Below are positions 1 through 64,000 of a DNA stretch of 64,000 nt, piece after piece; position 1 is the first letter of the stretch, and each line of letters starts with the position of its first letter. The stretch is from Eubacteriales bacterium. GTDB taxonomy: Bacteria; Bacillota; Clostridia; Lachnospirales; Lachnospiraceae. The notes beneath the pieces were generated by a model. The model worked only from the letters and a program-made list of their open reading frames with translations. It had not been told where the DNA came from and did not search any database. The stretch lies in the NCBI GenBank assembly GCA_030539395.1, contig JAUNSC010000008.1, forward strand, positions 31,025 through 95,024. Direction: 5' to 3'. A program made the translations under genes and the position numbers.

Positions 1-196
1 TCTCATAAACCTGTGTAGCCGCTCCCATAAATACAGCCCAGATAAAAGAATACATTGAAACATCTTCTGTCCAGGTTGCGGAAATTCCCATATAACGAGT
101 TACAATCTGAGTTACAACAGCTATAAGGAAAATGAAAAGGAAGACAGCTGCAACCAAAATCTGGATTTTCTCCAGTGTGTCTAATACTTTCTTCAT
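1..196 (-). CDS. TRAP transporter small permease (DctQ-type), 3' part missing
   Basis: This is the N-terminal 65 residues of the small membrane subunit of a tripartite ATP-independent periplasmic (TRAP) transporter; the rest lies beyond base 1. It starts at the ATG read from base 196, behind an AGGAGAGGG ribosome site. The visible part begins with a short charged segment, then a hydrophobic helix of about 20 residues, then the T-R-Y-M-G-I-S-A-T-W-T-E-D stretch typical of DctQ proteins, and a second helix. It follows the dctP-type binding-protein gene in the same direction, so the large DctM subunit probably comes next, outside the window. In this family DctQ joins DctM to take up sugar acids or carboxylates using the sodium gradient. 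Confidence 0.85.
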   Translation of the reverse strand, partial: MKKVLDTLEKIQILVAAVFLFIFLIAVVTQIVTRYMGISATWTEDVSMYSFIWAVFMGAATQVYE

Positions 197-232
197 AAAT
201 AAAGCCCTCTCCTATTTGCCTTTTCTTGATAA

Positions 233-259
233 GAGACCGTCCGTTTACTGAACGGTCTC
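233..259 (-). other. Intercistronic hairpin between dctP-type and dctQ-type genes
   Basis: An 8-bp perfect stem (GAGACCGT / ACGGTCTC) with an 11-base loop sits between the binding-protein gene and the permease gene. No T-tract follows on the minus strand, so it is not a full terminator. Such hairpins after binding-protein genes commonly protect the upstream mRNA or allow partial termination, giving excess binding protein; that role is inferred here. Confidence 0.55.
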
Positions 260-291
260 CATATTCCTCTTAAAATTATGTATACTGAAAT

Positions 292-1305
292 TTATTTTGC
301 TGCGTCACGTACCATCTGCAGATATTCTGTCATGTTGTTGTCTTCTGCAAATTTGTCCTGAATCGGTTCTGCGATTGCTTTGAAAGCAGCGATATCAATA
401 TCAGCATTTTCTGTGATAATTGCACCGTCTTCGATACATTTCTGTTTGGATTCTTCAAACATCTGCATTGTAACTGCTCTTTCTTCTTCTGTAGCTGCTA
501 CAACTGCTTCGTCGATCCAGCCCTTCTGCTCGTCTGTCAGGCTGTCATAGAATGCGCCGCTCATAAGCAGAAGACGTGTTGTAAAGTCATGATGTGTTTC
601 GCTGATATACTTACCATTATCTGTCTTATGATGGTCTTTCAGCATCAGGTTTGTGTAGTCATTCTCAGCACCGTCTACAACGCCCTGCTGAAGTCCCTGA
701 TACAGCTCGCCCCATGCTACAGATGTCGGAATAGCTCCGCAGCCCTGGAAGAAGTCCATCTGTACCTGAGAAGACTGTGTACGGATTTTCAGACCTTTCA
801 GATCATCCGGGCATGTAACTGCCTGTTTTGCATATACGTCACGTACAGAAGATGACCAGTAACCCATAACTCTGAATCTGTTTCCTGTTTTTTCTGTGAT
901 AACCTGTTTCATAGCATCACCGAATTCGCCGTCCAGACATGTTGACCAGTGATCAAAGCTGTCGAACAGGTATTCCAGAGAGAACATATCTACTTCCGGT
1001 ACACCGATAGATGTCATGAATCCCGGAGAAGCAACAACCATGCTTGCTGCGCCCATTTCCAGTTTTTCAATCAGCTCAGATTCGTTCTCGCCAAGTGTTC
1101 CGTGATGAAGAGTAACCTCGATTGCGCCGCCTGAAAGCTCTTCAACAACTTCTTTGAACTTTTTGATACCGTAAGCGTACGGATTTTCTTCAGATGTCTG
1201 GTTGTGTGCAACGATCAGGTTAAGATCTGCTGCGGAAGCGCCGACACCTAAGATAGTTGCTGCCATAGCGCCTGTGAGTACTGCACTCAAAATTTTTTTG
1301 TTCAT
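292..1305 (-). CDS. TRAP transporter substrate-binding protein (DctP family)
   Basis: A secreted 337-residue solute receptor for the TRAP transporter. A signal peptide covers about residues 1-26 and ends in a GASAADLN cleavage region without a lipobox cysteine. The mature part shows the DctP pattern: a ligand-binding start with N-Q-T-S-E-E-N-P-Y-A-Y-G, a G-L-K-I-R-T-Q-S arginine motif near residue 175 (this arginine normally salt-bridges the ligand carboxylate), and the Q-Q-G-V-V-D-G-A-E-N motif near residue 208. The start has an AGGAGGAATTCCCA ribosome site. It sits in an operon with a diketogulonate-reductase-like enzyme and a YhcH-family protein, the same set as E. coli yiaK-yiaL-yiaMNO. 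A sugar acid such as 2,3-diketo-L-gulonate is therefore the likely ligand; the exact ligand is inferred. Confidence 0.92.
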   Translation of the reverse strand: MNKKILSAVLTGAMAATILGVGASAADLNLIVAHNQTSEENPYAYGIKKFKEVVEELSGGAIEVTLHHGTLGENESELIEKLEMGAASMVVASPGFMTSIGVPEVDMFSLEYLFDSFDHWSTCLDGEFGDAMKQVITEKTGNRFRVMGYWSSSVRDVYAKQAVTCPDDLKGLKIRTQSSQVQMDFFQGCGAIPTSVAWGELYQGLQQGVVDGAENDYTNLMLKDHHKTDNGKYISETHHDFTTRLLLMSGAFYDSLTDEQKGWIDEAVVAATEEERAVTMQMFEESKQKCIEDGAIITENADIDIAAFKAIAEPIQDKFAEDNNMTEYLQMVRDAAK

Positions 1306-1374
1306 TGGGAATTCCTCCTTATATGTTTAATTTGTTTTATATATTTACAGCTTTTCAAGCTGCAAAGTATCAAT

Positions 1375-1839
1375 TTACAGTAATGCTACACTTACCTTTA
1401 CTACTACTTTACGGATTGTCATGCTCTCTCCGCTGATCAGTCCAGGTTTATGCACATCACCCGGGAAAAAGATGTTGTAACTGCCCGGTCTTGCTTCCAG
1501 ATATCCTTCATCTTCTACAGACTTATAAAAAATTAAATCTCTTTCATCAAAGCGTTCCGCAACTTCATATTTTCCGGTATCTGGTGTAAAACCAAGTTTT
1601 TCTTTTCCTGATGCGACAAACTGCACATCTACATATTTCTCATGAACTTCCGGCTTTCCTTCCTCTACCGGTTTTGTCACACAGTCCATAACCTGTGCAT
1701 AAATATCTTTTCCCTGAATCTCGTAAACACCTGTTTCCATCTTTGTGAAATCATTTGCTTTCAGATATTCCAGAGCAGTCTGAATTGCCTTCGGATATGT
1801 ACTAACCACATCTTTGGCATAAATAGATGATGAAATCAT
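1375..1839 (-). CDS. YhcH/YjgK/YiaL family protein
   Basis: A 154-residue cupin-like protein of the family that includes E. coli YiaL and YhcH. The start used here is the ATG at 1839, preceded by GGGAGGATACAT; a longer reading to 1902 would overlap the previous gene and lacks a ribosome site. Features include the central E-V-H-E-K-Y-V-D-V-Q-F-V segment and a C-terminal F-F-P-G-D-V-H-K-P-G segment, whose His, Glu and Asp residues form the usual metal site. Members are found in sialic acid and sugar-acid operons and are suspected sugar epimerases or anomerases; no reaction can be assigned from sequence alone. It lies 13 bases after the reductase gene, in the same transcript. Confidence 0.85.
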   Translation of the reverse strand: MISSSIYAKDVVSTYPKAIQTALEYLKANDFTKMETGVYEIQGKDIYAQVMDCVTKPVEEGKPEVHEKYVDVQFVASGKEKLGFTPDTGKYEVAERFDERDLIFYKSVEDEGYLEARPGSYNIFFPGDVHKPGLISGESMTIRKVVVKVSVALL

Positions 1840-1852
1840 ATGTATCCTCCCT

Positions 1853-2854
1853 TTACATGGCCAGAACTTTGTTCCATACCTCTTCGATAACCGGTACGCC
1901 AAGTTCCATATTCTCTTTCACTTCTTTTGCCACACGCTCACCCGGATAAAGTACCGGTTTGTCGGCCTCAAGCGGTTCGGATGTCTTAAGGTCTGCAATA
2001 ATATGATCCACAATGGCATCCGTCTCTTCAACTGTGTTAAATCTGCCCGGATCAATCGCTATCATTACCTGTGATAAGCCCACCTCATCGCCAAAAGTTC
2101 CAATATCACCAACAGAATTGCCTTTGGTTAATACAGTTGCAATCAGGTCAAGCACGATAGAAATACCGCTTCCCTTCCAGTAACCCATTGGAAGAACTCT
2201 CCATGTCTTCTCAATCTCTGCCGGATCTGTTGTAAGATTTCCCTGTGTATCATAACCGCCCGGTACCGGAAGCTGTTTTCCTTTCAGTTTACAATCCTCC
2301 AGTTTTCCATAAGAAAACTGAGACACTGCGCAGTCAACCACCACATGCTCACCATTGCTTCTTGGAATCGCGAAAATAATCGGATTGTTTCCAATCTTGC
2401 GGTCTCTTCCACCCCATGCCGGCATATTCGGCATCGTATTTGACCAGCAAATTCCAATCATTCCCTTATCTGCAGCCTGCCAGCCATAACTGCCTCCGCG
2501 CATCCAATGATTGTTGTTTCCCAGTGCAATAATGCCCACGCCATACTGCTTTGCAAGTTCACAGGCGCGATCCATCGCTCTCCTGGCATTCAGCGGTCCC
2601 ATTCCACGATGACCATCCCATCGTTCCATAAGTCCGGCACTCATTTCACAGGTAGCAACATTTTCCGGCTTAATTTCACCTTTATCAAGGTATTCCACTA
2701 CTCTCGGAAAACGGTTCAGACCATGAGAATAAACCCCTGCCAGACTATTCTGGGCAAATACAGTGGCCGCATCTTCTGCACCTTTTTCATCAAACCCTTT
2801 TTTCAGCAGTACCCGCTTGAACTCCTGAAGCATGTCCTCATACTTAACTCTCAT
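1853..2854 (-). CDS. dlgD: 2,3-diketo-L-gulonate reductase-like enzyme (Ldh2/MdhG family)
   Basis: A 333-residue NAD(P)H-dependent oxidoreductase of the malate/L-lactate dehydrogenase (Ldh2) family, which has no Rossmann fold. It closely resembles E. coli YiaK/DlgD along its length: S-G-V-Y-S-H-G-(L/V)-N-R-F-P-R near residue 35 with the catalytic His, N-H-W-M-R-G-G-S-Y-G-W-Q-A-A near 117, and M-G-Y-W-K-G-S-G near 224. DlgD reduces 2,3-diketo-L-gulonate to 3-keto-L-gulonate. The gene leads the yhcH-dctP-dctQ transcript, the same partners as in the E. coli yia operon. Its promoter region carries a LacI-type operator. The ribosome site is GGAGGGAATCAAAG. The substrate could be a related 2-keto sugar acid. 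Confidence 0.82.
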   Translation of the reverse strand: MRVKYEDMLQEFKRVLLKKGFDEKGAEDAATVFAQNSLAGVYSHGLNRFPRVVEYLDKGEIKPENVATCEMSAGLMERWDGHRGMGPLNARRAMDRACELAKQYGVGIIALGNNNHWMRGGSYGWQAADKGMIGICWSNTMPNMPAWGGRDRKIGNNPIIFAIPRSNGEHVVVDCAVSQFSYGKLEDCKLKGKQLPVPGGYDTQGNLTTDPAEIEKTWRVLPMGYWKGSGISIVLDLIATVLTKGNSVGDIGTFGDEVGLSQVMIAIDPGRFNTVEETDAIVDHIIADLKTSEPLEADKPVLYPGERVAKEVKENMELGVPVIEEVWNKVLAM

Positions 2855-2901
2855 CTTTGATTCCCTCCGATATACTTTTCTGCATCGACTGCTACATTAT
2901 T

Positions 2902-2930
2902 ATCTTAACATAATCTTAATTATGCATCAA
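2902..2930 (-). promoter_or_regulatory. SigA-type promoter for the diketogulonate/TRAP operon
   Basis: On the minus strand TTGATG (2925-2930) and TAAGAT (2902-2907) are separated by exactly 17 bases, about 45 bases before the reductase start. It is one of two candidate promoters here; the other lies upstream next to the LacI-type operator. Confidence 0.55.
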
Positions 2931-2984
2931 GATAATCCGTGCAATTCCCACAAATAATTCTGGATTTTCCACCCTTTTTTGTAT

Positions 2985-3000
2985 TTGCAATCGATTGCAA
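2985..3000. promoter_or_regulatory. LacI-family operator (perfect 16-bp palindrome with CG centre)
   Basis: TTGCAATCGATTGCAA is a perfect palindrome with the central CG step typical of LacI/GalR operators. It lies in the 253-base gap between the LacI-type regulator gene and the reductase/TRAP operon, which makes that regulator the likely partner. It starts eight bases downstream of a candidate -10 box (ATTATA on the plus strand, 3009-3014; -35 candidate 3031-3036, spacer 16). That placement would cover the start site and fits repression. No second copy was seen nearby. Confidence 0.75.
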
Positions 3001-3107
3001 TGCTCATGATTATAATATCAGAGATTTCGTTAAGAATCAATCTATTTATTATCGTTATGTTCTACATAATTTAAATGCTTTTTTTGTGCATTTTTCCCAT
3101 ATGATTT

Positions 3108-4100
3108 TCAGGTACTCTCACGTTCAATGATTTTTGCAGGATATATCCTTTTATGATCACACATTTTTCCGCTCATTGCTGCCAGAAGTATCTCAGATGC
3201 CGCTCCACTCAGTTCCACCAGACGATTATCCAGCGTGGTCAGTTGTGGTGCACTGATTTCTCCGTAAACAGAATTGTCAACTCCCGTCACGCTTATCTGT
3301 CCCGGCACGTCTACGCCAAGTTCTTTTAACGCGCGGATGCCTCCTACAGCTGTGAGATCAATAGAATATACCAGTCCCTGAACATCAGGATGTTCCTGAA
3401 GCACCTGCTTTGCCGCTTCAAAGCCACCCTCCATGCTGCTTTCCACAGTCTGATAAATCCACAGATCTTCTTCCGTCCAGCCAGCTGCTTTCATGGCTTT
3501 TTTAAATCCCTCAATCTTTTTCCGGTTAGACGGTGTGTCCGCGTCATTTACAAAAGCCAGCTTCTTCTTTCCCCGGGAAATCATAAGTTCGGTACATTCC
3601 TGTACTCCGCCCATCTCATCTGCCATTACTCCATACACATTCGGTAAGTCCAGATATCCGTTTACGATCACGATCGGGATATTTGACAGATGCTCCTGTA
3701 TACTTTTTGCCACCTTCTCAGCAGCAAACATGGAACCGACCAAAATGGCACCCTCCACGCGGCGTTCTTCCAGAATCTTAATGTATTCTGCCCGCTTTTC
3801 ATCTGTTTTACCCGTGCTCATAGTGATACAGCAATATCCGTGTTTCGTCATATCCTGTTCAATCAGGTATGCGCTGTCGATATGATGGACTACACGGATA
3901 TCCTGCATCAGAATGCCGATGATTTTACTGCTCTGCATGACCAGTCCTCTGGCCGCCACATCCGGGGTAAAATTGTACTTTTTAAGTAATTCCTGTATAC
4001 GCTCCCGGGTTTCTGCCTTAATCCCGGGCTTATTATTTATAACACGTGAGACGGTACTGGCTGCCACGCCCGCTTCTTTGGCAATATCATAAATTGTCAT
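3108..4100 (-). CDS. LacI-family transcriptional regulator
   Basis: A 330-residue regulator. Residues 1-45 hold the LacI helix-turn-helix (T-I-Y-D-I-A-K-E-A-G-V-A-A-S-T-V-S-R-V-I-N) and hinge helix. The rest is the periplasmic-binding-protein-like sensor domain, with the usual I-G-I-L entry strand near residue 61, V-T-G-V-D near 272 and P-Q-L-T-T near 287. It starts with ATG behind GGAGCAAAAAC, 18 bases after the PanE-like gene, so it can be co-transcribed with the cyclase and PanE-like genes. A perfect LacI-type palindrome lies just downstream of its stop, in front of the diketogulonate/TRAP operon, so it probably controls that operon in response to a sugar-acid intermediate. Confidence 0.92.
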   Translation of the reverse strand: MTIYDIAKEAGVAASTVSRVINNKPGIKAETRERIQELLKKYNFTPDVAARGLVMQSSKIIGILMQDIRVVHHIDSAYLIEQDMTKHGYCCITMSTGKTDEKRAEYIKILEERRVEGAILVGSMFAAEKVAKSIQEHLSNIPIVIVNGYLDLPNVYGVMADEMGGVQECTELMISRGKKKLAFVNDADTPSNRKKIEGFKKAMKAAGWTEEDLWIYQTVESSMEGGFEAAKQVLQEHPDVQGLVYSIDLTAVGGIRALKELGVDVPGQISVTGVDNSVYGEISAPQLTTLDNRLVELSGAASEILLAAMSGKMCDHKRIYPAKIIEREST

Positions 4101-4118
4101 GTTTTTGCTCCAAACTAT

Positions 4119-5030
4119 TTATGAGCGTTCCTCCATCGCATGTACCATTTCTACAATGAATTCATGTGTCGGTGCCGGAACATTACATTTCCTGGCCGCC
4201 CGAACCACCGAACCGCTAATGGTATCCACTTCTGTTTTCCTTCCATCTCGCAGGTCGGCACGGATAGAGGTACATCCATTAGGTGAACCTTCAGATGTCT
4301 TGCGCACTTTTTCCAGAATAGCTTCTTCATCAAATTTTAATCCCATAGCTGTTGCTACTTCCACTGCCTCATGAACCAGACGCTGCGTCATTGTCCATGC
4401 ATGAGCATTTGCCGCAATAAATCCCATATCTACCTGAAGAACACCTGTAAGCGCGCTTAAAGAAACATTAGTAAACAGCTTATCCCAGATCAGCTGCTGG
4501 ATATTTTCATGAATCAGGACATCAAAGCCACAAGAATCGAAAGATTCTTTCAATTTCGGCAAAAATCCCTCTTTATCTTCTACAAGCATTCCAACATTAG
4601 TACGTCCGGTTCCGCCGTGACGGATATGTCCCATGCCGAGTACTGCACCATTATCTTCTGTTGTTCCTATAACAATGTGGTCTTCTTTTACAAACTCTGA
4701 CAAAATATCTTCATGTCCTGAACCATTCTGCAGTGTGAGTACATATGTATTCTCCCCAATCAGGTTCTTATTTCCGCTGAGCGCCGCTTTTGAAAAAAGA
4801 GCCTTAACAAAAAGGATAATCAAATCTACCGGCTCCATATCTGCTGTTGATACGGTTGCCTTCGGAGTATATTTCACATCTGCGCCGTTCTCCTGTAAAA
4901 GAAGTCCGTTTGCATTTACATGATCAACTACCGTCTGGTTGGTGTCAACCAGATATACTTCATTGTTTAATGAAAGGTGTCCGCCATAGATGGAACCCAT
5001 GGCACCTGCACCGATTACTGCTATTCTCAT
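4119..5030 (-). CDS. 2-dehydropantoate 2-reductase family protein (PanE/ApbA-like)
   Basis: A 303-residue NADP-dependent reductase of the ketopantoate reductase family. The N-terminus has the Rossmann dinucleotide motif G-A-G-A-M-G-S-I-Y-G-G. The middle has the N-G segment (L-T-L-Q-N-G near residue 97) and the W-D-K-L-F-T-N segment near 185 with the catalytic Lys. The C-terminal all-helical domain keeps S-M/I-R-A-D-L-R-D-G-R and E-V-D. Ketopantoate reductase serves pantothenate synthesis. This gene instead sits between a cyclase-family hydrolase and a LacI regulator in a catabolic locus, so it may reduce another 2-keto acid, as several PanE paralogues do. It follows the cyclase gene by 28 bases. 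Confidence 0.85.
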   Translation of the reverse strand: MRIAVIGAGAMGSIYGGHLSLNNEVYLVDTNQTVVDHVNANGLLLQENGADVKYTPKATVSTADMEPVDLIILFVKALFSKAALSGNKNLIGENTYVLTLQNGSGHEDILSEFVKEDHIVIGTTEDNGAVLGMGHIRHGGTGRTNVGMLVEDKEGFLPKLKESFDSCGFDVLIHENIQQLIWDKLFTNVSLSALTGVLQVDMGFIAANAHAWTMTQRLVHEAVEVATAMGLKFDEEAILEKVRKTSEGSPNGCTSIRADLRDGRKTEVDTISGSVVRAARKCNVPAPTHEFIVEMVHAMEERS

Positions 5031-5058
5031 TGCTTTCTCCTTTCCCTTTCACCGGATA

Positions 5059-5748
5059 TTATCTTGTGAATCCCGGCAGCCCCTCAATCGCATAAGCTCT
5101 TACCGGACAGGAATCTGCCCCAACGATAGGAAGCGGTGCATAAGACATGAAGAACGTATCACTTTCCAGCAGTTCCAGATTTTTTAATACTTCCAGGAAT
5201 ACAATATTCTCTGCCAGCAGCACGTCATGGAACGGTTTAACGTCTTCGTTGCAGTTTTCAATAGAAACACCATCACCGAATCCGATGCATTTTGCGCCGT
5301 GATCTCTCAGCCATTCTGCGGTTTCACCGTTAACAAAGAGACGTTTATCTTCTTCTGTGTTTGTCTTCGGTGTAAACGGCTCGATCTTGTATGGAGAATC
5401 CAGAATGATAATATCTCCCTCTTTCATCCATCCGCTAAGAACTTTGTCCAGATCCGCGCCTGTAATATGTGTATTCGGCTGCATATGCTCGATATTAACA
5501 TACAGTGCACGACCCATATATGTGGTTAACGGCAGTTCAGCAACGCTGGGCCAATTGTCATCATGATGATAAGGGCACTCACAATGTGTTCCCAGATGAC
5601 TGGTAAGGTCAAGTGCAGTATGGAAATCCGGAATCGGTCCGCCTGTGTTATAACGTATCAAACGGCAGCGGCGTGATTCAGTTGCCGGATCCAGAAGCTT
5701 TGTCAAATCTACTACTCTCAGTCCATTCAGTTCAAATACTTTTTCCAT
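5059..5748 (-). CDS. Cyclase family protein (kynurenine-formamidase-like metal hydrolase)
   Basis: A 229-residue protein of the putative cyclase family (Pfam Cyclase; includes KynB-type arylformamidases). The start chosen is ATG 5748, with GGGAGGATTATC in front; a longer reading to 5886 would run through the promoter. It has D-L-T-K-L-L-D near the N-terminus, the metal-binding H-L-G-T-H-C-E-C-P-Y-H-H motif near residue 46 (family motif HxGTHxDxPxH, here with Glu in place of Asp), and a later G-F-G-D-G-V-S-I-E segment. The substrate is unknown. It is the first gene of a transcript with the PanE-like and LacI genes and is divergent from the GntR regulator, which probably represses it through an operator inside its promoter. 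Confidence 0.82.
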   Translation of the reverse strand: MEKVFELNGLRVVDLTKLLDPATESRRCRLIRYNTGGPIPDFHTALDLTSHLGTHCECPYHHDDNWPSVAELPLTTYMGRALYVNIEHMQPNTHITGADLDKVLSGWMKEGDIIILDSPYKIEPFTPKTNTEEDKRLFVNGETAEWLRDHGAKCIGFGDGVSIENCNEDVKPFHDVLLAENIVFLEVLKNLELLESDTFFMSYAPLPIVGADSCPVRAYAIEGLPGFTR

Positions 5749-5839
5749 GATAATCCTCCCTGATAAAATATTTATTTGTGCGCTTTTGACTCTGCGCATT
5801 GGGAATTCCCATGGGCGGAATCCCCCTCTTGTGTATTTT

Positions 5840-5868
5840 ATTATATAGCATACCGGTATACCGGTCAA
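5840..5868 (-). promoter_or_regulatory. SigA promoter of the cyclase operon with GntR-type operator in the spacer
   Basis: On the minus strand TTGACC (5863-5868) and TATAAT (5840-5845) have an exact 17-base spacer. The perfect 14-bp palindrome ACCGGTATACCGGT (5852-5865) fills most of the spacer and touches the -35 box. Palindromes centred on GTATAC are typical for FCD-type GntR regulators, one of which is encoded divergently 70 bases away. A bound regulator here would block RNA polymerase. A TTGACA (5880-5885) and TATAAT (5908-5913) on the plus strand may serve the regulator, but their 22-base spacing is too long for a confident call. Confidence 0.78.
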
Positions 5869-5937
5869 GTACTTTTTTGTTGACATACATAACTTTTTAC
5901 GATATTCTATAATTAGAAATCTAGAAAGAGGACCATT

Positions 5938-6591
5938 ATGACTACACGATCTTTTTTACAGGAACAGGCCTACAAGTCTATTAAAGAAATGATTCTCTCT
6001 GGAGAACTTGCTCCGGACACATTATATTCCGAAACAAAGCTCGCTGCCCAGATCGGCGTTTCCCGTACTCCAATGCGCGAAGCCCTGCAGTGTCTGGTGC
6101 AGGACGGATATCTGACCATTATCCCCAGCAAAGGATTTATGATACGCCAACTGAGCCAGAAAGACATGTATGAAACCATTCAGGTGCGGTGTGCACTGGA
6201 AGGTTTTTGTGTCCAGTTGATTGCTTCTGAAGCTGGCTCAAAAAAGCATGAAGTTCTTATGACCAGGCTTAATAAGCTTCTTCAAAAACTTGAAAAAGCC
6301 GTAACAGCCCGTGATTTTCCAAAAAGTTTTATCCGCTATGACCATGAGTTTCATCTTATGTTGATCCATTACGTGGATAATCGTGAAATATCACAATTAT
6401 TTCAGCGTTCCATGTATTTAATTCAGCTGACCAGCGCCGCTGCTCTCTCGGTTCCCGGGCGTGTGCAGGGCACTCTTGATGAGCATCAGGAAATATATAA
6501 ATGTCTGATAGATGGTGACGGTGACGGTGCTTACCGAAATATGATCGCCCATCTGATGCTCCCGCTTAATATGAAGATTGCAAATAAATAG
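5938..6591 (+). CDS. GntR-family regulator, FCD (FadR/VanR) subgroup
   Basis: A 217-residue regulator. Residues 8-75 form the winged helix-turn-helix, with E-T-K-L-A-A-Q-I-G-V-S-R-T-P-M-R-E-A-L and the wing I-I-P-S-K-G-F. The C-terminal FCD ligand domain has the metal-binding pattern D-x-x-F-H (Y-D-H-E-F-H near residue 138) and D-E-H-Q-E-I near 180. It is divergent from the cyclase/PanE/LacI transcript, whose promoter carries a GTATAC-centred palindrome, so it most likely regulates that transcript in response to a carboxylic acid. The ribosome site AGAGGACCATT precedes the ATG. A strong terminator follows directly. Confidence 0.92.
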   Translation: MTTRSFLQEQAYKSIKEMILSGELAPDTLYSETKLAAQIGVSRTPMREALQCLVQDGYLTIIPSKGFMIRQLSQKDMYETIQVRCALEGFCVQLIASEAGSKKHEVLMTRLNKLLQKLEKAVTARDFPKSFIRYDHEFHLMLIHYVDNREISQLFQRSMYLIQLTSAAALSVPGRVQGTLDEHQEIYKCLIDGDGDGAYRNMIAHLMLPLNMKIANK

Positions 6592-6620
6592 GGTAAGCGC
6601 CCGGTACCGGGTGCTTACCC
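6591..6620. terminator. Rho-independent terminator between convergent genes
   Basis: A strong hairpin, GGGTAAGC pairing with GCTTACCC and an inner CCCGG / CCGGG stem, starts at the stop codon of the GntR gene and is followed by TATTTCATTTTT on the plus strand. The reverse side is only moderately T-rich, but may also stop the convergent secreted-protein gene. Confidence 0.8.
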
Positions 6621-6641
6621 TATTTCATTTTTCCTATAAAA

Positions 6642-8072
6642 TTATTCTCTGATGCGGATAATTTCACGAATCAGACCGCTGCCGCTTGATACCGGTCCCA
6701 GCGTGGTAAAAACATATTTTCCATTTACGCTCTTTCCATTTGAACCGACACGTCCTGATTCATACCATTTACCATTTCCCGCATATACGCTTGTATGAGA
6801 TCCCTGCCAGCTGCAGATATCTCCCGGAAGAAGATTTCCTTCCGCCTTCAGCTGTGCAGCGGTCTTATTAACCACAAGAATATCACAATATTTACGGATA
6901 GCCTGCTCAGTTGCCTGTTTAGGGAAAATAAATCTGTCTCCACCCGTTTTATTCCAACCCTTTCCTTCATCTCCGGGCTGTCCATCATAAAACCACTGAG
7001 TTTCTGTCAATACACCGATATCACGCAACGCATAATTTGCAAGATGCAGACAGCTGAGTGTTCGTTTCTGACATGCCACCGTCCAATTCGTATGCGGCTT
7101 ACCCGCTTTATATGTCCAGTATGTTCCGGCTTTGTAATCTGCCTGAACTTTCTTTGAATATCTTGCAAGCTGTGCAAGGAAATTCTTACGTGTGACTTTG
7201 CTGTTTGTATTTGTGTCTGTATTTGTATTCGTGTTTGTGCCTGCAGCCTTAACAGTAACTGTACATACAGCTTTTTTGCCGGAGCCGTCCATCGTTCTTA
7301 CTGTAATCTGGGCAGTCCCCGCTTTCAGTGCCGTAACCTTTCCCTGATAATTCACAGTTGCCACGCTGCGGTTTGATGAACTCCATATTACATTTTTGTT
7401 CGTCGCCGAAGACGGGGAAATCGTCTTAGTCAACGTACCTGTCTTCCCCTTTGTCAGAGTTAATGTTTTTCTGTTCAATTTCAGTGAAGTTACCAGAACA
7501 TTTCCTTTAACAGTTATTTTACACGATGCTTTTTTTCCGCTGCCGTCTGCTGCTTTTGCAGTGACCGTGGCCGTACCGCTGCCTACCGCTTTTACCACAC
7601 CCTTTGCAGTAACTGTGACCACAGATTTATTGCTGGAACTCCATTTAATTTTGCGATTATCAGCCGTAACCGGCTTTGCAAGCGCTGTAAGAGTGACTTT
7701 ACTTCCCTTAGTCATTACAAGGCTTTTTTTACTGAGCGTAACAGACTTCACACGCTGCTTTACCGTAACCTTGCATTTGTATTTTACATTTCCAACTTTT
7801 GCCGTGATTACTGCAGTCCCCTTCTTTTTGGCAGTTACCTTGCCGGCCTGATTTACCGACGCCACTGCTTTTTTATTGCTGCTCCATTTTACTTCCCCAT
7901 TTGCCTCCAGCATTTTAAGGTTATACGATTTTCCGACATAGAGACTGAGTGTTACCTTATTTAATTTTGCTGCCTCGGCCTTCGCACTGTTCATCCCGAG
8001 CATCATCAAAAATGCCGTCATAAATATGACAATCTTCATACCCCATCTGATTTCTCTTTTCGTATCTGTCAT
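6642..8072 (-). CDS. Secreted Big_2 (Ig-like) repeat protein with C-terminal NlpC/P60-like domain
   Basis: A 476-residue exported protein. A signal peptide spans about residues 11-35 (hydrophobic stretch, then A-K-A-E-A-A). Three bacterial Ig-like group 2 repeats follow at about 36-105, 107-188 and 192-273, each with a V-T-L/L-T-L start and W-S-S-(S/N)-N-(K/R)-(K/S)-V-A/V core. A Thr/Asn-rich linker (TNTNTDTNT) comes next. The C-terminal 180 residues have an NlpC/P60-like pattern: L-S-C-L-H-L-A-N-Y-A-L-R-x-x-G with the candidate nucleophile Cys, and L-P-G-D-I-C-S-W-x-G-S-H-T-S-V-Y-A-G-N-G-K-W with the His. It may cleave or bind cell-wall peptides; the substrate is unknown. It has its own strong promoter, with GAGGGGAG in front of the start. 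Confidence 0.82.
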   Translation of the reverse strand: MTDTKREIRWGMKIVIFMTAFLMMLGMNSAKAEAAKLNKVTLSLYVGKSYNLKMLEANGEVKWSSNKKAVASVNQAGKVTAKKKGTAVITAKVGNVKYKCKVTVKQRVKSVTLSKKSLVMTKGSKVTLTALAKPVTADNRKIKWSSSNKSVVTVTAKGVVKAVGSGTATVTAKAADGSGKKASCKITVKGNVLVTSLKLNRKTLTLTKGKTGTLTKTISPSSATNKNVIWSSSNRSVATVNYQGKVTALKAGTAQITVRTMDGSGKKAVCTVTVKAAGTNTNTNTDTNTNSKVTRKNFLAQLARYSKKVQADYKAGTYWTYKAGKPHTNWTVACQKRTLSCLHLANYALRDIGVLTETQWFYDGQPGDEGKGWNKTGGDRFIFPKQATEQAIRKYCDILVVNKTAAQLKAEGNLLPGDICSWQGSHTSVYAGNGKWYESGRVGSNGKSVNGKYVFTTLGPVSSGSGLIREIIRIRE

Positions 8073-8098
8073 GCTTTTCTCCCCTCATTTGCTCCTCT

Positions 8099-8120
8099 AT
8101 TTGTTACATATTTGTTACAT
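8099..8120. repeat. Tandem 11-bp direct repeat in the leader of the Big_2 protein gene
   Basis: The unit ATTTGTTACAT occurs twice head to tail with exactly one helical turn between copies. It lies about 15-35 bases downstream of the -10 box of the secreted-protein gene. Direct repeats with an 11-base period are the form bound by OmpR-type response regulators, so it may be an operator; that is inference. Confidence 0.6.
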
Positions 8121-8133
8121 TATTATTAACTAC

Positions 8134-8162
8134 ATTATATACCTTCCCGAAGAGCATGTCAA
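8134..8162 (-). promoter_or_regulatory. Consensus SigA promoter of the Big_2/NlpC-like protein gene
   Basis: On the minus strand TTGACA (8157-8162) and TATAAT (8134-8139) are both perfect consensus with a 17-base spacer, implying strong expression. The TetR gene ends just upstream and reads in the same direction. Confidence 0.88.
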
Positions 8163-8202
8163 CCATTTATCAGCAAATCAAAATTTCTCAAAAGCGCTGT
8201 TA

Positions 8203-8769
8203 CTAAGATTCCTTTTTCCTTTCTGCAGTTTTTAACATATTCTGAATAGCTCCTTCCTGAAGAACAGCCATCCTGGTAATGAACTCTTCCGGATCCTGCT
8301 TCATTCCTCCATCCAGCCACTGCAGAACATTTCCAGCCAACGCACATTTGTAAAATTCTATGATAATAGCCTTATCATCCTCGCTGACTTCCATTCCCCG
8401 TGCTTCTTTTTTCACATATTCAGTCATAATTTTCCCCGCCACGTTAAACAGATAATTTTCCAACTGGCGACGATCCATCGAATTATATATATGGTAAATA
8501 CTTTTTCTGTTTTCCAGCACATACAGTGTACTGTTCAAAAACTGCTCCTGCCATGAATCAAACCCGCTGTCCAGTCTCATGACCTGTTCTGCTTTTTCCT
8601 CAAATATCTCGCGGAGCAGATCATATATATCTGCATAGTGATAGTAAAACGTATTTCGGTTAATGCCACAATCCTCTACAATCTCTTTTACAGTTATCTT
8701 ATCAAAAGGCATTTCTTTTAACAGTTTCAGAAAAGACTCTTTAATCGCCCTTTTAGTCAATTGTGACAT
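8203..8769 (-). CDS. TetR-family transcriptional regulator
   Basis: A 188-residue regulator. The N-terminal helix-turn-helix reads I-T-V-K-E-I-V-E-D-C-G-I-N-R-N-T-F-Y-Y-H-Y-x-D, the pattern of the DhaS-like TetR subgroup common in Clostridia; the C-terminal effector domain is not conserved enough to suggest a ligand. The start used is ATG 8769 behind AAGGAAGGGATTAAC; the reading extended to 8838 lies inside the MFS gene. It is the last gene of an ABC exporter/MFS/TetR transcript, one base after the MFS stop, so it probably regulates this exporter operon. Confidence 0.88.
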   Translation of the reverse strand: MSQLTKRAIKESFLKLLKEMPFDKITVKEIVEDCGINRNTFYYHYADIYDLLREIFEEKAEQVMRLDSGFDSWQEQFLNSTLYVLENRKSIYHIYNSMDRRQLENYLFNVAGKIMTEYVKKEARGMEVSEDDKAIIIEFYKCALAGNVLQWLDGGMKQDPEEFITRMAVLQEGAIQNMLKTAERKKES

Positions 8770-8770
8770 G

Positions 8771-9961
8771 TTAATCCCTTCCTTTCTGAATCTTATTTTC
8801 TTTGCCCGCAGATACAAACACAAGTGCCATTCCCGCAAAAGCAGTTAATACACCTGTAAACAATAATTGCCGCACGCCAGTATGATCCACCAGCACACCG
8901 CCCAAAAGGCCTCCAAAAACACCGCCCAGGGTACTTGTTCCTACCATAAGCGCCTGTCCTTTAAATTTGTCCTGTTCTTCCATAACCTCGTTCACGTAAT
9001 AGACCGATGCCGGTATATAAAGTGCAAATGCACCCATCTGAAAAATCTGCGTCATATAAATCTGAGTCATATTGGTACATAAAAAGTAAGCTCCCGCTTT
9101 TAGAAAGAAAAAGAGACCGGAAAACATCAGGAGCCGCTCACTGTGTATCCTTTTTACCAAACCCGAAAATAAAAACATGGTCGGCAGTTCCAACATAGCC
9201 GCAATTGAAAAAGCAGTTCCCATAGCAGCTTCATCTCCGCCCAGCGGTGTGACAATATGGATCATATAATTGTTCAGCAGATTATGACTAAGCAGAAGAA
9301 GTGTCAAACCAACCAATACCACTGAAAAATATTTGTAGTTCGCCAAAAACTCCAGGATATTTTTTTCTTCCTGGCATGCCTCTTTCTTTGCATCTGAATC
9401 CTTCTCTCTCATCGGCATCATACTGATTATGATCATCATTCCTGTCAGAATAATAATACCAGAATAGAGAATCAGACTCACCCCGTAGCCAGCCACCAGT
9501 TTTCCCAGTACAGACGATACAACCGCATACATTACCGATCCGATTCCTCTTGCTATTCCAAAATTCAGATCAACTCCTCTGTTCATATAATAAACACTGA
9601 CCGAATTGACAAGGGGCTGCAGAATCTGAAGCAACGCATCTGCCAGAATAAACAGTACCGCCACCACCGGCAGCGCTCCGGAAACGATTTTCAGTATTGC
9701 CAGCACAACCAGCATCACTGCAGACAAAATTGTAATCAGCCTTCCTACCGTTATGCGCTCAGAATTATCAGCAAGCGCACCAGCCACAGGCTGAAGCACT
9801 ACACCAAGCACATTTCCAAGTGCAACAATGATTCCTATTCTGGTGCCGGAAAATCCCTGTTCCAGAAGAAATACTGTGGCAAAAGAATAGATTGCGCAAA
9901 ATAACATCCAGTAAAGTCCCTGCAGCGCACTATACTGCACCGTAAGTTTCACTCGTTTCAT
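8771..9961 (-). CDS. Major facilitator superfamily transporter
   Basis: A 396-residue, 12-helix membrane protein. The N-terminal half begins with Q-Y-S-A-L-Q-G-L-Y-W and has the MFS loop 2-3 region G-A-L-A-D-N-S near residue 61; a cytoplasmic loop rich in Lys/Glu (about residues 185-197) separates the halves. The repeat-like N-F/W start and the Q-P-V-A-G pattern resemble the MFS_1-like group (LacY/nucleoside-symporter-like). The substrate cannot be read from sequence. It lies between an ABC-2 type exporter and a TetR regulator in one operon, which suggests drug or metabolite efflux. The AGGATGG ribosome site is about nine bases from the ATG. Confidence 0.87.
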   Translation of the reverse strand: MKRVKLTVQYSALQGLYWMLFCAIYSFATVFLLEQGFSGTRIGIIVALGNVLGVVLQPVAGALADNSERITVGRLITILSAVMLVVLAILKIVSGALPVVAVLFILADALLQILQPLVNSVSVYYMNRGVDLNFGIARGIGSVMYAVVSSVLGKLVAGYGVSLILYSGIIILTGMMIIISMMPMREKDSDAKKEACQEEKNILEFLANYKYFSVVLVGLTLLLLSHNLLNNYMIHIVTPLGGDEAAMGTAFSIAAMLELPTMFLFSGLVKRIHSERLLMFSGLFFFLKAGAYFLCTNMTQIYMTQIFQMGAFALYIPASVYYVNEVMEEQDKFKGQALMVGTSTLGGVFGGLLGGVLVDHTGVRQLLFTGVLTAFAGMALVFVSAGKENKIQKGRD

Positions 9962-10001
9962 CTTAAAATTCCATCCTGTACAAATTTATGTGGTAAATAT
10001 A

Positions 10002-10733
10002 CTATAGATTCTTCTTTTTATATAAAAACCAGAATGCCATGCCGCCGAATCCAATCAGATATGCCGCCAGAATCGCTATTCCTTTTGCATCTGCATTTCC
10101 TCCGACAGCAATATTTCTCAACATACCGCTGGTCTGTGATAATGGGAGCACTCCTACCACCTGCCGAATACCGGAAGGCATCTGTTCCGTAGAAAAAAAC
10201 GTATTACACAAATATGCCATCGGCATGATTACATAATTCGAAAAGCGTGGCACATCCGTATGGCTCTTCGCATAAAAAGACACTACTACTCCGATAATGG
10301 AAAATACGGCACCATTTAAGAACATAATCAAAAATGATACTCCATTGAATACAAGCCCTGTTCCGATTGGAATTGTGAGCAGCAAAATAATACAGCCGGC
10401 ATACAGACCTCTCAAACTTCCTCCAATAACCTGGCCTACAATAAACTGCCATAACGGTGTTGGAGATATCATAACCTGGTCAAACGCTTTCTCATACAGT
10501 CGCTGTACATTCAGATTCTGGGCAATGGCATTAAAGCTTCCATTCATAGTTGTCAGAGCCACCACCCCCGGTATAAGAAAATTCAAATATGGTTCTCCAT
10601 TGGAAATGGTTTTAATTCCCATCCCGAAAACAATCAAATACATCAGCGGAGCCACCATGGCCGCCAGTGTTATTTTATAAAAATCTCTTCGGAATTCTCT
10701 CCATTTTTCCCATAGTATCGTAATAATTCCCAT
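10002..10733 (-). CDS. ABC-2 type transporter permease
   Basis: A 243-residue integral membrane protein with six predicted helices and the ABC-2 pattern: an entry helix after D-F-Y-K-I-T-L-A-A-M, the P-L-M-Y-L-I-V-F-G-M-G-I segment, and a conserved P-M-A-Y-L-C-N-T-F-F-S-x-E-x-M-P helix and loop near residue 170. It resembles DrrB/YadH-type exporter permeases. It follows its ATPase partner by 20 bases, behind an AAGGAG ribosome site. Together they would export a drug, lipid or polysaccharide-type substrate; none can be named. Confidence 0.88.
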   Translation of the reverse strand: MGIITILWEKWREFRRDFYKITLAAMVAPLMYLIVFGMGIKTISNGEPYLNFLIPGVVALTTMNGSFNAIAQNLNVQRLYEKAFDQVMISPTPLWQFIVGQVIGGSLRGLYAGCIILLLTIPIGTGLVFNGVSFLIMFLNGAVFSIIGVVVSFYAKSHTDVPRFSNYVIMPMAYLCNTFFSTEQMPSGIRQVVGVLPLSQTSGMLRNIAVGGNADAKGIAILAAYLIGFGGMAFWFLYKKKNL

Positions 10734-10753
10734 TCCATTCTCCTTACTTCATC

Positions 10754-11590
10754 CTACATTAAATGTCTTCCTGCCCGTTCCACAAACACATCTTCCAATG
10801 TCGTATCACGCAGCGTTGTCTGACCGGAAATGCTCTCCAGATATGAGATTGCCTCTCTCCGCTCATGGAAATAACGGCTTCTTACTCCCTGTGCAGTCAC
10901 TTCATCTACCGCATATGTACCCAGCGCTTCAATTAAACCGGACGGCGTATTGATTTCTTCCAGCTTTCCCTTATCCATCAGCGCCACTCTCTGGCAAAGA
11001 TTCTGGGCTTCTTCCATATAATGTGTCGTAAGTAAAATAGTCAGGTTTTTTTCATTCAATTGTCTTAAGAGATTCCACATCTGCCTTCTCGACAATGCAT
11101 CCATGCCCGCTGTCGGTTCATCCAAAAGCAATATCTCCGGATCTGTCAAGAGTGCACGGCATACCATCAATTTACGTTTCATTCCGCCCGAGAGCCTTCT
11201 TACCGTCCTTTTACGGAATTCTTTCAGACCGCAAAATTCCAGCAATTCTTCTGTTTTTTCTCTTATCTGCTTCACCGGCATAAAATATAACCTTCCCTGG
11301 TACTCCATAATTTCATCCATGGTCATATCCTGGCGCATGGAATACTCCTGTGTAATAACACTGATTTTTCGCTTTAAAGCCGGATTTTTTCTGCTTAAAA
11401 TCTGACCGTCTATTCTGATTTCTCCTTCAGTAGGCAAAAGCAGCGTGGAAAGCATTCCTATCGTAGTTGTCTTTCCCGCACCGTTTGGACCCAGAAGTCC
11501 AAAAAATTCTCCGGTCTCAATCGTCATATCCAGAGAATCAACTGCCGTAAAATCATCAAATTTTTTTGTCAGATTCTTTATCTCTATCAT
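10754..11590 (-). CDS. ABC transporter ATP-binding protein (DrrA-like)
   Basis: A 278-residue ATPase. It has Walker A G-P-N-G-A-G-K-T-T near residue 35, signature L-S-G-G-M-K-R-K near 133, Walker B I-L-L-L-D-E-P-T-A-G-M-D near 153 and the H-loop T-T-H-Y near 188. The C-terminus ends in a T-T-L-E-D-V-F segment typical of DrrA/CcmA-type exporter ATPases. The start chosen is ATG 11590, which gives the usual M-I-E-I-K-N-L-T-K-x-F beginning; a GTG seven codons upstream (11611) is the alternative. It is the first gene of the ABC/MFS/TetR operon, with a SigA promoter just upstream. Confidence 0.9.
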   Translation of the reverse strand: MIEIKNLTKKFDDFTAVDSLDMTIETGEFFGLLGPNGAGKTTTIGMLSTLLLPTEGEIRIDGQILSRKNPALKRKISVITQEYSMRQDMTMDEIMEYQGRLYFMPVKQIREKTEELLEFCGLKEFRKRTVRRLSGGMKRKLMVCRALLTDPEILLLDEPTAGMDALSRRQMWNLLRQLNEKNLTILLTTHYMEEAQNLCQRVALMDKGKLEEINTPSGLIEALGTYAVDEVTAQGVRSRYFHERREAISYLESISGQTTLRDTTLEDVFVERAGRHLM

Positions 11591-11623
11591 TTCCCCTGCA
11601 TTTCCCTTCACAAATTAGTATTT

Positions 11624-11652
11624 ATTATACTACCCAATTCGCATGTTTTCAA
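11624..11652 (-). promoter_or_regulatory. SigA promoter of the ABC/MFS/TetR operon
   Basis: On the minus strand TTGAAA (11647-11652) and TATAAT (11624-11629) have a 17-base spacer. It is back to back with the plus-strand promoter of the neighbouring secreted-protein gene; the two -35 boxes are three bases apart. Confidence 0.82.
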
Positions 11653-11655
11653 CGG

Positions 11656-11684
11656 TTTACACAAAGAATCGAATATGATATAGT
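11656..11684 (+). promoter_or_regulatory. SigA promoter of the secreted membrane-anchored protein gene
   Basis: TTTACA (11656-11661) and TATAGT (11679-11684) have a 17-base spacer, 24 bases before the ATG at 11708. Confidence 0.75.
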
Positions 11685-11707
11685 TACATAGATTGGAGTT
11701 GAAAAAA

Positions 11708-12382
11708 ATGAAAAAAAAATGTTTTATGTTCTGTATATTATTATGCATCTTCAACATATTTTCAAGCATCTGCTATGGATCAGAATCCCCTGATTACTCA
11801 GTTGAAGAAATGGACGGCAACTATATTTTAACGATCCCCAGGGAAATATACGAAAAGAAAGGGAGTTATCTTTTACAGGTACTTGATCAGGATCTTCCGG
11901 CCCCTGAGCAATCTTCTGTTGATAATGTTTTTCCCGAACCAGTCACTCTTGACCTGAAGGACGGAGAGTATTCTATTGAACTTTCCATGACAGGCGGCAG
12001 CGGAAAAGCTGCTATTGTCTCTCCTGCCCTTCTTACCGTCAGAGAGGGGAAAGCCTATGTCCGTCTTCAGTGGAGCAGTTCCAATTATGATTATATGCTT
12101 GTGGGTACCGAAAAATATCTGAATGAAAATGCAGAGGGCGGTAATTCCGAATTCGAAATTCCGATCACTGTTTTGGACAACGATATGAATGTCGTCGCGG
12201 ATACCACCGCCATGGGAACGCCTCATGAGATTAATTACACTCTTACATTCTATTCTGATTCCATTGGTTCTAAAAGCCAGATGCCGCAGGAAGCAGCAAA
12301 AAAAGTTGTTGCCATCGCTCTTGCCATTATCATAGGGGGCGGGATTTTAAATCACTATGTCAATAAAAAAAGGCGGGTTTGA
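11708..12382 (+). CDS. Secreted, C-terminally membrane-anchored protein of unknown function
   Basis: I do not recognise this 224-residue protein. It starts at ATG 11708 with GGAG nine bases upstream. A signal peptide of about 25 residues (Cys/Ile/Phe-rich core, ending near C-Y-G-S-E-S) is followed by an extracellular region of about 150 residues rich in beta-forming and acidic residues. One segment, V-R-L-Q-W-S-S-S-N-Y-D-Y-M near residue 115, recalls NEAT-like or Ig-like beta sandwiches with a tyrosine pair, but the match is weak. A single helix (about residues 196-215) and a K-K-R-R-V tail anchor it to the membrane. The gene is divergent from the ABC exporter operon and ends at a bidirectional terminator. 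Confidence 0.75.
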   Translation: MKKKCFMFCILLCIFNIFSSICYGSESPDYSVEEMDGNYILTIPREIYEKKGSYLLQVLDQDLPAPEQSSVDNVFPEPVTLDLKDGEYSIELSMTGGSGKAAIVSPALLTVREGKAYVRLQWSSSNYDYMLVGTEKYLNENAEGGNSEFEIPITVLDNDMNVVADTTAMGTPHEINYTLTFYSDSIGSKSQMPQEAAKKVVAIALAIIIGGGILNHYVNKKRRV

Positions 12383-12395
12383 TTTTCCGCCTTTT
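12366..12395. terminator. Bidirectional terminator between convergent genes
   Basis: AAAAGGCGG pairs with CCGCCTTTT around a 10-base loop. It overlaps the end of the secreted-protein gene and lies just after the stop of spoIVB on the other strand. A-tract and T-tract on the two sides suit termination both ways. Confidence 0.82.
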
Positions 12396-12405
12396 CTGCC
12401 CGGAC

Positions 12406-13596
12406 TCAATGCTCCAGCATATTTTCAATAAATATCCCATACCCTTTAGTGGGATCGTTGACAAAAACATGAGTCACTGCCCCCACGATCCGTCCGTTCT
12501 GCAGGATCGGACTGCCGGACATTCCCTGCACAATACCTCCTGTGATTTGCAGAAGTTCCGGATCTGTAACACGTATGATCATACTTTTATTGGCATCGTC
12601 ACTGTTAAGATTTATTTTTTCTATCTCAATATCATATTCTTTTATTTCTCCCTCTACAGCACTTAATATCTGCGCCGACCCCGATTCTATTTCCTGTTTA
12701 TATGCAATATCCATTGCGTCTGAATATGCCAGGTTCTGTAATTCCCCGCTGACATTTCCAAATATCCCGATAGCAGTGTTCTCCGATATTTCTCCAAGGA
12801 TTTCACCGTTCTGATACCGGATGATTCCTGACAGTTCACCTGGCAGCCCATCCTCGCCCTTTACAACTGAAAGAATATCTGTGTTGTAAAGATGACCAGA
12901 TTTTAGCGTAAGAAGTGTGCTGGTATCAATATCACTGATACCATGTCCAAGTGCCCCAAAACTCCCATCTTCTTTCATATAGGTTAATGTACCGATCCCC
13001 TGAGTATCGTCCCTTATCCATATACCCGCTTTATACTCTTCCAGTCCGGTCTGCACAACGGGCACTTTTAATTCTATTTCCTCTCCTTTACGCAATACAT
13101 TTAACTGTACGTTTCCGCCAGCCGCATCATTTATCTGCTGTATAACTTCCTCTTTTTGCGAAACAGGGACACCATTTACAGCAAGAATGTAATCTCCTGA
13201 TTGCACAATATCTCCCACCGGTTCCCGGGTTGTCCCATTAATATCCACCACTTCACCGGTTCCTACAATCAGCACACCTTCCGTTTTCATGTATATACCC
13301 ACCGGCATGCCGCTGGGTATCAGCTGCTGCCGCTCCACAATATCCACCTGCACGTCTTTTATTGGTATTACCCCAAAAGCACTGCATTGGATAGTGTCCG
13401 GTTCCTGCATCTCTTCTTCCACCCAGCAGGGCATTGTTTCTGACAACAGTTTCCCTTCTTTGCCATCTGCTGCCACATGCAGAGTATCCGGAATCATATC
13501 CTCCAAAATGGTCCACTCCAGAATTCCAAACAACACAAGAAGACCAGACAGCAGACAAATCACTTTTCCTTTTCGTACTTTATTCAAATTCCTCAC
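12406..13596 (-). CDS. spoIVB: SpoIVB peptidase (stage IV sporulation protein B)
   Basis: A 396-residue serine peptidase of family S55. An N-terminal membrane helix (about residues 12-28) is followed by a PDZ domain (about 105-185, with G-D-I-V-Q-S-G-D-Y-I-L-A-V-N-G-V-P-V). The peptidase domain has G-A-L-G-H-G-I-S-D with the catalytic His near 217, the serine in G-M-S-G-S-P-I-L-Q-N-G near 363, and T-H-V-F-V-N-D-P-T-K-G-Y-G-I-F with the Asp. SpoIVB is made in the forespore and signals across the septum to activate pro-SigK processing. It lies downstream of recN, separated by a terminator, so it has its own promoter, probably SigF/SigG type; no convincing one could be read. spo0A, its usual downstream neighbour, is absent here. 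Confidence 0.95.
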   Translation of the reverse strand: MRNLNKVRKGKVICLLSGLLVLFGILEWTILEDMIPDTLHVAADGKEGKLLSETMPCWVEEEMQEPDTIQCSAFGVIPIKDVQVDIVERQQLIPSGMPVGIYMKTEGVLIVGTGEVVDINGTTREPVGDIVQSGDYILAVNGVPVSQKEEVIQQINDAAGGNVQLNVLRKGEEIELKVPVVQTGLEEYKAGIWIRDDTQGIGTLTYMKEDGSFGALGHGISDIDTSTLLTLKSGHLYNTDILSVVKGEDGLPGELSGIIRYQNGEILGEISENTAIGIFGNVSGELQNLAYSDAMDIAYKQEIESGSAQILSAVEGEIKEYDIEIEKINLNSDDANKSMIIRVTDPELLQITGGIVQGMSGSPILQNGRIVGAVTHVFVNDPTKGYGIFIENMLEH

Positions 13597-13642
13597 ATCC
13601 TTTCGGCACAGGATTTCCTATTCCAAAACTTTTCTCTCAGAG

Positions 13643-13672
13643 AAAAAAAGAAGATATCCTTGCGATATCCTC
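13643..13672 (-). terminator. Terminator of the Asp23-to-recN operon
   Basis: On the minus strand GAGGATATC pairs with GATATCTTC (nine pairs, one G-U) around a five-base loop, followed by seven T. It lies about 30 bases after the recN stop and separates recN from spoIVB. Confidence 0.82.
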
Positions 13673-13703
13673 TTTTAGTATGTGAGTATTCTTCAAATGT
13701 ACT

Positions 13704-15383
13704 CTAGTATTTTTTTGCAGACTCTGCCATATCTTTCATTTCTCTTGCGCTTTGCAGCGTAAGCTGCGTAATCTTTGCCCCACCAAGAATTCGTGCCAGT
13801 TCCTCCACACTTTCTTCTGCATTGAGATGGCGGATCATCGTCACTGTATCTTTATCACGCACAGCCTTCTCGATTAAAAAATGATTATCTGCCATTGATG
13901 CAATTTGTGCCAGGTGTGTAATACACAACACCTGATGGTTTGCTGCGATCACTGCCATTTTCTCTGAAACTTTCTGAGCAGTTCTGCCGCTGATTCCCAC
14001 ATCAATTTCATCAAAAATAAGTGTCTGCATATCATCTTTTTCGGCAAGCACAGTTTTTATAGCCAGCATGATCCTGGAAAGCTCGCCGCCTGATGCCACA
14101 TCCGCCAGTGGACGTTTGGGCATGCCCGGATTCATGGAAATCAGGAAGCAGACCTCATCAAATCCGTCTGCACGAAGTATATCCGTCTGTTCCACATTAA
14201 CATCAAAACTGGTTTCCAGAAAATTCAGATCAACAAGTTCTTCCTGAATCGTCTTCGCAAGCTTTATTGCATACCGTCTTCGGATTTCTGAAATCTTCTG
14301 TCCATTTTCGCGCAAAGCACCTTCGCTCTGCCTGTAGTTTTCCGAAAGTTTCGCAAGATATGTATCATAATCCAGCAATTCCTGCAGCCGCTTTTCTTTT
14401 TCCTCTTTATATAGAAGGATTTCTTCCACAGAATTTCCATATTTTGCCTTTAAATGATTAATCATATCAAGGCGCTCTTCCACCTGGACAAATTCCGCCT
14501 CGTCAAAGGTCAGATCATCCAGATAGCCGGATAATTCTCTGTTAAAGTCTGTCAGAAGGCTTTCGATCTCAGCAAGCTGACCTGTCAGCTGTTCCAGTTC
14601 CGGATCATAAGAGCTTACCGCCATAAGACGCTGCAGTGCTTTTGACACTCCGTCCGAAGCATTACAGGAACCTTCCGATGTCATCTGATAAGCCTCAGAC
14701 GCATCCTGAGCAATTTTTCTGGCATTTGACATTTTGCGGTACTGTGCCTCAAGTTCCTCATCTTCTCCCTGGCGCAGGCCGGCATTCTCAATCTCTTCCA
14801 CTTCATACTGAAGAAAATCTGTCTCTTTCTTTCTGGATGCTTCATCCAGAAAAGCAGTCTCCATCTGTTTCTTGCAGTCAGAATAAATTTCATAAAGCCT
14901 GATGCCTTCTGCTTTTAGATTTTCCAGTTCTTCTCTTGCAAATTCATCCAGAATTTTCAAATGATTTTTTTTATAAAGCAGCGACTGATGTTCATGTTGT
15001 CCGTGGATATCAATAAGTAATGATGCCAGTTCGCGGATTGTCGACACCGGAACAGTTTCTCCATTTACTTTACTGATGCTCCTTCCCTTTACGAGACGGC
15101 GGCTTAATATGATCTGATCATCCTCCACCGAAATATCCATATTTTCAATTTTTTCTTTCAAAGATTCACTGTCTACAGAAAACACAAGTTCCACCAGTGC
15201 CATATCTGCATCCTCTCTGGCAAAACCTTTAAAACTCTGCATCCCAAGCGCAACATTGATAGAACCGATCAATATAGATTTTCCGGCCCCCGTCTCTCCT
15301 GTAAGGATATTAAGACCTTTTCCAAAATCTATCTCCAGTTCCTGGATCAGCGCCATATTTTTTACGTGTAAATTTAATAACAT
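13704..15383 (-). CDS. recN: DNA repair protein RecN
   Basis: A 559-residue SMC-like ATPase of double-strand break repair. It has Walker A G-E-T-G-A-G-K-S near residue 30, two long coiled-coil arms (about 155-365) and the C-terminal ATPase half with the signature A-S-G-G-E-L-S-R near 433 and Walker B L-I-F-D-E-I-D-V-G-I-S-G near 461. It is the last gene of the long operon beginning at the Asp23-type gene and follows argR by 43 bases. The argR-recN neighbourhood, with nadK and tlyA upstream, is the standard Firmicutes order. Confidence 0.97.
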   Translation of the reverse strand: MLLNLHVKNMALIQELEIDFGKGLNILTGETGAGKSILIGSINVALGMQSFKGFAREDADMALVELVFSVDSESLKEKIENMDISVEDDQIILSRRLVKGRSISKVNGETVPVSTIRELASLLIDIHGQHEHQSLLYKKNHLKILDEFAREELENLKAEGIRLYEIYSDCKKQMETAFLDEASRKKETDFLQYEVEEIENAGLRQGEDEELEAQYRKMSNARKIAQDASEAYQMTSEGSCNASDGVSKALQRLMAVSSYDPELEQLTGQLAEIESLLTDFNRELSGYLDDLTFDEAEFVQVEERLDMINHLKAKYGNSVEEILLYKEEKEKRLQELLDYDTYLAKLSENYRQSEGALRENGQKISEIRRRYAIKLAKTIQEELVDLNFLETSFDVNVEQTDILRADGFDEVCFLISMNPGMPKRPLADVASGGELSRIMLAIKTVLAEKDDMQTLIFDEIDVGISGRTAQKVSEKMAVIAANHQVLCITHLAQIASMADNHFLIEKAVRDKDTVTMIRHLNAEESVEELARILGGAKITQLTLQSAREMKDMAESAKKY

Positions 15384-15426
15384 ATATCTACCCTGTACTT
15401 TTCTCCCGGCAAGGATTTTTTACAAT

Positions 15427-15879
15427 TTATTTTATATCAAGAATCTTTCGGATCTTATCCATAACGATCAGCGTATCATCCACACTTCGCACAGCACACA
15501 TAATTGTGTCATCTCCTGCAATACATCCTGCAATTTCATGCCAGTGCATAGCATCCATCGCTGCGGCTACCGCCATAGCCATACCGGATACCGTGCGGAC
15601 AACCAGAATATTCTGTGCCATATCCATAGAGAGGAAGCCTTCCCGCAGAACACGCAGATATTTTTCATCCAATGTACTCCCGTGATTGCCTACTACCGCA
15701 TACTTTTGTCCCCCGTCCACGGTAATCTTTGTAAGCTTCAATTCTCTGATATCCCTGGATACTGTAGCCTGTGTCACATGAAATCCGGCTTTATTTAATC
15801 GCTCAGCAAGTTCTTCCTGCGTCTCAATATTATACTGATTTATCAGCTCCACAATTTTCGCATGTCTCTCAATCTTCAT
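15427..15879 (-). CDS. argR: Arginine repressor ArgR/AhrC
   Basis: A 150-residue regulator. The N-terminal winged helix contains the ArgR recognition region T-Q-A-T-V-S-R-D-I-R-E-L-K-L. The C-terminal oligomerisation and arginine-binding domain carries G-C-I-A-G-D-D-T-I-M, the usual G-T-I-A-G-D-D-T arginine site with Cys in place of Thr. It senses arginine and represses biosynthesis while activating catabolic genes. It sits between nadK (9 bases upstream) and recN. The carbamate-kinase-like gene at 29704 is a possible regulatory target, but no ARG box was identified there. Confidence 0.96.
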   Translation of the reverse strand: MKIERHAKIVELINQYNIETQEELAERLNKAGFHVTQATVSRDIRELKLTKITVDGGQKYAVVGNHGSTLDEKYLRVLREGFLSMDMAQNILVVRTVSGMAMAVAAAMDAMHWHEIAGCIAGDDTIMCAVRSVDDTLIVMDKIRKILDIK

Positions 15880-15888
15880 TATGTCCCC

Positions 15889-16749
15889 CTATGCTCCGCT
15901 CATCTTTCTTCTCAGAATCTCCAGGAAACTGATCTGATCTATTTTGACAAACCGTACCGTACGATTCGATTTTTCAATTTCAATAAAATCTTTCCCCTTC
16001 ATTTTTACTGAGGTATCACCGTCAAATGTCACTTCTGCTTCTTCATCACTGCCATTGCGGCGCTCAATCTCAATTTTAACTTTTGCATCATCCGGAAGAA
16101 TGACGCTTCGTGCTGTCAAAGTATGCGGAGCGATCGGTGTAAGCAGGATCATAGATGCAGAAGGAGAAACAATCGGGCCTCCCACAGACAAATTATACCC
16201 CGTTGATCCGGTTGGTGTAGATACGATAATTCCATCCGCACTGTACGAATTCAGGAAACGGTCATTAACGAATATATTTACATCTATTACCCTGAGTCTG
16301 CCGCTCCTTGAAATAACAATATCATTTAACGCCACATCCGAAAGGATATGCTTTCTTCCATGGTACGCTGTCCCCTGCAGCATCATACGCTTTTCTGTTA
16401 CATAATCATCAAGAATCAGTTTATCAAGAGCCGGTTCGATATAATCCGCACCAATCTCCGCCAGATATCCCAAAGTCCCGATATTAATTCCAAACAGAGG
16501 GATATCCCGTTCTACGAGATCGCGTGATGCCTGGAGCACCGTACCGTCTCCGCCCAGAACCAGTACACATTCTACATCCAGCGGTATTTTTGCCGGATCT
16601 GTATATTTATAATTCTGGATAATGTCAGATTGGGCCATCTCCTGCACAAGACATTCTTTCCCTCTTTTTTCCAGATACTTCTGAATCCCCTTTGCAACTT
16701 TCAATTGAGGATCTTTCTGCATATTTGTAATAACATAAAACTTATCCAT
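15889..16749 (-). CDS. nadK: NAD kinase
   Basis: A 286-residue ATP-NAD kinase making NADP. It has the catalytic L-G-G-D-G-T motif near residue 60, N-I-G-T-L-G-Y-L-A-E-I near 85 and the Gly-rich S-T-P-T-G-S-T-G-Y-N-L-S-V-G-G-P motif near 170. The start chosen is ATG 16749, giving the typical M-D-K-F-Y-V-I-T-N beginning; a longer reading to 16797 would overlap tlyA and has no better ribosome site (GAGAGATAAG lies seven bases before the chosen ATG). It starts five bases after the tlyA stop. Confidence 0.95.
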   Translation of the reverse strand: MDKFYVITNMQKDPQLKVAKGIQKYLEKRGKECLVQEMAQSDIIQNYKYTDPAKIPLDVECVLVLGGDGTVLQASRDLVERDIPLFGINIGTLGYLAEIGADYIEPALDKLILDDYVTEKRMMLQGTAYHGRKHILSDVALNDIVISRSGRLRVIDVNIFVNDRFLNSYSADGIIVSTPTGSTGYNLSVGGPIVSPSASMILLTPIAPHTLTARSVILPDDAKVKIEIERRNGSDEEAEVTFDGDTSVKMKGKDFIEIEKSNRTVRFVKIDQISFLEILRRKMSGA

Positions 16750-16753
16750 AATC

Positions 16754-17560
16754 TTATCTCTCAGCTGATTTATCCAACGCCCCGTGAGCCAGCCCAACAG
16801 TCTCTTTTACCGAAACAGGCCGTGACTGACCGCACTTTTGCAAATGCAGCAAATATTCGATATTTCCTTCCGGTCCTTTGATTGGCGAAAATTCCAGTTC
16901 CCTCACCGCAAAACCGATCTCTTTTGCATATGCAACCACTTTTTCAATTACTTCCTCATGGACAGCCGGGTCTCTGACTACCCCTTTTTTGCCGACTTTC
17001 TCGCGTCCTGCCTCAAACTGGGGTTTGATCAGGCATACGACTTCTCCCGTATCTGACAGAAGGTTTTTTACGGGAAGAAGAACTTTTGTAAGGGAAATAA
17101 ACGACACATCGACAGATGCAAATTCTACTGCTTCCCCGATATCCTCCGGAACCACATACCGTATATTTGTCTTTTCCATACAAACGACACGTTCATCCTG
17201 CCGCAATCTCCAATCCAGCTGACCGTATCCCACATCTACTGAATAAACCTTTACAGCGCCGTTCTGCAGCATGCAGTCCGTAAATCCTCCTGTGGATGCT
17301 CCCACGTCCATACAAACTTTATCCTGCAGTGTCAGATCAAAATGCTGCATGGCTTTTTCAAGTTTCAATCCGCCGCGGCTCACATAGCGCAGGGTGTTTC
17401 CTTTTACCGTAATCTCTACAGTATCCGGAAAACTGGTTCCCGCCTTATCTTCACGCTGCCCGTCTACCAGCACACACCCGGACATGATCAACGCTTTTGC
17501 TTTTTCTCTTGACGGTGCAAGATTCCTTTGCACCATCAGTACGTCTAATCTTTCTTTCAT
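16754..17560 (-). CDS. tlyA: TlyA-family rRNA 2'-O-methyltransferase/haemolysin-like protein
   Basis: A 268-residue protein with an N-terminal S4 RNA-binding domain (R-L-D-V-L-M-V-Q-R ... S-R-E-K-A-K-A-L-I-M-S-G near residues 3-30) and a C-terminal FtsJ-type methyltransferase domain. The SAM motif is D-V-G-A-S-T-G-G-F-T-D-C near residue 80, and later motifs include I-K-P-Q-F-E and G-N-I-E-Y. TlyA of mycobacteria methylates cytidines in 16S and 23S rRNA; Firmicute members (B. subtilis YqxC) are less studied. The start overlaps the dxs stop by four bases, implying coupled translation. Confidence 0.92.
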   Translation of the reverse strand: MKERLDVLMVQRNLAPSREKAKALIMSGCVLVDGQREDKAGTSFPDTVEITVKGNTLRYVSRGGLKLEKAMQHFDLTLQDKVCMDVGASTGGFTDCMLQNGAVKVYSVDVGYGQLDWRLRQDERVVCMEKTNIRYVVPEDIGEAVEFASVDVSFISLTKVLLPVKNLLSDTGEVVCLIKPQFEAGREKVGKKGVVRDPAVHEEVIEKVVAYAKEIGFAVRELEFSPIKGPEGNIEYLLHLQKCGQSRPVSVKETVGLAHGALDKSAER

Positions 17561-19449
17561 CTATCTGCTCCTGTCAGACATTCCTGTAATCCAATATATT
17601 CTGCAACAATCCTTTTCACGATCGTCTCTGCATCAATTCCGGCCTCCGCCCTCAGCAGATCCACATTCCCGTGTTCCACATAAGCATCCGGCAGAGAAAT
17701 ATTCAACATCCTTAATCTGCTTTGTGTCTCATTTAGATATTCAAGAACATTCTCACCAAATCCGCCGCTTTTCACATTTTCTTCCATAGTGACCAGAAGT
17801 TTATGATCTTTTGCAAGTTCCAAAAGCTGCTTTTTATCAAATGGCTTCACAAATCTGGCATTTATCAGAGTACATGAATAACCCGTTTCACGGAGGCGCT
17901 CTCTGACCTCTACTGCTGTTTTCACCATGCTTCCTACTGCCAGCAGAGCAATTTCCGTCTCATCATATATTACTTCCGCTTTCCCATATTCAACAGGTGC
18001 ACGAAATCTTTCAAGACCGTCATATGCCTCCCCCCGGGGATAACGCAGTGCAACCGGCCCGTCATAAGCCACTGCAAATTTCATCATATCCGAAAGTTCC
18101 CATTTGTTCTTCGGCGCCATCACGCACATATTCGGAATAGAGGATAAATAAGATAAATCAAAAATCCCCTGATGTGTCTCTCCGTCACTTCCCACAAGCC
18201 CTGCCCGGTCAACAGCAAAAACCACATGAAGATTTTGTATACATACATCATGCAATATCTGGTCATATGCTCTCTGCAGGAATGATGAATATACTGCCAC
18301 AATCGGCTTTAATCCTGCCGCAGCAAGCCCTGCTGCAAAAGTGACAGCATGCTGCTCTGCAATGCCCACATCAAAAAATCTGTCAGGAAACATATTGCGA
18401 AACCGTTTCAGACCCGTCCCATCCGGCATTGCAGCCGTAATCGCCACCACATCCGGTTCTCTGTCTCCCATTTTCCTCATCACAGTAGAAAATACATCTG
18501 TATAATTTGCTTTTAAACGCTTTTTTTTCGGAAGACCAGTCTCAATCTCAAAGGGTTCCGCGCCATGGAACCTTGCCGGATGGCGCATGGCCGGTTCGTA
18601 CCCCTGCCCTTTCTGGGTACAGACGTGAAAAAGTACCGCTCCCTTTACTCTCTTAGCCTTTTCAAAGGTTTTAACAAGCTGATCGATATTGTGACCATCA
18701 ACCGGTCCCAGATAAGTCAGCCCCATTTCTTCAAACAGCATCCCCGGAACAAAAAACTGTTTAATACCATTTTTTGTCCTGCGTACCCTCTCAACAATCT
18801 GTTCCCCATAAACAGGGATTTTTGACAATGTATTTTTAACCCCTTCATTCAGGTTCATATATCCTTCTCTGGTACGGACTGTATTCAGGTAATTGGACAA
18901 TCCACCCACATTTTCAGATATTGACATGTTATTATCATTCAAAACAATAATAAAATTCGTATCAAGCCTGGATGCATTGTTCAGAGCCTCCCATGCCATT
19001 CCGCCCGTCAGTGATCCGTCTCCGATAACAGAAACGACATGATAGTTTTCTCCTTTCAGATCTCTGGCTTTGGCATACCCCAAACCAGCCGATACGGAAG
19101 TAGAACTGTGTCCTGTATCAAAAGCATCGCAGGGACTTTCTTTCCTTTTCGGAAATCCGCTCATTCCGCCAAATTTGCGCAATGTGTCAAATCCGTCCTT
19201 GCGTCCGGTCAACAATTTATGCGTATATGACTGATGCCCCACATCCCAGATTATTTTATCCTGCGGCAAATTAAAACTCAGGTGTAATGCCATAGTGAGT
19301 TCCACCACACCGAGATTTGAACCGAGATGTCCTCCGTTTTCACTGATTTTTTCAATCAGAAATGCCCGGATCTCTCCTGCAAGCTGCTCCACTTCTTCCG
19401 TATTTAATTCTTTTATATCGTTTTCCTTTTGAATTCTGTCCAGAATCAT
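17557..19449 (-). CDS. dxs: 1-deoxy-D-xylulose-5-phosphate synthase
   Basis: A 630-residue thiamine-diphosphate enzyme joining pyruvate and glyceraldehyde 3-phosphate, the first step of the MEP isoprenoid pathway. It has the TPP motif G-D-G-S-L-T-G-G-M-A-W-E-A-L-N-N near residue 150, the N-terminal G-H-Q-S-Y-T-H-K-L-L-T-G-R segment with a catalytic His, and D-V-G-I-A-E-Q-H-A-V-T-F in the second domain. ATG 19449 (with AGGTGAG upstream) is preferred over the GTG three codons earlier because it gives the usual M-(I/L)-L-(D/E)-x-I start. It is adjacent to ispA, so isoprenoid precursor synthesis and chain elongation are co-transcribed. Confidence 0.96.
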   Translation of the reverse strand: MILDRIQKENDIKELNTEEVEQLAGEIRAFLIEKISENGGHLGSNLGVVELTMALHLSFNLPQDKIIWDVGHQSYTHKLLTGRKDGFDTLRKFGGMSGFPKRKESPCDAFDTGHSSTSVSAGLGYAKARDLKGENYHVVSVIGDGSLTGGMAWEALNNASRLDTNFIIVLNDNNMSISENVGGLSNYLNTVRTREGYMNLNEGVKNTLSKIPVYGEQIVERVRRTKNGIKQFFVPGMLFEEMGLTYLGPVDGHNIDQLVKTFEKAKRVKGAVLFHVCTQKGQGYEPAMRHPARFHGAEPFEIETGLPKKKRLKANYTDVFSTVMRKMGDREPDVVAITAAMPDGTGLKRFRNMFPDRFFDVGIAEQHAVTFAAGLAAAGLKPIVAVYSSFLQRAYDQILHDVCIQNLHVVFAVDRAGLVGSDGETHQGIFDLSYLSSIPNMCVMAPKNKWELSDMMKFAVAYDGPVALRYPRGEAYDGLERFRAPVEYGKAEVIYDETEIALLAVGSMVKTAVEVRERLRETGYSCTLINARFVKPFDKKQLLELAKDHKLLVTMEENVKSGGFGENVLEYLNETQSRLRMLNISLPDAYVEHGNVDLLRAEAGIDAETIVKRIVAEYIGLQECLTGADR

Positions 19450-19461
19450 TTTTCTCACCTG

Positions 19462-20349
19462 TTAATTTCTCCGGGTGATCAATGCCCGGATTAATTTTTC
19501 CAGAAATATATTTTCCTGCGGCAAAGAAGATAATGTATCAATTGCATGATGAGATATGTTTTCCACATCTTTTCCTGCCTCTTCCAGCCCTTTCAGCGTC
19601 ACATAAGTTGTTTTATGATTTTTTTCATCACTATTGACCGGTTTGCCCAGTTCCTGCCGTGTACTGGTCACATCCAGGATGTCATCCTGAATCTGGAAAG
19701 CAAGTCCTACATCATTTGCCACGCTGCGGACTGCAGACACATTCTCCTCATCCGCACCAGCCAGAATCGCCCCGATCATCATGGAACTTTCGATCAGTGC
19801 ACTTGTCTTTAAACGGTATATAAAATCCAGCATATCCTCTGAGAGCGGTTTTCCATCATTCTGCACATCCACCGCCTGTCCGCCGATCATGCCATTGATC
19901 CCTGTTTTCTTTGCAAGAACAGTCATTGCCCTGCCTATATTTGTATTTTCAGGTTCCATTGAAAAAGCCTTGCAGGCTGTTTCATATGCATAATTCAAAA
20001 GGCCGTCGCCAGCCAGAATTGCCATTGCTTCCCCATACACAATGTGTGTTGTCTTTCTTCCGCGGCGGTATTCATCATTATCCATTGCGGGTAAATCATC
20101 ATGTATCAGAGAATGTGTGTGTATCATCTCAATAGCTGCCATAAATGGTTCTGCAATTTTTCCCTTACCGCCAAACAACCGGAATGTTTCCTGCATAAGA
20201 AGCGGCCGAAGCCGCTTTCCTCCCGCTGTCATACTGTAATTCATAGCCTCCAGAAGAAGTTTCTGATATCCTTTCTCCTCAGGCAGATATTGATATACTA
20301 TTTCCTGTACTTCCAGGGAGCGTTTCTTTAATTCTTCTTCAAAAGTCAC
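19462..20349 (-). CDS. ispA: Polyprenyl synthetase (farnesyl diphosphate synthase, IspA)
   Basis: A 295-residue trans-prenyltransferase. It has the first Asp-rich motif H-D-D-L-P-A-M-D-N-D near residue 88 and the second Q-I-Q-D-D-I-L-D-V near 225, with the G-G-K-R-L-R-P substrate site near 45. It condenses dimethylallyl and isopentenyl diphosphates, most likely to farnesyl diphosphate given its length and position. It starts with GTG (AGGTGG upstream), overlapping the xseB end by 11 bases. The order xseA-xseB-ispA-dxs-tlyA is widely conserved in Firmicutes. Confidence 0.95.
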   Translation of the reverse strand: MTFEEELKKRSLEVQEIVYQYLPEEKGYQKLLLEAMNYSMTAGGKRLRPLLMQETFRLFGGKGKIAEPFMAAIEMIHTHSLIHDDLPAMDNDEYRRGRKTTHIVYGEAMAILAGDGLLNYAYETACKAFSMEPENTNIGRAMTVLAKKTGINGMIGGQAVDVQNDGKPLSEDMLDFIYRLKTSALIESSMMIGAILAGADEENVSAVRSVANDVGLAFQIQDDILDVTSTRQELGKPVNSDEKNHKTTYVTLKGLEEAGKDVENISHHAIDTLSSLPQENIFLEKLIRALITRRN

Positions 20350-20566
20350 TCAATCCACCTTCTTCATCCATGACCTGCATCTTCTTTTCCACACAGTCAA
20401 TTTTCCGGTTACATTGTCTGATCAGTTCCATTCCCTTCTGGTAAACATCAAAAGACTGTTCCAGCGTAATATCTCTGCTCTCAAGAGCTGCCAGCATATT
20501 CTCCAGTTTTTCAAAGGATTCCTCCAGTGTCAGTTCCTGCGCCTCCTGCACATTTTTTTCAGCCAT
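20339..20566 (-). CDS. xseB: Exodeoxyribonuclease VII small subunit
   Basis: A 75-residue, mostly helical protein with the family core S-F-E-K-L-E-N-M-L-A-A-L-E-S-R-D-I-T-L-E-Q-S-F-D-V-Y-Q-K-G-M near residues 14-47. Several XseB subunits bind one XseA to form exonuclease VII, which degrades single-stranded DNA from both ends. It lies nine bases after xseA. Confidence 0.95.
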   Translation of the reverse strand: MAEKNVQEAQELTLEESFEKLENMLAALESRDITLEQSFDVYQKGMELIRQCNRKIDCVEKKMQVMDEEGGLSDF

Positions 20567-20575
20567 CCGATATCC

Positions 20576-21781
20576 TCAATACTTTCTTTTTTCTGTGCCG
20601 CTGATTGTTGCATGAATACATCCGTCCGTCACGTAGAGTCTCATTGCTTCACCGGCCTTTACCTGTTTTATTTCCGATATATTTTTCCCATCTGAATCCA
20701 CAGCATAAGAATAACCCTGCTGCAGTTTATCAAGTGGGGAAAGTCCTTTCATGCGTTCTGCATATACCATCATCTGATGCCTTTTTCTCTCCAGCATCTG
20801 CGTCATCAGATACTGTAACTTATCTTCTTTTTCCATCAGCATCTGGCGTTTTTCGCGGATCTGATTACGTGGGCTTAAAAGTACCAGTCTGCTTTGCAGA
20901 TGCCCAAGCTCCTGTTTCGCAGTATGCAGCCGGCTTTTCATTCGAAGAGTCATCTGATTCTGATATCTGTCCAGCTGCTGCAAAATACCCGCCACATCCG
21001 CAACTGCCAGTTCTGCTGCCGCTGACGGCGTTGGCGCACGCAGATCAGCCACATAATCTGCGATCGTAAAATCTGTTTCATGTCCGACTGCCGAAATTAC
21101 AGGGACACTGCATCCGAAAATTGCCCGTGCCACGATCTCTTCATTAAATGCCCACAGATCCTCTATGGAACCGCCGCCTCTGCCTACGATCATCACATCC
21201 ACGCCATAGGCATCCAACGCTTCGATCCCGCGTACGATGCTGGGAGCTGCATCTTTTCCCTGCACCAATGCAGGGTACAGAATCAGTCTGACATATGGAT
21301 TTCTCCGGTACGCTATATTCTGAATGTCCCTGATTGCTGCTCCGGCAGGAGCTGTAACGATTCCAACCGTTTTTGCATACGCCGGTACAGGCTGCTTATA
21401 TTCAGGAGCAAACATCCCCATTTCTTCCAGCTCTCTTTTCAGAGCCTCAAATTTTTCATATAACAGACCGGCACCATCCAGAATAATCTCATTTGCATAC
21501 ATCTGATATCTGCCGTCTCTCTCATAAACACTGATTCCGCCCAGAACAATTACGCTCTGACCATTCTGCAATCTGAAAGAAAGACCTCCGCGGTTTCCGG
21601 CAAACATCACACATGCCATACATCCTGTTTCATCTTTCAGTGAGAAGTAGATGTGTCCGGATGAGTGATACTTGCAGTTTGAGACTTCTCCCTTCACGTA
21701 AATCCGTCTCAGCATATAGTCTTCTGCAAGCATATTTTTTATATAATGATTTACCTGTCCAACAGAATATATATTTTTCAT
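20576..21781 (-). CDS. xseA: Exodeoxyribonuclease VII large subunit
   Basis: The 401-residue catalytic subunit. An N-terminal OB-fold (about residues 5-100, with V-K-G-E-V-S-N-C-K-Y-H-S-S-G-H-I-Y-F-S-L-K-D) precedes the nuclease domain with V-G-I-V-T-A-P-A-G-A-A-I-R-D-I and V-G-R-G-G-G-S-I-E-D-L-W-A-F-N. A coiled-coil region rich in Arg, Gln and Leu follows (about 265-355), and a short C-terminal beta tail ends the protein. It works with XseB in DNA repair and mismatch processing. It starts nine bases after the nusB stop. Confidence 0.96.
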   Translation of the reverse strand: MKNIYSVGQVNHYIKNMLAEDYMLRRIYVKGEVSNCKYHSSGHIYFSLKDETGCMACVMFAGNRGGLSFRLQNGQSVIVLGGISVYERDGRYQMYANEIILDGAGLLYEKFEALKRELEEMGMFAPEYKQPVPAYAKTVGIVTAPAGAAIRDIQNIAYRRNPYVRLILYPALVQGKDAAPSIVRGIEALDAYGVDVMIVGRGGGSIEDLWAFNEEIVARAIFGCSVPVISAVGHETDFTIADYVADLRAPTPSAAAELAVADVAGILQQLDRYQNQMTLRMKSRLHTAKQELGHLQSRLVLLSPRNQIREKRQMLMEKEDKLQYLMTQMLERKRHQMMVYAERMKGLSPLDKLQQGYSYAVDSDGKNISEIKQVKAGEAMRLYVTDGCIHATISGTEKRKY

Positions 21782-21790
21782 GGATTATCC

Positions 21791-22195
21791 CTATTTTACA
21801 ACTTTTGCCAGTACACCATTCACAAAAGACGGAGAATCGTCTCCGCCGAATTTCTTTGCAAGCTCAACGGCTTCGTTGATTGCAACTCCAACGGGTATAT
21901 CCTCATCCATTAATGCTTCGTAAGCCGCAAGACGCAAAACTGCCAGATCCACCTTGTTCATACGAGCCAGTTTCCAACCTTCTGAAACTTTCGACAGCTT
22001 TTCATCCAGTTCCGGCAAAGCCCCTTCAATCTTATGAAATTTTTCTAAAATATAGTTTGCCTCTTTTTCTGTAAAATCAGCTTCCTCTACTTCGTCCATA
22101 TAAAGTTCTGCCTGGTTATTCAATTCCTCTCCTCTGTAGAACTCCAATAAAAACAGTAGTTTAAAAATATGCTCCCTCATTTCTCTTCTGCTCAT
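21791..22195 (-). CDS. nusB: Transcription antitermination factor NusB
   Basis: A 134-residue all-helical RNA-binding protein. It has the N-terminal M-S-R-R-E-M-R-E-H-I-F-K-L-L-F region, R-M-N-K-V-D-L-A-V-L-R-L-A-A-Y-E near residue 77 and the C-terminal I-N-E-A-V-E-L-A-K-K-F-G-G-D-D-S-P-S-F-V-N-G-V-L near 105. With NusE it binds boxA RNA during rRNA transcription. It lies between the Asp23-type gene and xseA. Confidence 0.95.
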   Translation of the reverse strand: MSRREMREHIFKLLFLLEFYRGEELNNQAELYMDEVEEADFTEKEANYILEKFHKIEGALPELDEKLSKVSEGWKLARMNKVDLAVLRLAAYEALMDEDIPVGVAINEAVELAKKFGGDDSPSFVNGVLAKVVK

Positions 22196-22251
22196 AATTT
22201 CTCCTCTAAAAAGAAAGTCCCAAAAGATACCCTTTTGAGACAGTCTAAAAT

Positions 22252-22638
22252 TTAATTGCCTTTTTCCATTGTCACATTGGCAATTTTGATATTTACATTT
22301 TCAACGTTCAGTCCTGTCATATTCTCTACGGCGGCTTTTACCTTTTCCTGCACTTTCTGGCAAGTCTTCGGTACGCTGAAGCCATAATCAAGATTCAGGG
22401 TTAAATCCACATTTACCACTCCGTTTTCCATTGTGGTCCGTACACCCTTGGAGAGCCCTCTCATGCCAATCTTGCTCACCAGCTCATTTGTAATATTTCC
22501 ACCCATGCTGGCAACCCCCTTCACTTCTGTAGCTGCCAGTCCTGCTATAATCGTAAGCACTTCATTCGATATCTGAACCTGTCCTGCTGCCCCGTTATCC
22601 ATAACGGTGTAGCCATTTTGAAGTTCTTCCTTACCCAT
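22252..22638 (-). CDS. Asp23/Gls24 family envelope-stress protein
   Basis: A 128-residue protein of the Asp23/Gls24 family (YqhY-like). It has Q-I-S-N-E-V-L-T-I-I-A-G-L-A-A-T-E-V-K-G-V near residue 22, then the G-M-S/R-G-L-S-K-G-V segment, V-D-L-T-L-N-L-D-Y-G near 73 and I-K-I-A-N-V at the end. In B. subtilis yqhY sits at the same place before nusB and influences lipid metabolism; the precise function is not settled. It is the first gene of the operon running to recN, behind a SigA promoter and an AAGGAGGTCG ribosome site. Confidence 0.9.
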   Translation of the reverse strand: MGKEELQNGYTVMDNGAAGQVQISNEVLTIIAGLAATEVKGVASMGGNITNELVSKIGMRGLSKGVRTTMENGVVNVDLTLNLDYGFSVPKTCQKVQEKVKAAVENMTGLNVENVNIKIANVTMEKGN

Positions 22639-22687
22639 AATAATCGACCTCCTTCAATGACCCGTCCTTTTGTCACTCGTCCTTTAA

Positions 22688-22716
22688 AGTATACCAAATA
22701 ATCAAGGCTTTGTAAA
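22688..22716 (-). promoter_or_regulatory. SigA promoter of the Asp23-nusB-xseAB-ispA-dxs-tlyA-nadK-argR-recN operon
   Basis: On the minus strand TTTACA (22711-22716) and TATACT (22688-22693) have a 17-base spacer, about 50 bases before the Asp23-type gene. Gene spacings downstream are small (4-base overlaps to about 57 bases), so one transcript of roughly 9 kb to the terminator at 13643-13672 is likely. Confidence 0.78.
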
Positions 22717-22758
22717 GTTTCATTTCCATTTTACAGATCTGCCCGCCATGCATGCGCA

Positions 22759-24345
22759 TTATCTTCCAAACTCTGACAGCACCAGACCCGGATTTCGCTC
22801 AAGTGTCATTCCCACACTCCAGGAGTTTACCCAGATCAGCAGCGGCCTTCCTTTCAGATCCTGGATTTTCTTCATATCAGATGTGCCGGTCAGCTTATTC
22901 ATATCAATATCTTCATTTTCTATCCAGCGGATATGCTCATAAGGAAGATTTTCCATGCGGATTTCCACATTGTATTCGTTCTCCAAACGGTATTTCAGAA
23001 CTTCAAACTGCAGGACTCCTACAACCCCCACAATGATCTCCTCCATACCGGTGTTAAATTCCTGGAATATCTGAATCGCACCTTCCTGTGCAATCTGTGT
23101 AATACCTTTCACAAACTGCTTACGTTTCATTGTATCCACCTGACGCACTCTCGCAAAATGTTCCGGTGCAAAGGTTGGAATTCCTTCATACTGAAATTTC
23201 TTTCCGGGCATGCAGATCGTATCTCCGATAGAATAAATGCCCGGATCAAATACACCGATAATATCGCCTGCATAAGCTTCATCCACAATATGCCGTTCCT
23301 GAGCCATCATCTGCTGTGGCTGGGACAGTCTCTGCTTTTTATTCCCCTGCACATGATACACCTCCATTCCGGCATCGAACCGTCCGGAACAAATTCGCAT
23401 AAAGGCAATACGGTCACGGTGAGCCTTGTTCATGTTTGCCTGGATTTTAAATACAAATGCAGAGAAATCCTCTTCCATCGGATCAATCACACCGATATCC
23501 GCTTTTCTCGGGAGAGGCGATGTTGTCATCTGCAAAAAATGCTTCAGGAAAATTTCTACGCCAAAATTTGTAAGCGCTGAACCAAAAAAGACCGGAGAAA
23601 GTTTTCCCTGGCTGACCAGTTCCTGGTCAAATTCCGCACTTGCACCGTCCAGCAATTCTATTTCTTCCATCAGGGTTGACATGTTTTCTTCTCCGACAAA
23701 CTCCTGCAATTCCGGTGAATCAATAGGAATTTCCCTTGATTCTCCCTCTTTTGTTCCTTTCTGTGTATCAGAAAATGTTGTCACTTTCCTGCTTCCGCGC
23801 TCATAAACACCTTTAAAATTCTTTCCGGAACCGATGGGCCAGTTAATCGGACAGGTGGCAATTCCCAGTTCCTTTTCGATGTCATCCAAAAGTTCAAACG
23901 TATCATTGGCATCCCTGTCCATTTTGTTGATAAACGTAAATATCGGGATATGGCGCATCACACATACTTTGAACAGCTTTCTTGTCTGGGCCTCTACACC
24001 TTTGGAAGCGTCAATTACCATCACCGCAGAATCGGCTGCCATCAAGGTACGGTAAGTATCCTCTGAGAAATCCTGATGCCCGGGAGTATCCAGAATGTTA
24101 ATGCAATATCCGTCATAATTGAACTGCAGTACGGAAGAGGTAACGGAAATACCTCTTTCTTTTTCTATTTCCATCCAGTCTGATACGGCATGTCTTGCTG
24201 TAGCTTTTCCTTTTACAGAGCCGGCCAGATTGATGGCTCCGCCATACAGCAGAAATTTTTCTGTCAAAGTCGTTTTTCCGGCATCCGGATGCGAAATAAT
24301 CGCAAAGGTACGCCGTTTCTTTATTTCACTTGTAATATCACTCAC
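22759..24345 (-). CDS. prfC: Peptide chain release factor 3
   Basis: A 528-residue translational GTPase that recycles RF1 and RF2 after termination. It has P-loop S-H-P-D-A-G-K-T-T-L-T-E near residue 20, D-T-P-G-H-Q-D-F near 90, N-K-M-D-R near 140, and the RF3 C-terminal domain with G-V-V-G-V-L-Q-F-E-V-L-K-Y-R-L. The start chosen is GTG 24345, because GGAGGA lies six bases before it and the product then begins like RF3; the reading upstream to 24399 is 5' leader. It has a consensus promoter with a dyad over the start site. Confidence 0.95.
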   Translation of the reverse strand: MSDITSEIKKRRTFAIISHPDAGKTTLTEKFLLYGGAINLAGSVKGKATARHAVSDWMEIEKERGISVTSSVLQFNYDGYCINILDTPGHQDFSEDTYRTLMAADSAVMVIDASKGVEAQTRKLFKVCVMRHIPIFTFINKMDRDANDTFELLDDIEKELGIATCPINWPIGSGKNFKGVYERGSRKVTTFSDTQKGTKEGESREIPIDSPELQEFVGEENMSTLMEEIELLDGASAEFDQELVSQGKLSPVFFGSALTNFGVEIFLKHFLQMTTSPLPRKADIGVIDPMEEDFSAFVFKIQANMNKAHRDRIAFMRICSGRFDAGMEVYHVQGNKKQRLSQPQQMMAQERHIVDEAYAGDIIGVFDPGIYSIGDTICMPGKKFQYEGIPTFAPEHFARVRQVDTMKRKQFVKGITQIAQEGAIQIFQEFNTGMEEIIVGVVGVLQFEVLKYRLENEYNVEIRMENLPYEHIRWIENEDIDMNKLTGTSDMKKIQDLKGRPLLIWVNSWSVGMTLERNPGLVLSEFGR

Positions 24346-24404
24346 AATTGTTCCTCCATATCCTGTAATGTACCCGCAAAACAGATACATATGCTCCACA
24401 TCGT

Positions 24405-24420
24405 ATAATCCACGGATTAT
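24405..24420. repeat. Dyad at the transcription start of prfC
   Basis: ATAATCC and GGATTAT form perfect 7-base arms around two bases. The dyad abuts the -10 box of the prfC promoter on its downstream side, the position of a repressor operator. It could also be a small hairpin at the mRNA 5' end. Confidence 0.45.
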
Positions 24421-24447
24421 CTTAACAAAAGAGGGAATTCATGTCAA
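24419..24447 (-). promoter_or_regulatory. SigA promoter of prfC
   Basis: On the minus strand TTGACA (24442-24447) and TAAGAT (24419-24424) have a 17-base spacer, with a leader of about 65 bases to the GTG start. Confidence 0.8.
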
Positions 24448-24489
24448 CGAGGTATCCGAAAATATCCCATAAATCCCAATGCAAAATCC

Positions 24490-24529
24490 AAAAATGGCAC
24501 TGACAGGATAATCCCCCAGTGCCATTTTT
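24490..24529 (-). terminator. Terminator of the spoIIIA operon
   Basis: AAAAATGGCACTG pairs with CAGTGCCATTTTT around a 14-base loop, 45 bases after the spoIIIAH stop, followed by T-rich sequence on the minus strand. Confidence 0.85.
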
Positions 24530-24573
24530 ACTAAAAAATCAAATTTGCCGAAACAAATACGGCGTCTGCTCTT

Positions 24574-25158
24574 TTATTCCCCGCTTACCGGTGTGATTAC
24601 AATGTTTTCACCGGAAATTTCCGTTTTCCTTTTCACAATATCTTCAATCTGTGCCCGCTGTGCATCGCTGATCTCTGCCATATTAATTACCACATCCACA
24701 CTGTTATCTGTGATACTGACAACACTTTCTTCAAACCCTTTTGCATCCAGAAGGAGTTCTGCCGCCGCTTCACGTTCTGCCTTTTCTGTCAGAGATGTAA
24801 TACTGTCAATGGCATTTTGTTTTTGCTCTTCATCAATCATGTCATTGTTGATGACTTCCATCAGTGTTTCCTTATTCTGAGCCCGCAGCTGTTCTCTGGT
24901 CAGTTTGGCCTGAGCCGCCACCTGTGATGCCCCGACACTTGTCAGCACAGCTTCTCCCGGTGTGTCTGTAATGTCATCCGCCTCTGCCACATCTTCCACA
25001 GTAATCCCGTTTTCCTGCAGAATCTGATCTTCCGAAACGCTGCTCTGTACAACGGCCTCCTCCAGTTTGGTTCCGGAATAGTTCAGATACCCGGCCACCG
25101 CAATCATAATAGCAAGTGCCGTTATGATGACCTGGTTCTTTTTCAAGATATGTTTCAC
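24574..25158 (-). CDS. spoIIIAH: Stage III sporulation protein AH
   Basis: A 194-residue membrane protein with one N-terminal helix (about residues 8-24, V-I-I-T-A-L-A-I-M-I-A-V-A-G-Y-L-N-Y) and an extracellular YscJ/FliF-like ring domain in the C-terminal half (E-A-A-A-E-L-L-L-D-A-K-G-F-E-E-S-V-V-S-I). SpoIIIAH in the mother cell pairs with SpoIIQ in the forespore to form the feeding-tube channel. The start is GTG 25158 with AAGGAG eight bases upstream; a TTG six codons earlier overlaps the spoIIIAG stop. It is the last gene of the operon. Confidence 0.93.
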   Translation of the reverse strand: MKHILKKNQVIITALAIMIAVAGYLNYSGTKLEEAVVQSSVSEDQILQENGITVEDVAEADDITDTPGEAVLTSVGASQVAAQAKLTREQLRAQNKETLMEVINNDMIDEEQKQNAIDSITSLTEKAEREAAAELLLDAKGFEESVVSITDNSVDVVINMAEISDAQRAQIEDIVKRKTEISGENIVITPVSGE

Positions 25159-25172
25159 CTTCTTCTCTCCTT

Positions 25173-25733
25173 TCAATTCATCTTCATTACTTTGATTTTA
25201 TGCGCTTCCAGACCGAATAATGCCATTACTGCATCAGTAATATTCTTTTCTGTTACAGGATCATCTCCGCCCTGGGCCAGCACCAGCACTCCGCCTATTT
25301 CGGGAGCTATTTCTCGTATCACATACGGGATCTGCGTATCATCACTCTTAGAATAAACCGTTGTTTCCTCACGCTGCACTTCTTTTTCCGTCCGTACAAC
25401 ACCTTCAGAGCCCTCTTCCTGACTGTTTCTTTCCTGGACCGGAACATCTTTTTCTACAATCTTTTCTCCGCTGTCCACCTGGGTGATCATTACCTTTACC
25501 CGCCCGGCTCCTGCCATCTGTTCCAAAATTCTTTCAAGTCTCGTCTCAAGATCTGTCACCTGCGTTATATCCGAATTTTCTTCCTGTACTTTTTGCACAA
25601 GCTTCTCTTTGTCATCAGCAGGCACCGGAATGGCAATTACGATTATAAGAATTCCCGCCAAAAGCAGGATAAACCACTGGTCTTTTCGTACATTCCTGAG
25701 TTTTTCCAGATAACGGCCTTTTCTTTCCCCCAT
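25173..25733 (-). CDS. spoIIIAG: Stage III sporulation protein AG
   Basis: A 186-residue mother-cell membrane protein with a single helix (about residues 18-35) and an extracellular ring-forming domain. The domain keeps L-E-R-I-L-E-Q-M-A-G-A-G-R-V-K-V-M-I-T near residue 68, I-A-P-E-I-G-G-V-L-V-L-A-Q-G-G-D-D-P near 140 and a final V-M-A-L-F-G-L-E-A-H-K-I-K-V. An acidic Glu/Gln-rich insert lies between the strands. It forms a large ring in the A-Q channel. It starts three bases after spoIIIAF. Confidence 0.93.
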   Translation of the reverse strand: MGERKGRYLEKLRNVRKDQWFILLLAGILIIVIAIPVPADDKEKLVQKVQEENSDITQVTDLETRLERILEQMAGAGRVKVMITQVDSGEKIVEKDVPVQERNSQEEGSEGVVRTEKEVQREETTVYSKSDDTQIPYVIREIAPEIGGVLVLAQGGDDPVTEKNITDAVMALFGLEAHKIKVMKMN

Positions 25734-25736
25734 TGC

Positions 25737-26297
25737 CTACTCCTTTATATTGATAGTTATCTGTTCTTTTTCCACATTGTACATAGAGGCAATTTCTGTT
25801 TTTATTTCTTCTAAACTTTCCATCTGTCCCTGTCTCTCCCCTTTTTCTGTCTCAAACACGCTTACACCGCTTCTGATCTTTGCCACCAGCATGGTCACAC
25901 TTTTTATCTCTGCAGCATATCCCGCCCTTTCTTCCAGTTCCGTATTGATTGAAATTACCCTCTGATGATGGCTTTCAGCTATTTCTCTCATCTGCCGCTC
26001 CAGTTCCTGCTGATAGACCTCTGATATTTTTCTATTCTGGAGTTCAGCCAGTGTCTGATTTGCAAGCTCTATATTTATCGCTTCCTCCTGCAGCATTGCT
26101 CTTTGCAAAGCCTCATCAAAAAGATCTGTACCTGAAAACAACTGAAGAACCGGGGAAATAATCATGACTAAAACAATTATACCTCCGAAAAAGCGGATAT
26201 ATCTGCGATAATCCTCCCTTCTTACCAAATGACTGAATAATTCCATCAGACATAATCCGACCATTACATTTTTTACCCAGGAATAGACTTGTTCCAT
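25737..26297 (-). CDS. spoIIIAF: Stage III sporulation protein AF
   Basis: A 186-residue protein with two N-terminal membrane helices (about residues 6-25 and 35-54) and a soluble C-terminal domain. It has W-V-K-N-V-M-V-G-L-C-L-M-E-L-F-S-H-L-V at the start and the conserved Y-R-R-Y-I-R-F-F-G-G-I-I-V-L-V-M-I-I-S-P-V-L segment. The ATG at 26297 with AGGGTGG upstream is used; the longer reading to 26435 overlaps spoIIIAE and is spurious. Confidence 0.92.
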   Translation of the reverse strand: MEQVYSWVKNVMVGLCLMELFSHLVRREDYRRYIRFFGGIIVLVMIISPVLQLFSGTDLFDEALQRAMLQEEAINIELANQTLAELQNRKISEVYQQELERQMREIAESHHQRVISINTELEERAGYAAEIKSVTMLVAKIRSGVSVFETEKGERQGQMESLEEIKTEIASMYNVEKEQITINIKE

Positions 26298-26320
26298 GCA
26301 TGCCACCCTGCCTCTTTCAT

Positions 26321-27478
26321 TTATAATCCTTTTATAGATGCAGTAACAATTGCCAGCGTCAGAAGAAGCATGATTCCCATAGTTCCGACTGTTTTTAAAA
26401 GCAAAGCCGTCCCTTCTCCGACACCGGCTATACATTCTGTAATTCTTTTATCAGATACCGGCTGTACTGCTGCAGAAACCGCTTTATATAAAAGAGTGCA
26501 TACCGCCAGACGTACTGCCGGAGCCATGCAGATCATAACAATTATGATCATTCCTGCTGCTCCCACCGCATTTTTCAAAAGAACTGCGGTTCCAAGCACA
26601 GTTTCTGTCACTGCATTCAATGTATTTCCAAGAACAGGAACTGCTCCCGCCGCTTTATTCAATACTCCATTTTTCAAAGAATCAATAGCAGGCAGAAGCA
26701 GTGCCTGCACGGTCTGGACTCCTACCAGCACTGCCAGCAATGTTTTCAGTATCCATGACAATGCCAGCTCTATCAATGCCGACAGTCTGGATAAATAATC
26801 TTCTTTCCCCAAATGATTTAGCAGCAGAAATAATACATAAAATTTGATTCCCGGGAGCACAATATAATTTATGATAAGCTGGGCTCCTGTAATAAAAAAC
26901 AGCGTAAGCTCATAAAACCCTGCTGCTGTCACGGAACCTGCTGCCAGAGAAGCAGTCACAAGATAAACCGGCAAAAGCAATTTCATAAAATGAAGTACCT
27001 GTCCTATGTGATCTGATGCCATTTGATCCAGTTCCTCAAATGCCTTCATCAAAATCACAAATAACAACAGATAAATCATGTAAAACGCAATATCCGATAT
27101 CTGACTGCCGTCAAATATCTTCACAAAGTTTGCAAACACCGCAGACACAACTGCCAAAACCAGGATGCGTATCATAATCGCTCTTTGACTTTTTAATTCT
27201 CCCAGTACCAGCTTATACATTAATTGTTTCATAGTTTCCGGAGATACGGGGCTTTTCCCTTCCATAAGTTCCAGAATGCTGTCCCGGAAATTCATTTCAG
27301 CTTCCGGGAACAGTTGGTCTATCGTATCCTGTATTTCTTCAAGATCCAATTCCTCCAGATAGGAATCTGCCACTGCTTTTTCCATATCTTCCGCCATACA
27401 TGTCCCATAAAAGAACATCCATACTGCTGCAGCACACATCACAGCCACTATTATCCGCATAATCTGTTTTCCCCGCAT
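26321..27478 (-). CDS. spoIIIAE: Stage III sporulation protein AE
   Basis: A 385-residue polytopic membrane protein and probable channel component. A signal-like first helix (about residues 8-28, ending M-A-E-D-M) is followed by a soluble part and about seven further helices, with R-I-L-V-L-A-V-V-S-A-V-F-A-N-F-V and the G-V-Q-T-V-Q-A-L-L-L-P-A-I-D segment typical of the family. It lies 12 bases after spoIIIAD and 23 bases before spoIIIAF. Confidence 0.94.
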   Translation of the reverse strand: MRGKQIMRIIVAVMCAAAVWMFFYGTCMAEDMEKAVADSYLEELDLEEIQDTIDQLFPEAEMNFRDSILELMEGKSPVSPETMKQLMYKLVLGELKSQRAIMIRILVLAVVSAVFANFVKIFDGSQISDIAFYMIYLLLFVILMKAFEELDQMASDHIGQVLHFMKLLLPVYLVTASLAAGSVTAAGFYELTLFFITGAQLIINYIVLPGIKFYVLFLLLNHLGKEDYLSRLSALIELALSWILKTLLAVLVGVQTVQALLLPAIDSLKNGVLNKAAGAVPVLGNTLNAVTETVLGTAVLLKNAVGAAGMIIIVMICMAPAVRLAVCTLLYKAVSAAVQPVSDKRITECIAGVGEGTALLLKTVGTMGIMLLLTLAIVTASIKGL

Positions 27479-27490
27479 ATTTCCTCTGCC

Positions 27491-27877
27491 TCAGCTCAGG
27501 TATTCTGAGACAGTATTCAGCAGTGCAAGAACGATTGGTGTACTGACTGACAGTACCGATATTTTTCCAAAAATTTCTATCTGACCGGCGATTGCCGAGT
27601 ATCCTGCATCTTTGCAGATACTGGAAGAAAAATCTGCAATATATGAGATACCTACAATTTTAAGAAGAATTTTAAGGTAGGATTCCTTTATAGTCATATA
27701 TTCTGTCAACTGCGTAAACATTCCGGCCATAGCTTCTATCCGTGTCAGGGCGCAGAAAAAGATAACAATGCATACGGCCATGGCAATCAATCCTGAAAAT
27801 GGGGTTTTCCATTCTTTCACAAGTACAGCCGTGAGAATTCCCGTAATTCCCAGAACTGCAATTTTTATCATATCCAT
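27491..27877 (-). CDS. spoIIIAD: Stage III sporulation protein AD
   Basis: A 128-residue membrane protein with about four helices, matching SpoIIIAD in length and in the K-E-S-Y-L-K-I-L-L-K-I-V-G-I-S-Y-I-A-D-F-S-S-S-I-C-K-D-A-G segment near residue 64. It resembles type III secretion and flagellar export membrane proteins in topology. It lies between spoIIIAC and spoIIIAE. Confidence 0.93.
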   Translation of the reverse strand: MDMIKIAVLGITGILTAVLVKEWKTPFSGLIAMAVCIVIFFCALTRIEAMAGMFTQLTEYMTIKESYLKILLKIVGISYIADFSSSICKDAGYSAIAGQIEIFGKISVLSVSTPIVLALLNTVSEYLS

Positions 27878-27900
27878 ACCGCCTTCACCTCCCGCTTTTT

Positions 27901-28095
27901 TCAGAGCGCAAACAGACTTTTTATGGTATCAAACAACTCGTAAACATAAGGCATTAACCAGAATAATACTAAAATCAAGCCGGCCAGGGATGCCAGGGAT
28001 GCCTGATCTTCTCTGCCGCTATGTTTTAATACCTGGCTGATAACCGAAATTAATATTCCTACTGCCGCAATTTTAAAAATAATGTTAACGCTCAT
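27901..28095 (-). CDS. spoIIIAC: Stage III sporulation protein AC
   Basis: A 64-residue protein with two membrane helices (about residues 5-22 and 33-52) joined by a short loop, L-K-H-S-G-R-E-D-Q-A, characteristic of SpoIIIAC. Start behind AAGGAGGGACGA. It is part of the membrane base of the mother-cell-to-forespore channel. Confidence 0.93.
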   Translation of the reverse strand: MSVNIIFKIAAVGILISVISQVLKHSGREDQASLASLAGLILVLFWLMPYVYELFDTIKSLFAL

Positions 28096-28111
28096 TCGTC
28101 CCTCCTTTTCT

Positions 28112-28630
28112 TTATAGCAAAAGCAAGGTGAGGAACACTCCTCCCAAAAATCCGAGGCAGCGGTATACCCTGACCTTTTGCCGGTAATCTCCCTCTGCCT
28201 CCTCCTGTTCTCTTTTCAGTTCCTCTTTAAATCGTTCTATCGTCTGAATCTGCATCCTGCTGTCCAAATATCCCAGCCGTGTTCCCAGTCCTTCTAACTG
28301 CATTTTATCATTTCCGGTAAGTCCCGTCTCAGCCGGAAGTTCCTGAATACATTCCTTAAATATGGTTCCGAGAGTTTTTCCGTCCCTCTGCTCCATTTTA
28401 TCTGCCACATCCCTGAACATTGCTGCAAAAGATCCTGTTGTCCTTTTTGCGATTTCCCGAAAGATTTCCTGAAGCGGTGTACCTGCATACTGAATTTCAG
28501 CTTTTAATATATCGGCCACACGTCCCAGCTCCCGAAGACTGCGGATACGATTTGACAATTCTCTTCCCATTCCATATCCAATCGCCGTGCTTGCTATGAT
28601 CACTGCAGCCGCGCCAGCTGCCCTTAACAT
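28112..28630 (-). CDS. spoIIIAB: Stage III sporulation protein AB
   Basis: A 172-residue protein with an N-terminal helix (about residues 4-18), a soluble helical domain and a C-terminal helix (about 156-172). It has I-G-Y-G-M-G-R-E-L-S-N-R-I-R-S-L-R-E-L near residue 17 and the L-G-T-R-L-G-Y-L-D-S-R-M-Q segment near 117. It overlaps the spoIIIAA end by seven bases, implying coupled translation. Confidence 0.92.
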   Translation of the reverse strand: MLRAAGAAAVIIASTAIGYGMGRELSNRIRSLRELGRVADILKAEIQYAGTPLQEIFREIAKRTTGSFAAMFRDVADKMEQRDGKTLGTIFKECIQELPAETGLTGNDKMQLEGLGTRLGYLDSRMQIQTIERFKEELKREQEEAEGDYRQKVRVYRCLGFLGGVFLTLLLL

Positions 28631-29586
28631 ACCTCTTCCCCTGCCAGTATATCAGTCCCGCGGTCATCAAAAATTGCCTTTACCTGCCCCACATGTTTAT
28701 GATTATGTAAAACAACATATCGCTCAAATACCCGTTCCAATACAAGTTTCTGCAAAAGGGGCTTTCGTTTTACGTCCTCAATAGATGCTCCGTGAACTGT
28801 AGCCAGCAGTTTGCAGCCGCAATAAATCACAGATTCTATCGCACGTATATCTCTGTAATCTCCGACTTCATCCACCGCTATCACACTGGGCGACATAGAC
28901 CGTATCAGCATCATCATTCCCTCTGCTTTTGGGCAGCAGTCCAGTACGTCTGTACGGATTCCCAGATCATTCTGTGGAATCCCCATATATGAGCCTCCTA
29001 TTTCTGAACGTTCATCCACCACCCCCACAGTGCTTCCCGGATAATAGGATGTTCCATTTGATATCTGGCGTACCAGATCCCTGAGTAATGTAGTTTTTCC
29101 GCATCTTGGCGGTGAGATAATAAGCGTATGGCAGATTTCCCCCTGGCTGATAAGATGGGGCAAAACAAAGTCAGCACATCCTTTTATCTGATGCGAAAGG
29201 CGTATATTTAGAAAAGATATATGTTTTACACACCGGATGCTGCCTCCTTCTGTTATGATCTTTCCTGCGATACCGATACGGTGTCCGCCCTGTATCGTAA
29301 GATATCCTTTCCGTATCTCATCCTCAAATGCATAGAGCGAATAGTTTGCCATATATTCTATTGTCTCCAGCAGTTCCTTTTTCTCAACCAGATAGCTTTC
29401 TTCTCTGTTTAATGTAATCTCCCCTGTTTTTCTTACAAAATACTCCCTTCCATCCCATGTAATCAATAGCGGTCCTCCTGCCCGCAGCCGTATTTCCTGC
29501 AGCTTATCATACTCCACATTCAATTTTTCCAGAATGTTTCTTAAGTTTATAGAAAAAATTTTCAGAAATTCCTGTCTGCTTTCCAT
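28624..29586 (-). CDS. spoIIIAA: Stage III sporulation protein AA (ATPase)
   Basis: A 320-residue secretion-type ATPase. It has the P-loop S-P-P-R-C-G-K-T-T-L-L-R-D near residue 158, V-G-V-V-D-E-R-S-E-I-G-G near 186 and a Walker B-like V-I-A-V-D-E-V-G-D near 232. It powers assembly or transport of the SpoIIIA-SpoIIQ channel during forespore development. It is the first gene of the operon, behind a SigE-type promoter; the start has GGGGTGAAACA upstream. Confidence 0.95.
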   Translation of the reverse strand: MESRQEFLKIFSINLRNILEKLNVEYDKLQEIRLRAGGPLLITWDGREYFVRKTGEITLNREESYLVEKKELLETIEYMANYSLYAFEDEIRKGYLTIQGGHRIGIAGKIITEGGSIRCVKHISFLNIRLSHQIKGCADFVLPHLISQGEICHTLIISPPRCGKTTLLRDLVRQISNGTSYYPGSTVGVVDERSEIGGSYMGIPQNDLGIRTDVLDCCPKAEGMMMLIRSMSPSVIAVDEVGDYRDIRAIESVIYCGCKLLATVHGASIEDVKRKPLLQKLVLERVFERYVVLHNHKHVGQVKAIFDDRGTDILAGEEVC

Positions 29587-29605
29587 TGTTTCACCCCTCT
29601 ACTCC

Positions 29606-29633
29606 AATATATGAGTCTGTCCTAAAAATATGC
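29606..29633 (-). promoter_or_regulatory. SigE-type sporulation promoter of the spoIIIA operon
   Basis: On the minus strand GCATATT (29627-29633) and CATATATT (29606-29613) match both halves of the B. subtilis SigE consensus (KMATATT and CATAYAHT), with 13 bases between. It ends 19 bases before the spoIIIAA start codon, with the ribosome site in between. SigE, the early mother-cell factor, is known to drive this operon. Confidence 0.88.
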
Positions 29634-29644
29634 CTTGGGATTAC

Positions 29645-29673
29645 TTGCAATTTGGGAATCAGCGTTGTAATAT
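29645..29673 (+). promoter_or_regulatory. Candidate SigA promoter of the carbamate-kinase-like gene
   Basis: TTGCAA (29645-29650) and TAATAT (29668-29673) have a 17-base spacer, with GAGGTG and the ATG about 30 bases downstream. It is divergent from the spoIIIA promoter and 11 bases from its -35 box. Confidence 0.6.
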
Positions 29674-29703
29674 AAAAGAAAACTTGTAAATGAGGTGTTT
29701 CAC

Positions 29704-30636
29704 ATGAAAAAGAAAGTTGTGATAGCTCTCGGCCACCGCGCACTTGGCACTACATTTCCGGAACAGCAGGTGGCTGTTAAAAATTCTGCAAAAGTCCTGG
29801 CTGATCTGGTAGAAGCCGGCTGTCAGCTTATCATTACCCACAGCAATGCTCCTCAGGTAGGCATGATCCATACCGCCATGAACGAATTTGCGCATTTCCA
29901 TACAGACTATACCGGTGCACCCATGTCCGTCTGCTCTGCTATGAGCCAGGGTTATATTGGCTATGATATCCAGAATGCACTGCGGGAAGAACTGCTGAAA
30001 CGCAGTATCACCACTCCGGTCAGCACGATTCTTACACAGGTTCTGGTAGATCCTTATGATGAAGCCATGTATCACCCTGTGAAGGTCATCGGCCGTTATA
30101 TGACAAAAGAAGAAGCGCTCAAAGAAGAGGAAAAGGGAAATTATGTTGTAGAAGAAACAGGCGGACGCTATCGCAGAATCGTGTCTGCTCCAAAGCCCCT
30201 GAAGATTATCGAGATAGATGCAATCAACGCTCTTGTAGATGCCGGTCAGATGGTCGTTGCCTGCGGCGGAGGCGGAATTCCTGTTATGGAGCAAAACCAT
30301 TCCTTAAAAGGCGCCAGCGCCATAATCGAAAAAGATTATGCTGCCGGAAAGCTTGCTGAAATGACAGATGCCGATGTTTTATTGATTATCACTAACGATG
30401 AATTTGTTGACATCGACATTCATACCGACCACCCTGTTTCTCTTGGAAAAATCACTGTATCAGAGGCCGGAGAGCATATCGAAAAAGGTCAGTTCGGAAA
30501 AGCTGCCATGCTGCCGAAAATCCAGGCCTCTGTTGACTTCGTATCCCAGAAAGCCGGCCGTGAAGCTATCATCACAAATCTGGAACATGCACTGGATGCC
30601 ATTGAAGGAAAAACAGGGACTGTGATTACACAATAA
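29704..30636 (+). CDS. Carbamate kinase-like protein with altered active-site motifs
   Basis: A 310-residue amino-acid-kinase-fold protein along the full length of carbamate kinases and closest in pattern to E. coli YqeA (S-Q-G-Y-I-G-Y-D-I-Q-N-A-L-R-E-E-L-L near residue 82; G-G-G-G-I-P-V near 184; M-L-P-K-I near 270; final E-G-K-T-G-T-V-I). Carbamate kinase interconverts carbamoyl phosphate + ADP and carbamate + ATP. Three normally constant motifs differ: G-G-N-A is G-H-R-A (residues 10-13), T-H-G-N-G-P-Q-V-G is T-H-S-N-A-P-Q-V-G (45-53), and the L-T-x-V-x-K-V segment reads I-I-T-N-D-E-F-V. It stands alone, with no arginine deiminase or carbamoyltransferase gene nearby. Activity or substrate may differ. 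Start ATG 29704 with GAGGTG upstream. Confidence 0.8.
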   Translation: MKKKVVIALGHRALGTTFPEQQVAVKNSAKVLADLVEAGCQLIITHSNAPQVGMIHTAMNEFAHFHTDYTGAPMSVCSAMSQGYIGYDIQNALREELLKRSITTPVSTILTQVLVDPYDEAMYHPVKVIGRYMTKEEALKEEEKGNYVVEETGGRYRRIVSAPKPLKIIEIDAINALVDAGQMVVACGGGGIPVMEQNHSLKGASAIIEKDYAAGKLAEMTDADVLLIITNDEFVDIDIHTDHPVSLGKITVSEAGEHIEKGQFGKAAMLPKIQASVDFVSQKAGREAIITNLEHALDAIEGKTGTVITQ

Positions 30637-30653
30637 ATTTTTTTACTGCTCGA

Positions 30654-30691
30654 AAAAAGCCAGGGATATTTATACTTATCCCTGGCTTTTT
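30654..30691. terminator. Bidirectional terminator between carbamate-kinase-like gene and ptsI
   Basis: AAAAAGCCAGGGATA pairs with TATCCCTGGCTTTTT (15 bp) around an eight-base loop, between the two convergent stops. The A and T ends suit both directions. Confidence 0.9.
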
Positions 30692-30705
30692 CATCAGCAA
30701 AGAAC

Positions 30706-32313
30706 TTAATTTTCAAATTCCAGCACCAGTTTTCTCACATAATCAATGCTTCCGCCGGACATACTGAACTCATCCAGCCCCATATCCAGAAGGATCGGAA
30801 CGGCTGCAGGGCTTCCTGCCATCTCACCGCACATACCCACCTTGATCTGTTCCTTATGCCCGGCATTGATTACGTGTCCAATGGCTTTCAGAACAGCCGG
30901 ATGCATAAAATCATACCGGTCTGCGACTTTCTTATTGCCCCTGTCCACTGCCAGCAGATACTGAGTCAGATCATTGGTTCCGATGCTGAAAAAGTCTGCT
31001 TCTTTTGCAAATTCCTCTGCCAGAAGAACACTGGCAGGAGTCTCAATCATCATTCCCACTTCAATCTTCTCATCAAAGGCAATTCCTTCTGCACAAAGTT
31101 CTTTCCTGCATTCTTCCACCAGTGCTTTTGCTTCCTGAAGTTCTTCCATGGAAATAATCATGGGAAACATAATTCTTACATGACCAAAGGCACTTGCCCG
31201 CAATATGGCTCTTAACTGCTCTTTAAACATTTTTTTCATTTCCAGGGAAATTCGAATTGCTCTCCATCCCAGAAATGGATTCTCTTCTTTTTCAAATTCA
31301 AAATAGGGAAGCTCTTTATCTCCACCGATATCCAGTGTACGGATGGTCAGCTCCTGAGGCACCAGTTCAGCTGCCTGGCGATACACCTGAAACTGCTCCT
31401 CTTCCGTTGGGAAATGACTGTTTTCCATGTAAAGGAATTCACTTCGAAACAGCCCTACTCCGTCAATGTTCATGGGAAGCGCATGGTGAATATCCTCCAG
31501 ATTTCCCACATTGGCACAAAGAGAAATCCGTTTGCCTGCCCTGGTAACCGCCGGACAGCTACGAAGCTGTACCAGCATCTCCCTTTCTTTCTCATATGCC
31601 TCTTTCTTCCGGAGATACTGTGTCCTGGTATCCTCATCCGGATCAATCACAATACTGCCTTTTTCCGCATCCATACACACCATGACTCCATCCTGCAGTT
31701 TTGCAAGAATCCCCTGTACTCCTACCAGAGTGGGAATCCCCATGCTTTTGGCCATAATGGACACATGACTGGTCACTCCGCCTTCTTCCGTGAGAATGCC
31801 TTTTACAAATTCCGGATTCATTTTTACCGTATCAGAAGGATACAGATCCCTTGCAGCCACGATACTCTCCTGATCCATATTTCCCAGATCCGGCAGACGA
31901 ACACCTTTCAGTGCAGCCATCAGACGTTTTCCCACATCTTTCACATCTGCCGCTCTTTCCTTCATATATTCATCATCCATTCCCGCAAAGATTGCAGAAA
32001 TTTCCTGTATCGTCTCTTCCAGAGCCTGCTGGGCATTTTTCAGTTCTGATTTTATCTTTGTCAGAACTCCCTCCCGGAGCATAAAATCTCCGGCGATTTC
32101 CTGATGAGCCGCAAAAATTTCATGCTTCTCTGCCAGCGTGCTCAGTTCCTCTATGACAGTGTCCTGAGCGCTCTCAAATCTGGCTGCCTGAGCATCCGCT
32201 TCATCCGCAGGAATCTGCCCCATCTCCGGTGTCAAATCCGGCTCCTGAAAGTAATACACCGGTGCAACGGCAATCCCCCGCGATGCTGTTTTTGCCACCT
32301 GTATTTTTTCCAT
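30706..32313 (-). CDS. ptsI: PTS enzyme I (phosphoenolpyruvate-protein phosphotransferase)
   Basis: A 535-residue enzyme I. It has the phosphorylated His in G-G-V-T-S-H-V-S-I-M-A-K-S near residue 185, the PEP-site F-R-S-E-F-L-Y near 290, T-L-D-I-G-G-D-K near 325 and the second signature D-F-F-S-I-G-T-N-D-L-T-Q-Y near 445. It transfers phosphate from PEP to HPr. It is slightly shorter than the usual 570-575 residues. It is the last gene of the mannitol-type PTS locus, two bases after ptsH, with GGGAG before the start. Confidence 0.96.
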   Translation of the reverse strand: MEKIQVAKTASRGIAVAPVYYFQEPDLTPEMGQIPADEADAQAARFESAQDTVIEELSTLAEKHEIFAAHQEIAGDFMLREGVLTKIKSELKNAQQALEETIQEISAIFAGMDDEYMKERAADVKDVGKRLMAALKGVRLPDLGNMDQESIVAARDLYPSDTVKMNPEFVKGILTEEGGVTSHVSIMAKSMGIPTLVGVQGILAKLQDGVMVCMDAEKGSIVIDPDEDTRTQYLRKKEAYEKEREMLVQLRSCPAVTRAGKRISLCANVGNLEDIHHALPMNIDGVGLFRSEFLYMENSHFPTEEEQFQVYRQAAELVPQELTIRTLDIGGDKELPYFEFEKEENPFLGWRAIRISLEMKKMFKEQLRAILRASAFGHVRIMFPMIISMEELQEAKALVEECRKELCAEGIAFDEKIEVGMMIETPASVLLAEEFAKEADFFSIGTNDLTQYLLAVDRGNKKVADRYDFMHPAVLKAIGHVINAGHKEQIKVGMCGEMAGSPAAVPILLDMGLDEFSMSGGSIDYVRKLVLEFEN

Positions 32314-32315
32314 AC

Positions 32316-32579
32316 TTATTCTCCCAATCCGCTCTCAATAAGCTCTGCAATTTTGTTCAGATCTTCTTCTTCTGTTTCCCCATTACAGCAAAGCTCGATT
32401 TCTGTTCCGCACTTGATTGCTGCTGCCATAATGTTCAAAATACTCTTTGCCTGAATGGTCTTCTCGCCCACTTTAATAATCACATCGGATTTGCACTTTC
32501 CTGCTGCCTGTGCCAGAACACCTGCCGGTCTTGCATGAAGCCCTGACTGATTTGATACTGTAATTTTTCTTGATACCAT
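32316..32579 (-). CDS. ptsH: PTS phosphocarrier protein HPr
   Basis: An 87-residue HPr. It has the active His in S-G-L-H-A-R-P-A near residue 15 and the regulatory Ser in K-S-I-L-N-I-M near 46, so both the transport and the HPr-kinase sites are kept. Position 16 onward matches Firmicute HPr, with an extra Cys pair (E-L-C-C-N) near residue 68. It lies between the dehydrogenase gene and ptsI. Confidence 0.95.
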   Translation of the reverse strand: MVSRKITVSNQSGLHARPAGVLAQAAGKCKSDVIIKVGEKTIQAKSILNIMAAAIKCGTEIELCCNGETEEEDLNKIAELIESGLGE

Positions 32580-32591
32580 TTTATTTTCCCC

Positions 32592-33857
32592 CTATACTTC
32601 TACATGAAAATGATTAAATAAGATTTTTTCTGCTTCTGCGCTCCATAAGCCTCTGTTCCTCTTGCAGACCTCATCCAGTTTCTTAAATAAAGGATCTGTC
32701 TCTCCCAGCTTACCAAAGTCTTCAATTGCCGTCAACGGCATATCAAACTGGGTATAGGTCAGCTTCTTTCCGCCCGGAATCTTCGGAAGATTCAGCGTAG
32801 CTTCTGCAATACTGTCAATTCCTCCCACATGAGTAACCATTACTGCCGGTTCGATTTTTCCTGCTGCTGCCAGTGTGTTAGCCTCGATTAGGTCATCGTT
32901 GTTTCCTCCTGTGGTACCCATGATATGTGTGCTGGTGTAATGGCAGTTATACAGATTGATCTCTGCTTTAAACTGACTGTTTGTGGGACCTGCAAAGAAA
33001 TTCATGCAGCCGTCAAATGCCAGCAGTTCATCACCCATTTCTGCAACAGATTTAATCGGTGCATAGACAAATACATCATCATATCCGTGTCCTTCTGTAA
33101 TAGCTTTGAGCTCTTCAACCGGATTTTCCATGGAGGCTGTGTTCACATACAGCAGCTCCACCCCCAGCTCCTTTGCATGTTCCTCCGGAATCACTTCTTT
33201 TGCACGGGCGATTCTCTCATCACTGATATCGGTAACTACAATCCTCTTCGGTCTGTTCTCAAACTGGATACCATAGCTTACTGCGCCTAATCCCATGGGG
33301 CCGCAGCCTCCCATGATCAGAATATTTCCATCCTTTTTTGTACCCATGGCATGTTCGTAATTTTTCTTATTGGTATGATAGTTGGCATGATAACCGCCGA
33401 TAATACAGCTCATGGGCTCACCAAGTGACGCTTCAAAAAAGCTTTCTCCCTCATAAGGCATCAGGCATCCCAATTCCATTACTTCATGAGGAATAATGCA
33501 ATAGGTACAGGCGCCACCGAAGAATTCATAGGAATATCCCGGTGAAGCCAGGCTTCCCTTATAATTCAGCGCCGGTTGCTGGGCGAACTTCTGTCCCGGA
33601 TGGAACTGGTCTTTCCATTTTTCACCGACCTCCACAATAACCCCGGCAAATTCATGACCAATGATAACAGGATTGGTATCGATATTCTGAGGAGCTCTCT
33701 TATGCTTCTTGCCCTGTTCCACCAGTTTATAAGTAGACATACAGATGCTGTCGCTCATAACCTTTACCAGAATCTCATCATCTTTGATTGCCGGAAGTTC
33801 AAATTCCTCTAATCTCAGATCTCTTGTTCCATACATTCTGACTGCTTTCGTTTTCAT
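32592..33857 (-). CDS. Zinc-binding MDR dehydrogenase, sorbose-1-phosphate-reductase-like
   Basis: A 421-residue medium-chain dehydrogenase. Catalytic zinc ligands are visible: Cys in D-S-I-C-M-S near residue 39, His-Glu in G-H-E-F-A-G near 68, and Glu in G-E-P-M-S-C near 146. The structural four-Cys zinc loop is missing. The NAD-binding motif is M-G-G-C-G-P-M-G-L-G near 184. Length and the long second half resemble SorE-type L-sorbose-1-phosphate reductases. It sits between a 1-phosphofructokinase-like gene and ptsH in a mannitol-type PTS transcript, so a polyol phosphate is the likely substrate. No mtlD-type mannitol-1-phosphate dehydrogenase is present. The exact reaction is inferred; other sugar alcohols are possible. 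Confidence 0.78.
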   Translation of the reverse strand: MKTKAVRMYGTRDLRLEEFELPAIKDDEILVKVMSDSICMSTYKLVEQGKKHKRAPQNIDTNPVIIGHEFAGVIVEVGEKWKDQFHPGQKFAQQPALNYKGSLASPGYSYEFFGGACTYCIIPHEVMELGCLMPYEGESFFEASLGEPMSCIIGGYHANYHTNKKNYEHAMGTKKDGNILIMGGCGPMGLGAVSYGIQFENRPKRIVVTDISDERIARAKEVIPEEHAKELGVELLYVNTASMENPVEELKAITEGHGYDDVFVYAPIKSVAEMGDELLAFDGCMNFFAGPTNSQFKAEINLYNCHYTSTHIMGTTGGNNDDLIEANTLAAAGKIEPAVMVTHVGGIDSIAEATLNLPKIPGGKKLTYTQFDMPLTAIEDFGKLGETDPLFKKLDEVCKRNRGLWSAEAEKILFNHFHVEV

Positions 33858-33904
33858 GTTCCGATTCTCCTTTTAAGCTTCTCTGATCTTCTAAAACCTG
33901 ATTT

Positions 33905-34834
33905 TTATATCTTTTCTATTTTTACCTGCGTCTTTAATTCCTCCACCAGCTCTTTGGAAGGCGGCTTCGTCCCTATCGTAGTCACCGCTCCGGCTGATAC
34001 TGCCAGGCACATCTTAACCGTCTCTTCCTTATCCAGCTTTTTCTCCCACGCATAAGCGAGGGCGGCCACCATGGCATCTCCTGCTCCTACCGTAGAATGT
34101 GCTTTCACAGACAGCGCCGGGCATTTCGCCTCATATTCTCCCAGAAGGAACATGGCCCCTTCTTTTCCCATGGAGACTGCGATACTGCCAACTCCCCGGT
34201 CTTTGAATTCACGGGCAATTTTCAAAAGATCTTCCTCCGATGCATTATCCGTAAGCCCTGCGTAGCCTTCCAGTTCCACCCGGTTAGGTTTTATGATATC
34301 CGGTGAAGCTTCCAGCCCTTTGCGGAATAACTCGCCGTCCGCATCCAGCAGTACTTTTGACCCTTTCCTGTGAATCATACGGATAATCTCCGCATAAACC
34401 TCTTTCTTCACTCCCGCCGGAATACTTCCTGATAATACAAACAGTGTATCTTCCCTGGCATAGCTTTCCAGTTTTTCCATCAGGCGGGCCATATTTTCTT
34501 CTGTTATCACAGGCCCCGGTTCATTTAACTCTGTTAAATTTCCGTTTTCCTCAAACACCTTGGTATTTGTTCTGGTTTCTCCTTCCACCCATATGAAGTC
34601 ACCGTCAATTCCTTTATCCTTCAGTACACTGGCAATGGTCTTTCCGCCGTTACCTCCCAGAAAACCGGTAGCAATGCTGCTTCCTCCCAGCTCACGGATA
34701 GTTTTGGATACATTGATTCCCTTTCCGCCTGCATCATATTCCACTCTTTTAATCCGGTTCAGTCCCCCGGGAATCAAAGTATCAATATCCACTGTCTTGT
34801 CAATGGCCGGATTCATAGTCACTGTAACGATCAT
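33905..34834 (-). CDS. 1-phosphofructokinase family hexose kinase (PfkB/FruK)
   Basis: A 309-residue PfkB-family kinase. It has the start V-T-M-N-P-A-I-D-K-T-V, the substrate site A-G-G-K-G-I-N-V-S-K near residue 36, G-F-L-G-G-N-G-G near 58 and the C-terminal anion-hole motif V-G-A-G-D-A-M-V-A near 247 with the catalytic Asp. FruK-type members phosphorylate fructose 1-phosphate to fructose 1,6-bisphosphate; LacC-type members use tagatose 6-phosphate. Neighbouring IIA and dehydrogenase genes favour a ketose 1-phosphate. It follows the IIA gene by three bases, with GAGAGGAGTAGACC before the ATG. Confidence 0.88.
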   Translation of the reverse strand: MIVTVTMNPAIDKTVDIDTLIPGGLNRIKRVEYDAGGKGINVSKTIRELGGSSIATGFLGGNGGKTIASVLKDKGIDGDFIWVEGETRTNTKVFEENGNLTELNEPGPVITEENMARLMEKLESYAREDTLFVLSGSIPAGVKKEVYAEIIRMIHRKGSKVLLDADGELFRKGLEASPDIIKPNRVELEGYAGLTDNASEEDLLKIAREFKDRGVGSIAVSMGKEGAMFLLGEYEAKCPALSVKAHSTVGAGDAMVAALAYAWEKKLDKEETVKMCLAVSAGAVTTIGTKPPSKELVEELKTQVKIEKI

Positions 34835-34837
34835 GGT

Positions 34838-35305
34838 CTACTCCTCTCCGGAAAGAAGTCTGTAAACAGTGTCTGCATCACCCTTTACCAGTTCTTCCAC
34901 TGCATCCGGTGCCAGCATTTTATCTGCTATCACAGACAGTATCTGCAAATGCTCCTCTCCCACTCCTGCGATTCCTATTACAATCTTTACGGTCTCATTT
35001 CCCCACTGTGTTCCCTCGGGGAATACCATAACGGCGATTCCGGATGCTTTGATTTCCTTTTTTGCCGCCTCTACTCCGTGGGGAAGCGCCAGTTCGTTGC
35101 CCATAAAAGTGGAAAATGATTTTTCTCTCTCCAGCATGGCCTCCACATAAGGCTGATCCACATATCCGGTATCCACCAGCATCTGTCCCACCTGACGGAT
35201 TACATTCTCCTGTGTATCTGCTGCGCATCCCACCTTAATATTTTCCCGGTATAATAATTTTTTCTTTTCTGCTTCTTTTTCTTTTTTCTTTGATTTAAAA
35301 AACAT
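34838..35305 (-). CDS. PTS IIA component, mannitol/fructose type
   Basis: A 155-residue IIA protein. After a Lys/Glu-rich N-terminus of about 17 residues it has the family V-R-Q-V-G-Q-M-L-V-D-T-G-Y-V region and the phosphorylated His in N-E-L-A-L-P-H-G-V near residue 76. It passes phosphate from HPr to the IIB domain of the IICB transporters encoded upstream, both of which lack a fused IIA. It is the first gene of a sub-operon (IIA, kinase, dehydrogenase, HPr, EI) with its own promoter. The ribosome site is GGGAGGAATGGAAT. Confidence 0.92.
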   Translation of the reverse strand: MFFKSKKKEKEAEKKKLLYRENIKVGCAADTQENVIRQVGQMLVDTGYVDQPYVEAMLEREKSFSTFMGNELALPHGVEAAKKEIKASGIAVMVFPEGTQWGNETVKIVIGIAGVGEEHLQILSVIADKMLAPDAVEELVKGDADTVYRLLSGEE

Positions 35306-35351
35306 ATTCCATTCCTCCCTGTTTTTAATATCCGCTGTTCTTTATGTCTCT

Positions 35352-35381
35352 ATTATAATAACACCCTGCACCTTTTTTCAA
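35352..35381 (-). promoter_or_regulatory. SigA promoter of the IIA-kinase-dehydrogenase-HPr-EI sub-operon
   Basis: On the minus strand TTGAAA (35376-35381) and TATAAT (35352-35357) have an 18-base spacer. The same hexamers with the same spacer occur in the other PTS promoter at 40601-40630. Confidence 0.85.
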
Positions 35382-35397
35382 TTTAAAGAAGCGGGGA

Positions 35398-35422
35398 TTT
35401 GGCACCATCAAATAGTGACAAA
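35398..35422 (-). promoter_or_regulatory. Likely MtlR-type activator box, copy 1
   Basis: On the minus strand an inverted repeat, TTTGTCAC then nine bases then GTGCCAAA, ends 16 bases before the -35 box. A matching element stands in the same place at the IICB promoter (40647-40671), with the same half-site distance. It resembles the TTGKCAC/GTGCCAA operators reported for MtlR-type PRD activators; the PRD regulator encoded in this locus is the natural partner. Confidence 0.75.
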
Positions 35423-35428
35423 TTCAAA

Positions 35429-35459
35429 GGCCGCGACAGTGAAAAAATCTGCCGCGGCC
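35429..35459 (-). terminator. Terminator after the PRD regulator gene
   Basis: On the minus strand GGCCGCGGCAG pairs with CTGTCGCGGCC (11 pairs, one G-U) around a nine-base loop, followed by TTTGAATTT. It lies nine bases after the regulator stop and just upstream of the activator box and promoter of the next sub-operon, so the locus is read as two transcripts. Confidence 0.75.
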
Positions 35460-35467
35460 CCTGTTTT

Positions 35468-37573
35468 TCAGGATACCTGTGATAAATATTTATTAAAAAA
35501 CTTTTTCAGATGTACAGATAATGCCTTCCTTATGGCTTCCTTATCTCCTGTCAGGACAGTCTCTGTAAAAGAATAATCTTCAATCAGCACACTGCTGATA
35601 TATCCCAGAATTTCACTGTTGATCTTAACGTTCCCATCTACTGGCAGCAGCATAATAAAAACCACCTGAATTCCCTTAAAATAGGCATTCTCAAAAGGCT
35701 TCCCGCCCTCTGTCAGACACACATGAAAGCAGGGACGGATTACCCCTTTTGTTCTGGTATGAAGCAGGGCGAAACCAAACTCCGCAAAGATCTGAGATGC
35801 CATCTTCTCCCGCTTCATCAGATCATCCTGTATCATTTCTCCCTGATCCCGGTAAGGTGAAACCTCTTCTCCGATGACTTCCAAAAGTTCCTCAAAGGTA
35901 ATATGGCTGTCCACCCGGAACACATCCGCATATTTCAAAACTGCATTAATCTGCGCTGCCATCAGATTGATTTCTTCCAGTTCTCTTGAAAAACCGTTTT
36001 CTTCTTTGTGTTTATCCGGAGTACGCTCATACTGATAAACCATTCTGCGCACTTCTTCCATATCCTGCTCACTCAAAAGGGGATTCACAAAAATAACCGG
36101 CACCTCCTCAAGTTCCAGCGGGATGCTGGACACAAAAAAATCTGTTTTTCCGGCAATGTACGGTGTAATATCCTTTTTCCCATAAGGTGTAATCTCCGTT
36201 CTGCCCCTGAATGCTTTTTCCAGCTTTGTCATCATGAGCCTGGAAATGCCGATCCCGCTGGAACAGACCACTCCCATCCGTACCTGACGGATATTCTCGT
36301 TTCTTCCCTCAAGACGTACCATTGCCGCTCCGAAATGCACAGTCAGAAACCCCGTCTCCGTCTCCGGCACGGGCCTTCCCAGACATTTCTCCAGAACCTG
36401 CGCCACACGGATGCATTTTTCGAAAATCTCCGGGTAATCCTTCTTTATACTTTCCAGCATGGGATTCGCAATCTGCATATCATACATGATCCGGATAAAA
36501 GTGGGCTGAAGATGCGCCAGCAGCCCCTGTATAAATTCCTCATCCTGTTTCAGAAGAAATGCATTTTGCTCATCAAAGACATCAATCATTTCATTGACAA
36601 GCTGCAGCAGCTCCCTGTTTTCCATCTCTACTGTCTTCTGGTCGCTCCACTGTATCTTCTCATGCTTGGCGCCCTTAATATGAAGACAAATATAAGAAAT
36701 TTCCACCGGAGGAATCTCAATCTCAAATTCCTCCTCCAGTTCTTTCACGATCCTTCCTGCCAGAGCATAGTCTTCATCCATCTCCATCGTCTCGGGCAGA
36801 CCGGTATCCGCTTCAAGAATTTCATTTTTCAGCATACGGTTAATAGCTATGGTAATATGTATGACAAGTCCCATATATGCATTTTCTGTCAGATCCATGA
36901 CACGGTCATCCGCCAGCCCCATAATGCAGTTAATCACTCTTTTTAAAATATCATCATTAAGAATCTGACCGATATTACTCTGCTGCAATCCATCCCTTGC
37001 CCCTGTAAAACTCTCGTCATTTTCATATGCTTCCTGCAAAAGCTTTGTATCAATATTTTCATTAATAAAGGTACGGATAGCCTTTCGGTAGCTTCGCTCA
37101 CTGCCCTCAATGGAGACTCCGCTCCCCGGCTTCCGGACAATATTCAGACCGTATCGGTTCAGCCATTCTTCCACAGCCTCCAGGTCGGTACTGATGGTAG
37201 CTTCACTGACCTTAAACTTACTGCTGTAATAAAACAGCTTCTTCAGGCCCTTATCTTTTAATATCTCCAGAATCAGCCTTTTTCTTCTTTCCTCCCGGTT
37301 GCTGACGTCATAAGAATCCCCGCTGCTGATTTCCTCTCTCAGCCTGTTCTTCTCGTCCTCACTGCCCTCCAGCCAGACTCCCACTCCGGTTTTTGACATA
37401 AACTGAATATCATAGCCTTTCAAAGCAGCATTCATATATTCCAATTCCCTTTGTACTGTCCGTTTGCTGACTCCCACCTGCTTTGCCAGATTTTGTACGG
37501 ACATGGTCTGGTTCTCATTCAGCATGATATTTAAAATCTGCCTGATTCTCGGTGTCACTTCCATCCTTCTCAC
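35468..37573 (-). CDS. BglG/MtlR-type PRD transcriptional regulator with PTS domains
   Basis: A 701-residue activator. In order: two N-terminal helix-turn-helix segments (about residues 8-60 and 95-155; M-S-V-Q-N-L-A-K-Q-V-G-V-S-K-R-T-V-Q-R-E), two PRD domains (about 200-410), a IIB-like domain (about 420-510, V-V-C-S-S-G-I-G-I-S-R-L-M with the Cys) and a IIA-like domain at the C-terminus (about 555-695, L-L-H-T-R with the His). Phosphorylation by HPr and by the IIB/IIA proteins tunes such regulators. The two identically built boxes upstream of the PTS promoters are its likely targets. It starts with GTG overlapping the stop of the first IICB gene. Confidence 0.9.
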   Translation of the reverse strand: MRRMEVTPRIRQILNIMLNENQTMSVQNLAKQVGVSKRTVQRELEYMNAALKGYDIQFMSKTGVGVWLEGSEDEKNRLREEISSGDSYDVSNREERRKRLILEILKDKGLKKLFYYSSKFKVSEATISTDLEAVEEWLNRYGLNIVRKPGSGVSIEGSERSYRKAIRTFINENIDTKLLQEAYENDESFTGARDGLQQSNIGQILNDDILKRVINCIMGLADDRVMDLTENAYMGLVIHITIAINRMLKNEILEADTGLPETMEMDEDYALAGRIVKELEEEFEIEIPPVEISYICLHIKGAKHEKIQWSDQKTVEMENRELLQLVNEMIDVFDEQNAFLLKQDEEFIQGLLAHLQPTFIRIMYDMQIANPMLESIKKDYPEIFEKCIRVAQVLEKCLGRPVPETETGFLTVHFGAAMVRLEGRNENIRQVRMGVVCSSGIGISRLMMTKLEKAFRGRTEITPYGKKDITPYIAGKTDFFVSSIPLELEEVPVIFVNPLLSEQDMEEVRRMVYQYERTPDKHKEENGFSRELEEINLMAAQINAVLKYADVFRVDSHITFEELLEVIGEEVSPYRDQGEMIQDDLMKREKMASQIFAEFGFALLHTRTKGVIRPCFHVCLTEGGKPFENAYFKGIQVVFIMLLPVDGNVKINSEILGYISSVLIEDYSFTETVLTGDKEAIRKALSVHLKKFFNKYLSQVS

Positions 37574-38961
37574 CCATTTCTTTCCTGAATCACTGTGAGC
37601 AGTTTTTCAAACTCTGCTCCTCCCATAAGGCTTTCCACCGGACAGACTTCCGTTTGGCCGATTCCGCCTGGCAGAAGATTCAGGAAATCCTTCTGACAGA
37701 CAATCAAATCCAGATCCTCCGGTATCCGGTCGCAGGCATAGGCTTCCACCTGAATTCCTTCTATTCGGTTCTGGGCCAGCTTCCTTCTGAACTGAGCTGC
37801 TCCCATGGCACTGGAACCTACGCCCGCATCACAGACAAATCCGATTTTTTGTATCTTCACCATTATATTACCCTCTTCCCGTTCCGGTATACTTTCCGTC
37901 TTCATTGGCTGTGGTCTCTCAGATTCCGGCATGAGTTCCTTCTCAGTTCTTCTCCGGATTCTTTTCTGAATTCTAAGAACCAGCATACTGCCTGCAAAAG
38001 AAATGACCGCCGACAATACGATTCCCAGTGCCGCTTTTCCCCACGCACCTTTCCCTGCCATCAAAAAAATCGTGATTACACTTCCCGGTGACACCGGTGC
38101 CTGCAATCCGCATCCCATTCTCGCAAAACATTCCGTTCCCGCTGCTCCCGCTGCCATCAGGGGAATCAGCAGCCACAGATTGGAGATTACTTCAGGAAAA
38201 TAAACTTCATGCAATCCGCCTGCTCCCTGTGCTGCCATCGCCGCTGTATACTCTCCCCTTTTTTCCCTGGCCATACAATATAATGCCAGAAGCAGCCCAA
38301 ATCCCGGTCCGGGATTAGTCTCCACAAGAAACAGTACCGACTGTCCCTCCTGCATGAGCTGATTCATTCCCATGGGTACTAAAATCCCGTGATTCACAAT
38401 ATTATTCAAAAACAGAACCTTGGAAGGCTCCACAATTATGCTCAGCGCTCCCAGCATTTTATGTATGACCAGTGCATTGATGCCCCGGGTGAGTGCCCCG
38501 GAAACAATCCTAAGTCCCGGTGCTATGGCATAATAACCTGCTGCCGCCAGAACACATCCGAGCATCCCTGTCAGAAGGTTACCCGCCAGCATCTGCATAC
38601 CTGAACCTGCTCTCTTTTTCAAAGGCTCTCCCGCGTATTTCCAACACAGCCCTGCCGCCGGTGCAGCCAGCATCCCGGCCAGGATACCTGCGGACTCATT
38701 AGCTGATACGCATCCGGCCGTCATCAGCACTGCAAGAATCCCACCTGTTTGAATTCCCCATTTTATTCCGCCCGTGTAAGCAATACAGACCGGCAGAAGA
38801 TATTTATAAACAAGCTGAGAAATGGCATACATATCCTCATTCGGAAACCATCCGTTTTCCTGAAAGATAACAGACAGCAACCCGACAAAAATAAATATGC
38901 CAATATTGTCCATCATAATGCTGCTGTAAAATTTCCCTGTCTTTCGTAAAGCTTTCCCCAT
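37570..38961 (-). CDS. PTS mannitol-type IICB transporter, divergent paralogue
   Basis: A 463-residue membrane permease with a C-terminal IIB domain. About eight helices (residues 14-330) hold the IIC domain with F-L-N-N-I-V-N-H-G-I-L-V-P-M-G-M near 190, N-P-G-P-G-F-G near 230 and G-G-L-H-E-V-Y-F-P near 260. The IIB domain begins after a charged linker and carries the phosphorylated Cys in F-V-C-D-A-G-V-G-S-S-A-M-G near 375. ATG 38961 aligns exactly with the start of the paralogue encoded upstream; an ATG at 38988 has no ribosome site. Compared with that paralogue the V-M-P-N-I-G segment reads M-M-D-N-I-G, and the helices are Ala/Gly-rich, so the ligand may differ. Confidence 0.88.
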   Translation of the reverse strand: MGKALRKTGKFYSSIMMDNIGIFIFVGLLSVIFQENGWFPNEDMYAISQLVYKYLLPVCIAYTGGIKWGIQTGGILAVLMTAGCVSANESAGILAGMLAAPAAGLCWKYAGEPLKKRAGSGMQMLAGNLLTGMLGCVLAAAGYYAIAPGLRIVSGALTRGINALVIHKMLGALSIIVEPSKVLFLNNIVNHGILVPMGMNQLMQEGQSVLFLVETNPGPGFGLLLALYCMAREKRGEYTAAMAAQGAGGLHEVYFPEVISNLWLLIPLMAAGAAGTECFARMGCGLQAPVSPGSVITIFLMAGKGAWGKAALGIVLSAVISFAGSMLVLRIQKRIRRRTEKELMPESERPQPMKTESIPEREEGNIMVKIQKIGFVCDAGVGSSAMGAAQFRRKLAQNRIEGIQVEAYACDRIPEDLDLIVCQKDFLNLLPGGIGQTEVCPVESLMGGAEFEKLLTVIQERNG

Positions 38962-38996
38962 AGATTCGTTCTTCCAATCCCTTATCATGCGTTTCA

Positions 38997-39056
38997 GGCA
39001 CGCAACTTATTTTTACTGCACAATCTGCCACTTTACAGTAAAAACTTTTGCGTGCC
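38997..39056 (-). repeat. Long imperfect hairpin between the two IICB genes
   Basis: GGCACGCAA pairs with TTGCGTGCC, and inside it TTTTACTG pairs with CAGTAAAA, giving a stem of about 17 pairs with an internal bulge and a 17-base loop. No T-tract follows on the minus strand, so it is not a standard terminator. It ends nine bases before the unused ATG at 38988 and about 35 bases before the chosen start. Confidence 0.65.
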
Positions 39057-39146
39057 CTGTCTTTTACCATGATAATATCATTTTTTTTCACTGCCTGCAA
39101 GCATGGCAAAATCTATATTTTATCAACACCGGCGCATAAAACACGG

Positions 39147-40529
39147 TTATCTGCCATTCTTTAAATCTTCCACCAGTTCATCATACTGGGGTGCTGCCAG
39201 GAAATTGGTAATCAGAATCAGCCTTGCTTCAGGATTACTGTGGGCTGCCCGTTCTCCCAGCTCCTGATGAGTAACTACCACCTGCACATCCTTCGGAATT
39301 GAAGAAACCGGTGTATGAATTACTTCAATTCCTGTAATTCCTGCTGCTGCCAGCTTCTTCTTCAAAACCGTTGCACCCATGGCACTGGAACCCATACCGG
39401 CATCACATGCAAATGCAATTTTGTTAACCGCCCCCGCCTTCGCAGCAGTGCTTTCTTCCTGAAGCCCTTTTGCCTTTTTTTTCATGCTGTCTTTCTTCTG
39501 CTGTGCTTCTTCCAGATTGGTGTCTTTGCCCATAAATTTCAAAATTGGCACTGCTATTACAAATGCTACCGCTGTGGAAACCAGAACCCCCAGGATCAAT
39601 CCTGCATAGCTGTGCCGCTCTGCCATCATCATGATTGCCAGAATACTTCCCGGTGATGCCGGGGAAGTAAGTCCCACCCCCATCATATCAAAGACAAAGA
39701 TACCGCTGGCTCCGCCTGCTATAGTTGCCAGAAGCAAAAGGGGATTCATCAAAATGTACGGGAAGAAAATTTCATGAATTCCGCCCAGAAAATGGATAAT
39801 TGCCGCTCCCGGTGCAGAGCTTTTCGCACTGCCTTTTCCTGCAATACAGTATGCCAGAAGAATTCCAAGCCCCGGTCCCGGATTAGCCTCCAGCAGGAAG
39901 AATACGGATTTTCCAAGTTCTTCTACCTGTTTCATTCCCATGGGTGACAGGATGCCGTGGTTCAGTGCATTATTAAGGAACAATACCTTGGCCGGCTCAA
40001 TAAATAAGCTGGTCAAAGGAAGGAGGCCATGTTTCACGAAGAATCCCACACCTGCCTCCATGCAGCCGTTCAGTGCACTTACCAGAGGTGTAATGCCTTT
40101 CAAACCAATTACTGCCAGCACAGCTCCGATAATGCCGATGGAGAAGTTGTTAATTAACATCTCAAATCCGGCTTTTACTTTGTTTTCAATCAGTTTATCA
40201 AATTTCTTAATCACCCATGCTGCCAGAGGACCCATAATCATGGCCCCCAGAAACATCGGATCATCTGAACCTACAATGACCCCCATAGTTGCAATGGTAC
40301 CCATAACACCGCCACGTACGCCTGCAACCACATGACCGCCTGTATAAGCAATCAAAAGCGGCAGAAGCATATGGGACATGGGATCAACCAGCTGTGCAAT
40401 CGACTCATTAGGAAACCACCCGGTTGGAATAAATAATGCGGCAATCAATCCCCACGCAATAAATGCTCCGATATTCGGCATTACCATTCCGCTTAAAAAT
40501 CTTCCAAAAAGCTGAACTTTTTCTTTCAT
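39147..40529 (-). CDS. mtlA: PTS mannitol-type IICB transporter
   Basis: A 460-residue mannitol-type permease. The IIC domain (about residues 10-335, eight or so helices) begins with F-G-R-F-L-S-G-M-V-M-P-N-I-G-A-F-I-A-W-G and has the MtlA motifs N-N-A-L-N-H-G-I-L-S-P-M-G near 190, E-A-N-P-G-P-G-L-G near 220 and G-G-I-H-E-I-F-F-P-Y near 250. After a Lys/Glu linker the IIB domain has F-A-C-D-A-G-M-G-S-S-A-M-G with the phosphorylated Cys near 375. IIA is separate (34838). Start ATG 40529 with AAGAGGTG eight bases upstream; a GTG three codons earlier lies within the ribosome site. Mannitol is the likely substrate from family similarity. Confidence 0.9.
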   Translation of the reverse strand: MKEKVQLFGRFLSGMVMPNIGAFIAWGLIAALFIPTGWFPNESIAQLVDPMSHMLLPLLIAYTGGHVVAGVRGGVMGTIATMGVIVGSDDPMFLGAMIMGPLAAWVIKKFDKLIENKVKAGFEMLINNFSIGIIGAVLAVIGLKGITPLVSALNGCMEAGVGFFVKHGLLPLTSLFIEPAKVLFLNNALNHGILSPMGMKQVEELGKSVFFLLEANPGPGLGILLAYCIAGKGSAKSSAPGAAIIHFLGGIHEIFFPYILMNPLLLLATIAGGASGIFVFDMMGVGLTSPASPGSILAIMMMAERHSYAGLILGVLVSTAVAFVIAVPILKFMGKDTNLEEAQQKKDSMKKKAKGLQEESTAAKAGAVNKIAFACDAGMGSSAMGATVLKKKLAAAGITGIEVIHTPVSSIPKDVQVVVTHQELGERAAHSNPEARLILITNFLAAPQYDELVEDLKNGR

Positions 40530-40600
40530 TGATTTCACACCTCTTCTTCTTTTTCTCTTTTAAGGTATGATTGGCCAATCAATCTCTGTTTGATGATTTT

Positions 40601-40630
40601 ATTATAATGGGATATCCCGTAAAGTTTCAA
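40601..40630 (-). promoter_or_regulatory. SigA promoter of the IICB-IICB-regulator transcript
   Basis: On the minus strand TTGAAA (40625-40630) and TATAAT (40601-40606) have an 18-base spacer. The spacer holds the palindrome GGGATATCCC (40609-40618), and another, TGATTGGCCAATCA, lies downstream in the leader (40568-40581); neither has an assigned partner. Confidence 0.85.
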
Positions 40631-40637
40631 CAAATAG

Positions 40638-40679
40638 AAAAAGAGATTTGGCGCTATGATTTAATGCCAAATCTCTTTT
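40638..40679 (-). terminator. Terminator of the solute-binding/HlyD operon, overlapping the PTS activator box
   Basis: AAAAGAGATTTGGC pairs with GCCAAATCTCTTTT around a 13-base loop, followed by more T on the minus strand. It closes the operon ending at 40695. The inner part of the stem is also the inverted repeat of the PTS activator box, so one sequence seems to serve both as operator DNA and terminator RNA. Confidence 0.75.
40647..40671 (-). promoter_or_regulatory. Likely MtlR-type activator box, copy 2
   Basis: On the minus strand TTTGGCAT, nine bases, GCGCCAAA; it ends 16 bases before the -35 box, the same distance as copy 1 at 35398-35422, and the two half-sites are spaced identically (24 bases from edge to edge). 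The sequence after the box also begins TC in both. Confidence 0.75.
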
Positions 40680-40694
40680 GTATTTTATGTTGTT

Positions 40695-41564
40695 TCATCT
40701 GATGTTCCGCATGATTTTCCGCATGATTATAATAGCTGTCATAAAAGACAATACCCCATATCCGACTGCGGAATAAAAATCCTTCATATATATTTCCACA
40801 GGTTTTTGTTTTTCCGTCAGCATCAATAAAAGAAAAGATTCCTTCTCCCGTTCCAGCGCTTCTGACCAGAAATCAAAATCAGACCACTTTGTGGGAGTGA
40901 GATCCGCAGACAGCTCAAACTTCATGCAAGCCATATTCGCAATCCACGCCAAAATATCCTGCCGCACAAATTTTCCTGTCAGCCCATGCCGGGACATAAA
41001 ATCCTGCCGTATGTCTTCATATGTCATGCCCTTGTCCATATAAACTGTCAGATTTGTAAATATTTCGGAACTGTCATCTGCCTCATAAAGTATCGTATCT
41101 GATGCATCATACAAAATGCCCCGGACGACTTTTGCTTTTTCTCCGATATGGACTATTTGTCCCGAAATATTCGTACTGCCAAAAAGCTCATACGCTGTTT
41201 TTTCATCTATCAGGCAGCCATTCCTGTCCGTGTCATCAAGCCATGCAGTTCCCCGAAGAAGCAGATCCGATCTGCCGCAGATTACAATAAGAGATACTGT
41301 CCTGCTTCTTTGCAGATCTTTGTTTTCTACCGATATTTCATTTTTCTGCTCCCAGGCTGTAAAACTTTCCGGAATGTCCTGCCCGGTTTCCTGTTCCTGT
41401 ATCTGACGTACCTTTTCCAGCGTCAGCGGACTGCTTTCCATAAGAATCATCGCTGCCCGTTCACAGGCCTTCAGCCGGTTGGCACAGGATACTGCTGAAA
41501 AATACGAAGCTGCCATAATAAACAGGCACAGCGCCATTTGTGCAATCCTCATATATTTTCGCAT
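40695..41564 (-). CDS. Membrane protein with MacB-like periplasmic core domain, no FtsX block
   Basis: A 289-residue protein with one N-terminal helix (about residues 7-27) and one C-terminal helix (about 267-284). The extracellular part between them resembles the MacB periplasmic core: a segment ending R-G-T-A-W-L-D-D-T-D-R-N-G-C-L-I-D-E-K-T-A-Y-E-L-F-G near residues 105-130, then G-Q-I-V-H-I-G-E-K-A-K-V-V-R-G-I-L. In MacB/FtsX permeases such a domain is followed by three more helices; here there is only one. No ABC ATPase is nearby. It starts five bases before the stop of the HlyD-like gene region ends and is the last gene of the operon. The assignment is structural only. Confidence 0.55.
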   Translation of the reverse strand: MRKYMRIAQMALCLFIMAASYFSAVSCANRLKACERAAMILMESSPLTLEKVRQIQEQETGQDIPESFTAWEQKNEISVENKDLQRSRTVSLIVICGRSDLLLRGTAWLDDTDRNGCLIDEKTAYELFGSTNISGQIVHIGEKAKVVRGILYDASDTILYEADDSSEIFTNLTVYMDKGMTYEDIRQDFMSRHGLTGKFVRQDILAWIANMACMKFELSADLTPTKWSDFDFWSEALEREKESFLLLMLTEKQKPVEIYMKDFYSAVGYGVLSFMTAIIIMRKIMRNIR

Positions 41565-41569
41565 ATACT

Positions 41570-43597
41570 CTATTCTTCCTTTATTCTTATACGGCTGCCG
41601 TCAGAAATCATTTTATCGGAAGAAACAATGACATTCTGATCACTTCCCAGGTTCCCCTGCTGCAGCGCTGCATTTGTCTCATTTTTGTCCAATACCGTCA
41701 CATCCACGCGGCGTGCCGTCAGTTCCGTTCCCAAAACAGAACTGCTTTCCTCCATCACATAAACAAAATATTTACCATTTTCCTCATAAAGCGCCTGAAT
41801 CGGAATACAGCACTCATAGGCATCAGACGTACGGGTTGCTTCCATCGTGGCCGATACTCCAGCTTCCAGTGAATCTGCCGGAAGCTGGACCGTCACATCC
41901 AGAAGTTCCTTATCCTCCTCGTTTATCCGAACGGTATCCACGGTTAACTCCTCCAGAGTCTGACTGTTTTTGCTGTTTGTCTTTACTTTCACTTCATCTC
42001 CCTTTGCAATATATTTTTCCTGCTCTTTTGAGACCTGTACCACCAGTTTGTTTCCGGCTGCAGTATCCGACAACAGAATTGCCGTGCCATCCGGAGTTTT
42101 TTCTCCTGTAATGAGATTAACTTTTGTGATCATTGCATCTATCGGTGCTGTCACCTTTCCATTTTGATCCATCAGACGCTCCAGCTTTTCAAGCTTTAAT
42201 TCCTCCTGTTCTCTTGTAATGGCATCAATTTCTCCGGTACTGTCCGTTCCCTGAGGCGCATTGGCATCTTCAACAGCCCTGCCTGCTGTCCTCAGACTAT
42301 CGTTTGCCGCTGTCACCGCATCTTCATATGCCTGCTGTTTTACGCGGATCTCTTCTTTGATCTGCTGTTTCATCTCTTCTGCGCTTGTCTGCTCTCCTGC
42401 CGCCTTTTTCTGCTGATAAGACACAAGTGCTGCATCCGCCGCTTCTTTTTCCTGCTCTTTAGCTTTTATCTGTTCTTCCGCCTCATCCAGAAGAGTCTGA
42501 TTTTCCTGGCGGATACGCTGTTCCAGAAGCCAAAGGTCTGCCGTTCCTTCTGTTTCTTCTGATTCAATCACCTGAGGTTCATCTCCGATAATAAATTCAT
42601 CATTTCCATTATTCACATCTGCAGACGGCTCTTTCTCCGGTGCTTCTGTCTGCGTCTCAGCAGATACTTCTGATTGTACTTTATCAGATTCCTCTGTATC
42701 TGATGATTCAGCCGGTATCTCTGAGTTCGGCACATCCGGCGGAATTTCCACAGGCAGTTCTTCCGGAGTTTCATCAAAAGTCAATTCCTCCGGCATATCA
42801 GGGACAGCCGGTTCGTTTACAGAGCTTTCAGAAAACTCCGGTATCGTCCCGGGCACCGCTTCTGATGATACCATTTCCTGCGCCGACATATGAACTTCCC
42901 ATTCCACGGACTTTACGCTGGCAGTATCCGCCATACTTTTTGCTTCCTCTAAAGCCTTTTGTACGGCCGCATCAATCGCTTCTTCAAGTTCTTCTTTATA
43001 TTCTACCGCTTCTTCGTATTCTTTCTGCTTTTGTTCGCAGGTCTGTTTCAACACCTCTTCTACCGGATCTGTCCCTGTACCTGAACCCTCATTCTGTTCC
43101 AGAGACTTCAGTTTCTTCTTCGCGCTGTTAAGTTCTGCTGCGGCTCTGCCAACTGACGTATTTCCTTTTCCCGCCGCCACATTATAGTCCTCCACTGCAC
43201 GGTTTTGGCTTAAGGCATCTTTATAAGCTTTTGCATCACGATCGCTTTCCTTATCCTGCGACGTAAGATCCGCCTTTTTCATCTCCTGCTTCTGATTTAA
43301 AATCTGTTCCTTCAGGCTCTCAAGATCAATCTCAAAAAGTACATCGCCTTTCTCAACCTGCTGTCCCTCTTCCACATAAATAGTCTTTACTGTCTGTCCC
43401 GCCAGTGTCGATACAGCCTGTTCACGGTTCTGTACCACCTTCCCGCTTCCGGTTACCTGATGAGGGATCTTGCCTCTTTCCGCTTTTTTTACGGTCACTT
43501 TTGCAATGGTCATGCTGTCTGCTGCTCTGGACAAAAAAGTGAACATCAGCATAAGTGCCAGAAATCCTGCAAAAAATCCCATAATTTTTCGTTTCAT
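41570..43597 (-). CDS. HlyD/MacA-type membrane fusion (adaptor) protein with acidic insert
   Basis: A 675-residue adaptor, much longer than the usual 350-450. A membrane anchor (about residues 5-25) is followed by the first half of a lipoyl domain (V-S-T-L-A-G-Q-T-V-K-T-I-Y-V-E-E-G-Q-Q-V-E-K-G-D-V-L). A first coiled-coil arm (about 95-235) and a Glu/Pro/Ser-rich acidic stretch of about 110 residues (about 245-355) come next, then a second coiled-coil arm (to about 465), the other half of the lipoyl domain (V-T-A-P-I-D-A-M-I-T-K-V near 485) and beta-barrel domains. The start is ATG 43597 with TGGAGGAA upstream. It sits between sugar-type ABC permeases and a MacB-core-like protein. Confidence 0.82.
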   Translation of the reverse strand: MKRKIMGFFAGFLALMLMFTFLSRAADSMTIAKVTVKKAERGKIPHQVTGSGKVVQNREQAVSTLAGQTVKTIYVEEGQQVEKGDVLFEIDLESLKEQILNQKQEMKKADLTSQDKESDRDAKAYKDALSQNRAVEDYNVAAGKGNTSVGRAAAELNSAKKKLKSLEQNEGSGTGTDPVEEVLKQTCEQKQKEYEEAVEYKEELEEAIDAAVQKALEEAKSMADTASVKSVEWEVHMSAQEMVSSEAVPGTIPEFSESSVNEPAVPDMPEELTFDETPEELPVEIPPDVPNSEIPAESSDTEESDKVQSEVSAETQTEAPEKEPSADVNNGNDEFIIGDEPQVIESEETEGTADLWLLEQRIRQENQTLLDEAEEQIKAKEQEKEAADAALVSYQQKKAAGEQTSAEEMKQQIKEEIRVKQQAYEDAVTAANDSLRTAGRAVEDANAPQGTDSTGEIDAITREQEELKLEKLERLMDQNGKVTAPIDAMITKVNLITGEKTPDGTAILLSDTAAGNKLVVQVSKEQEKYIAKGDEVKVKTNSKNSQTLEELTVDTVRINEEDKELLDVTVQLPADSLEAGVSATMEATRTSDAYECCIPIQALYEENGKYFVYVMEESSSVLGTELTARRVDVTVLDKNETNAALQQGNLGSDQNVIVSSDKMISDGSRIRIKEE

Positions 43598-43638
43598 TTT
43601 TTCTTCCTCCATTTATACCAGCCGCATAACCAGACGGC

Positions 43639-44493
43639 TTATTCCTTTACAGCCGCCGCTGCGATCCCCTGCTCCAGATAATCCTGGCCCAAAAGAAATA
43701 CAAAAACTGCGGGGATCAGCGTCACTACTGAACTTACGAAAGCAATCCCCGCTTTTTCCAGTCCGATATTGGGTAAAAAAAGAGACAGAGGCCAAAGCGT
43801 CTTGTCTTTCAAAAAAGTAAGGGGCTGTTCAATCAGGTTCCAATATTCCAGAAAATTTAGCACCATCGCCGAAACAATACCTCCCGCACCAAGGGGTATT
43901 CCAATATGTAAAAATATCTGCAGCGCTCCGGCGCCGTCAAGCTTTGCTGACTCAATAATTGCCCCGGGAATCCCACGGAAAAAGCGGTACATGATAAAAA
44001 CCGGAAAGGTTGAAAACACAGCCGGCAGGATAATTCCCAAATGACTGTCCAGAAGATGCATCCGGTCAAGTATCAGATAATCCGACAGCATCCGGACCTG
44101 AAAGGGCATCATCATCAAAATAATATATAACGTATAAACCGCTTTCCGAAAAGGAAATTCAAACCGGGCAAATCCCCAGGCAGCCGGAATACCGATCAGG
44201 AGCTGTCCTGCAAGTATCCCCGCAGTCAATTTCACAGAATTCCAAAACATCACAAAAAATTGCGGTGAATCCAGCAGCAATTCCACATAATTCTGCAATG
44301 TAGGAAACAGCGGCATAAATCTCCAGGAGACAAAACCTTCGCTCCCTTTCATGACCGGGCCCAGATTATCTGTCAGTTCTCCCACATCCATCAGCGCTCC
44401 CGTTGCCAGAAAAATTACGGGATAGCAGCAGATGACTGCCAATATTATAAGAGGTATCAGCAACAGATACCGCATTTGAACTGTCTTTCTCAT
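43639..44493 (-). CDS. Carbohydrate ABC transporter permease (MalG/LacG type)
   Basis: A 284-residue inner-membrane permease with six helices of the binding-protein-dependent family. The ATPase-coupling EAA loop is present as E-S-A-K-L-D-G-A-G-A-L-Q-I-F-L-H-I-G-I-P near residue 190. Some 75 residues between helix 1 and the permease core are extracellular. It pairs with the MalF-type permease encoded just upstream (25 bases). No ATPase gene is in the operon; Firmicutes often share one MsmX-type ATPase between several such importers. Confidence 0.9.
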   Translation of the reverse strand: MRKTVQMRYLLLIPLIILAVICCYPVIFLATGALMDVGELTDNLGPVMKGSEGFVSWRFMPLFPTLQNYVELLLDSPQFFVMFWNSVKLTAGILAGQLLIGIPAAWGFARFEFPFRKAVYTLYIILMMMPFQVRMLSDYLILDRMHLLDSHLGIILPAVFSTFPVFIMYRFFRGIPGAIIESAKLDGAGALQIFLHIGIPLGAGGIVSAMVLNFLEYWNLIEQPLTFLKDKTLWPLSLFLPNIGLEKAGIAFVSSVVTLIPAVFVFLLGQDYLEQGIAAAAVKE

Positions 44494-44518
44494 TGATGCA
44501 CCCCCTTTTTGTCATCCG

Positions 44519-45391
44519 CTATTCTTTTTCCCATACACGCTGCAATAACAATACAAGCATTAGAATCACAACTGCATTTACCACTGCCCCTGCCGCCATC
44601 TTATCCAGTGACAGTTCACGGAACCAGTTATTAAACAGGTGCTGCATCATATAAATACTGCTGTGGGGATAGTCGCCTGCTACCAGATATGCTTCTCTGA
44701 AAACTTTAAAAGAATTTAAAAATGAAAGTACCGCGATGGTATACAAAGAGGGCAGTAAATTTGGCAGAGTAATGCTGATAAAGCACCTCCACTCTCCCGC
44801 TCCGTCTACCCTCGCCGCCTCATAAATATCACCCGATATGCCGGCCAGCCCTGCCAGCCATAAAATCACATCATATCCCAGGTTTTTCCATATGTAACTG
44901 AATACCAGAACCCCAAAAGCGTATTCTGAATTCATCCAGTCAACAGCCCGCATGCCTGCCAGTGACAGAATTCCATTTAACATTCCCTTTACATGAAATA
45001 AAAGCTTCCACAAAAGGACTACAGATGCCACGGGAATTGCCATCGGCATCAGATACATGCTTTTCAAAATGCTTCCCATTTTTTTTTGCCCCTGCAGAAG
45101 CACTGCTGCCGCCAGCGAACAGAATATCAGCATCGGAATGCAAATACCCGTGAAGCGGAATGTATTATATGCTGCCTGCCGAAAAGCGGTGTTTGAAAAC
45201 ACTGTCCGGAAGTTCTTCAATCCCACAAATTTTCCGCTCATCACTTCCGTAAAAGAACGGCGTATCACGTCCAAAAACGGTATGAAAATAAATACCAGTA
45301 CGCCTGCCAGGCTGGGAAGGATAAAAAGAAATCCCTCCCACTTCCGGCATTGCCCGGAACCTCTGCTCCTCTTTGCAGATATTCCCTTCAT
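44519..45391 (-). CDS. Carbohydrate ABC transporter permease (MalF/UgpA type)
   Basis: A 290-residue permease with six helices. It begins with F-L-F-I-L-P-S-L-A-G-V-L-V-F near residue 20 and R-R-S-F-T-E, both typical of UgpA/LacF proteins. The EAA loop reads E-A-A-R-V-D-G-A-G-E-W-R-C-F-I-S-I-T-L-P near residue 190. It follows the large solute-binding protein gene by 13 bases and forms a heterodimer with the next permease. Confidence 0.9.
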   Translation of the reverse strand: MKGISAKRSRGSGQCRKWEGFLFILPSLAGVLVFIFIPFLDVIRRSFTEVMSGKFVGLKNFRTVFSNTAFRQAAYNTFRFTGICIPMLIFCSLAAAVLLQGQKKMGSILKSMYLMPMAIPVASVVLLWKLLFHVKGMLNGILSLAGMRAVDWMNSEYAFGVLVFSYIWKNLGYDVILWLAGLAGISGDIYEAARVDGAGEWRCFISITLPNLLPSLYTIAVLSFLNSFKVFREAYLVAGDYPHSSIYMMQHLFNNWFRELSLDKMAAGAVVNAVVILMLVLLLQRVWEKE

Positions 45392-45404
45392 AAAATGTCA
45401 CCGC

Positions 45405-47654
45405 CTATTCAGCCAGGTACAAACTCATTTTCTGATTTATGGTACTGACTGCTTCCTCTACAGAGATTTCTCCTGCGACACACTTTCCGGCCTGTTCCAG
45501 TATCAGTTCCTCCATCACCGCATCTGTCAGAGACGGTGTGTCAAGAGTTTCCACCATTGACATGAATTTCTCCTTTTCTTCTTCTGAAGGTCCATAAGTG
45601 TCAAACATAATATCCACCCTGTTTCCCTCTTCATCTATTGTAGACCAGCCTGAGCTTCCAAGCCCTACTCCGGCCTGAGGAATTTCTTCTTCCATAGCTT
45701 TTTTATTAACTGGAAGACCTCCGCCCTGATTAGAACTCTGCGGCACTTCCGACAGCAGGAATTTTACAAATTTTTCCGCGCCTTCTGTCTGTGTACTTTT
45801 ACTGGAAATACCTGCCACGGTGGAAGGAACAAAAACATTTTGTCCCGTATAGGGAGCAAGTATATAATCCAGGTTTTCCTGATCATTCAGCGTTGCAGCA
45901 TCACCCAGAGAGTTACCGCTGCTTAAGTTTATCTCATCAAGTTTACATTGGCCTGCAAGGAAATTATAGCTTCCTGTTACCGTTGTCAAATCGTAACCAT
46001 AATCATCCGTGCTTCCCATATAGATATATCTGTATTCTTCTTCTGACTCATCATACTGATTTAATTCAAAGATTTCTTTTATCTGTGTGATAAAATCTTT
46101 TACCGCCTCGCTGTTAAATTCACCGTCCTCTGTTACCATGGCCGGTGAACAGGCAGTGTAGAACTCTCTTAAAAACCAGTAAATATTGCCGGCGCTCACG
46201 ATCATGCTGATCGCTGTGTCCTCCTGACGCAGCTGCTGCGCCGCATCTGCCAGAGATGCAAGATCCGTTATTTTTTCCAGAATGGAAGCTTCTCCCTGAA
46301 GTACAGGCATCTTAAAGCGGGTAGGTATTGCATAAATGCTCTCATCCCGGGCATATGTACCTGCGATATTCTCATATAACCCTTCTGATTGTACAATTTC
46401 CCCGTAAATATCCCGCAGATCCTTAAGCACACCCTTTTCTATGTAAGAATCCACCGGCATTCCATCCAGAATTAAAATATCCGGCCCATTGCCCGCCATA
46501 ATTTCCGTGTTCAATGTGCGCAGGGCATCTGAAGCTGTCACTGCATCTTCCCCGGAAATACCAATTTCCAGGTTCACATAATATTCCGGATTCTGATTCT
46601 GAAACATGGAAGCGGCCTGCTGTACATCTGCATTCTCGTTCAGGGAATAGATATGCAGTTCCTTATCCGGTACAGTCGGCACATCGGCTTCATACGTATA
46701 ACAGAAAATTTTAAATTCTCCGCTGTCACTGGCAAACACGAGAAGTGATCCATCCTCCGTCACCTGCATTTTCTGCAGCGAAACACTTGGTTTTGCAAGA
46801 GAATTAAGCTTTCCGTCCACCAGCTGTTCCACAACACTGCCGCCCTGCATATATCGGAAAATCCCTTTGCTGTTACAATAATATACTTCTCCTTCCTCTG
46901 TTCCCTTTGCCATAACCAGCGGGTAAGAAGCCACACTGTATATCATAAAATTATCTTTATCCGCATCAATTTCCTTTTTTATGACACTCTCTGTTTTTTC
47001 CTCACCAGTCTGATAATCATAGACAAACACTTCTTCTGTGCCAAAAACATACACTTCATTTCCAGCCTGCTGCACAAACTGTACCGGATTTTCATTTTCA
47101 TTATAGTTACAGATCTGTTCTCCGGTCTTTGTATCAAAGAGTGCTGACTGATCTCCCACTCCACGCACCAGAAGTTTCTCTTCTTCCGTGAAAAATACCT
47201 GCCATGCATAGCTGTCTAATTCTTCCAGCTCCAGTTCCGTCGGCTGTCCATCTTTTGAAAAGATTACGCTTATATCATCTGTAAAGTCTGAATCCTTTGC
47301 AAAATCACAAAATACCGTTCCCTCTGGCGAAATTGCACCCGAACATAAATATTTATCTTCATATTTTTCAGGTATGGCAAATGCCTCTTCCCATGTGGAA
47401 CCATTATCTGAAGATTTCCACACCGATGTTCCATCCGCTGTCATTGCCAGAATACTCAGAGAGCCGTCATCAAGTACCCTTCCGTTGTGTAATATCTGAA
47501 TACCTTCCGGCAGTGCAATCTCACTTTCCATGTAGCGGCCCATAGCCGTGTCACCGGATTCCGCCGCCGCTGTCATTCCTCCGGTGTTTATGCCTGTTAC
47601 TGCAATTGCCGCTGCCATCACTGCAGCTGCTGTTCCCCTTATACTGCGTTTCAT
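45405..47654 (-). CDS. Extracellular solute-binding protein with large N-terminal propeller-like region
   Basis: A 749-residue secreted protein, about 300 residues longer than usual. A signal peptide (about residues 1-32, ending M-T-A-A-A-E-S-G) lacks a lipobox Cys. Residues 35-335 look like repeated beta blades: S-S-D-N-G-S-T-W-E-E-A-F resembles a sialidase Asp box, and short segments of V-F-V-Y-D-Y, Y-Y-C-N-S-K-G-I and L-L-V-F-A-S-D recur about every 45 residues. Residues 340-749 are a family 1 solute-binding domain (E-L-H-I-Y-S-L-N-E-N-A-D ... N-Q-N-P-E-Y-Y-V; M-A-G-N-G-P-D-I-L-I-L-D; L-L-P/F-V-P-S-T-V-A-G-I-S). It is the first gene of the operon. A repeat shared with the response-regulator promoter lies upstream. 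The ligand is unknown. Confidence 0.82.
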   Translation of the reverse strand: MKRSIRGTAAAVMAAAIAVTGINTGGMTAAAESGDTAMGRYMESEIALPEGIQILHNGRVLDDGSLSILAMTADGTSVWKSSDNGSTWEEAFAIPEKYEDKYLCSGAISPEGTVFCDFAKDSDFTDDISVIFSKDGQPTELELEELDSYAWQVFFTEEEKLLVRGVGDQSALFDTKTGEQICNYNENENPVQFVQQAGNEVYVFGTEEVFVYDYQTGEEKTESVIKKEIDADKDNFMIYSVASYPLVMAKGTEEGEVYYCNSKGIFRYMQGGSVVEQLVDGKLNSLAKPSVSLQKMQVTEDGSLLVFASDSGEFKIFCYTYEADVPTVPDKELHIYSLNENADVQQAASMFQNQNPEYYVNLEIGISGEDAVTASDALRTLNTEIMAGNGPDILILDGMPVDSYIEKGVLKDLRDIYGEIVQSEGLYENIAGTYARDESIYAIPTRFKMPVLQGEASILEKITDLASLADAAQQLRQEDTAISMIVSAGNIYWFLREFYTACSPAMVTEDGEFNSEAVKDFITQIKEIFELNQYDESEEEYRYIYMGSTDDYGYDLTTVTGSYNFLAGQCKLDEINLSSGNSLGDAATLNDQENLDYILAPYTGQNVFVPSTVAGISSKSTQTEGAEKFVKFLLSEVPQSSNQGGGLPVNKKAMEEEIPQAGVGLGSSGWSTIDEEGNRVDIMFDTYGPSEEEKEKFMSMVETLDTPSLTDAVMEELILEQAGKCVAGEISVEEAVSTINQKMSLYLAE

Positions 47655-47713
47655 ACTTTAACCTCCAATTCTGTTGTCAACTACCTGTACACGATATAAA
47701 GTAACACAGGAAT

Positions 47714-47730
47714 CTCTAAATATCCTCTAA
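47714..47730 (-). promoter_or_regulatory. Direct repeat (likely response-regulator site) of the solute-binding operon promoter
   Basis: On the minus strand TTAGAG occurs twice, 11 bases apart (47725-47730 and 47714-47719). The repeat and the following bases ATTCCTGTG match the promoter of the response-regulator gene at 49393-49418. A -10-like TACTTT (47698-47703), overlapping TTATAT, lies ten bases downstream, the same distance as TATAAT in the other promoter. No -35 consensus is present, as expected for an activated promoter. Confidence 0.8.
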
Positions 47731-47744
47731 GATTCCGAAAAAAT

Positions 47745-47783
47745 AAAGGAAAGAAAAGGTTAATGTACTCCTTTTCTTTCCTT
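47745..47783 (-). terminator. Terminator of the DASS transporter gene
   Basis: AAAGGAAAGAAAAGG pairs with CCTTTTCTTTCCTT around a ten-base loop; on the minus strand TTTATTTTTT follows. It lies 36 bases after the transporter stop and upstream of the regulated operon promoter. Confidence 0.82.
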
Positions 47784-47819
47784 CTTTATTTATCTGTGAT
47801 TTATTTGTCTGCCATTCAC

Positions 47820-49241
47820 TTAAACTGTACTAAATGCCGGCCAGAACCGCAGCATCACATAACATATCGCTGTCATTAAGATTATGACCATAACGGTCAT
47901 TTTCACACCTTCTTTAAACATATACTTCGGCTGCAGGCCATAACCCACCGGAATTGCACGAATTGATGTCGGGAGCATATACGAAAGGTTCACTCCAACA
48001 GAGGCAATATAAACAAACGGCACCGGGTTTAATCCTATTCCCTGAATAATGGAAATAACAATCGGCATTGCCACTGCGGCTGTGGCTGTATTTGACGTAA
48101 CATCAGATAAAAGCAATGTTACTGTAATAATCACAAATACAGTGGTTAATCCCCCTGTGAGCCCTAACCCGGCAACCATGCTGCCTATTGCATCCGCTGC
48201 TCCTGATTGGTTGATCAGAGTTCCGGCTGCAAGCCCGCCTGCAAATACGTAGATTAATTCCCATATGATTTTTGTCTGAACATTTCCCCAGACCATTAAT
48301 CTCTTTCCGTCTTTTCTTGTTATAAGGAAAGAAAGAATTGCACAAATAATAAATGCATATGCCGGTTTCAATCCGGGCAAATATGCCTGATAGAGCTGCC
48401 TTGTAAAAGAGAGTACGGTAGCAATCAAAAATAAGATCAAAGAACATTTTTCTTCGAAACTCATCCTGGGCATTTTCCGGTATTCTTCCTGAAAATATTC
48501 CTTCGAGCCTCCAAGACTTTCATCTTTTTTTACATCTCTAAGCATAAACATAATATTGCTGACAACCAGCACTATCATAATCGGAAAAAACCGCACTACC
48601 CAGGAAGCATACATATACTCTTCCCCTGTAAGCTGCTGAAGATAGTCTACTGTAACCAGATTCATGGCTCCGCCAAGAGGTGATGCCAAACCACCGATAC
48701 CTGCGGCATAAGCAATGTTCAGAAGAAGCTTCGAACCTACTTTACTGTGAGAGATATCTCCCTCTCCGACATATTTCAGCATCGACACCGCAATCGGCGT
48801 AACCGTGGCACAAACAACTGAATTTGGCAGTATCGATGATAACAGCGTTGAAAGCATAAACCAGAAAACAAGCTGCGTTCTTAAGTTTTCACCGACCATT
48901 CCCAGAAAACCGGCTGCAATTCGTTTATCCAATCCCGTTTCTTCCCATGATACTGTCAAAATGGAAGCACCTAAAAGAAGCAATATCGTTTCAGACGCAT
49001 AATTGGCAATAACTGCAGACATATCACACATCTGGATAACAGCGTTTACCGCTATCGGCAAAAATGCTGTTACTGCATAATCAACCGGTGCCGTAACCCA
49101 CCAGAATGCCATCCATGCCACCGTTCCTATTGCTGCTCTGCTTCCAACCGTAGAAAACACCGATTCAGGAAGTATGAAGCAGCATAATAAAAAAAGTACC
49201 GGTCCAATACCAAGAAAAATTACCCGATTTTTGTTTTTCAT
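47820..49241 (-). CDS. DASS/SLC13-family anion symporter (CitT-like)
   Basis: A 473-residue membrane protein with about 12 helices. It has the family's two substrate loops: S-S-I-L-P-N-S-V-V-C-A-T-V-T-P-I-A near residue 137 (SNT-like) and S-D-V-T-S-N-T-A-T-A-A-V-A-M-P-I near 370 with the classical S-N-T. These proteins take up di- or tricarboxylates or sulfate, usually with sodium. The substrate cannot be fixed. It lies between the response-regulator-controlled operon and the two-component genes, but has its own terminator, and the shared repeat is not in its promoter orientation. Confidence 0.88.
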   Translation of the reverse strand: MKNKNRVIFLGIGPVLFLLCCFILPESVFSTVGSRAAIGTVAWMAFWWVTAPVDYAVTAFLPIAVNAVIQMCDMSAVIANYASETILLLLGASILTVSWEETGLDKRIAAGFLGMVGENLRTQLVFWFMLSTLLSSILPNSVVCATVTPIAVSMLKYVGEGDISHSKVGSKLLLNIAYAAGIGGLASPLGGAMNLVTVDYLQQLTGEEYMYASWVVRFFPIMIVLVVSNIMFMLRDVKKDESLGGSKEYFQEEYRKMPRMSFEEKCSLILFLIATVLSFTRQLYQAYLPGLKPAYAFIICAILSFLITRKDGKRLMVWGNVQTKIIWELIYVFAGGLAAGTLINQSGAADAIGSMVAGLGLTGGLTTVFVIITVTLLLSDVTSNTATAAVAMPIVISIIQGIGLNPVPFVYIASVGVNLSYMLPTSIRAIPVGYGLQPKYMFKEGVKMTVMVIILMTAICYVMLRFWPAFSTV

Positions 49242-49392
49242 TTCTTAATCCTCTTAATACTTTTATAATACTGTCATCTGTATACAAACTGCATTCTATC
49301 AAAAATTATCCATTCTTTCAACCTTTTTCATATCTGCTCTTTCCTTTTCATAGTGACTGTGATATCTGCGCGGGATCTCCGGATTTTAGCTT

Positions 49393-49425
49393 TTAGAGAA
49401 TCCTTAGAGATTTCTGTGATATAAT
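49393..49425 (+). promoter_or_regulatory. Auto-regulated promoter of the two-component system
   Basis: TTAGAG occurs at 49393-49398 and 49404-49409 (11-base period) and TATAAT at 49420-49425. The repeat covers the -35 position, the layout used by OmpR-type activators. The same repeat, downstream bases (ATTYCTGTG) and spacing occur before the solute-binding operon. Confidence 0.82.
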
Positions 49426-49490
49426 ACCATTATCCGGCAGGTTACTGTCATTTTAAGCCTGCTCTCACTTTAATATCAGGAGATATTCAA

Positions 49491-50171
49491 ATGCGTATTT
49501 TAATGATTGAGGATGACCGAAAACTATGTGCTTCAATAAAATTTCAGCTTGAAAAACAAGGATTTTCTGTAGATGTATGCCATGACGGTGAAGAGGGACT
49601 TTTTCTGATAAGAGAGAATGCTCACGACTGTGTCCTTCTGGATCGTATGCTGCCGGGAATGGATGGCATAAGCGTTCTGAAAACTGCCCGAAACAGCGGT
49701 GTTTGTACTCCTGTGATCATGGTCACTGCCCTGGGGGAATTATCTGATCGCGTCCAGGGACTGGATACCGGGGCTGATGACTATATTGTGAAACCTTTTG
49801 CTTTTGAAGAGTTGATGGCGCGCATCCGCTCTGCCCTTCGCCGCCCGGTTATTTATCGAAATGAACATCTCTGTACTTTTGGAGATGTCTGCTATGATTC
49901 CATGCAGAAAACTTTAAAAGGGCATGATTCCTCCTGCTCTCTTTCCAAAAGAGAAGGGGAACTTATGGAATTATTTTTGAGAAATCCAAATCAGACTCTG
50001 CCAAGATCTTTGATCCTCGGCCGCGTATGGGGACCTGATGCCGAAATTGAAGACGGCAATCTGGATAATTATATCTATTTTCTCCGCAGACGCCTGAAAA
50101 GTTTAAAAAGCCGCCTTGTCATTAAATCTGTCCGTGGTGTGGGCTATCGTCTGGAGGTAATAAATGCTTAA
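49491..50171 (+). CDS. OmpR-family response regulator
   Basis: A 226-residue regulator. The receiver domain (about residues 1-118) has the acidic pair E-D-D near residue 7, the phosphorylated Asp in V-L-L-D-R-M-L-P-G-M-D-G near 52, T-A near 80 and Lys in I-V-K-P-F near 102. The C-terminal winged helix (about 125-222) has L-S-K-R-E-G-E-L-M-E-L-F-L-R-N-P and the R-R-R-L-K recognition and R-G-V-G-Y-R-L end. The start has CAGGAGATATTCAA upstream. It overlaps the sensor kinase by eight bases. Confidence 0.95.
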   Translation: MRILMIEDDRKLCASIKFQLEKQGFSVDVCHDGEEGLFLIRENAHDCVLLDRMLPGMDGISVLKTARNSGVCTPVIMVTALGELSDRVQGLDTGADDYIVKPFAFEELMARIRSALRRPVIYRNEHLCTFGDVCYDSMQKTLKGHDSSCSLSKREGELMELFLRNPNQTLPRSLILGRVWGPDAEIEDGNLDNYIYFLRRRLKSLKSRLVIKSVRGVGYRLEVINA

Positions 50172-51453
50172 AAAAGTACATTTACGCTTAACATTCTTCT
50201 GCGCTCTTGTGACGGCTGCCATACTTCTTGTGATGACTGTTTTTTGCCTTATCATTTCTGAGCGTGGAATCAAAAATAAGAATTATTCTGATTTCCAAAA
50301 TAATACCAGCAGTATCCTTACTTACATAGACAGCCAGTCTACCCTCTCTCACACATGGCTTTCCCAAATGGAAAGCCGTTATCATCTGGTAATTGATATA
50401 CGGGACGGTGTCTCTCCTTTACTTTACGGAAATCTGCATGCCCACGACATTTATGCTGATGTACTCTCTCTTGCCAGAGAAACTGCTGCAAATGATTATC
50501 ATCTGAGTCTTAAAACATCAGGAGGTAATCGCGTTCTGGTTTCTCGGGAAACTTTTCGCCTTCGTGATGACGAAAATAATGGTTATTTTGCAACCGTTGC
50601 TCTGCTGCCCAAAGGAAATGGATATCTTGATATTGCCATCCTCTCCTCAGACAGTATTTCCGGCACACAGATTATCAGACAACGTATTCTCTTTGGCATC
50701 GGCGCCCTGGTTTCTTTCTTCATATTAACTGCTTTTGCCTGGATCTTTACAGGAAGAATGCTGCAGCCTGTTGAAGAAAGCAGAAAACGACAGACTGCCT
50801 TCATAGCCTCTGCTTCACATGAACTTCGTTCTCCGCTTACTGTGATACTTTCCTCGCTGTCTGCCGCCCGCTCTGCTTCTGCCGGGGAACAGCCGCGCTT
50901 TTTTAATGCCATGGAATCTGAAGGTAAGCGTATGGCGAATCTGATCAATGACATGCTGATGCTGGCAAACTCCGATAACCACACATGGCATATGACTCCT
51001 GCCGCGACTGAACCTGACACTCTGCTTTTAGAAACTTACGAAAAATACGAGTCAGGAGCCAGACAACGAAACCTCCATCTGCAAATTCATTTACCGGATG
51101 ATACCGTCCCCATATGTATTTTTGACAAGGAAAGAATTTCTCAAATGCTCTCTATTTTGATTGAAAATGCCTTTTCTTATACACCTGCAGGCGGAACTGT
51201 ACTTCTCAGCCTGAAGGTGCTGCCAAAATATCTGGCGCTTACCGTTTCTGATAACGGGCCCGGCATTCCTGATGATCAGAAGGAAAAAATCTTCGAGCGC
51301 TTTTACCGCGCAGATGAGTCCCATCAGGACAGAGACCATTTTGGTCTGGGGCTTTGTATTGCAAAAGAAATTTCAGATCTGCATAAAGGAAAAATCCAGG
51401 TGATGGATACACCCGGCGGAGGTGCAACCTTTACAGTGATGCTGCCAAGATAA
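50164..51453 (+). CDS. Sensor histidine kinase
   Basis: A 429-residue two-helix membrane kinase. Helices at about residues 9-30 and 175-195 enclose an extracellular sensor of about 140 residues. The HisKA domain has the phosphorylated His in S-A-S-H-E-L-R-S-P-L-T-V near residue 218. The ATPase domain has the N box (L-I-E-N-A-F-S-Y-T near 338), D-N-G-P-G-I-P (G1) near 363, F-E-R-F-Y-R-A-D (F box) near 380 and G-L-G-L-C-I-A-K (G2) near 397. There is no HAMP domain to speak of. The signal is unknown; the partner regulator likely controls the solute-binding/HlyD operon. Confidence 0.94.
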   Translation: MLKKVHLRLTFFCALVTAAILLVMTVFCLIISERGIKNKNYSDFQNNTSSILTYIDSQSTLSHTWLSQMESRYHLVIDIRDGVSPLLYGNLHAHDIYADVLSLARETAANDYHLSLKTSGGNRVLVSRETFRLRDDENNGYFATVALLPKGNGYLDIAILSSDSISGTQIIRQRILFGIGALVSFFILTAFAWIFTGRMLQPVEESRKRQTAFIASASHELRSPLTVILSSLSAARSASAGEQPRFFNAMESEGKRMANLINDMLMLANSDNHTWHMTPAATEPDTLLLETYEKYESGARQRNLHLQIHLPDDTVPICIFDKERISQMLSILIENAFSYTPAGGTVLLSLKVLPKYLALTVSDNGPGIPDDQKEKIFERFYRADESHQDRDHFGLGLCIAKEISDLHKGKIQVMDTPGGGATFTVMLPR

Positions 51454-51472
51454 GTTTTGCTTTCCATAGTGC

Positions 51473-51503
51473 AAAAAAGGATACTTCATAAGAAGTATCC
51501 TTT
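51473..51503. terminator. Bidirectional terminator between sensor kinase and tRNA-Glu
   Basis: AAAGGATACTTC pairs with GAAGTATCCTTT around a four-base loop; six A on the left give a T-tract for the minus-strand tRNA, and TTTC follows on the plus strand. Confidence 0.85.
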
Positions 51504-51506
51504 CAG

Positions 51507-51578
51507 CAGTTCGTAGGGGAATCGAACCCCTGTTTCCGCCGTGAGAGGGCGGCGTCTTAACCGCTTGACCAACGAACC
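51507..51578 (-). tRNA. tRNA-Glu (CTC)
   Basis: Read on the minus strand. Acceptor stem GGTTCGT / ACGAACT (first pair G-U), anticodon stem CCGCC / GGCGG with loop CTCTCAC and anticodon CTC, and T arm AGGGG-TTCGATT-CCCCT. No CCA is encoded. The gene ends three bases from a hairpin with a T-tract. It reads GAG codons. Confidence 0.92.
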
Positions 51579-51665
51579 GTACTTGCACATATTACAACAT
51601 TTTTTTCAAAAAAGCAAGTGTTTTTTATAAAAAAGTGAATATTTTTCTTTTCATCCTTTCCCTAC

Positions 51666-51695
51666 TTGAAACTATGCCGCCAAAAGGGTTATACT
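51666..51695 (+). promoter_or_regulatory. SigA promoter of the PHP-HAD-pyk transcript
   Basis: TTGAAA (51666-51671) and TATACT (51690-51695) have an 18-base spacer. The ATG of the PHP gene follows 35 bases later, with CCGGAGG upstream. Confidence 0.78.
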
Positions 51696-51729
51696 GTCTT
51701 ATATTAGATATTTTTTCCGGAGGCATTTA

Positions 51730-52584
51730 ATGATAAAAACAGTGGATCTTCATGTACATTCATATTGTTCGGACGGTACTCTGTCTCCAACTCAGTTGGT
51801 AGAGCTTGCTCTTGCAAAGGGTCTGTCTGCCTTTGCGCTTACCGACCATGATACAACTGCCGGTCTGGAAGAAGCCTTTCATGCTGCACAAAATACAGGT
51901 CTTGAGGTGATTGCCGGTATAGAGTTTTCCACAAAATACCAGGATAGCGATGTCCACATTGTAGGTCTGGATATGGATTACCAAAATCCGGAATTCATTG
52001 ATCAGCTGCGATTTTTCCAGCATTCACGAGATATCCGTAACGAAAAAATGATCCAGAACCTCCATGATGCAGGAATTGACATTTCTGTAGAGCAAATGCT
52101 CGATTCCTTCGGTGATGCCATTTGGACGCGTGCTCATTTTGCCAGATACCTCCGGGACCACGGTGTGGTAAAGGAAATGTCCGAGGCATTTCAATATTAT
52201 ATAGGAGAGGACTGCCCTTATTATGTTCCCCGGGAATTTGTTACACCTGCACAGGCTGTAGAATTAATTTACCGCACAGGCGGCATTCCGATTCTTGCCC
52301 ATCCGATGCTTTACCGATTTTCCGAAGAAACACTTCACGATCTTCTCTCATCTCTGAAAGAAGCTGGACTGATCGGTATAGAAGCCATCTATTCCACTCA
52401 TACTTGTCAACAGGAACGTTTGGTGCGTAAATTGGCAAAGCATCACAATCTGATTCTCTCCGGTGGATCTGATTTTCACGGAAGCAATAAACCGGATATT
52501 GATCTGGGATGCGGACGTGGAAATTTAGTCATTCCATATGAAATACTACAGAATTTGCGTAACAGGAGAAAAGACCATGAATAA
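51730..52584 (+). CDS. PHP-domain phosphatase (RNase AM / nucleoside bisphosphate phosphatase-like)
   Basis: A 284-residue metal-dependent phosphoesterase. The PHP motifs are D-L-H-V-H-S-Y-C-S-D-G-T at residue 5, A-L-T-D-H-D-T-T near 37, G-I-E-F-S near 65 and G-S-D-F-H-G near 255. It resembles E. coli YciV (RNase AM) and nucleoside 3',5'-bisphosphate phosphatases, which remove phosphates from pAp and short RNA. It overlaps the HAD gene by eight bases and is the first gene of the transcript with the HAD and pyruvate kinase genes. Confidence 0.9.
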   Translation: MIKTVDLHVHSYCSDGTLSPTQLVELALAKGLSAFALTDHDTTAGLEEAFHAAQNTGLEVIAGIEFSTKYQDSDVHIVGLDMDYQNPEFIDQLRFFQHSRDIRNEKMIQNLHDAGIDISVEQMLDSFGDAIWTRAHFARYLRDHGVVKEMSEAFQYYIGEDCPYYVPREFVTPAQAVELIYRTGGIPILAHPMLYRFSEETLHDLLSSLKEAGLIGIEAIYSTHTCQQERLVRKLAKHHNLILSGGSDFHGSNKPDIDLGCGRGNLVIPYEILQNLRNRRKDHE

Positions 52585-53395
52585 AAATACAAAAATTCTT
52601 TTTGTGGACATGGACGGTACTTTATTAAATGATCAAAAAGAAATCACTGCCGGAAACAGACGGGCAATTGAAGCTGCCCTTGCCGCCGGTCATAAAATAG
52701 TAATTTCCACAGGACGTGCAACCGCCAGCGCTATTCGCCTGGCCCAAAGACTTTCCCTTACTTCCGATGGATGCTATGCCATTACTTATAATGGTGGGTG
52801 TATTTATGATCTATATCATAAAAAATCAATTTATCGGAAAACTATTTCAAAAGATAATCTGCGGCTTATATTGGATGCTGCCCGGCAATTTGGTATTTAT
52901 GCCCATACCTACTCAGAAAATGAGATTTTAACAGAGCATGATACCCCGACGCTCCATCGATATGCCCATAACACCCAGATGAGTTATCTGGCGGTCAACG
53001 ATGTCTGTGATCTGCTTCCTGACGGTTCAGAAAAAATTATTGTCATTGATTACCATGATCATCAGCATCTGGTTGATTTTCAAAAGTCTGTCTCAGACCT
53101 CATAATCGGAAAGGCTGATACCTTTTTTTCCTGTGATGAATACCTGGAAGTCGTTCCCTGCGGAGTATCCAAAGGAAGTGCCATTCGGCTTTTCTGCGAG
53201 TACCTGGAAATTCCTGTTGAAAATACGGTTTCTGCCGGTGATGCACAGAATGATATCGCTATGCTTGAAACAACTCATATCGGCGCAGTTATGAAAAATG
53301 CTGCAGATTTTATGTTTGCCCACGGCAATTATATTACGGAACATGATAACAATCATGACGGCATTGCCGAAGTCATAGATAAATTTATCTTATAA
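52577..53395 (+). CDS. Cof-type HAD-superfamily hydrolase
   Basis: A 272-residue phosphatase of the Cof/YidA group. It has the nucleophile motif L-F-V-D-M-D-G-T-L-L-N-D at residue 7, the S-T-G-R-A motif near 47 and the Mg-binding S-A-G-D-A-Q-N-D-I-A-M-L near 218. The variable cap domain does not fix the substrate; these enzymes act on sugar phosphates or flavin phosphates. Start ATG 52577 with AGGAG upstream; the longer reading from 52538 lies in the PHP gene. Confidence 0.9.
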   Translation: MNKNTKILFVDMDGTLLNDQKEITAGNRRAIEAALAAGHKIVISTGRATASAIRLAQRLSLTSDGCYAITYNGGCIYDLYHKKSIYRKTISKDNLRLILDAARQFGIYAHTYSENEILTEHDTPTLHRYAHNTQMSYLAVNDVCDLLPDGSEKIIVIDYHDHQHLVDFQKSVSDLIIGKADTFFSCDEYLEVVPCGVSKGSAIRLFCEYLEIPVENTVSAGDAQNDIAMLETTHIGAVMKNAADFMFAHGNYITEHDNNHDGIAEVIDKFIL

Positions 53396-53407
53396 GGAGG
53401 ATATTTT

Positions 53408-54841
53408 ATGTTTCGAAAAACAAAAATTATATGTACCCTGGGGCCGTCTACCGACAAGCCCGGTATTTTGGAAGCCCTCATTGAGTCCGGCATGAATGTA
53501 GCCCGTTTTAATTTTTCTCATGGAAATCATGAAGAACAGCGCATCCGTTTTATTGCTTTAAAAAAGGCCCGCAATAATGCCAAACAGCCAGTGGCGGCAC
53601 TTCTTGATACAAAGGGACCGGAAATCCGTTTAAAAGATTTTGCAGACGGAAAAGTCCAGTTAAAAAAGGGACAGACCTTTACCCTTACCACACGTGAGGT
53701 GGAAGGTGACGATTCCATCGTTTCCATTACGTATGCCAATCTGATAGACGATGTGAAAGTCGGTGATATGATCCTTTTAGATGACGGTCTGATCGGTCTG
53801 CGTGTAAAGGAACTGACAGATACAGACATTATCTGCGAAGTCCTGAATTCCGGCCCCGTCTCCAACCATAAAGGGGTCAATGTTCCTAACGTTTCTTTGT
53901 CTATGCCCTATATCAGCGAAAAAGATCTTGCAGATATTAAGTTTGGCATTAAAATGGGATTTGATTTTATTGCAGCTTCTTTCACACGTTCCGCAGCTGA
54001 TATTTTGGAAATCCGCAAAATACTTGAAGAAGAAAACTGCTCTTCTATCCGTATCATTGCAAAGATCGAAAATCAGGAAGGTGTGGATAACATTGATGAA
54101 ATCCTGAACGTGGCCGACGGTATCATGGTTGCGCGCGGCGATATGGGTGTGGAAATTCCTCTGGAGGATGTCCCTGCCATTCAGAAAAAACTGATAAAGA
54201 AAGCTATTTCAGCCGGAAAGATTTCTATCACTGCCACACAGATGCTGGATTCTATGATGTCACATCCCCGTCCCACCCGGGCTGAGGCAACTGACGTTGC
54301 AAACGCTATCTATGACGGCACAAGTGCAATCATGCTTTCAGGCGAAACTGCTGCCGGAAAATATCCTGTGGAAACTCTTCAGACTATGGATCGTATTGCT
54401 CTCCATACAGAAGCTGATATTGATTATGTGAAACGCTTTAATCACATTTCCACCACAAACCAGCAGTTCAATATAACAGAAGCAATTTCTTATGCTACCT
54501 GCTCAACCGCGCACGATCTGGATGCTTCCGCAATCGTCACTGTAACAAAATCGGGAACTACCGCTCATATGATAGCAAAACACCGCCCTGCCTGTCCGAT
54601 CATCGGCTGTGCCACCCATCCGCATGTATGGCGGCAGCTGAATCTTGTATGGGGAGTTATTCCTATCCAGACGAAGGAAGAACAGGATACCTTTGAACTT
54701 TTCGAACACTCACTGGAAGAAGCAGTAGAAAAAGAGCTGCTGAAAGACGGCGATATCACTGTTATCACAGCGGGAGTTCCTCTCGGTATGTCCGGTACTA
54801 CAAATCTGATCAATGTACATGTTGTTGGTGATCCGTATTAA
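53408..54841 (+). CDS. pyk: Pyruvate kinase
   Basis: A 477-residue glycolytic enzyme converting PEP and ADP to pyruvate and ATP. It has the N-terminal K-I-I-C-T-L-G-P-S-T, D-T-K-G-P-E-I-R near residue 70, I-A-K-I-E-N-Q-E-G near 218, the M-V-A-R-G-D-M-G-V-E signature near 238 and the C-terminal effector domain to V-H-V-V-G-D-P-Y. It lacks the extra PEP-utiliser domain carried by many Bacilli enzymes. It is the last gene of the PHP-HAD-pyk transcript (12 bases after the HAD stop). Confidence 0.97.
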   Translation: MFRKTKIICTLGPSTDKPGILEALIESGMNVARFNFSHGNHEEQRIRFIALKKARNNAKQPVAALLDTKGPEIRLKDFADGKVQLKKGQTFTLTTREVEGDDSIVSITYANLIDDVKVGDMILLDDGLIGLRVKELTDTDIICEVLNSGPVSNHKGVNVPNVSLSMPYISEKDLADIKFGIKMGFDFIAASFTRSAADILEIRKILEEENCSSIRIIAKIENQEGVDNIDEILNVADGIMVARGDMGVEIPLEDVPAIQKKLIKKAISAGKISITATQMLDSMMSHPRPTRAEATDVANAIYDGTSAIMLSGETAAGKYPVETLQTMDRIALHTEADIDYVKRFNHISTTNQQFNITEAISYATCSTAHDLDASAIVTVTKSGTTAHMIAKHRPACPIIGCATHPHVWRQLNLVWGVIPIQTKEEQDTFELFEHSLEEAVEKELLKDGDITVITAGVPLGMSGTTNLINVHVVGDPY

Positions 54842-54848
54842 AAAAAGA

Positions 54849-54888
54849 GCTGCCGCATCTTTGATTCAAACCTCAAAGATGCAGCAGC
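54849..54888. terminator. Bidirectional terminator after pyk
   Basis: GCTGCCGCATCTTTGA pairs with TCAAAGATGCAGCAGC (one C/A mismatch) around an eight-base loop, then ATTTTTAT. On the other strand a run of A gives a T-tract for the convergent ATPase gene. Confidence 0.88.
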
Positions 54889-54892
54889 ATTT

Positions 54893-56383
54893 TTATACCA
54901 GCATGCTTTCAATCTCATCTAATTCCTGCATAATGCCCTGCTGACGCTCTGAAAACAGCAGGCTTTTATTATACTTGTAAAATCTGTCACATCCGTTGAC
55001 ATCTACAAACCATACCGCATAAAAATCCGTATTCAGTTCTGTGATAAAAATTACCATCTCCTGACTGTCACCAAAGGCTTTCTCCATAAAATCAAATCCA
55101 TGTTCCAATGCTTCTTCAGCCTCTTTGAAAGCTGTCCGCATATCCTGCTGCTCCTGTCCAAACTTATCTTTCAGCCACTCAAAAGCTTCCTGCCGGCCTT
55201 CTATCCGGTCTGCTTTTAGCTGCAGGCGATACTGCTCAAGCTGGTGCAGGATATCCGCCATAACATGCTCCCGCTCTTTTGTCAGCTGCTCTGCTTTTTT
55301 CTTCTGCTGCATCGTTTCTTCACAGCTTTTTATAACTTCTCCCAGCGAAAGCTGACTACAACGCTTCAATTCTTCAAATAAACCTGCTGCATAAGCTTTT
55401 TTCTGATAAGCTTTTCCAAACTTATCATGCAGAGCAGAGATCAAAAGTGAAATTACACTGAGTTTCTCATCAAAACCTGCCCGTCTTATTTTATCAATGG
55501 CCTCATCACTGATGCGTCCTTCCAGGATTTCTTTCACTCTGTAGTCTTTTTTATATTTATTATAGAGTTCCAGATAATTGGCAAAATCTTTTGCAATTTT
55601 CCAGTGTTGGATATACTGATATACCACTTCCCTGTCTGCACTTTTACCCAGCATCTCATAAACTTCAATCAGTTGAGACAAATCCTCCCAGCCTCTTGCC
55701 GTCGCAAACAACTTTCCGTCTACTGTTGTTTCTACTTTATAAAAATTCTCTTTTTTCAGTTCCAAATAGGAAATAATTGCACTGTGGATGCCCGCTTCGT
55801 ATGCATACTCTTTCCAGACTGAGAAATCAGCCTCCACATCAATCTTTTTTATTCTGTCGAGCGTTACCACATCAAACTCCCGGACAGATTTATTATACTC
55901 CGGCGGATTGCCTGCTGCCACGATCACCCAGCCTTCCGGTACTTTCCGGTTGCCAAACATCTTGCACTGCAAAAACTGAAGCATAGCCGGTGCAAGCGTC
56001 TCTGACACGCAATTGATCTCATCAATAAACAGAATCCCCTCTGCAAGCCCGGTCTGTTCCATTTTTTCATACACTGAAGCGATAATTTCACTCATAGTAT
56101 ACTCTGTAACAGAAAACTTCTGTCCGCCAAACTCTTTTTCCCGGATAAATGGCAGTCCAATGGCACTCTGCCTGGTATGATGCGTAATCGTATATGACAC
56201 AAGGCCAATCCCCATCTCTCTTGCAATCTGCTCCATAATCTGCGTTTTCCCGATTCCCGGCGGTCCTATGAGCAGAAGCGGTCTCTGGCGAAGAGACGGG
56301 ATGCGGTATTCTCCATACTCATTCTTGTCTAAATATGCTTCAATAGAATTTTTTATTTCCTCTTTTGCCCGTTTAATGTTCAT
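54893..56383 (-). CDS. MoxR-like AAA+ ATPase
   Basis: A 496-residue protein. The AAA+ domain spans about residues 1-280: Walker A G-P-P-G-I-G-K-T near 37, Walker B I-L-F-I-D-E-I-N-C near 118, sensor 1 V-A-A-G-N-P-P-E-Y near 150. A C-terminal coiled region of about 200 residues (Gln/Glu/Lys-rich, about 355-450) is unusual for the family. It starts at the base following the VWA gene stop. MoxR ATPases remodel target proteins together with VWA partners; the target here is unknown. Confidence 0.88.
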   Translation of the reverse strand: MNIKRAKEEIKNSIEAYLDKNEYGEYRIPSLRQRPLLLIGPPGIGKTQIMEQIAREMGIGLVSYTITHHTRQSAIGLPFIREKEFGGQKFSVTEYTMSEIIASVYEKMEQTGLAEGILFIDEINCVSETLAPAMLQFLQCKMFGNRKVPEGWVIVAAGNPPEYNKSVREFDVVTLDRIKKIDVEADFSVWKEYAYEAGIHSAIISYLELKKENFYKVETTVDGKLFATARGWEDLSQLIEVYEMLGKSADREVVYQYIQHWKIAKDFANYLELYNKYKKDYRVKEILEGRISDEAIDKIRRAGFDEKLSVISLLISALHDKFGKAYQKKAYAAGLFEELKRCSQLSLGEVIKSCEETMQQKKKAEQLTKEREHVMADILHQLEQYRLQLKADRIEGRQEAFEWLKDKFGQEQQDMRTAFKEAEEALEHGFDFMEKAFGDSQEMVIFITELNTDFYAVWFVDVNGCDRFYKYNKSLLFSERQQGIMQELDEIESMLV

Positions 56384-57709
56384 TTATCGCACCTTCTTTT
56401 CCAGTTCTCTTTTCGGCAATATCAATTTCATTGCCCATAGCGGTACCTGCGGATTTGATTCTTCTTCATCAAGAAAAATAAATGCCGTCTGGAAGGGCGG
56501 TATCCTTGTGGGATATGTTCCAAATCCATCTGTAAAATACAACAACCCTTTCAAATTTGAAAATTCTTTTTTGCGGCACAGTTCATTAACATAGGAAAAT
56601 GCCGGACGGAAATCTGTGCCTCCACTCCCTGCCGCCTCAAAATGATTCATATATTCTTCCAGTTCCTCTATATCTGTAATCTTCTTATCAGACTGGATCT
56701 TTTCATCGCACTGAATAATGTGGAGATTCATCCTGCGGAAAAAGTTTTCCTGCTCCATCAATATTCCATATGTTTCTTCCAAAAACGCCTTTACCAAATC
56801 TCCTGAGCAGGACATGGAAGTATCAATAACCACCGCAAATTCCTCTATTTTCTGTACCTCTTTTGTCTCCTGAGGCTCGATCAATGGCATATTTCCATAC
56901 ATAGACAGACCATAACTGTAAAATACATAGTCAAATTGATCTGGATCCACCTGAACTTCCTCTTTTAACACCGTAAATTTCCGCAAAAATGTGCGGTAAT
57001 CCATGGTTTCCCGATGAGAAATTTTAAGCTGCTCCTTCAGACCTCCATCCGCCTGCGAGGCTTCTTTTGAGAAAGAATCAAGATCCATTTCCATTTTCTC
57101 ACTGATATCTTTCCATTTATCCCTTGTCTGTTCATCTTTGGGCTTATCCGGCTGGCGGCACCAATAATTGTGATCATCCACATAAAACTCTCTTATCAGC
57201 TTTTCCATTTTCTTCTCATCCGGCGGATTTTTTTCAAGCTGGTAACAAATGCCCTCTGCCGTCAAAACCGGCAGTTTTTCACGCAAATCTTTATACGTAT
57301 TCTCCCTGATCCATGATATGGGGGTCTTTATGCAGCGTATCTGCATCTCATCAATGATTGATTCAACAGCAATATCACACGCCAGATCCCAGTATTTTTC
57401 TTCCCCCTGAGGTTTTCGGAATACATGTCCGAAAATACAATGCAGGACCATATGCAGGTATGCCCGGTTAATCTTTTTTCGTTCTTCCCTGAAACAGGCT
57501 CCCAGATATTTTGTATTATAGAAAATGGTATTACCATCGACAGCCAATGTATCCACATTTGGCCCCATGGCAAATCCCAGAGAAGAAAGCGCCACATCCA
57601 GGAAGCGCATATGCAGATACAATTCATTTCTGGCAGTAATCAAAATATGTCTGCCGGTACTTTCCATGCGTTTCCAGATCTCGCGCTCTTTTTCGAAAAT
57701 ATCCTGCAT
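56384..57709 (-). CDS. VWA-like domain protein with N-terminal metallopeptidase-like domain (DUF2201-type)
   Basis: A 441-residue protein. The N-terminal part has L-H-M-V-L-H-C-I-F-G-H-V-F near residue 90, a zinc-peptidase-like HxxxH helix followed by another His. The C-terminal VWA-like domain has the MIDAS motif D-T-S-M-S (about 300), G-S-G-G-T-D-F near 366 and F-T-D-G-F near 396. The start used is ATG 57709, with AAGGAG upstream. Such proteins pair with MoxR ATPases, here encoded immediately downstream. Its cellular target is not known. Confidence 0.87.
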   Translation of the reverse strand: MQDIFEKEREIWKRMESTGRHILITARNELYLHMRFLDVALSSLGFAMGPNVDTLAVDGNTIFYNTKYLGACFREERKKINRAYLHMVLHCIFGHVFRKPQGEEKYWDLACDIAVESIIDEMQIRCIKTPISWIRENTYKDLREKLPVLTAEGICYQLEKNPPDEKKMEKLIREFYVDDHNYWCRQPDKPKDEQTRDKWKDISEKMEMDLDSFSKEASQADGGLKEQLKISHRETMDYRTFLRKFTVLKEEVQVDPDQFDYVFYSYGLSMYGNMPLIEPQETKEVQKIEEFAVVIDTSMSCSGDLVKAFLEETYGILMEQENFFRRMNLHIIQCDEKIQSDKKITDIEELEEYMNHFEAAGSGGTDFRPAFSYVNELCRKKEFSNLKGLLYFTDGFGTYPTRIPPFQTAFIFLDEEESNPQVPLWAMKLILPKRELEKKVR

Positions 57710-57723
57710 CTGCCTTCTCCTTC

Positions 57724-58635
57724 CTACCATTCAAATATGAGTTCTGTTTTTTTTCCCTTTTTGTGCTTATAATCCATTAAAAAACTCTGCATCTCCATTC
57801 GGCCTTTTTTATTAGCCGCCTGTATTAATTCACCAAGTTCCTCTCCACTCCATTCAATAAAGCTGCTAATATATTCCAAAGCCTCATTTTGTTCAAATTC
57901 CAGGCACCATCCGGCTGCTGTCATCCTGTTTTCTATCAGAAACGATTTATAACAACCTCTGGCATCCGTCTGAAGCCCGTATGGATGTTTCAGTCTCAGC
58001 AAAGCAAGTTCAATGCAGAAATCCTCACTCTCCCAGGCCAGCGCCTCATAAAACAAATTATCATATTCCTGATAATTAAACTTCCCATCCTGAAAGCACT
58101 GACGGTACCGATAACCTGATCCATGGAAATGGGTTTCCAGAATTCTTGCCGGTGTATTTTCCACTGCTTCCTCATAGTACTCAGGGAACAAAAGGACAGC
58201 CTGTTCATCTCCGCCATAAATCAGCGTGACCTTTAGTTCATGGCGCAGCTCACTGATAATATCCTTCAGGCAATATCCCCATGCATCCTCCATATGAATG
58301 CAGAGTTCTTTTAACCTGTGACATCCGGTAAAAGCTCCGCCTGCAATATCATTTGTAGAATGAAACAACTCCATTCTTTCCAATTTCCAGCAGCCGTAAA
58401 AAGCATAGCCGCCTATTTCGCGCAGCGTCTCAGGAAGACGTATTTCTTTCAACTTGTGACCGCTTACTGCGTTCACCCGCTGTTTTGTGCGCCTCGCATC
58501 TGAAAATGCATACGCAGCAAGAGCATATACCTGCCTTCCCTCAATCTGTGCGGGTACTTCCACACGTTGTTCTTCCCCGCAGCACTGCTCTATTTTAATT
58601 CCCTTTTCCTCGACTTCATATATAAATTCCATCAT
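57724..58635 (-). CDS. Leucine-rich repeat (BspA-type, LRR_5) protein
   Basis: A 303-residue protein without signal peptide or membrane helices, so probably cytoplasmic. Residues 25-115 hold about three BspA-type repeats (I-R-L-P-E-T-L-R-E-I-G-G-Y-A-F-Y-G-C; I-A-G-G-A-F-T-G-C-H-R-L-K-E-L). The C-terminal 180 residues are helical and ankyrin-like, resembling a degenerate repeat array with W-S-G-E-E-L and a Lys-rich end (K-H-K-K-G-K-K). It lies 14 bases before the VWA gene, in one transcript with the MoxR and VWA genes, and may act as their substrate or adaptor; that is inference. Confidence 0.78.
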   Translation of the reverse strand: MMEFIYEVEEKGIKIEQCCGEEQRVEVPAQIEGRQVYALAAYAFSDARRTKQRVNAVSGHKLKEIRLPETLREIGGYAFYGCWKLERMELFHSTNDIAGGAFTGCHRLKELCIHMEDAWGYCLKDIISELRHELKVTLIYGGDEQAVLLFPEYYEEAVENTPARILETHFHGSGYRYRQCFQDGKFNYQEYDNLFYEALAWESEDFCIELALLRLKHPYGLQTDARGCYKSFLIENRMTAAGWCLEFEQNEALEYISSFIEWSGEELGELIQAANKKGRMEMQSFLMDYKHKKGKKTELIFEW

Positions 58636-58659
58636 ACATACTTCCTTAAAACAGATAAA

Positions 58660-58688
58660 GCCTGTGTCAGATTATTCCTGACACAGGC
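58660..58688 (-). terminator. Terminator after the small membrane protein gene
   Basis: GCCTGTGTCAG pairs with CTGACACAGGC around a seven-base loop, 18 bases after the stop on the minus strand, then TTTATCTGTTTT. Partial readthrough could feed the LRR-VWA-MoxR genes, for which no clear promoter was seen between here and 58635. Confidence 0.8.
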
Positions 58689-58705
58689 AACACCAACAGA
58701 ATATA

Positions 58706-58951
58706 TTACTCCTCACTCAGAGAATCCAAATAATCATCAACTGCCGCAGTATCTACCACATAGCTTTTGATTTCTTCTACCTTATTTGCAGAGAATCTTC
58801 CATATGCGGAAAACCCTATCCAGCCAACCAGCAGCAAAAGAACTGCATAGCCGCCTGTCTTCCAGGCAAGTCTCTCCATTTTTTCTTTCTTCATTATCTG
58901 CTTTCTGTTTGCTTTATCCTGTTTATAGCGATCTACTTTTTCCTGACTCAT
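58706..58951 (-). CDS. Small single-span membrane protein, unknown
   Basis: An 81-residue protein with a Lys/Glu/Gln-rich, coil-like N-terminal 30 residues, one helix (about residues 35-53, Y-A-V-L-L-L-L-V-G-W-I-G-F) and a short acidic tail ending D-S-L-S-E-E. The start used is ATG 58951 behind AGAGGTG. TTGCGG and TATACT with a 17-base spacer lie in the end of the degV gene and may be its promoter. I do not recognise it. Confidence 0.6.
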   Translation of the reverse strand: MSQEKVDRYKQDKANRKQIMKKEKMERLAWKTGGYAVLLLLVGWIGFSAYGRFSANKVEEIKSYVVDTAAVDDYLDSLSEE

Positions 58952-59004
58952 TTGCCATTCACCTCTGCTTTTATACTCTGGTAGACAGTATAACACAATT
59001 TACA

Positions 59005-59844
59005 TCAGACCGCAATAATTATTCCGCCATCACTGGCATAAAGACTGCTGACGCCTTTTGTGTCAAGCACAATCACATCTTTTACCTTCATTCTGGAAAG
59101 AAGCGCTTCCTTTACCATCTCTGCCCGCTCAGGACAATTACAATGAGAAATCGAAAGAATCTTATTTTCAGCATTAACTGTTTTTTCAACCACAAAATCT
59201 ACCATACGCAAAAGTGCTTTATTTATTCCTCTCACCTGGGCCAAAGGTTCGATCGTTCCTTCCTGCGTACCGCACATCACCGGCTTAATTTTCAGTGCAG
59301 TTGCCAAAAATGCCTTCATCGTGCTAAGGCGTCCGTTTTTTCGAAGCGCTTCCAGCGATTCCAGAACAAACCAGGTACCTTTTTCAAGTATAAACCTTTC
59401 AACAGTTTCTACCACCTCTTCAAATTTCATTCCAGCCTCTTCACATTCCTGTATCTTCAGCGCAACCAGTGTCTCTCCCACGGAAGCTGATCTGGAATTA
59501 AATACATGTACTTTCTTTTCCGGATGCTCTTCTATAAAAAGATTCTTTCCAACTTCGGCACTATTATACGAGCCGCTCAATTCAGCTGAAAGTGTAACAG
59601 CATAGACATGATCATCTCCGCTGTCAAATGCATTTTTAAAAGTTTCGGGAGAAGGACAGGCTGATTTTGGACAATTGGGACTTGCAGCTACCCTTCTTAA
59701 AAAATCGGCCTGATCAAACGTATCATCATCCACAATTGCATATTCATCCACATACAGCGTCAATGGTACATTTTCAAAATGACCATCTGCTTTCATCTCT
59801 TCTGTCAACTCTCCGCAACTGTCAACTATTATCTTATAACTCAT
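59005..59844 (-). CDS. DegV family protein (fatty-acid binding)
   Basis: A 279-residue protein of the DegV family, which bind fatty acids for the FakAB kinase. It has the N-terminal I-V-D-S-C-G-E-L-T near residue 5, S-A-E-L-S-G-S-Y-N-S-A near 88 and the L-K-I-K-P-V segment near 180. The start ATG 59844 has GGAGG upstream; the longer reading to 59883 is upstream leader. Confidence 0.92.
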   Translation of the reverse strand: MSYKIIVDSCGELTEEMKADGHFENVPLTLYVDEYAIVDDDTFDQADFLRRVAASPNCPKSACPSPETFKNAFDSGDDHVYAVTLSAELSGSYNSAEVGKNLFIEEHPEKKVHVFNSRSASVGETLVALKIQECEEAGMKFEEVVETVERFILEKGTWFVLESLEALRKNGRLSTMKAFLATALKIKPVMCGTQEGTIEPLAQVRGINKALLRMVDFVVEKTVNAENKILSISHCNCPERAEMVKEALLSRMKVKDVIVLDTKGVSSLYASDGGIIIAV

Positions 59845-60026
59845 GGAAACCTCCACATCCAGAATATATTTTCTTTCATTCATATTTTCTTACGTAGTTT
59901 TTAATACTACATTATAATAGCACATATATGATCCTTTGAAAAGACTTTTCTGCTTTTCATTTCCATTTTTCTATTATATACTATTAAAAAGACTTTATTT
60001 ATTGACCCGGGAGAAAAAATAACGAT

Positions 60027-60530
60027 ATGATTGCTCTTCAGATTACAAACCTTAAACCATTTATGAATAAACTGTTTATTGGCGGACTATTTGATTCTTT
60101 CTTATTGACAGAAGCTGCTTTTATAACATTTAATACCTTTCATATAGATGGAGCTTTGAAAAAAGAATATTACAGCAACGAGGAACTATCTGATCTTGAT
60201 TTGAATGATCAGAATTTTTCTTCCTGGAAACAGGTACGGCCTTTTTGTTTTGAACTGATTAAAGGGAAACATACACCGCTGGAATTTAAAATTGTTCTGC
60301 GCCTTTCAGAAAACAATTTAAAGAAACTTCTGAGTCAATCAGCTCCGGACTTTTCTCCCGGAGATGTAAATGGCCTGTTCTTAAATCTCCATTATCGTGA
60401 AAACAAAATGATCTGTACCACCGGCACTTCCCTTTCCCTTTTTACACTTGATAAAAGCCTTGACCATATATGGGATGATATGGTAAAACGTTTTCTTATA
60501 AAAAAAGAAATCGAATTTGATATACTTTAA
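60027..60530 (+). CDS. Conserved Lachnospiraceae hypothetical protein (DUF5721-like)
   Basis: A 167-residue soluble protein with no signal or membrane helix. Its beginning (M-I-A-L-Q-I-T-N-L-K-P-F-M-N-K-L-F-I-G-G-L-F-D-S-F-L-L-T-E-A) recalls the DUF5721 family of Clostridia; function unknown. It mixes beta and helical segments with D-L-N-D-Q-N-F-S-S-W-K-Q-V-R-P near residue 58. The nearest ribosome-like site, GGGAG, lies about 13 bases before the ATG, farther than usual. It directly precedes the CIRCE element of htpG and may be an independent unit. Confidence 0.6.
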   Translation: MIALQITNLKPFMNKLFIGGLFDSFLLTEAAFITFNTFHIDGALKKEYYSNEELSDLDLNDQNFSSWKQVRPFCFELIKGKHTPLEFKIVLRLSENNLKKLLSQSAPDFSPGDVNGLFLNLHYRENKMICTTGTSLSLFTLDKSLDHIWDDMVKRFLIKKEIEFDIL

Positions 60531-60561
60531 ACCAGGCTTTTCAGTTTAATCCAAATTTTTG

Positions 60562-60588
60562 TTAGCACTCATTTCGAACGAGTGCTAA
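60562..60588. promoter_or_regulatory. CIRCE operator (HrcA binding site)
   Basis: TTAGCACTC, nine bases, GAGTGCTAA: a perfect CIRCE inverted repeat. It lies seven bases upstream of the -35 box of the htpG promoter, instead of between start site and gene as is usual. HrcA repression of htpG is strongly implied. Confidence 0.95.
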
Positions 60589-60595
60589 CTTTTTC

Positions 60596-60624
60596 TTGAC
60601 ATTCATATTTCAGGGTATTATACT
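60596..60624 (+). promoter_or_regulatory. SigA promoter of htpG
   Basis: TTGACA (60596-60601) and TATACT (60619-60624) have a 17-base spacer; the leader to the ATG at 60699 is about 68 bases, with GAGGTGATATGA in front of the start. Confidence 0.87.
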
Positions 60625-60698
60625 ATTCCTATCGACTGGAAATATCCTTTGGGGTATTCCTTCAAAACAAAATTGTGAATATGTATGAGGTGATATGA

Positions 60699-62756
60699 AT
60701 GAGTAAAACAGGAAATCTTTCAATTAACAGTGAAAACATTTTCCCAATTATTAAAAAATGGCTTTATTCCGATCATGATATTTTTGTGCGTGAGCTTGTA
60801 TCAAACGGATGTGATGCCATCACAAAGCTGAAAAAGCTTGCTTTAATCGGTGAATTTACTTTTCCCGAAAACTACAGGAATAAAGTGGAAGTCGTTGTAA
60901 ATGCCAATGACAAAACCATGAAATTTATTGATACCGGTCTTGGTATGACAGCTGATGAAGTTGAGGAATATATCACACAGATTGCTTTTTCCGGTGCAAC
61001 AGACTTTCTCGAGAAATATAAAGATAATGCAAACGGTGATGAAATCATCGGTCATTTCGGCCTTGGTTTCTACTCTGCTTTTATGGTTGCGGACGAAGTT
61101 CACATTGATACACTTTCTTATAAAGACGGCGCCCAGGCAGTTCACTGGGAATGTGATGGCGGCACACAGTACACAATCGGAGAAGGCACAAAAACTACTA
61201 CTGGTACAGAAATCACCCTTTTCCTCAATGAAGAAAGTCTGGAATTTGCAAATGAATATCGCGCCCGTGAAGTCCTAGAAAAATACTGTTCTTTCATGCC
61301 GACAGAAATTTTCCTGACGAATGCTGCCGGAGAACCACAATATGAAACAGTTTTAAAAGATGATCTCCGCGATGATGACGAAATAATCGAATATATCCAC
61401 GAAGATGCAAAAACTGAGGAAAAAGAGAATGAAAACGGTGAAAAGGAGACTGTTGAAATCTCCCCCGCCCAGGAAAAGGCAAAAATCAAAAAACGTCCTG
61501 TTTCTATCAGTGATATCCATCCTCTGTGGACAAAACATCCAAATGAATGCACAGATGAAGAATATAAAGCTTTCTACCGCAAAGTATTCATGGATTATAA
61601 AGAGCCTTTATTCTGGATCCACCTGAATATGGATTATCCGTTTAATCTGAAAGGAATTTTGTATTTCCCGAAGATCAACACAGAATACGACTCTATTGAA
61701 GGTACAATTAAATTATATAACAATCAGGTATTTATCGCTGATAATATCAAAGAAGTAATCCCGGAATTTTTGATGCTGTTAAAAGGCGTGATTGACTGCC
61801 CGGACCTTCCGCTGAATGTTTCCAGAAGCGCATTGCAGAATGATGGATTTGTAAAGAAAATTTCTGATTATATCAGCAAGAAAGTTGCAGACAAACTCAG
61901 CGGCATGTGTAAAACAGACCGTGAATCCTACGAAAAATATTGGGATGATATCAGTCCATTTATCAAATTCGGCTGCTTAAAAGATGGAAAATTCAGTGAC
62001 CGTATGATGGATTACATTCTGGTCAAAAATCTGGATGGTAAATATCTGACACTGGACGACTTCATTAAAGAAAACCAAAAAGATACTGTTGATTCTGATG
62101 CAGACTCATCTGCTGCAGATTCATCTGAATCCGCTTCTGAGGAAAAAGAGGCTCCTCAGACTATCCTTTACTATGTAACAGATGAAAACCAGCAGAGCCA
62201 GTATATTAACATGTTCAAAGAAGCCGGTCTTGATGCAGCTATTTTAAAACACAACATTGATTCCCCATTCATCACTCATGTGGAACAAAAGAAAGAAACT
62301 GTACGATTCCAGAGAATTGATGCTGATGTGACCGATTCTTTCAAAGAAGAATCATCTGCAGAGGAAATGAAAGCTGCAACAGATACACTTACCGAAGTAT
62401 TCCGCAAAGCTCTCGGAAAAGATAAACTTGATGTAAAAGTAGAAAAACTGAAAAACACTAAAGTTTCTTCTATGATCACTCTTTCCGAAGAAAGCCGCCG
62501 TATGCAGGAAATGATGAAAATGTACAATATGTACGGCATGGATCCGAATATGTTTGGAGGCTCTGAGACCCTTATTCTTAACGCCAATAATACTCTGGTT
62601 CAATACATTCTGAATCATAAAGATTCCGAAAATGTACCGATGATGTGTGAACAGCTCTACGATCTGGCTATGCTCGCACATGCTCCGCTCACACCGGATG
62701 CAATGACAAAATTCATTTCACGAAGCAATGAAATTATGATGATGCTGGCAAAATAA
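60699..62756 (+). CDS. htpG: Molecular chaperone HtpG (Hsp90)
   Basis: A 685-residue Hsp90, about 60 residues longer than E. coli HtpG. The ATP-binding domain has the E-L-V-S-N-G-C-D-A segment near residue 30, D-T-G-L-G-M-T near 77 and G-H-F-G-L-G-F-Y-S-A near 117. The middle domain follows an acidic/charged linker (about 230-265, E-K-E-N-E-N-G-E-K-E-T) resembling the eukaryotic Hsp90 linker, and a second acidic Ser/Asp/Glu stretch (about 463-485) precedes the C-terminal dimer domain. It ends in M-M-M-L-A-K, without the eukaryotic MEEVD. It stabilises client proteins under stress and is controlled here by a CIRCE element. Confidence 0.96.
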   Translation: MSKTGNLSINSENIFPIIKKWLYSDHDIFVRELVSNGCDAITKLKKLALIGEFTFPENYRNKVEVVVNANDKTMKFIDTGLGMTADEVEEYITQIAFSGATDFLEKYKDNANGDEIIGHFGLGFYSAFMVADEVHIDTLSYKDGAQAVHWECDGGTQYTIGEGTKTTTGTEITLFLNEESLEFANEYRAREVLEKYCSFMPTEIFLTNAAGEPQYETVLKDDLRDDDEIIEYIHEDAKTEEKENENGEKETVEISPAQEKAKIKKRPVSISDIHPLWTKHPNECTDEEYKAFYRKVFMDYKEPLFWIHLNMDYPFNLKGILYFPKINTEYDSIEGTIKLYNNQVFIADNIKEVIPEFLMLLKGVIDCPDLPLNVSRSALQNDGFVKKISDYISKKVADKLSGMCKTDRESYEKYWDDISPFIKFGCLKDGKFSDRMMDYILVKNLDGKYLTLDDFIKENQKDTVDSDADSSAADSSESASEEKEAPQTILYYVTDENQQSQYINMFKEAGLDAAILKHNIDSPFITHVEQKKETVRFQRIDADVTDSFKEESSAEEMKAATDTLTEVFRKALGKDKLDVKVEKLKNTKVSSMITLSEESRRMQEMMKMYNMYGMDPNMFGGSETLILNANNTLVQYILNHKDSENVPMMCEQLYDLAMLAHAPLTPDAMTKFISRSNEIMMMLAK

Positions 62757-62768
62757 ATATTTAAAAAT

Positions 62769-62844
62769 ATTATCCCGGTTACTGTATTTTCTCTTCTGAA
62801 AGCTGACATGCTTTCTGTAGAACTCATACAATAACCGGGATAAT
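62769..62844. terminator. Terminator after htpG, nested stem
   Basis: ATTATCCCGGTTA pairs with TAACCGGGATAAT over 13 bases; inside it TGTAT / ATACA and a small hairpin (GAAAGC / GCTTTC) continue the fold. TTTTTAT follows on the plus strand. It lies between the convergent htpG and membrane-protein genes. Confidence 0.78.
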
Positions 62845-62879
62845 TTTTATACTTCAGATAGTAATCAGTATATAGTGGA

Positions 62880-63377
62880 CTACATATGTTTGTTATAATA
62901 ACGTACAACAGTCAGATACACCAGTGCAAACAGAATGATTCCCATCCAGCAGCACCAGAATATAATACGATTAAAAAAACCGGCAACCAGCATAGCGGCA
63001 AACAAGATAATGCAAAAGATACTGTAGGTCATTACGACTGCTTTCTGACTAATTTCAATCCTTCGCTCATCATACGTTTCAATCCGTTCCTCATGAAGCA
63101 TTTTAGCGTCCTTCAGCAACTTTTTATTTTTTAAAATCCCACGGATTGTTGCTGCAATTATACCTGTACCTACGCCTGAATAAACACCGTCCATAAAACT
63201 GTCTGTGTTCAAAAATGTCAGACACTCATTTGAAATACCCATTCCAAGTAATAAAGCCCCAAACAAAAGCACTGCATACGAAAACTTTATCTTTTTCTGA
63301 AGCATATCGGCATATTCCTTATCATTTAGCGGTGTTTTCCATATACACATCAAGTCTTTCATCATACATGGTTTCAT
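62880..63377 (-). CDS. Membrane protein, unknown, paired with an XRE regulator
   Basis: A 165-residue protein with four predicted helices (about residues 31-50, 63-80, 113-132 and 137-157) and a charged cytoplasmic loop (E-E-R-I-E-T-Y-D-E-R-R near residue 97) between the second and third. I do not recognise it beyond the pattern of small membrane proteins that follow XRE regulators in Clostridia. Its ATG overlaps the regulator stop as ATGA, which implies coupled translation. It may sense or modulate the regulator; that is inference. Confidence 0.72.
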   Translation of the reverse strand: MKPCMMKDLMCIWKTPLNDKEYADMLQKKIKFSYAVLLFGALLLGMGISNECLTFLNTDSFMDGVYSGVGTGIIAATIRGILKNKKLLKDAKMLHEERIETYDERRIEISQKAVVMTYSIFCIILFAAMLVAGFFNRIIFWCCWMGIILFALVYLTVVRYYNKHM

Positions 63378-63580
63378 ATGTTCTCATCCTCCTCGAATAT
63401 AAATATCTCCTCAATTGTCATGTCAAAAAATTGGGCTATTTTATGTGCCAGGATAAGAGATGCATTATATTTGCCGTTCTCCAGAGAGATAATCGTCTGC
63501 CTTGTCACATCCACAGCCTCGGCAAGCTCAGCCTGAGTTACTTTACCTGCTTTCCGTAATTCTTGAATTCTGTTTTTCAA
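63374..63580 (-). CDS. XRE-family helix-turn-helix regulator (YozG-like)
   Basis: A 68-residue protein, mainly a single helix-turn-helix: R-I-Q-E-L-R-K-A-G-K-V-T-Q-A-E-L-A-E-A-V-D-V-T-R-Q-T-I, then S-L-E-N-G-K-Y-N-A-S-L-I-L-A-H-K-I-A. It is the common short Clostridia type found before small membrane proteins. A consensus promoter and three evenly spaced ATGTAAA repeats lie upstream, possible autoregulatory sites. Confidence 0.9.
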   Translation of the reverse strand: MKNRIQELRKAGKVTQAELAEAVDVTRQTIISLENGKYNASLILAHKIAQFFDMTIEEIFIFEEDENI

Positions 63581-63642
63581 TATATCCTCCGTTTCAGGAA
63601 TCCTGGTCCCATAAAATAAAGCGCGCTCTTTATGTTAAATAA

Positions 63643-63671
63643 AGTATAGCGTGCTTTACATTTTGTGTCAA
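63643..63671 (-). promoter_or_regulatory. Consensus SigA promoter of the XRE/membrane-protein pair
   Basis: On the minus strand TTGACA (63666-63671) and TATACT (63643-63648) have a 17-base spacer. The imperfect inverted repeat AGCGCGCT ... AGCGTGCT (63620-63656) straddles the -10 box and may be an operator. Confidence 0.83.
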
Positions 63672-63707
63672 GCTAATTTTACATTTTTTGTATAGTTTAT
63701 TTTACAT
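63655..63707. repeat. Three ATGTAAA repeats at 23-base intervals
   Basis: On the minus strand ATGTAAA occurs at 63701-63707, 63678-63684 and 63655-63661, exactly 23 bases apart, flanking and covering the -35 box of the XRE gene. Two helical turns plus two bases separate the copies. They may be operator units for the small regulator. Confidence 0.6.
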
Positions 63708-63800
63708 TCCAAATTTTGATCAACTGTGCCGCCTGCAGTCATCATATTTGTACAATCCCTATGATTTAAAGAAAATTGAAACATCTCATGCGTATAATAC

Positions 63801-63825
63801 AAAAAAAGCAGCGCTCACACGCTGC
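63801..63825 (-). terminator. Terminator of the tRNA-Val/tRNA-Leu cluster
   Basis: GCAGCG pairs with CGCTGC around a six-base loop and is followed on the minus strand by seven T. It lies seven bases after tRNA-Leu. Confidence 0.88.
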
Positions 63826-63832
63826 CCTTTTA

Positions 63833-63918
63833 TGCCGTAGACCGGAATCGAACCGGTACGGGAGATTAGTCCCGCAGGATTTTAAGTCCTGTGCGTCTGC
63901 CAGTTCCGCCACTACGGC
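63833..63918 (-). tRNA. tRNA-Leu (TAA)
   Basis: Read on the minus strand, 86 bases with a long variable arm as in class II tRNAs. Acceptor GCCGTAG / CTACGGC, anticodon stem CAGGA / TCCTG, loop CTTAAAA with anticodon TAA, T arm CCGG-TTCGATT-CCGG. No CCA is encoded. It reads UUA (and UUG) codons. Confidence 0.95.
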
Positions 63919-63948
63919 TCGCCTTTGCAATCATCTCCATTGCAAAAA

Positions 63949-64000
63949 TGGGACCTATAGGGCTCGAACCTATGACCCTCTGCTTGTAAGGCAGATGCTC
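63949..64000 (-). tRNA. tRNA-Val (TAC), 5' part missing
   Basis: Read on the minus strand; the 5' acceptor and D arm lie beyond base 64000. Visible are the anticodon stem TCTGC / GCAGA with loop CTTACAA (anticodon TAC), T arm ATAGG-TTCGAGC-CCTAT and the 3' acceptor strand AGGTCCC plus A. It precedes tRNA-Leu in the same cluster by 30 bases. Confidence 0.9.

Follow-up and report, generated by a model that had tools for sequence, protein, structure and literature searches.

A two-component system and a conserved operon joining importer proteins with MacA/MacB-like parts in a Lachnospiraceae genome

Importers and MacA/MacB-type pumps are usually treated as separate machines. The locus described here raises the question of what a conserved operon that joins both might do and how it could be controlled. 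The window, which is the whole 64,000-nucleotide stretch of Lachnospiraceae DNA that was analysed, has in its list of open reading frames (ORFs) a two-component pair, composed of a response regulator (RR) and a histidine kinase (HK), and five operon genes with short gaps between them. The operon genes encode a solute-binding protein (SBP), two permeases (PermA and PermB), a HlyD/MacA-type adaptor and a MacB-core-like protein. The features are as follows, in window positions.

49491..50171, + strand: OmpR/PhoB-type response regulator (RR), 226 aa, Pfam Response_reg and Trans_reg_C
50164..51453, + strand: sensor histidine kinase (HK), 429 aa, Pfam HisKA and HATPase_c
49393..49409, + strand: TTAGAG-N5-TTAGAG direct repeat at the RR/HK promoter, proposed as its regulator box, exact match, kept in relatives
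49417..49425, + strand: extended -10 TGA-TATAAT of the RR/HK promoter (hexamer 49420-49425), read from sequence, conserved spacing
47820..49241, - strand: CitMHS/Na_sulph_symp-family (DASS-like) symporter gene, from Pfam and curated models
47745..47784, - strand: AT-rich stem-loop with a U-run behind it, folding energy -19.5 kcal/mol, z -4.0
47714..47730, - strand: TTAGAG-N5-TTAGAG direct repeat at the operon promoter, proposed as its regulator box, exact match, conserved
47698..47706, - strand: extended -10 TGT-TACTTT of the operon promoter (hexamer 47698-47703), read from sequence, shared TGnTAnnnT offset
45405..47654, - strand: SBP, beta-propeller and family-1 solute-binding domain, from Pfam SBP_bac_1 and a structure model
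44519..45391, - strand: PermA, MalF/UgpA-type permease, EAA loop at residues 191-210, from domain match and alignment
43639..44493, - strand: PermB, MalG/UgpE-type permease, EAA loop at residues 181-200, from domain match
41570..43612, - strand: HlyD/MacA-type adaptor, 680 aa, from domain and profile matches
40695..41564, - strand: MacB-core-like protein, 289 aa, YknZ/MacB fold, two membrane helices

The symporter gene sits between the RR gene and the operon and was missed by an earlier note on this DNA. It has no relative among ORFs of the related loci L004-L062 at E 1e-3 and is probably outside the system. The stem-loop at 47745-47784 is likely its terminator. Because this terminator-like structure separates the symporter gene from the operon promoter, transcription of the operon probably begins independently.

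The first three operon genes have the composition of a type I sugar importer, with a family-1 SBP and two BPD_transp_1 permeases that have the EAA loop. The SBP has an N-terminal beta-propeller (about residues 38-325) fused to its solute-binding domain (about residues 330-749); the structure model has a pLDDT of 84.9, the N-terminal part has separate propeller matches, and the nearest PDB structure by both sequence and fold is CbpC. A lipobox cysteine is absent from the window SBP; a loose pattern finds a lipobox-like Cys in 57 of 59 relatives. The ATPase-contact EAA loop occurs in both window permeases, and its residues are invariant or nearly so in the PermA alignment, by which the loop was judged instead of by a strict EAA pattern that hit 48 of 93 permease ORFs. 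Retention of the loop in both permeases makes MsmX-powered import the likeliest transport mode. SBPs of relatives are 26-45% identical to the window copy compared to 41-84% for PermA, so the SBP diverges faster, and the cassettes of L006, L007, L014, L049 and L142 hold two or three SBPs, which together suggest that ligands vary. Among classified neighbour ORFs (most ORFs are unclassified), no sugar-degrading genes were identified in the operons. The ligand is probably an oligosaccharide or glycoconjugate.

The lack of an ATPase was pointed out in the earlier note. The absence itself stands: none of the five window operon genes encodes an ATPase, and a loose pattern, which replaced a first one that was too strict and found more neighbour ATPases, detects no ABC ATPase ORF between the SBP and MacB-like genes in L004-L062. 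An ABC ATPase ORF marked inside the L022 cassette actually lies beyond the MacB-like gene. The absence is not an oddity, because shared ATPases are known and the genome has a stand-alone MsmX-type gene. Several sugar importers can be served by one multitask ATPase of the MsmX kind (PMC7658222). A MalK/MsmX-type ATPase, the remaining component of a type I importer, is available in the genome, where two ATPase genes have a MalK-type TOBE domain. One (L134) adjoins two permease ORFs and a binding protein. The other (L135) is stand-alone, in that the surrounding 16 kb that were read contain no recognised permease gene, and matches PDB 7x0q (E 2.4e-169) and B. subtilis MsmX (E 2.4e-142). Structure 7x0q probably represents Clo1313_2554, a stand-alone ATPase of C. 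thermocellum described in PMC9601137, although the PDB code is absent from that text. A close homologue of the L135 ATPase occurs in 24 of the 25 cassette genomes searched (of 37), and the exception is 74% complete.

The last two operon genes have counterparts in exporters. The adaptor is of the MacA type found in MacAB/YknXYZ exporters and has a long acidic stretch (about residues 175-405) with very variable length in relatives. The MacB-like protein consists, in order, of a membrane helix, a YknZ/MacB extracytoplasmic core with the MacB fold, a PTKWSDFDFW motif and a second membrane helix, and has no ATPase domain. It is therefore not a four-helix permease with a fused or adjacent MacB-type ATPase, since it has two membrane helices and no ATPase occurs among the five genes. 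A broken gene was considered and rejected because the same short form recurs in four relatives (L016, L017, L020 and L027). The operon resembles YknWXYZ of Bacillus and MacAB in pairing a MacA-type adaptor with a MacB-type extracytoplasmic core, but differs in the two-helix form of the MacB-like protein, in the missing ATPase gene and in that adaptor and core are joined to a type I importer that has a binding protein. It resembles MsmX-dependent type I sugar importers (MalFGK2-like) in its SBP_bac_1 protein, MalF/MalG-type permeases, EAA loops and an ATPase encoded elsewhere, but adds the adaptor, MacB-core protein and propeller fusion. The YknZ extracellular domain binds the adaptor YknX, according to parts of PMC4887032. 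By analogy with this known binding pair, the adaptor and MacB core of the operon probably interact and are seated on the importer.

We consider it slightly better than an even chance that the locus encodes an ABC importer that is powered by an MsmX-type ATPase, carries a MacA/MacB-like accessory outside the cytoplasm and is controlled by autoregulated sensing. HK would sense a cell-surface signal and phosphorylate RR. Bound to both TTAGAG half-sites, which are separated by one helical turn and replace a -35 element, RR would activate the extended -10 promoters of both the RR/HK pair and the five-gene operon. The propeller-fused SBP would form a type I ABC importer with PermA and PermB, import would be powered by a shared MsmX-type ATPase from elsewhere, and the adaptor and motorless MacB core would be an extracytoplasmic accessory on the importer that aids ligand collection or passage through the wall. 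A more tentative possibility, to which we give roughly one chance in three, is that the system represents a distinct Gram-positive trans-wall ABC importer class, in which a MalF/MalG-type transporter has a collar like MacA and a MacB-type docking subunit without a motor and serves uptake or uptake-coupled sensing. If so, exporter extracytoplasmic architecture would be used to take up a ligand that is otherwise held back by the wall.

The gene set is conserved in related loci, 59 of which were collected by searching with the SBP. RR and HK are usually divergent to genes in the order SBP-PermA-PermB-HlyD-MacB-like. Downstream sequence of 5.5 kb or more is available for 42 loci, of which 40 have a recognised PermA, 36 PermB, 38 HlyD and 30 the MacB-like gene; the ORF selection overlooked PermA of L007 and PermB of L009, both of which are visible on reading the loci. 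Of 41 loci with at least 4 kb upstream, 33 have an RR gene and 29 an HK gene within the counted span, and not all of these RR and HK genes are of the cassette type. The order from permeases to adaptor to MacB-like gene is common to loci titled Lachnospiraceae, Clostridium and Oscillospiraceae and to the C. thermocellum-type operon. The hybrid set of importer permeases, SBP, HlyD-type adaptor and MacB-core protein recognised in the earlier note is real and widely kept, and in other Lachnospiraceae, too, the five genes are found as a unit next to a two-component pair. Across the phylum the propeller SBP is uncommon, with 3 of 398 genomes in an even draw, host included.

The statement that no such system had been described was not quite right, because the CbpC operon has the same kinds of parts. 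This operon, the nearest described relative, is transporter C of C. thermocellum, Cthe_2125-2128 according to PMC8303734. A CbpC fragment matches at 100% over 382 residues in one genome (G922), in which it is followed by a 283-aa unlabelled ORF, PermA-like and PermB-like ORFs, two adaptor-profile ORFs and a 473-aa MacB_PCD protein. Transporter C is like the window operon in having an SBP, both permease types, a HlyD-type adaptor (two ORFs there) and a MacB_PCD protein, with no ABC ATPase ORF in the stretch read. Unlike the window SBP, CbpC (460 aa) has no propeller domain, and no two-component pair was recognised beside it. Passages of PMC9601137 present the CbpC system as a sugar transporter, and a map legend of sugar transporter clusters there lists ‘acrA’, which from the gene content here we infer to belong to transporter C. 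This kind of system has already been in view, with its adaptor and MacB-like parts unexplained in those passages, and the conserved operon offers a new view of the unexplained transporter C. The open-access literature, searched by title and abstract, yielded no paper that treats the five-gene set; a published Ruminococcus gnavus SBP gene was not tied to the cassette. The same passages of PMC9601137 report that CbpC bound none of the tested sugars, with a loop that blocks its pocket, and that knocking out the CbpC operon left growth on glucose, cellobiose and Avicel normal, which disagrees with an earlier study. Earlier CbpC binding claims are cited in parts of PMC3492117 and PMC8303734. These binding and growth nulls count against the importer reading.

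The alternative that survives best, to which we give about one chance in four, is that the SBP and transporter are mainly a sensor, with external ligand binding relayed to HK by the transporter or accessory and with transport secondary. PstSCAB relays to PhoR in this manner, and BceAB to BceS. The closest curated models are PhoB for RR and RppB/PnpS for HK (all below cut-offs), the cassette and its two-component pair carry the same box, and CbpC without sugar binding or a growth phenotype (parts of PMC9601137) is consistent with such a role. So are L140 and L047, in which the SBP and two-component genes occur without adjoining cassette permeases; these loci also count against the importer reading. 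On the other hand, the EAA loops in both permeases and the 41-84% identity of PermA suggest active transport.

A less probable alternative, which we consider unlikely, is that the operon encodes two machines, namely a sugar importer and an adaptor plus MacB core that serve another MacB-type exporter of the cell. In MacAB/YknXZ pumps the two partners are an adaptor and a MacB core, and the genome holds 8 other MacB_PCD matches. In 12 of the 42 loci no MacB-like gene was recognised and HlyD is present in 8 of these, so that some loci have the importer and HlyD without the MacB-like gene. HlyD of L042 and L050 has an ABC ATPase ORF after it in place of the MacB-like gene. All of these cases count against an importer with a joint accessory. 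An ABC ATPase ORF also lies some kilobases upstream of the HK gene in 9/9 Blautia-type loci, L010 (by a check) and L024 (by reading the locus) have a full MacB-type permease, and HlyD-type genes occur in L011, L024 and L028; the ATPase and full permease near HK leave room for a separate exporter role. These neighbour ATPases (L042, L050 and the nine Blautia-type loci) caused us to lower the import reading slightly, to only just above even, and to raise the two-machine reading slightly, within the unlikely range. What argues against two machines is the constant order of permease, adaptor and MacB-like genes across Lachnospiraceae, Clostridium, Oscillospiraceae and C. thermocellum-type loci, with the cassette interior from SBP to MacB-like gene free of ABC ATPase ORFs in L004-L062 under the loose pattern.

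The predicted control of the operon can be read from the promoters. RR has the receiver and winged-helix (Trans_reg_C) domains of OmpR/PhoB-type regulators that act by direct repeats. In PhoB boxes a direct repeat replaces the -35 element ten bases ahead of the -10. The same arrangement occurs here: the half-sites have a fixed 11-bp phase that is conserved at the proposed target promoters, ten bases separate the second hexamer from the -10 at both promoters, and TG-n precedes both a TATAAT (RR) and a poorer TACTTT (operon). A consensus scan for -35/-10 pairs lists none that uses either -10. Unlike in PhoB/PhoR, the box is TTAGAG and the sites are mostly at the transporter cassette itself. The RR recognition-helix stretch GNLDNYIYFLR is near-identical in cassette regulators, which have GNLDNYI(Y/H)FLR or a close variant (e.g., SNLDTYVHFVR); other RRs of the same loci differ.

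Exact TTAGAG-N5-TTAGAG occurs twice in the 3,373,990-base genome, before RR and before the five-gene operon. The earlier note had reported the repeat at these two places, ten bases ahead of a -10 and without a -35 consensus, and had proposed a genome-wide search; its description holds, both copies are exact and the motif is not frequent. With at most one mismatch, the genome has 3 repeat matches compared to 35 for the reversed pattern. With at most two mismatches, the window has 2 matches compared to 5.3 in shuffles, which is no general enrichment, so the case rests on exactness, position and conservation.

Conservation was assessed by scanning 2,094,192 strand-bases of the 59 related loci, of which preset regions upstream of SBP, RR or PermA make up 50,880 strand-bases. 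The repeat precedes RR, SBP or PermA genes of relatives with unchanged spacing. Of 21 exact copies, 19 are in preset regions; the other 2 are on the RR side of L007 and ahead of a small lipoprotein ORF between RR and SBP in L013. Allowing one mismatch gives 59 copies, with 45 in preset regions, 11 more at or beside cassette genes (8 precede HK, and that of L012 falls within an SBP reading frame that is over-long) and 3 at non-cassette genes (L029, L036 and L037). Spacings of N4, N6 and N10 have no exact copies in the 59 loci. TGnTAnnnT lies exactly seven bases past the repeat at 30 of 55 sites, the window's two included. The reversed-pattern control is not clean: it has three exact matches in the 59 loci, all in preset regions before PermA, which we attribute to TAGAGATT repeats of the motif itself. 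When two mismatches are allowed, real and reversed patterns have 118 and 113 matches overall, and 64 versus 23 in preset regions.

A promoter pattern (repeat plus extended -10) built from the window and related loci was run on 200 family genomes, some of which may be the same species as the related loci. It has 44 matches at up to one mismatch in 30 genomes, and the SBP propeller part was found in 37 genomes; the conserved operon, with this predicted DNA switch, provides microbiologists with a named, testable gene set. Of the 30 motif genomes, 24 hold the SBP compared to 5.6 expected (hypergeometric 2e-16, as a guide only because genomes of the same family are not independent). Exact matches occur in 13 genomes, all 13 with the SBP. 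A cassette SBP is found within 8 kb of 15 of the 16 exact matches and of 16 of the 28 with one mismatch; the lone exact match away from an SBP is in G046. It is very improbable that the repeat arose by chance or is common to promoters in general, with RR acting elsewhere: window matches at up to two mismatches are indeed fewer than in shuffles, but a chance motif is rejected by genome-wide uniqueness of the two exact copies and by conservation with the cassette, including the SBP excess in motif genomes. Two observations count against the importer reading with autoregulated sensing, namely that 13 of the 37 SBP genomes have no promoter pattern at up to one mismatch and that seven Clostridium loci have no repeat before the SBP at up to two mismatches. 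RRs found near these Clostridium loci are of another type.

Genome uniqueness of the repeat and its recurrence at the cassette in relatives make control of the operon by the neighbouring two-component system very likely on sequence grounds. The repeat, which the earlier note took to be the RR site, is a probable predicted site with exact spacing before most leader genes of the cassette. Positive autoregulation together with operon activation would be the natural reading of this arrangement. The predicted site also accompanies rearranged genes. In Blautia-type loci the SBP gene lies between the HK and RR genes, the split-off HK has its own repeat in 6 of 9 loci (up to one mismatch) and the split-off PermA has its own in 7 loci (up to two mismatches). 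In L137 one repeat occurs at each of the PermA unit (exact), RR and SBP.

The stretch PxKWSDFxxW, residues 224-233 of the MacB-like protein P0003, is the most conserved part of the aligned MacB-like proteins (alignment A1), and it is still present in loci L034, L038 and L043 although the MacB core has been lost there. All nine Blautia-type loci counted (L006, L008-L012, L018, L024 and L028) have an ABC ATPase ORF on the upstream side of the kinase gene, and in L010 the kinase is adjoined by a full MacB-type permease with an FtsX domain. ABC ATPase ORFs also occur after the HlyD-type adaptor gene, at the expected place of the MacB-like gene, in L042 (15810-16769) and L050 (4829-5830).

The solute-binding protein of the window (45405-47654, minus strand) lacks a lipobox cysteine; a loose pattern finds this residue in 57 of 59 long relatives. 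The first binding-protein copy of L006 likewise lacks it. At loci L140 and L047, the binding protein adjoins the regulator and kinase, and there are no cassette permeases after it, which suggests either a sensing role or permeases held in common with another cassette.

Two further genes flank the operon in the window:
47820-49241, minus strand: symporter gene of the CitMHS/Na_sulph_symp family, between regulator and operon
39147-40538, minus strand: PTS EIIC-EIIB gene (Pfam), following the operon

The symporter gene has a promoter-like site (promoter scan) and a terminator-like stem-loop (fold) of its own, and no relative of it was found among the ORFs of loci L004-L062. Between the operon and the PTS EIIC-EIIB gene, the promoter scan places a promoter-like site, TTGAAA-18-TATAAT, at 40630-40601. 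A similar-looking ORF comes after the latter gene; together the two lie within 37570-40538 on the minus strand.

Three genomes (L085, L086 and L091) carry a different regulator, 43-44% identical, with the near-identical promoter sequence TTAGAGGATTTTTACAGACTTTT; this may be a sister system that uses a related box. Another arrangement occurs in the C. thermocellum-type genome:
L159 6634-12281: operon stretch of the C. thermocellum type, with the binding protein CbpC
Here the adaptor appears as two ORFs and a 283-aa ORF follows CbpC. The final 71 residues of CbpC are also found nearby as a second, 89%-identical copy.
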